A program made the translations under genes and the position numbers. Shown here piece after piece: positions 1-12,471 of a stretch of 12,471 nt of DNA. The stretch is from contig JALVGO010000106.1 of assembly GCA_027029065.1 (NCBI GenBank), forward strand, positions 1 to 12,471, read 5' to 3'. Under the pieces are notes generated by a model that ran no database searches, was not told the DNA's origin, and saw nothing but the letters and a program-made list of their open reading frames with translations. The DNA comes from Sulfurovum sp. Lineage in GTDB: Bacteria; Campylobacterota; Campylobacteria; Campylobacterales; Sulfurovaceae. Every line of letters begins with the position of its first letter. Position 1 is the stretch's first letter.

Positions 1-359
1 GGTACATCCGGTCTTGGTCCGACAAAACTCATTTGCCCGAACAATACGTTAAAAAGCTGTGGCAGTTCATCGATCTTTGTTTTCCGGAAAAAGGCACCGC
101 TTTTGGTAATACGGCGGTCTTGGCTTATCGTCACAGTACTTTTCACTCCCAAAACCGGTTTCATCGTCTTGATCTTCCACACATAAAACGGCTTGCCATG
201 CTGCCCGATACGCTTTTGTACAAAAAGTCCGTTACTTCGGGTTTCTACAGAAGCCACTGCCCATGCAATGAATATCACAGGCAGTGTTACGACAATCCCA
301 ACGATGGCAAAGATTATGTCAAACAGACGTTTTTCTATGCGTTCCCTGCGTGTCAGCAT
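1..359 (-). CDS. pglC: PglC-like phosphoglycosyltransferase, 3' end cut by window edge
   Basis: Translating the minus strand from the ATG at 359-357 gives 119 codons plus two bases before the window ends, so the C-terminal part is missing. The fragment has a basic N-terminus, a hydrophobic re-entrant membrane helix at about residues 13-37, the IGQHGKPFYVWKIKTM segment (about 51-66), the acidic dyad in KIDELPQL (D97, E98) and the FVGPRPDV motif (112-119). These are hallmarks of the monotopic bacterial sugar transferase family (PF02397, PglC/WcaJ type). In that family the Asp-Glu dyad transfers a sugar 1-phosphate from a UDP-sugar to undecaprenyl phosphate at the inner membrane. In C. jejuni PglC the sugar is diNAcBac; here the sugar cannot be read from sequence. 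The start codon follows the pglB stop with no gap (TAG then ATG), so translation is probably coupled. PglC is favoured by this position and by the short N-terminus without extra helices. Confidence 0.88.
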   Translation of the reverse strand, partial: MLTRRERIEKRLFDIIFAIVGIVVTLPVIFIAWAVASVETRSNGLFVQKRIGQHGKPFYVWKIKTMKPVLGVKSTVTISQDRRITKSGAFFRKTKIDELPQLFNVLFGQMSFVGPRPDV

Positions 360-2513
360 CTATTTTTTCAATCGGTATATCTTACTGTATGGAGAAGAGA
401 CCACAAGCTCAAACAGATTTTTATCATATTTACCCATAATAAACATCTGCACATACATAGAGTTGAATGTATCGATATCCATGATCACAAATTGACCATA
501 GCTCTTCATATAGATCACAATATAGGCTCCTGTAGGATGATACCGTTGTGCCTGAACTGAAGTTTCACCATTCTTTCTATTTTCGGTAATCATAAAATAT
601 CTTACTGGTACCCGTTGCTTTCCAAAAAGCAGTTCCCCTTTTTGAGTATCAAATCCAATGCCGTTTGAGAAGGCAAGCACACCATTGTTGTTTCGAATTG
701 CCCTTGTTGGATAAAAAGCAAATTTTCGCTCAGGTTTGCCCGTTGTCAAATCAAGATTGCCAAAAACCGATACGGTAGGAAAGATATTGAGCATCCTGTA
801 GGGCATATACAAATAGATATCTCTTGTTTTTTTTGGAAGCGGGTAAGTACCGTTTTCCAGTTTTGCTAACAGCTCATTGGGATCTGCCTGATCCTTCTCT
901 CCGTTTTTAAACAGCGTATTCGTGATAATGGAATAGTTTGAATCAACATAGGTTTCTACAGCAACTCTTGCCAGATTGGCAGCAAGCTGAGGAGAGTCGG
1001 TCTGCATGATTTTTGAGACGATAAAGTTGTCATTATTGTGTTTTCCTCCATCAATCAACGTGGAAGTATCGGAGTAGTACCAGATAGGGTATCCGTAGTC
1101 CCACCATGCAATGGTATAGTCTTTCCCGGAAGCCATTTTGTCAAGCTTGACCAAATCTTCAACTTCTGCTTTGTTCAATACTGTCGGTACCTTGTAACCG
1201 ATAATATGTGTAATATTTGGATAGATCATAGCAGCAGTTGCCACCGCCATCAATGCGTATTTGATACGCCTGTCTTTGAAAAAATCTCCAACAACATCAA
1301 AAAGATAGACTGCACTCAGAGCAGCGACCGGCACGGCATACACAGTAAAGCGCAGTCCTCCCCAGTGGGCAAAGATACCGATACCAATGAGAGGAAGCGC
1401 TAGAAGAAATGCCGGTTTCCGTATTACCAGCAGTATGTATCCGATAACGGAAATAATAAACCCTATTGCCGAACCGCTCATCCGCTGGGAGATACACGAC
1501 TGCCCCGGTACCAGGAAAAACGGTATCTTCCCTGCTTCCCGAACCGTTTGGTTGACCGCATAGAAATGTAACCCTGTATCAGAGGTACCCGTCTCCACGT
1601 AGCTAAATACTTTAGCCCAGATAAGTCCAAACACATTGCCCATAAACAAAAAGAGTACAAAGAAGATACCGCTTGCGATTATTAATGTCTTGATATTCAT
1701 CATGTCTCTTTTTTGCTGCAACCAACGGTATAGAGCCAATACCAAAATAATGCTCATAATATAATGATAAGGGGTGGGAATACCAAGTACCTGTAGTGGT
1801 ATTAGTGACAGAAACACCAAAAGTAAGGAGGCATAGGTCATTTTTTCTGCATGATGAAACCAGACCATATATAGGGCATAAATAATCCCCATCGCATAGA
1901 CAATCGCCTGCCCCTGTTCATACAGGAACGGATAGACTACAATGGCTACAGCCGCATGTAGTGCTGATCGGAGATTGAAGTCATGTGTACTTTTCATCAG
2001 GAAATAGAGAATAAACATGGGAGCCATAGCAGAGAACATATCGGTATCGTAATACCCTATCATCGTACGGTTATAGTAACTCCATGCAATACTGCCAAGC
2101 AGTGCGGCAAAAAATCCCCAAACGGTTTTACCGTACAGTCGCGCAATGAGTATGACAGGAACAACGACAAGACTTGAGATAACAGCTGGTAGATAGAGTA
2201 TAATGGTTTCAAGAGCAAAAGGTGTTATTTTTGCCAACAGCGCTGTAAACGCTACCGTACCGTATGCCCACATATCGGGAATACGCGGATTGGCATCATG
2301 TACCCCCTGCAACACATGCTGCGCACCTGAGGCGAAAAAGTATCCGTCATTGGTATTGATCATCAACTGCCCGTTCCAAAAAAATTCAGGATGACCCGAT
2401 GCCCAGTTTAGCCAAATCAACCGGATAGCAAAACTAAAAATATAGGCAATCAGCATCAATCCAAACAGTTGAGAAACAGAAACCTGCTTCATGTTATATT
2501 CATTTTTTTTCAT
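360..2513 (-). CDS. pglB: Oligosaccharyltransferase PglB (STT3 family), N-linked protein glycosylation
   Basis: The 717-residue protein matches the roughly 713-residue length of Campylobacter PglB. It has an N-terminal multi-helix membrane part (about 1-430) and a C-terminal periplasmic domain. The expected catalytic and metal-binding acids are visible: D56 in MINTNDGYFF, D156 and D158 in GYYDTDMF, and E326 in the external-loop segment NQTVRE. The acceptor-binding WWDYG motif is at 470-474. An MI-type motif is at MPYRMLNIFPT (M574, I577), resembling Campylobacter enzymes. By family knowledge it transfers an undecaprenyl-pyrophosphate-linked glycan en bloc to Asn in D/E-X-N-X-S/T sequons in the periplasm. 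The start ATG overlaps the stop of the upstream GT2 gene by 4 bases (ATGA). An A8 run covers codons 2-4 just after the start; a second in-frame ATG lies at codon 8 (2492). The protein carries one such sequon itself (D524-S528). All key residues are intact, so it is likely active. Confidence 0.97.
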   Translation of the reverse strand: MKKNEYNMKQVSVSQLFGLMLIAYIFSFAIRLIWLNWASGHPEFFWNGQLMINTNDGYFFASGAQHVLQGVHDANPRIPDMWAYGTVAFTALLAKITPFALETIILYLPAVISSLVVVPVILIARLYGKTVWGFFAALLGSIAWSYYNRTMIGYYDTDMFSAMAPMFILYFLMKSTHDFNLRSALHAAVAIVVYPFLYEQGQAIVYAMGIIYALYMVWFHHAEKMTYASLLLVFLSLIPLQVLGIPTPYHYIMSIILVLALYRWLQQKRDMMNIKTLIIASGIFFVLFLFMGNVFGLIWAKVFSYVETGTSDTGLHFYAVNQTVREAGKIPFFLVPGQSCISQRMSGSAIGFIISVIGYILLVIRKPAFLLALPLIGIGIFAHWGGLRFTVYAVPVAALSAVYLFDVVGDFFKDRRIKYALMAVATAAMIYPNITHIIGYKVPTVLNKAEVEDLVKLDKMASGKDYTIAWWDYGYPIWYYSDTSTLIDGGKHNNDNFIVSKIMQTDSPQLAANLARVAVETYVDSNYSIITNTLFKNGEKDQADPNELLAKLENGTYPLPKKTRDIYLYMPYRMLNIFPTVSVFGNLDLTTGKPERKFAFYPTRAIRNNNGVLAFSNGIGFDTQKGELLFGKQRVPVRYFMITENRKNGETSVQAQRYHPTGAYIVIYMKSYGQFVIMDIDTFNSMYVQMFIMGKYDKNLFELVVSSPYSKIYRLKK

Positions 2514-3319
2514 CGTAACCTCTTATATAAAAATTGTTTCAATTTTGACGGTGCCATATTGACAAAAAACAGTGCAAAAGCATAAAAATAGTACCGTTTA
2601 TTATATCTTAATGCATTTATAACCAAGATTCTATCTTGCAAGTCATACCATGCCTTCCTTAGACCGCCTCTTCTGCCAAAAAACGCTCTACCCACCCGCA
2701 CACGTACCAAGACTTCCGAGATATTAGCAAACTGACACCCTGCAGCAAAGCCCTTCATCCACAACAATGTATCTTCATTTGTGGGGGATGTAACCGGATA
2801 CAATCCGGCTTTTTGAAAAAACCGCTTGCGAAAACAGGCACTAACATGAGCTAGAGGTACCCTTTTTTTGAAAAAACGGAACATCTCTTCGTGATATAAT
2901 GGATACTTCACAATTTTATGATACTCAATTTCCTCTCCAAACTCTTCGATAAAAGTTCCGCAAACATCAATATACTTGTTTTTCTCCATAAAATCTATCT
3001 GTTTTTTGAAACGCTCTTTGTTGCACACATCATCCGCATCCATTCGGAAAAGATATTCATATCCACGATCAAGCGCTTCCTCTATCAGTTCATTGAGTGA
3101 TACCGCAAGCCCTTTGTTCTCCTCTCTTTTTGAGAGATAAACAATCTTCCTGTCTGCATACGCCTGTTGTAAAAACGCTTCCAGTCTGCTGTCTATATCT
3201 CCGTCTATTTTTATCAAAATATCCGCTTTCAAAGACTGTTCATACAGGCTTTCAAGGGCTTCTTGGACAAATTTCAGCTGATCGTTTTTATAGACCGACA
3301 ATAACACGCAACTTCTCAT
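2510..3319 (-). CDS. GT2-family glycosyltransferase (GT-A fold)
   Basis: The 269-residue protein opens with SCVLLSVYKND, the typical first strand of a family 2 GT-A transferase. A nucleotide-binding KIDGD follows at about 37-41, then the metal-binding DxD motif in FRMDADD (D94-D97) and an ED catalytic-base candidate (E182-D183 in SPTNEDTLLW). A basic, aromatic C-terminus (about 240-269) may lie on the membrane surface. The family adds a sugar from a nucleotide sugar with inversion; neither sugar nor acceptor can be assigned. It resembles small GT2 enzymes of exopolysaccharide and O-antigen loci and could play the role of PglI in C. jejuni, which also lies close to pglB, but that is inference. 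It overlaps both neighbours by 4 bases (ATGA), pointing to coupled translation with the KpsC-like gene upstream and pglB downstream. Confidence 0.88.
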   Translation of the reverse strand: MRSCVLLSVYKNDQLKFVQEALESLYEQSLKADILIKIDGDIDSRLEAFLQQAYADRKIVYLSKREENKGLAVSLNELIEEALDRGYEYLFRMDADDVCNKERFKKQIDFMEKNKYIDVCGTFIEEFGEEIEYHKIVKYPLYHEEMFRFFKKRVPLAHVSACFRKRFFQKAGLYPVTSPTNEDTLLWMKGFAAGCQFANISEVLVRVRVGRAFFGRRGGLRKAWYDLQDRILVINALRYNKRYYFYAFALFFVNMAPSKLKQFLYKRLR

Positions 3320-4371
3320 ATAATATCCCGTATCTTTCGTATCATCACAGCACTTTTGCCAAGCATATTGACTTTAAAACGGAAAAAGCTACTTTCAAAA
3401 TAGCGTTTTCTAAGCGCCTTAATCTCCTTCAGCACCTCCTCAGGTGTTGCACTTTTGCCTGTTTTGAGCGAAACATATTTAGGATACACTATATATGCTG
3501 CCGCGACCAGTTCCTCCATAGAAAGGGTTCGCTTCCTCCGATCACATCTTTGCAGATCCTCTGTCAGCCCCCAACCTGCATAAAATGGCATACCGTACGT
3601 AAAGACCTTTTTTTTGCGAAGGAGTGCTTCCATTCCCGAAAGTGAGGTAATCGTATGTACTTCATTGGCAACATCGAAGCAGCTGTCCAAACTTGCATCT
3701 GTGACTATCAAATTACACAATGCATACAACTTCTTTTCATCGACACTTCCTTCTCGTATGCCGGAAACAACATCCGGATGCGGCTTGTACAAAATAAAGT
3801 CCTTTTTTGTCGCATGCTCTTTGACTGTTTGCAGCAGTTTCATCGAGTCAAAGCCGTATCCTCCTTTTCTTATCGACATGTCATCATCGACTTGACCTAT
3901 CACCAGCTTAATATTTTTCTCCGGAACCGATATCTGTTTATCTGCCAAATGATTGTATTTTGAAATCCTGTTTTTCAAAAGAAGATCTGTAAGATTTTTG
4001 GCTCTTTCCAAAAGGGTATCATTAAACGTATTGTGATTCAATATGTGTTCCAGGTCACTCTCCTGTGTTGGATCAAAATAGATTCCTCTTGTGTCCATAA
4101 CGATAGATGCCGGCTTGAAAAAAGAGGAACCAAGACTAAGTGAACGGATAAATCCATCTTCGACAAAATAGAGTGCTATCCTCTTTTTCTTACAATACTC
4201 TTTTATTTCCATATCCTCTTTTGCCGGATACATATATACCCTTGATGTCTCGTCCAATCCTTGAGCAATGGCTTCATGCAGCGTTGAAACGATGTATCGT
4301 CCTTTTTTTTCAAAAAACGGATCAAGCAGGTACAGCCCCCATTTGGAAAAACCGACAAAAAACTGCTTCAT
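3316..4371 (-). CDS. Single-module KpsC-like glycosyltransferase (capsule/beta-Kdo transferase family)
   Basis: The 351-residue protein carries the signatures I associate with KpsC/LipA capsule proteins: EDGFIRS (71-77), a DTRGIYFDPTQESDLE segment (93-108), YKPHPD (195-200), TSLSGMEALLR (242-252), TYGMPFYAGWGLT (258-270) and an RTLSMEELVAAAYIVYPKY stretch (281-299). KpsC of group 2 capsule producers has two tandem retaining beta-Kdo transferase modules and is about twice this long; this protein is one complete module. In capsule systems KpsC extends the Kdo linker on phosphatidylglycerol begun by KpsS. Here it sits between a KpsS-like gene (4-base overlap) and a GT2 gene (4-base overlap), two genes from pglB. 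That suggests it adds a Kdo-like ulosonic acid to the lipid-linked glycan rather than building a capsule anchor. No Kdo-supply gene is visible in the window. Family membership is confident; the donor sugar and role are inference. Confidence 0.85.
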   Translation of the reverse strand: MKQFFVGFSKWGLYLLDPFFEKKGRYIVSTLHEAIAQGLDETSRVYMYPAKEDMEIKEYCKKKRIALYFVEDGFIRSLSLGSSFFKPASIVMDTRGIYFDPTQESDLEHILNHNTFNDTLLERAKNLTDLLLKNRISKYNHLADKQISVPEKNIKLVIGQVDDDMSIRKGGYGFDSMKLLQTVKEHATKKDFILYKPHPDVVSGIREGSVDEKKLYALCNLIVTDASLDSCFDVANEVHTITSLSGMEALLRKKKVFTYGMPFYAGWGLTEDLQRCDRRKRTLSMEELVAAAYIVYPKYVSLKTGKSATPEEVLKEIKALRKRYFESSFFRFKVNMLGKSAVMIRKIRDII

Positions 4372-5537
4372 ACCATTTCCTCAAAAATCTTTAGAAACAT
4401 CTCTTCTCCTATCTCTGACTCCGGGTAGACGATGTTTGGCAAATACCCCATTATATATTTTCTAACCCTTTCTTTATCAAAATATTTATAATAGGCATCT
4501 CCAAAAACAACAACCTCTTTGTCAAAAATCTTCGCTTCAAGTCCGACTGTCGAATTGTTGATGACAACTTTATGTGCATTTTCAATCAACTCAAAAAAAT
4601 CTCCACTCACCAAAAAAACATCCTGCTCTTGCAGAAAATGCCTGATGACTTCAATCTCTTTGGCATCTTCCTCACGCGGATGGGGTTTAATGTAAAGAGC
4701 GGCATGCTCCTTTCTGGCTATGGTCAACGCCTCCTGAATCACTGCCTCATTATTGTAATTGCTGTAAAGCTTTATTTGGGAGTCGTTTCCTACCTGCAGA
4801 GGCAGTAAAATATACTTTTTCGCCATATCTACCTCATCAAATGGTAGATGTACAAAGTTATTGGAGACTCTTTGCTGTACAAGCTTTAATGGATTTCTTC
4901 TATCCTCCCGTATAAGATCATATATCAGATAGCCCGCAAAATCGGTAAAAACGTAACTGGGTATTTTGCTTTTGAGTTTACCGCCTCTCTCCTTTTTTTT
5001 CTCTCTATAAGATGCCCGCCAATCAAGAAATGCCGTTTCATCATACACATACCCGTCTAAAATCTCCGGCTTTTTTAAAAGGATCGATTCTCCGGAAATA
5101 CCACACGGATCGATAAATATCCTATTTTCTATATTGGATATTTCAAAATATCTTGTACGTATTCCTTTACTTTTGACATACTCACCTAAAGCCCTTTCTA
5201 TCGTCGTCGTTCCGTTCCATATCCACATCATATCGATCTTCAACTCTTTTAGCTGTGCCCAGATATCGTTTGCAATCTGCACTGCCTCATCGAAAGTATG
5301 GTAGTTGTTTAAAACTGAAAGACTTTTTTGCAAAAAAGCATAGTCTTGACACTCTCGCTCTGCTCTGATATTGCGCAACAACAGAGTACGATCTTTGGGT
5401 AACACTCTATAAGCTGAAAGTTTATGGGTGACAAAACGGTATGTAATGTGATACTGTTCAAACAGAGGCATGAAACAGGAGAAAAATTTTGCTCTGTTAA
5501 GCGAATCGACATAAATTACTAAATGATCTGGAACCAT
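4368..5537 (-). CDS. KpsS-like capsule polysaccharide biosynthesis protein (GT-B glycosyltransferase)
   Basis: The 389-residue protein has the KpsS/capsule-synthesis pattern (PF05159-like): LPLQVGNDSQI (245-255) followed by a Ser/Asn-rich stretch, IKPHPREE (283-290) and VINNSTVGLEA (325-335) near the end of the nucleotide-binding domain. KpsS normally adds the first beta-Kdo to phosphatidylglycerol in the cytoplasm. The N-terminal half (about 1-190) is more divergent, which fits a different acceptor. The ATG start overlaps the end of the upstream GT4 gene by 19 bases, and its stop overlaps the start of the KpsC-like gene by 4 bases, so the KpsS-like/KpsC-like order and coupling seen in capsule loci is kept. 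No capsule export genes (KpsDEMT) are in the window. The most economical reading is that the pair adds sugars to the N-glycan precursor, but a capsule role elsewhere cannot be excluded. Confidence 0.8.
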   Translation of the reverse strand: MVPDHLVIYVDSLNRAKFFSCFMPLFEQYHITYRFVTHKLSAYRVLPKDRTLLLRNIRAERECQDYAFLQKSLSVLNNYHTFDEAVQIANDIWAQLKELKIDMMWIWNGTTTIERALGEYVKSKGIRTRYFEISNIENRIFIDPCGISGESILLKKPEILDGYVYDETAFLDWRASYREKKKERGGKLKSKIPSYVFTDFAGYLIYDLIREDRRNPLKLVQQRVSNNFVHLPFDEVDMAKKYILLPLQVGNDSQIKLYSNYNNEAVIQEALTIARKEHAALYIKPHPREEDAKEIEVIRHFLQEQDVFLVSGDFFELIENAHKVVINNSTVGLEAKIFDKEVVVFGDAYYKYFDKERVRKYIMGYLPNIVYPESEIGEEMFLKIFEEMV

Positions 5538-6562
5538 TTTTCCATAACCTTCTCTGGAGTATAACGTGTAACACTCTCTTTTGATTTTTGAGCCATTTTT
5601 TGTAAATATTTGTGATCACCTGTCAGTACTTTCAGTTTTTTGACAAACATATCTACCTTTCCAAAAGGAATTAAAAAGCCGTCTTCTCCATCCCCTATCA
5701 TCTCTTTTGGACCGGTCGGTACATCGAAGCTCACTATGGGTAAACCATAGTTTTTTGCCTCCAAAAGCACCATAGGAAAGCCCTCTTTTCGGGATGTAAG
5801 TATGAAAATACTCGCATTCAGATAGAACGCTTTCGGCTCAGGTATTTCCCCTTTGATATCAACATTATATCCTGTCAATTGTTCTTGTAATTCTTTTTGC
5901 ATCTCTCCTTTGCCAACGATAACAAAATACCATGCTTTATTGTCAAATTTTTTTACAATATCAATAAGCAGGTCTACCCCTTTTACCCTCTCGAGACTTC
6001 CCACAAAAAGAATCTTTTTATGTACCAAAGAGGAGACATCCGGCGTATTTTCTATAAAATTTGGTATCACAACAACATTTTTCAAACCAAATGCTTCATA
6101 AAACTCTCGATCAATCTCTGTCAAAACAACCAGTTTATCCAGTCTTGGATAAAGACGTTTTTTTAAAAATTGCGTTATACCTCTTCTCTGAAAGGCGGTA
6201 TGCTCACTTCCTATTAACCTATTACTGTTCTCCTGTAACGCCAGTACCGTTATAAAATTGATAACCGTTTCTATACTGATCACTGTCGCATTTTTTATAT
6301 TTTGCTGTTTCAATTTTCTGTAAAACATATAGTACCACTGTATCAATTTTACTTTATTGGCAGAAAGGCTATGTACACTTTCAAGTTCAAGGTCGATGAT
6401 ATCCTTTTTTACCTCTTTATAATAACACTCATTTGCAACATTGAGGTGCCCCGTTACAATCTTTACACCATATCCACTCCGTTTAAATTCACAGTAAAGA
6501 TTAATCGCTACACGGCTTAATCCTCCGACTTTTGATATATCATTGATGATAAGGTATATCAA
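5519..6562 (-). CDS. GT4-family glycosyltransferase (GT-B fold)
   Basis: The 347-residue protein has the N-terminal acceptor domain with a glycine loop (SKVGGLSRVA, 10-19) and the C-terminal donor domain beginning with KILFVGSLERVKGVDLLI (183-200). The conserved EX7E motif is E260 to E268 in EGFPMVLLEA, followed by GLPIVSFDVPTGPKEMI. This is the GT4 architecture shared by PglA, PglJ and PglH of the C. jejuni pathway and by amylovoran-type transferases; the exact donor is not readable. The start is TTG at 6562-6560, chosen because a strong ribosome site (AAGGGG) ends about five bases before it and the protein then begins at the first beta strand (IYLIIND). It overlaps the upstream GT2 gene by 23 bases and the KpsS-like gene by 19. 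The gene is one of the most AT-rich in the window: 16 of 60 bases are G or C at 6301-6360. Confidence 0.9.
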   Translation of the reverse strand: MIYLIINDISKVGGLSRVAINLYCEFKRSGYGVKIVTGHLNVANECYYKEVKKDIIDLELESVHSLSANKVKLIQWYYMFYRKLKQQNIKNATVISIETVINFITVLALQENSNRLIGSEHTAFQRRGITQFLKKRLYPRLDKLVVLTEIDREFYEAFGLKNVVVIPNFIENTPDVSSLVHKKILFVGSLERVKGVDLLIDIVKKFDNKAWYFVIVGKGEMQKELQEQLTGYNVDIKGEIPEPKAFYLNASIFILTSRKEGFPMVLLEAKNYGLPIVSFDVPTGPKEMIGDGEDGFLIPFGKVDMFVKKLKVLTGDHKYLQKMAQKSKESVTRYTPEKVMEKWFQII

Positions 6563-7469
6563 ACTCTCCCCTTATGCCCTGCGTAAACCCTTTTAACGGT
6601 GATAAACTTCTGTATTTTACACTTTGTAAAATCGCTATAGCAACCCTATGCAGCAAAGTTACCGTTTTGTATGTAGATATCTCCATCAAAAAATAGGTAA
6701 AATTTCTATTTACATAGAAAAGATACATATCTGATTTCGTATCCTTTTTTATTTTTTTGATAAACTCTGCTTGGTTTGTATATATGACATTTGTATATTT
6801 TGAAGCCATATAGCCATAATAAGCGTCATCTCCAGATAGAAAAAACTCCTTTTGGGGGTATCCTGCTTTTTTTACAATATCCCGAGAGATCAACATTCCT
6901 TCAAAACATCCATAATTGACCATACTAAAGCCTTTGTCTTTAAAGTTCTCTCGTTCACGGACAATCAGTCCGTATTTGTCACAAATGTATCCATTCCAGG
7001 GAAACAATTCTCCGTTTGTAAATTTTTTAATCGGATGAATACACCCCGAAAAGCTTCTGTATTGCAACATCTTTTCTAACGCATCAGATTTTGGTTCAAC
7101 ATCATCATCCATCAGCCAAAGCCACGCATACCCTTTTTCATAGGCTCTTTTCATCCCTTCATAAAATCCACCTGCACCACCGGTATTTCTATCCATTTTA
7201 ACATAATGGAATGCTACGGTAGCCGTATTAGTCAAATTAGAAACAATACAGGTTTTTTCCCATGGTCTGTCTATATCTTGAGGCGGTAACGCTTTTATAT
7301 ACCCCTTTTCAAAAAGTATCTTTTCTGTTTTATCCGTAGATGCATTGTCTATTAAATAGATGGATGCAATTTCTTTTGTCTGCTTCAAAAGCCCTTCTAG
7401 ACACTCCACCAATAACGCTTTACGGTTGTATGTTACCACAACAGCACACACTTTTTCTTGTTTATTCAT
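6540..7469 (-). CDS. GT2-family transferase, probable galactofuranosyltransferase (GlfT1-like)
   Basis: The start chosen is the ATG at 7469-7467, which overlaps the glf stop codon (ATGAATAA). A longer reading to 7541 would add 24 residues of non-family sequence encoded inside glf. The resulting 309-residue protein begins CAVVVTYNRKALL and has LIDNASTDKT (39-48), NTGGAGGF (95-102), the metal-binding DDDV (121-124) and a downstream LSGDDAYYGY (211-220) that probably holds the catalytic Asp. The NxGGxGGF plus DDD pattern is typical of the GT2 branch that includes mycobacterial GlfT and Gram-negative galactofuranosyl- and rhamnosyltransferases. The adjacent UDP-galactopyranose mutase gene supports UDP-galactofuranose as donor; that step is inference by context. 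It would act on the cytoplasmic face, extending the lipid-linked glycan. Confidence 0.85.
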   Translation of the reverse strand: MNKQEKVCAVVVTYNRKALLVECLEGLLKQTKEIASIYLIDNASTDKTEKILFEKGYIKALPPQDIDRPWEKTCIVSNLTNTATVAFHYVKMDRNTGGAGGFYEGMKRAYEKGYAWLWLMDDDVEPKSDALEKMLQYRSFSGCIHPIKKFTNGELFPWNGYICDKYGLIVRERENFKDKGFSMVNYGCFEGMLISRDIVKKAGYPQKEFFLSGDDAYYGYMASKYTNVIYTNQAEFIKKIKKDTKSDMYLFYVNRNFTYFLMEISTYKTVTLLHRVAIAILQSVKYRSLSPLKGFTQGIRGEFDIPYHQ

Positions 7470-8610
7470 ACAGCTTTTCCTCAAAAACATCCAAAGCACG
7501 TTTAACGACATCATCCATATCGTAGTATCTGTATTCTGCAAGTCTACCTACAAAAATGACATTTGCAAACTGTTGAGCCTCTTTTTTGTACTTCTCATAA
7601 AGCTCATGGTTTTGTTGGGTAAACACCGGATAAAAAGGGAGGTCTCTTTTTGCAATATACGTTTTTGGATACTCTTTAAGGATTACTGTCGTATCTGTTG
7701 AAGCAGGGTGGATATGTTTAAACTCCGTTATCCTTGTAAAGTCGTAATCGTTTGGATAGTTAACAGTTGCCGTTTCCTGAAAGCTGGTCCTATTCATTAT
7801 CTCAAATACCAAATCCAAGCTTCTGTATGGCAAAGGACCGAACTTAAAATCAAAAAGTGCATCTATCATTCCCGTGTAGACAACCTTTCCGTTAAAGACT
7901 TTATCATTGAGATAGACCTTTCCCTCACCAAAATCAAATCGCAGCAGCGTATTGCAATCGGTACCAAGCATAACCTCAATATTTGGATGATCCAGCATCT
8001 TTTCAAACACTTTGGTATACCCCTCTTTTGGCACAACCTGATATCTATCGGTAAAATATCTGTCATCTTTACTTATGCTTACCGGAACCCGGGCTGTTAC
8101 TTCAGGAGCTATCTCCTCAGGACTGACCCCCCACTGTTTGGCGGTATAGTGTTTAAATATCTTCTCATACACAAAGTCAGAGAGAAATTTCAGATCCTTA
8201 TCACTCTCTTTTCTTAACGTCAATATGGGAATCTTTTCACCATATCCGTATTTTGACAGCAGCTTCTTCTCTATTGTATTTGCCAAAGAAAAAGGAAAGA
8301 GTGCATACATTGTATTGAGATTGAAAGGGATTGGTACTTTTTGACCATCAACAAACGCAAGCACTTTATGGTGATATAACTCCCACTCGGTAAAACGGGA
8401 AAGATAGTCAAACACCGCTTTACTGTTCGTATGAAAAAGATGCGGACCATATCGATGAACCAGTACATCTGATGCTTTTTCATCATAACAGTTCCCGCCT
8501 ATATGCTCCCGTTTCTCCACCACAAGCACCTTTTTACCAAGTACGTTTGCAGCCCTTTCAGCAATCACACTTCCTGCAAATCCGGCACCAACCACAATAA
8601 AATCAAACAT
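7462..8610 (-). CDS. glf: UDP-galactopyranose mutase
   Basis: This flavoenzyme interconverts UDP-galactopyranose and UDP-galactofuranose in the cytoplasm. The FAD-binding motif VVGAGFAGSVIAE is at the N-terminus, followed by EKREHIGGNCYDE, the HRYGPHLFHT segment near the flavin, the KHYTAKQWG substrate segment, VPKEGYTKVF, and the C-terminal flavin contact VGRLAEYRYYDMDDV. The length of 382 residues is normal for prokaryotic Glf. Two in-frame ATGs compete: 8616 and 8610. The second is preferred because the ribosome site AAGGGA ends seven bases before it, while it is almost adjacent to the first, and because MFDFIVVGAG is the usual start of the family. The gene overlaps the end of wzx by 8 bases and the start of the next GT2 gene by 8 bases. 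It supplies the donor for that GT2 enzyme. Confidence 0.96.
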   Translation of the reverse strand: MFDFIVVGAGFAGSVIAERAANVLGKKVLVVEKREHIGGNCYDEKASDVLVHRYGPHLFHTNSKAVFDYLSRFTEWELYHHKVLAFVDGQKVPIPFNLNTMYALFPFSLANTIEKKLLSKYGYGEKIPILTLRKESDKDLKFLSDFVYEKIFKHYTAKQWGVSPEEIAPEVTARVPVSISKDDRYFTDRYQVVPKEGYTKVFEKMLDHPNIEVMLGTDCNTLLRFDFGEGKVYLNDKVFNGKVVYTGMIDALFDFKFGPLPYRSLDLVFEIMNRTSFQETATVNYPNDYDFTRITEFKHIHPASTDTTVILKEYPKTYIAKRDLPFYPVFTQQNHELYEKYKKEAQQFANVIFVGRLAEYRYYDMDDVVKRALDVFEEKLYE

Positions 8611-9895
8611 ACACATTTCCCTTTATAATATCTATCCCCGTTTTTTGCAGATAGAGCAACATCCCAACCGTTATACAAAACTCCACTCCCACAACAGAAA
8701 CAGCCGATCCGACCTCTTCAAAAAGCGGTACCAAAACCAATGATAGCAAAATATTCAGTACGCTGCCGCTTATCAGTATGTTGCTAAAGGCTTTTTTCCT
8801 ATCAAAATTCAGCATGGTTTGAATCCCAAAAATATTACTCAATGCAATAATAAACGGCAAAAACGCAATAATTCTCAATACTAAAATACTTCTCTCATAC
8901 GCTACTCCCGCTATAAAATGAATGATCTGTGGCGCAAAAACAAAGAGCATCAAAGAGAGTAGAAAACTGACTCCTCCGACATAAATAGTCGTCTGTCTAA
9001 GGAAACGCATCCCTTCAGAAACATTCTCTTTAAGTTTTTTGGAAAGGTAAGGGTAGACTGTTTGCATTGTGGGGCTAAGAAGTCCCTGCACCGCCCCTTT
9101 TATCTTTTCGGCAATAGCATAGTAGCCCACTACCGTACTGTTTGTAAATATCCCAAGTATAAAGGTTGTGGAGACCGTATAGAGGCTGATCGCTATATTG
9201 GAGATAAAAATATGCCATCCATCAACCACATAATGTTTCAAAACTGATATGTTTTGTATTTTCAAACGGACATTGAAATCTTTTCCAATAATGTAAAATG
9301 CTATCAAACCGGCACTTATTTGCCCCAATGCATTAAACATCGGTACTTTCCAGTAATCACCTTCCCCGTCTATAAACACAAATATAGCGATGGTGAAAAA
9401 AAGTTTGGCTGTAATGTTTAGAAAAGTAATGTACTTCATCCGCTCCATTCCCTGAAAAAACCACTGAGGAAAGAGTACCTGTCCTATGACCATCCCAAAT
9501 GTCAAAATATAGATCTCAAAATGCGCCCCAAACATTTCAAATTCAAAAAGCAAAACCAAAAGTAAAAAAAAAGACACACACATTAAAAAGAGTTTTATAA
9601 GAATCACACTGCTGAAAATTTCATTGAGTTTGACTGGGTTTGCCCTATGAATACTAACCTCTCGTGTAGCAGTCAGGTTGAACCCATAATCCGTGAGTAT
9701 ACTAAAATACGCCACAGTCGCACCCGCAAAAGCTAACAAGCCAAACTTCTCGACCCCCAATACCCTAACAAGGTAGGGGAATGTGATCAAAGGCAGCAGA
9801 TAGTTCGCACCCTGCAATAGACTTAAAGAGAGAAAATTGGAAAATAATCTTTTTTTTTCTTTGCTATTTGTAAAGCTTTTTATTTTTTCTTTCAA
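8603..9895 (-). CDS. wzx: Wzx-type flippase of the MOP superfamily
   Basis: The 430-residue, strongly hydrophobic protein has about twelve predicted membrane segments. It opens with the typical Wzx/RfbX signature LQGANYLLPLITFPYLVRVLG followed by LTDYGFNLTATREVS. It should flip undecaprenyl-pyrophosphate-linked oligosaccharide from the cytoplasmic to the periplasmic face, where PglB uses it. C. jejuni uses the ABC transporter PglK for this step; no ABC flippase gene is in the window. The start is TTG at 9895-9893, 17 bases after the stop of the upstream cytochrome-like gene, with only a weak GGG ribosome site in the gap. No nearby ATG is in frame, so the start is less certain than the gene. 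An A9 tract on the coding strand at 9850-9858 lies about codons 13-16, a possible slippage site. Confidence 0.92.
   Translation of the reverse strand: MKEKIKSFTNSKEKKRLFSNFLSLSLLQGANYLLPLITFPYLVRVLGVEKFGLLAFAGATVAYFSILTDYGFNLTATREVSIHRANPVKLNEIFSSVILIKLFLMCVSFFLLLVLLFEFEMFGAHFEIYILTFGMVIGQVLFPQWFFQGMERMKYITFLNITAKLFFTIAIFVFIDGEGDYWKVPMFNALGQISAGLIAFYIIGKDFNVRLKIQNISVLKHYVVDGWHIFISNIAISLYTVSTTFILGIFTNSTVVGYYAIAEKIKGAVQGLLSPTMQTVYPYLSKKLKENVSEGMRFLRQTTIYVGGVSFLLSLMLFVFAPQIIHFIAGVAYERSILVLRIIAFLPFIIALSNIFGIQTMLNFDRKKAFSNILISGSVLNILLSLVLVPLFEEVGSAVSVVGVEFCITVGMLLYLQKTGIDIIKGNVYV
9850..9858 (-). repeat. A9 homopolymer in the 5' end of wzx
   Basis: Nine consecutive T on the plus strand (nine A on the coding strand) fall within the first twenty codons of wzx, encoding part of the SKEKKR segment. 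A gain or loss of one base would truncate the flippase early. The AT-rich base composition makes chance occurrence quite possible. Confidence 0.6.
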
Positions 9896-9912
9896 TACAA
9901 TAACCCAATACT

Positions 9913-10419
9913 CTATTTACGTTTTCTTCTAAGCCACCAGTAGGTGATTGCCAGCCCGGCAAACAGTCCGCCGAGCACCTGCATCCATGCTGTCATAAGA
10001 ATACTCTTGTTGACCAGGGTATGGTGCATCTTGTTATCCACGTTGATGCCGGCATATTTGGCAGTGTGCACCAGCAGTGAAACTGCAAGGTCTTCACTTG
10101 GCATCTCTTTGTGGCACGCAAGGCAGGTACCGCGGCGGTCGAGTTTGCTGCGTACCTCATCGGGCAATGCCTGGGAGAGCTTCCAGTGGTCACCAACCGT
10201 CTGTAGCTGTGTACCGTTGGCAAGCTGCCCTTCATCTCCATGTCCCCAAAGCCAGAGGCTCTTGTCACTCTTGAGGGCTATGGTATGGTATCCGCCCGGA
10301 GCGATCTGCTGCCAGTTTGCCACGGCACTGTTCTCCTGTACCGGTGTACAGTTGTTGGCAGCGGCACTTACCATGGAAACAGACAGCACACAGAAGAGAA
10401 GCAGACTTTTTTGGAACAC
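9913..10419 (-). CDS. Small secreted, membrane-anchored chimera: RCC1-like repeat plus multiheme cytochrome c C-terminal tail
   Basis: Read from a GTG at 10419-10417, with AGG of an AAAAGG site seven bases upstream, this is 168 residues; a TTG at 10437 would add six. Residues 1-19 form a Sec signal peptide. Residues about 36-70 read WQQIAPGGYHTIAL then WLWGHGDEGQLANGT, a single RCC1-type repeat. After residue about 75 the sequence changes to DEVRSKLDRRGTCLACHKEMP, with one heme-c motif CLACH at 99-103. It ends in LAVSLLVHTAKYAG, a membrane helix (about 142-163) and a basic RRKRK tail. The second half resembles the C-terminal end and membrane anchor of octaheme hydroxylamine-oxidoreductase-like cytochromes as I remember them; the first half does not belong to that family. 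A deletion that fused two genes in frame is the simplest explanation. It could still be expressed, since a good promoter and ribosome site precede it. The function is unknown. Confidence 0.7.
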   Translation of the reverse strand: MFQKSLLLFCVLSVSMVSAAANNCTPVQENSAVANWQQIAPGGYHTIALKSDKSLWLWGHGDEGQLANGTQLQTVGDHWKLSQALPDEVRSKLDRRGTCLACHKEMPSEDLAVSLLVHTAKYAGINVDNKMHHTLVNKSILMTAWMQVLGGLFAGLAITYWWLRRKRK

Positions 10420-10448
10420 AACCCAGCCTTTTGGCAAATTTGTTGATA

Positions 10449-10476
10449 ATTATATCGAAAAACCTTATTCTGTCTA
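10449..10476 (-). promoter_or_regulatory. Sigma70-type promoter for the cytochrome-like gene and probably the whole glycosylation operon
   Basis: On the minus strand a TAGACA (10476-10471, one mismatch to TTGACA) is separated by 16 bases from a perfect TATAAT (10454-10449). Transcription would begin near 10442, about 23 bases before the GTG start at 10419. No clear terminator or second promoter is visible before wzx or anywhere down to pglC, so this may be the promoter for everything on the minus strand. Confidence 0.55.
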
Positions 10477-10485
10477 TCCTTATGC

Positions 10486-10491
10486 TATAAT
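10486..10491 (+). promoter_or_regulatory. -10 element for the surA-like/dcd transcript
   Basis: A perfect TATAAT (in TGCTATAAT) lies 33 bases before the surA-like ATG on the plus strand. No good -35 hexamer is present at the expected distance; a weak -35 is common in Campylobacterota sigma70 promoters. It faces away from the minus-strand promoter 32 bases to its left. Confidence 0.5.
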
Positions 10492-10524
10492 TTTTGAAAT
10501 TTGACAAGAATTGGAAGATTGAGA

Positions 10525-11343
10525 ATGAAACAATCCATCATTTTACTTTTACTGATACTGGCAGTCTTTATCCACGCCAGAACAATTGATGCCATTGCTC
10601 TTATCGTCGAGGGTGAGCCTGTCACAACTGCCGAGATACAGGCTGTAGAGCAGCAGACAGGTGTCTCTCACAAAGAGGCTATAGATCTGCTCATTCAGGA
10701 CAGGCTCCAAAAAGCGGCAATGAAGAACATCACCGTTGCTGAGGAAGAGATCGACAAAGAGGTTGACCGTATCGCGAAGCAAAACGGGATCAGTGTAAAG
10801 AAGATGCAGCAGATCCTGCAACAACAGGGAACCTCATGGAGCAAATACCGCAACACCATCAGAGATGCATTGAAAAAGCGAAAGTTTTTCCAGGAGAAGG
10901 TAGCCAAAAACCTCCCCTCTCCTACTGATGATGAACTGAGACTCTTTTATCAGAACCACAAAGAGTCTTTTGTCATCCCCTCAACCATCAAGGTAACAGA
11001 GTATGCCGCAAAAACAGAGTCTGCGCTCAAGAAGCTGATTGCAAAAGGTTCGGCAAAAGGGGTAACTGCCAAAACAATGACCAAACAGACAAAAGGGATG
11101 AACCCGGCACTGCTCTCCATGTTCATGCAAACACCCGAAGGGCAATTTACCGCTCCTATGAATGCGGGAGACAGATATATTGTCTATAAAATAGGCGCAA
11201 AGTCCGGACGGACACAGATGCCGTTCGAGGCTGCAAAGGGGGCAGTTGCCGCACGCTGGAGACAGCAGCAGCAGGAAAATGCCATCAAAGACTATTTTAA
11301 GAAGATGAAAACAGAAGCCAATATTCGCATATTGCGCAAATAA
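10525..11343 (+). CDS. SurA-like periplasmic chaperone / peptidyl-prolyl isomerase family protein
   Basis: The 272-residue protein has an N-terminal signal peptide (about 1-19, hydrophobic core [12 protein letters not shown]). A SurA-type N-terminal domain follows: [34 protein letters not shown], then the charged helices to about residue 130. The C-terminal region (about 150-225) corresponds to a parvulin domain but is reduced, ending in [16 protein letters not shown] long Gln/Lys-rich helix closes the protein. SurA-like proteins guide outer-membrane proteins through the periplasm. The start is the ATG at 10525, preceded by GGAAG six to eight bases upstream, rather than a TTG at 10501 that would spoil the signal peptide. 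It is followed 26 bases later by dcd, an arrangement close to C. jejuni Cj1289 and its dcd neighbourhood. PEB4/CBF2-type foldase is the alternative assignment. Confidence 0.88.
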
Positions 11344-11369
11344 GAAACCAACATAGAAAAAGAGGATAT

Positions 11370-11939
11370 ATGGGTCTAAAATCAGATAACTGGATACGTG
11401 AAAAATCATTGAAGGAAGAGATGATCTCCCCATTTGTAGAGGGGCTGGTCGGAGAAGGGGTTGTCAGCTACGGACTGAGCTCCTACGGGTACGACATCCG
11501 TGTCAGCGACGAGTTCAAGATCTTTACCAACATCAATGCCGAAGTGGTCGACCCCAAAGATTTCAACGAAAACAATGTGGTCGATTTCAAAGGGGATGTC
11601 TGCATCGTACCGCCAAACTCCTTTGCACTGGCACGCACTGTTGAGTACTTCAAAATGCCCAAAGACACGCTTGCTATCTGTCTTGGCAAAAGCACCTATG
11701 CGCGCTGCGGTATCATCGTAAACGTGACACCGTTTGAACCCGGATTTGAAGGACACATCACCATCGAGATCTCCAACACCACACCCCTTCCGGCAAAGAT
11801 CTATGCCAACGAAGGGATCGCCCAGGTACTCTTCTTGCAAGGGGATGAGCAGTGTGAAACCACCTACTCTGACCGCAAAGGAAAGTACCAGGCACAAACA
11901 GGCATTACCCTGCCGCGCATTTTGAAAAAAGAGGCTTAA
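11370..11939 (+). CDS. dcd: dCTP deaminase
   Basis: The 189-residue cytoplasmic enzyme deaminates dCTP to dUTP, feeding dTMP synthesis. Diagnostic segments are SSYGYDIRV (37-45), GKSTYARCG (106-114, with S108 and R112 as expected active-site residues), [17 protein letters not shown] (120-136, with E133 the expected catalytic Glu) and the C-terminal [10 protein letters not shown] (174-183) that closes over the nucleotide. Length is as in Campylobacter Dcd. The ATG at 11370 has an AGAGGA ribosome site four bases upstream and lies 26 bases after the surA-like stop, so the two are probably cotranscribed. The gene is GC-richer than the glycosylation genes (33 of 60 bases at 11461-11520), consistent with core genome. 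Confidence 0.97.
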
Positions 11940-11972
11940 CACCTCCTCCCTTCCTGTAGAACACCTTCCCTT
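11938..11972. repeat. Imperfect direct repeat just after dcd
   Basis: Two copies of AACACCT followed by TCCCTT occur 22 bases apart (AACACCT at 11938-11944 and 11960-11966; TCCCTT at 11947-11952 and 11967-11972). The second copy has a two-base shorter interior. No function is evident. Confidence 0.5.
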
Positions 11973-11983
11973 ACTGCCTGTTA

Positions 11984-12052
11984 TTATAGTCTAATTGGCG
12001 TGTAAAAAAGTGTCTCCTGCTTAGGGGTCATTCCACCTAACCGAGAAGGATA
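11984..12052 (-). pseudogene. Possible C-terminal scrap of an IS3-type transposase
   Basis: On the minus strand one frame reads YPSRLGGMTPKQETLFY and then stops at TAA (11986-11984). The LGGMTP pattern resembles the extreme C-terminus of IS3-family OrfB transposases (RPHSxLGGMTP). Upstream the same frame is closed by stops, so only about 22 codons remain. The short length makes a chance match possible. Confidence 0.25.
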
Positions 12053-12053
12053 T

Positions 12054-12104
12054 ATGAACCGTTACTTACTGCATACTCGCAAGAGCTATTTATCTCGAAT
12101 TTAA
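12054..12104 (+). CDS. Possible mini-ORF with good ribosome site (16 codons)
   Basis: ATG at 12054 follows AGAAGGA with three intervening bases and opens 16 codons (MNRYLLHTRKSYLSRI) to a TAA. The peptide is basic and not recognised. It may be a leader peptide, a broken gene start or chance; no known gene follows within the window. Confidence 0.15.
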   Translation: MNRYLLHTRKSYLSRI

Positions 12105-12199
12105 ATCCTTTGAGGTTGTATCCTCCGATAAGTATAAAGGTCAGTCACCACCTTGAAAAAAGCATAACACTGATACCAAAAGTAACAAATAAGCCCTTG

Positions 12200-12232
12200 A
12201 GTTATTCCATGGATTTATCCTCTGGAATAATT
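12200..12232. other. Stem-loop with nested inner stem
   Basis: TTATTCCA (12202-12209) and TGGAATAA (12223-12230) are perfect inverted repeats. The stem extends by a G-T and an A-T pair to 12200/12232. Within the 13-base loop GGA (12211-12213) can pair with TCC (12218-12220). No T-run follows on either strand, so it is not a standard intrinsic terminator. Confidence 0.5.
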
Positions 12233-12289
12233 GCCTTTTGGCTCCTTTTTGAATGTTGATTAGGACACTACAATCTCCGGCACACATTA

Positions 12290-12415
12290 TCAACAAGTAA
12301 CATTAAAACGCTTGCCTATTTCTTTACGAAGCCAAGGGCTTTGACGGCAGAGCATCAGCCGATCGGATTCGAAGCGATTTGGTGCAGGTTGATTTGCAGT
12401 ATCGTTTCTAATCAT
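12290..12415 (-). CDS. Doubtful 41-residue hypothetical ORF
   Basis: ATG at 12415-12413 opens 41 codons ending in TGA (12292-12290). The peptide contains PAPNRFESDRLM and QSPWLRKEIGKRF and matches no family I recognise. There is no ribosome site in front. The overlapping plus-strand frame is also open for a similar length, so this may be chance or a gene remnant. Confidence 0.15.
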   Translation of the reverse strand: MIRNDTANQPAPNRFESDRLMLCRQSPWLRKEIGKRFNVTC

Positions 12416-12464
12416 GGTCAGGATTTAGGATTTAGTCCCCGCCCTTTTTCTCTGCTATTGATCA

Positions 12465-12471
12465 CCCCCCC
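12465..12471. repeat. C-run reaching the window end
   Basis: The last seven bases are all C, so the full tract length is unknown. Long C or G tracts act as phase-variation switches in Campylobacterota, but a tract of seven is not by itself diagnostic. Confidence 0.35.

Follow-up and report, generated by a model that had tools for sequence, protein, structure and literature searches.

The window, by which we mean the whole 12,471-nucleotide stretch of Sulfurovum sp. DNA analysed here, carries in positions 1-9895 nine open genes on the minus strand, in the order wzx-glf-GT2a-GT4-KpsS-like-KpsC-like-GT2b-pglB-pglC (Table 1). From wzx to pglB the successive frames overlap by 14, 8, 23, 19, 4, 4 and 4 bp in frame coordinates (GT2a starts at the ATG at 7469, a longer ORF beginning with TTG at 7541), and the pglC start is the base directly after the pglB stop. 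The original prediction of seven overlapping genes, wzx to GT2, upstream of pglB was correct in order, families and overlaps, as was its placing of a PF02397 PglC immediately downstream of PglB. Because the frames overlap and pglC abuts the pglB stop, the spacing from wzx to pglC speaks for one transcription unit; a pglB transcribed apart, which the prediction had named as counting against it, is not what the 4-bp overlap with GT2b and the abutting pglC suggest.

Table 1. Features of the window and the evidence on which each assignment rests
Feature	Coordinates	Strand	Evidence
wzx, MOP-family flippase, 430 aa	8603..9895	-	PF01943 E 2.2e-59; 98% identity to G001 protein
glf, UDP-galactopyranose mutase, 384 aa	7462..8616	-	TIGR00031 496.8 bits, cut-off 303.75; PF03275
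GT2a, GlfT1-like, likely galactofuranosyltransferase	6540..7469	-	NF050113 67.6 bits, cut-off 330
GT4, distantly PglH-like, 347 aa	5519..6562	-	PF00534; NF050056 PglH 118 bits, below cut-off 600
KpsS-like beta-Kdo-type (or nonulosonate) transferase, predicted, 389 aa	4368..5537	-	PF05159
KpsC-like single-module beta-Kdo transferase, predicted, 351 aa	3316..4371	-	PF05159
GT2b, EpsE-like, directly 5' of pglB, 269 aa	2510..3319	-	PF00535; EpsE model 81.2 bits, below cut-off 450
pglB, N-oligosaccharyltransferase, 717 aa	360..2513	-	PF02516, PF21436, PF18527; 5ogl E 3.9e-123
pglC, Und-P phosphoglycosyltransferase, cut by window edge	1..359	-	PF02397
Hybrid remnant, cassette 5' edge: RCC1-like N-terminal part and cytochrome-like last 102 residues	9913..10437	-	
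surA-like, 5' flank marker of fixed site	10501..11343	+	PF09312, PF13145; flank order
dcd (dCTP deaminase-like), 5' flank marker of fixed site	11370..11939	+	PF22769; flank order

Of the genomes compared, the one nearest to the window is G001, a Sulfurovum MAG in which the matching block lies on contig C204 (JALWHT010000204). There, pglC (199 aa, against the 119 aa present in the window) is followed by pglE (366 aa), pglF (590 aa), comEA and gltX, which correspond to sequence outside the window edge, and on the other side of the block lie a gene for a multihaem cytochrome-like protein of 798 aa and, beside it, surA and dcd. The names PglE and PglF are presumptive, being given via relatives of 45-54% identity in loci of a control genus that we take, from its gene order, to be Campylobacter-like; surA and dcd of the window were tested with Pfam, and cytochrome, comEA, gltX and topA were named by eye. 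The hybrid gene at the 5' edge of the cassette is an in-frame fusion, the cytochrome-like protein being whole in G001, and is perhaps the scar of a 5' crossover or else an assembly join. The tail of the window beyond dcd (11935-12471) has no DNA match in 144 loci, G001 having a topA-like gene after dcd, and is possibly a rearrangement or a contig-end artefact.

The expectation of an intact PglB with its catalytic acids and WWDYG was borne out by its Pfam domains, by alignment over its full length with the PglB of C. lari (5ogl), and by its residues: D56, R149, D156, D158 and E326 match the Campylobacter catalytic set, and WWDYG begins at residue 470. These five residues and the first tryptophan of WWDYG are present in all 50 aligned PglBs, the window included (50 of the 55 loci described below, five being left out for length), and R344, at the position of C. 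lari R331 and the one feature seen that bears on transfer to D/E-X-N-X-S/T, is arginine in 49 of the 50 and proline in one. The roles of some of these residues are named in PMC6025236. The protein misses the cut-off of the PglB equivalog model NF050801 (516.6 bits against 1300), yet the match spans the full length, and the cut-off may be tuned to close Campylobacter orthologues. Judged by these features, the window system would belong to a known mechanistic class, the PglB-type bacterial N-oligosaccharyltransferases. PglB was detected in 60 of the 78 genomes of the genus and in 36 of the 40 of good quality. Loci L091 and L092 hold second pglB copies whose products, at 799 and 816 aa, contain additional residues; contamination of the genomes concerned is estimated at 6-7%.

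The best-known bacterial N-glycans are those of Campylobacter, and like the window operon the C. jejuni pgl locus is a single operon-like locus with enzymes of the PglB, PglC, PglE and PglF type. However, where C. jejuni has the ABC flippase PglK the window has Wzx, a PF01943 flippase in keeping with the exporter that had been predicted, and instead of PglA/J/I it has glf and the GlfT1-like, KpsS-like and KpsC-like genes. The claim that the gene set is unlike that of Campylobacter is thus supported, there being neither PglK nor the PglA/J/H/I set in it; GT4 is distantly related to transferases of the control loci (24-31% identity). Glf clears its curated TIGR00031 cut-off, and PF03275 occurs in six of the 78 genomes of the genus, that of G001 alone sitting on the pglB contig. 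For GT2a the best NCBIfam model is GlfT1, below its curated cut-off (Table 1), and 4 of 120 database relatives, among the matches listed, bear automatic galactofuranosyltransferase names. Given Glf and a GlfT1-like GT2, the N-glycan probably contains galactofuranose, as had been suggested. Most of the cassette is 89-99% identical to that of G001, and the N-terminal part of GT4 (window 5801-6600) is a second mosaic patch at 67-80%; the N-terminal domain of GT-B enzymes is the acceptor-binding one.

Both Kps-like proteins (PF05159) keep the QxxxD and HP motifs, and the KpsC-like protein also keeps the Glu-Asp (ED) motif together with the E. coli KpsC donor-site residues Glu66, Tyr93, Lys133, Tyr134, Asp160, Asp196 and the HP histidine. 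Both have a predicted beta-Kdo transferase fold, that of the KpsS-like protein being nearest, among the solved structures compared, to WbbB, a beta-Kdo transferase; matches that ranked lower than these transferases, to NeuC-type epimerases, PglA and polysialyltransferase, were taken as general GT-B likeness. Motifs and predicted fold are thus those of KpsC and KpsS (GT107 and relatives), WbbB (GT99) and KrkA (GT140), and from them the N-glycan probably carries Kdo-type residues, which strengthens the earlier suggestion that it might perhaps contain a Kdo-like sugar. The description of the pair as capsule-linker-type enzymes did not hold. Unlike capsule KpsC, which has two modules, the KpsC-like protein has one, its acceptor site has Tyr-Pro in place of Trp-Gly, its gene lies inside a pgl operon, and besides the operon genes G001 encodes a two-module kpsC along with a kpsS on another contig. 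In the accessible part of one report the acceptor tryptophan is called absolutely conserved across KpsC homologues (PMC10148158). Among 104 other listed relatives, the first acceptor position is W in 47, Y in 56 and F in 1, and the second is G in 91, P in 4, S in 5, A in 3 and N in 1. Replacement of tryptophan by tyrosine was therefore rejected as a unique mark, tyrosine being common among these relatives; the clade is marked by Tyr-Pro (Tyr48-Pro49 in 17 of 17 members), the proline being present in only four of the 104.

The part of PglC present in the window is 87% identical to G001 PglC and 39% to a Campylobacter-like PglC, and the full G001 protein is about 30% identical to the control-genus type. 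The PglCs form two types. Type B (62-92% identical to that of G001) occurs in 18 loci, including G001, the window and L127; pglE and pglF are visible in 16 of the 18, and 15 of these 16 stretches lack both PglD and the ATP-grasp gene. In the remaining one, L076, PglD is present together with a second PglC, of type A; the two PglCs flank pglB, and one of them is beside PglD. Type A occurs in seven loci of the genus, five with PglD and two with an ATP-grasp and HAD pair, and the control genus has PglD in 15 of 17 loci at a 35% cut, with weaker matches in the remaining two. (L053, with a type B PglC inside a 449-aa frame and without pglE or pglF, was left out of the type comparison by the length filter.) A point against the simple reading is that the cassettes of six of the 15 (L042, L044, L047, L049, L075 and L077) encode a different hexapeptide acetyltransferase (cluster c16), of which the member tested reached 82.1 bits with a NeuD/PglD-type model, below the cut-off of 160.8; the window and G001 are without it. 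At the level of whole genomes, 11 of 14 type-B-only genomes have no PglD_N match (G396 left out), and in G005, G070 and G073 such a match lies elsewhere in the genome. C. jejuni has PglD for diNAcBac, whereas in G001, which is 92% complete, none was found by PF17836, the best match of a PglD search being E 2.5e-7 over 57 residues. The linking sugar of the window type is probably not made by PglD, and, because window-type PglC mostly occurs without PglD, it may not be diNAcBac. In L079 and L085 an ATP-grasp gene and a HAD gene lie between pglC and pglE, at the possible place of pglD; to us the ATP-grasp and HAD pair recalls the Neisseria glyceramido-sugar (GATDH) pathway.

How does the window compare with the rest of its genus? 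Sampling of genomes was one per species, and 55 loci were compared, namely 53 stretches around pglB, the window and G001, with two each from G019 and G062; L086 contributes just a relative of 25% identity. Downstream of pglB, comEA or gltX is found in 43 of the 55; most of the other 12 stop early, and L073, L086 and L089 show different genes there, so that use of the site is not universal. Upstream, surA, dcd or cytochrome is seen in 18 of the 55, both flanks are seen in 16, and the 5' flank is unseen in 37, including 20 with more than 12 kb of sequence, the 5'-bounded set leaning to short cassettes. The gene directly 3' of pglB is in most loci either pglC, accompanied by pglE and pglF, or a PF00953 gene of the WecA kind. 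The latter, on the opposite strand, replaces pglC-E-F in 23 loci (L050 to L092), in which the predicted initiating enzyme differs too.

Clustering at 40% identity sorts the 506 upstream cassette genes, a total that takes in genes past the cassette where the 5' flank is unseen, into 291 families, of which 198 occur in one locus each. Among the 18 cassettes bounded 5' (window included), 114 of 153 pairs have no family in common. With the window left out, the figure for 17 bounded cassettes is 99 of 136 pairs, the mean shared fraction 0.089, and the average PglB identity of pairs of the same loci 66%. The cassette varies across the genus of the window but is conserved in the Campylobacter-like control genus, where no pair of 136 lacks a common family and the mean shared fraction is 1.0 (17 of 40 loci, with near-identical count, the same clustering and at most seven upstream genes on the pglB strand); 66 control pairs have a PglB identity of 75% or less, the lowest being 53%. 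Between G076 and G077 (10 and 30 contigs) PglB is 97% identical and two of eight cassette families are in common. Through these changes pglB keeps the 3' end of the cassette. On this comparison, we read the gene set of the window as a single member of a large pool of alternative cassettes that occupy a fixed chromosomal site.

The replacement can be followed most closely in three loci. G001 and G050 have GltX proteins that are 100% identical over the 240 residues compared, and flanks with 92.0% and 93.8% nucleotide identity, around a 7,379-bp cassette without any blastn match. The window shares the G001 cassette (93.4%) and the wzx/cytochrome 3' junction, but it has other flanks, surA being about 60-68% identical to that of G001 in most 200-base steps. 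The two PglBs are 93.8% identical over residues 1-458 and 76.8% over residues 459-717. A three-way codon alignment of PglB with 573 informative sites places a break between residues 458 and 459, with 7% of sites joining G001 with G050 to the left and 88% to the right (none of 5000 permutations was as strong). The Pfam core domain begins at residue 464, WWDYG at 470, and the solved periplasmic domain 3aag, which we take to be that of C. jejuni, aligns from residue 438; on these landmarks we place the break near the membrane/periplasm junction and read the PglB of G001, a metagenome bin in which strain chimerism is also conceivable, as a natural chimera of the window and G050 types. Between G005 (L042) and G004 (L079), a comparison that includes a one-contig genome, the membrane halves are 48% and the periplasmic halves 83% identical.

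Across 49 PglBs of the genus (L086 dropped), fitting the membrane-half data to the periplasmic-half tree costs 14.5% of log-likelihood, whereas an exchange of trees between the two parts of the membrane half itself costs 2.4-2.7%. The reverse is a weak test, the periplasmic-half data losing 5.1% on the membrane-half tree and 4.8-6.2% between their own parts. AU p-values for this conflict were set aside, as iqtree warned of too few replicates. Genus-wide, cassette sharing correlates weakly and about equally with the two halves (partial r 0.127 for the membrane half and 0.138 for the periplasmic half, with 19 and 9 of 2000 permutations as high), and the idea that the membrane half tracks the cassette better found no support; for tracking of the initiating enzyme (PglC or WecA type) by either half, the differences were only 2.5 and 1.3 points. 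Because these correlations are weak and alike, the membrane half can be said to travel with the cassette only in the trio of the window, G001 and G050.

We consider it likely that the operon serves PglB-dependent N-glycosylation and that the genes from wzx into pglB form an exchangeable cassette, replaced through recombination in its flanks. The comparison showed close relatives with conserved flanks and unrelated centres, together with a recombination breakpoint. The sugars, the order of their transfer, the function on proteins and the selective reason we infer as follows. PglF and PglE, encoded beyond the window, would make an amino-deoxy sugar nucleotide, from which PglC would put the sugar on undecaprenyl phosphate. 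Extension would be by GT2b, GT4 and the GlfT1-like GT2, for which Glf would supply UDP-Galf, and by the two Kps-like retaining transferases with CMP-Kdo or a similar CMP-acid sugar as donor. Wzx would flip the lipid-linked oligosaccharide and PglB would transfer the glycan to periplasmic Asn sequons. The wzx-into-pglB block would be replaced between lineages via flank recombination, with one crossover inside pglB by the domain junction, so that a lineage could exchange its N-glycan in the way that other bacteria switch O-antigen serotype.

Genes of these types are typical of O-antigen clusters, and the glycan might serve chiefly as O-antigen or as another lipid-linked glycan of the cell surface, with pglB a passenger or second user. 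Export of the Wzx type fits this, as does a Wzy_C-family protein encoded elsewhere in G001 (C44), G050 and G396, and part of the lipid-linked glycan of G001 could go to LPS through it. However, no Wzy_C match was found by Pfam among the nine operon proteins, pglB overlaps GT2b and is followed at once by pglC, and it stays at the 3' end whatever the cassette, all of which makes this improbable. Another alternative, which is unlikely but carries more weight, concerns the two PF05159 enzymes, which might transfer a nonulosonate such as pseudaminic acid in place of Kdo. The invariant Glu132 of the KpsS-like protein lies in F-E-I-S-N and may match the base of KpsS1/KrkA, the positional match being inferred. 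KpsS1, in the accessible part of its description, is a retaining pseudaminyltransferase (GT118) that is 30% identical to E. coli KpsS (PMC12887879). Against a nonulosonate donor, the KpsC-like protein keeps the E. coli KpsC donor-site residues checked, and the KpsS-like fold is nearest to WbbB, in a set of solved structures that may contain no such pseudaminyltransferase.

Two further explanations concern the exchange itself. The PglB chimera and the cassette junctions might be artefacts of metagenome assembly, G001 being a MAG contig and the break lying in a well conserved stretch where reads from two strains could be joined. Yet the same cassette and wzx/cytochrome junction occur independently in the window, with other flanks, the contrast between halves recurs in the pair that involves a one-contig genome, and G076 and G077 combine near-identical PglBs with mostly different cassettes; artefact is in our view very unlikely. 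Least probable of all, and disfavoured, is that the differences are old and vertical, the outcome of slow gene loss and gain with no exchange. The weak genus-wide correlation of cassette sharing with PglB similarity would accord with descent, but the identical GltX and 92-94% identical flanks of G001 and G050 enclose unrelated cassettes, the G001 cassette is 93% identical to that of the window, and the switch inside pglB is abrupt.

Serotype switching of O-antigens and capsules by flank recombination has the same form: conserved flanks, a non-homologous centre, and crossovers in or beside the cassette. In the genus of the window, unlike in those systems, the product is predicted to reach protein Asn via PglB, and the transferase itself has a crossover. 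A bolder proposal, which we advance only tentatively, is that the N-glycan of this vent-type genus acts as a serotype, cassettes being swapped together with the LLO-binding half of PglB and the sequon-reading half staying, and that the window glycan is a new class with beta-Kdo-type residues, galactofuranose and a linking sugar without the PglD-made 4-N-acetyl group. Like the window, H. pullorum and C. fetus have PglB systems with non-jejuni glycans, and C. fetus has a variable transferase region upstream of pglB; unlike in the window, the N-glycosylation genes of H. pullorum are spread over five loci, C. fetus retains a diNAcBac-GalNAc2 core, and the accessible parts of those reports describe no Kps-like or glf genes for either (PMC6025236, PMC7313396). 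In Haloferax, N-glycan clusters differ between close strains and have been likened to serotypes, with lateral transfer of aglB a topic, but that system is archaeal and the accessible part of the report describes no cassette at a fixed site that includes a domain chimera of the oligosaccharyltransferase (PMC5867893). No description of swapped pgl cassettes or of Kdo-bearing bacterial N-glycans was found in the accessible portions of the open-licence literature, and within it the cassette swapping, the PglB chimera and the Kdo-type N-glycan enzymes look new. The locus would then pair the known PglB mechanism with a new glycan repertoire and behave like a serotype cassette, a view for which the strongest evidence is comparative. 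The genus, with different cassettes in most species compared, may offer a natural collection of N-glycan pathways together with the PglBs that match them, and evidence for natural exchange of PglB halves beside a domain boundary, and it makes diversifying pressure on N-glycans, of the kind that acts on O-antigens, a testable question.

The original prediction had also proposed a search of relatives for pglB beside kpsS/kpsC-like and glf genes. The Kps-like part was found: L127, from a different family, has the order GT4-KpsS-KpsC-GT2-pglB, and KpsS-GT2-pglB is present in L125, L126 and L046, which represent two other genera and an additional species of the genus of the window. As for glf, within the genus only that of G001 lies on the pglB contig. 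The combination of a KpsS-like gene, GT2 and pglB thus recurs across three families, and because it is found in these four loci we regard KpsS-GT2-pglB as a putative recurrent N-glycan module, which would tie a recurrent Kdo-type transferase family to N-glycosylation. Relatives of GT2b with 41-63% identity lie next upstream of pglB in L043, L046, L048, L126 and L127, and in L125 one lies upstream of pglB with two short frames in between.
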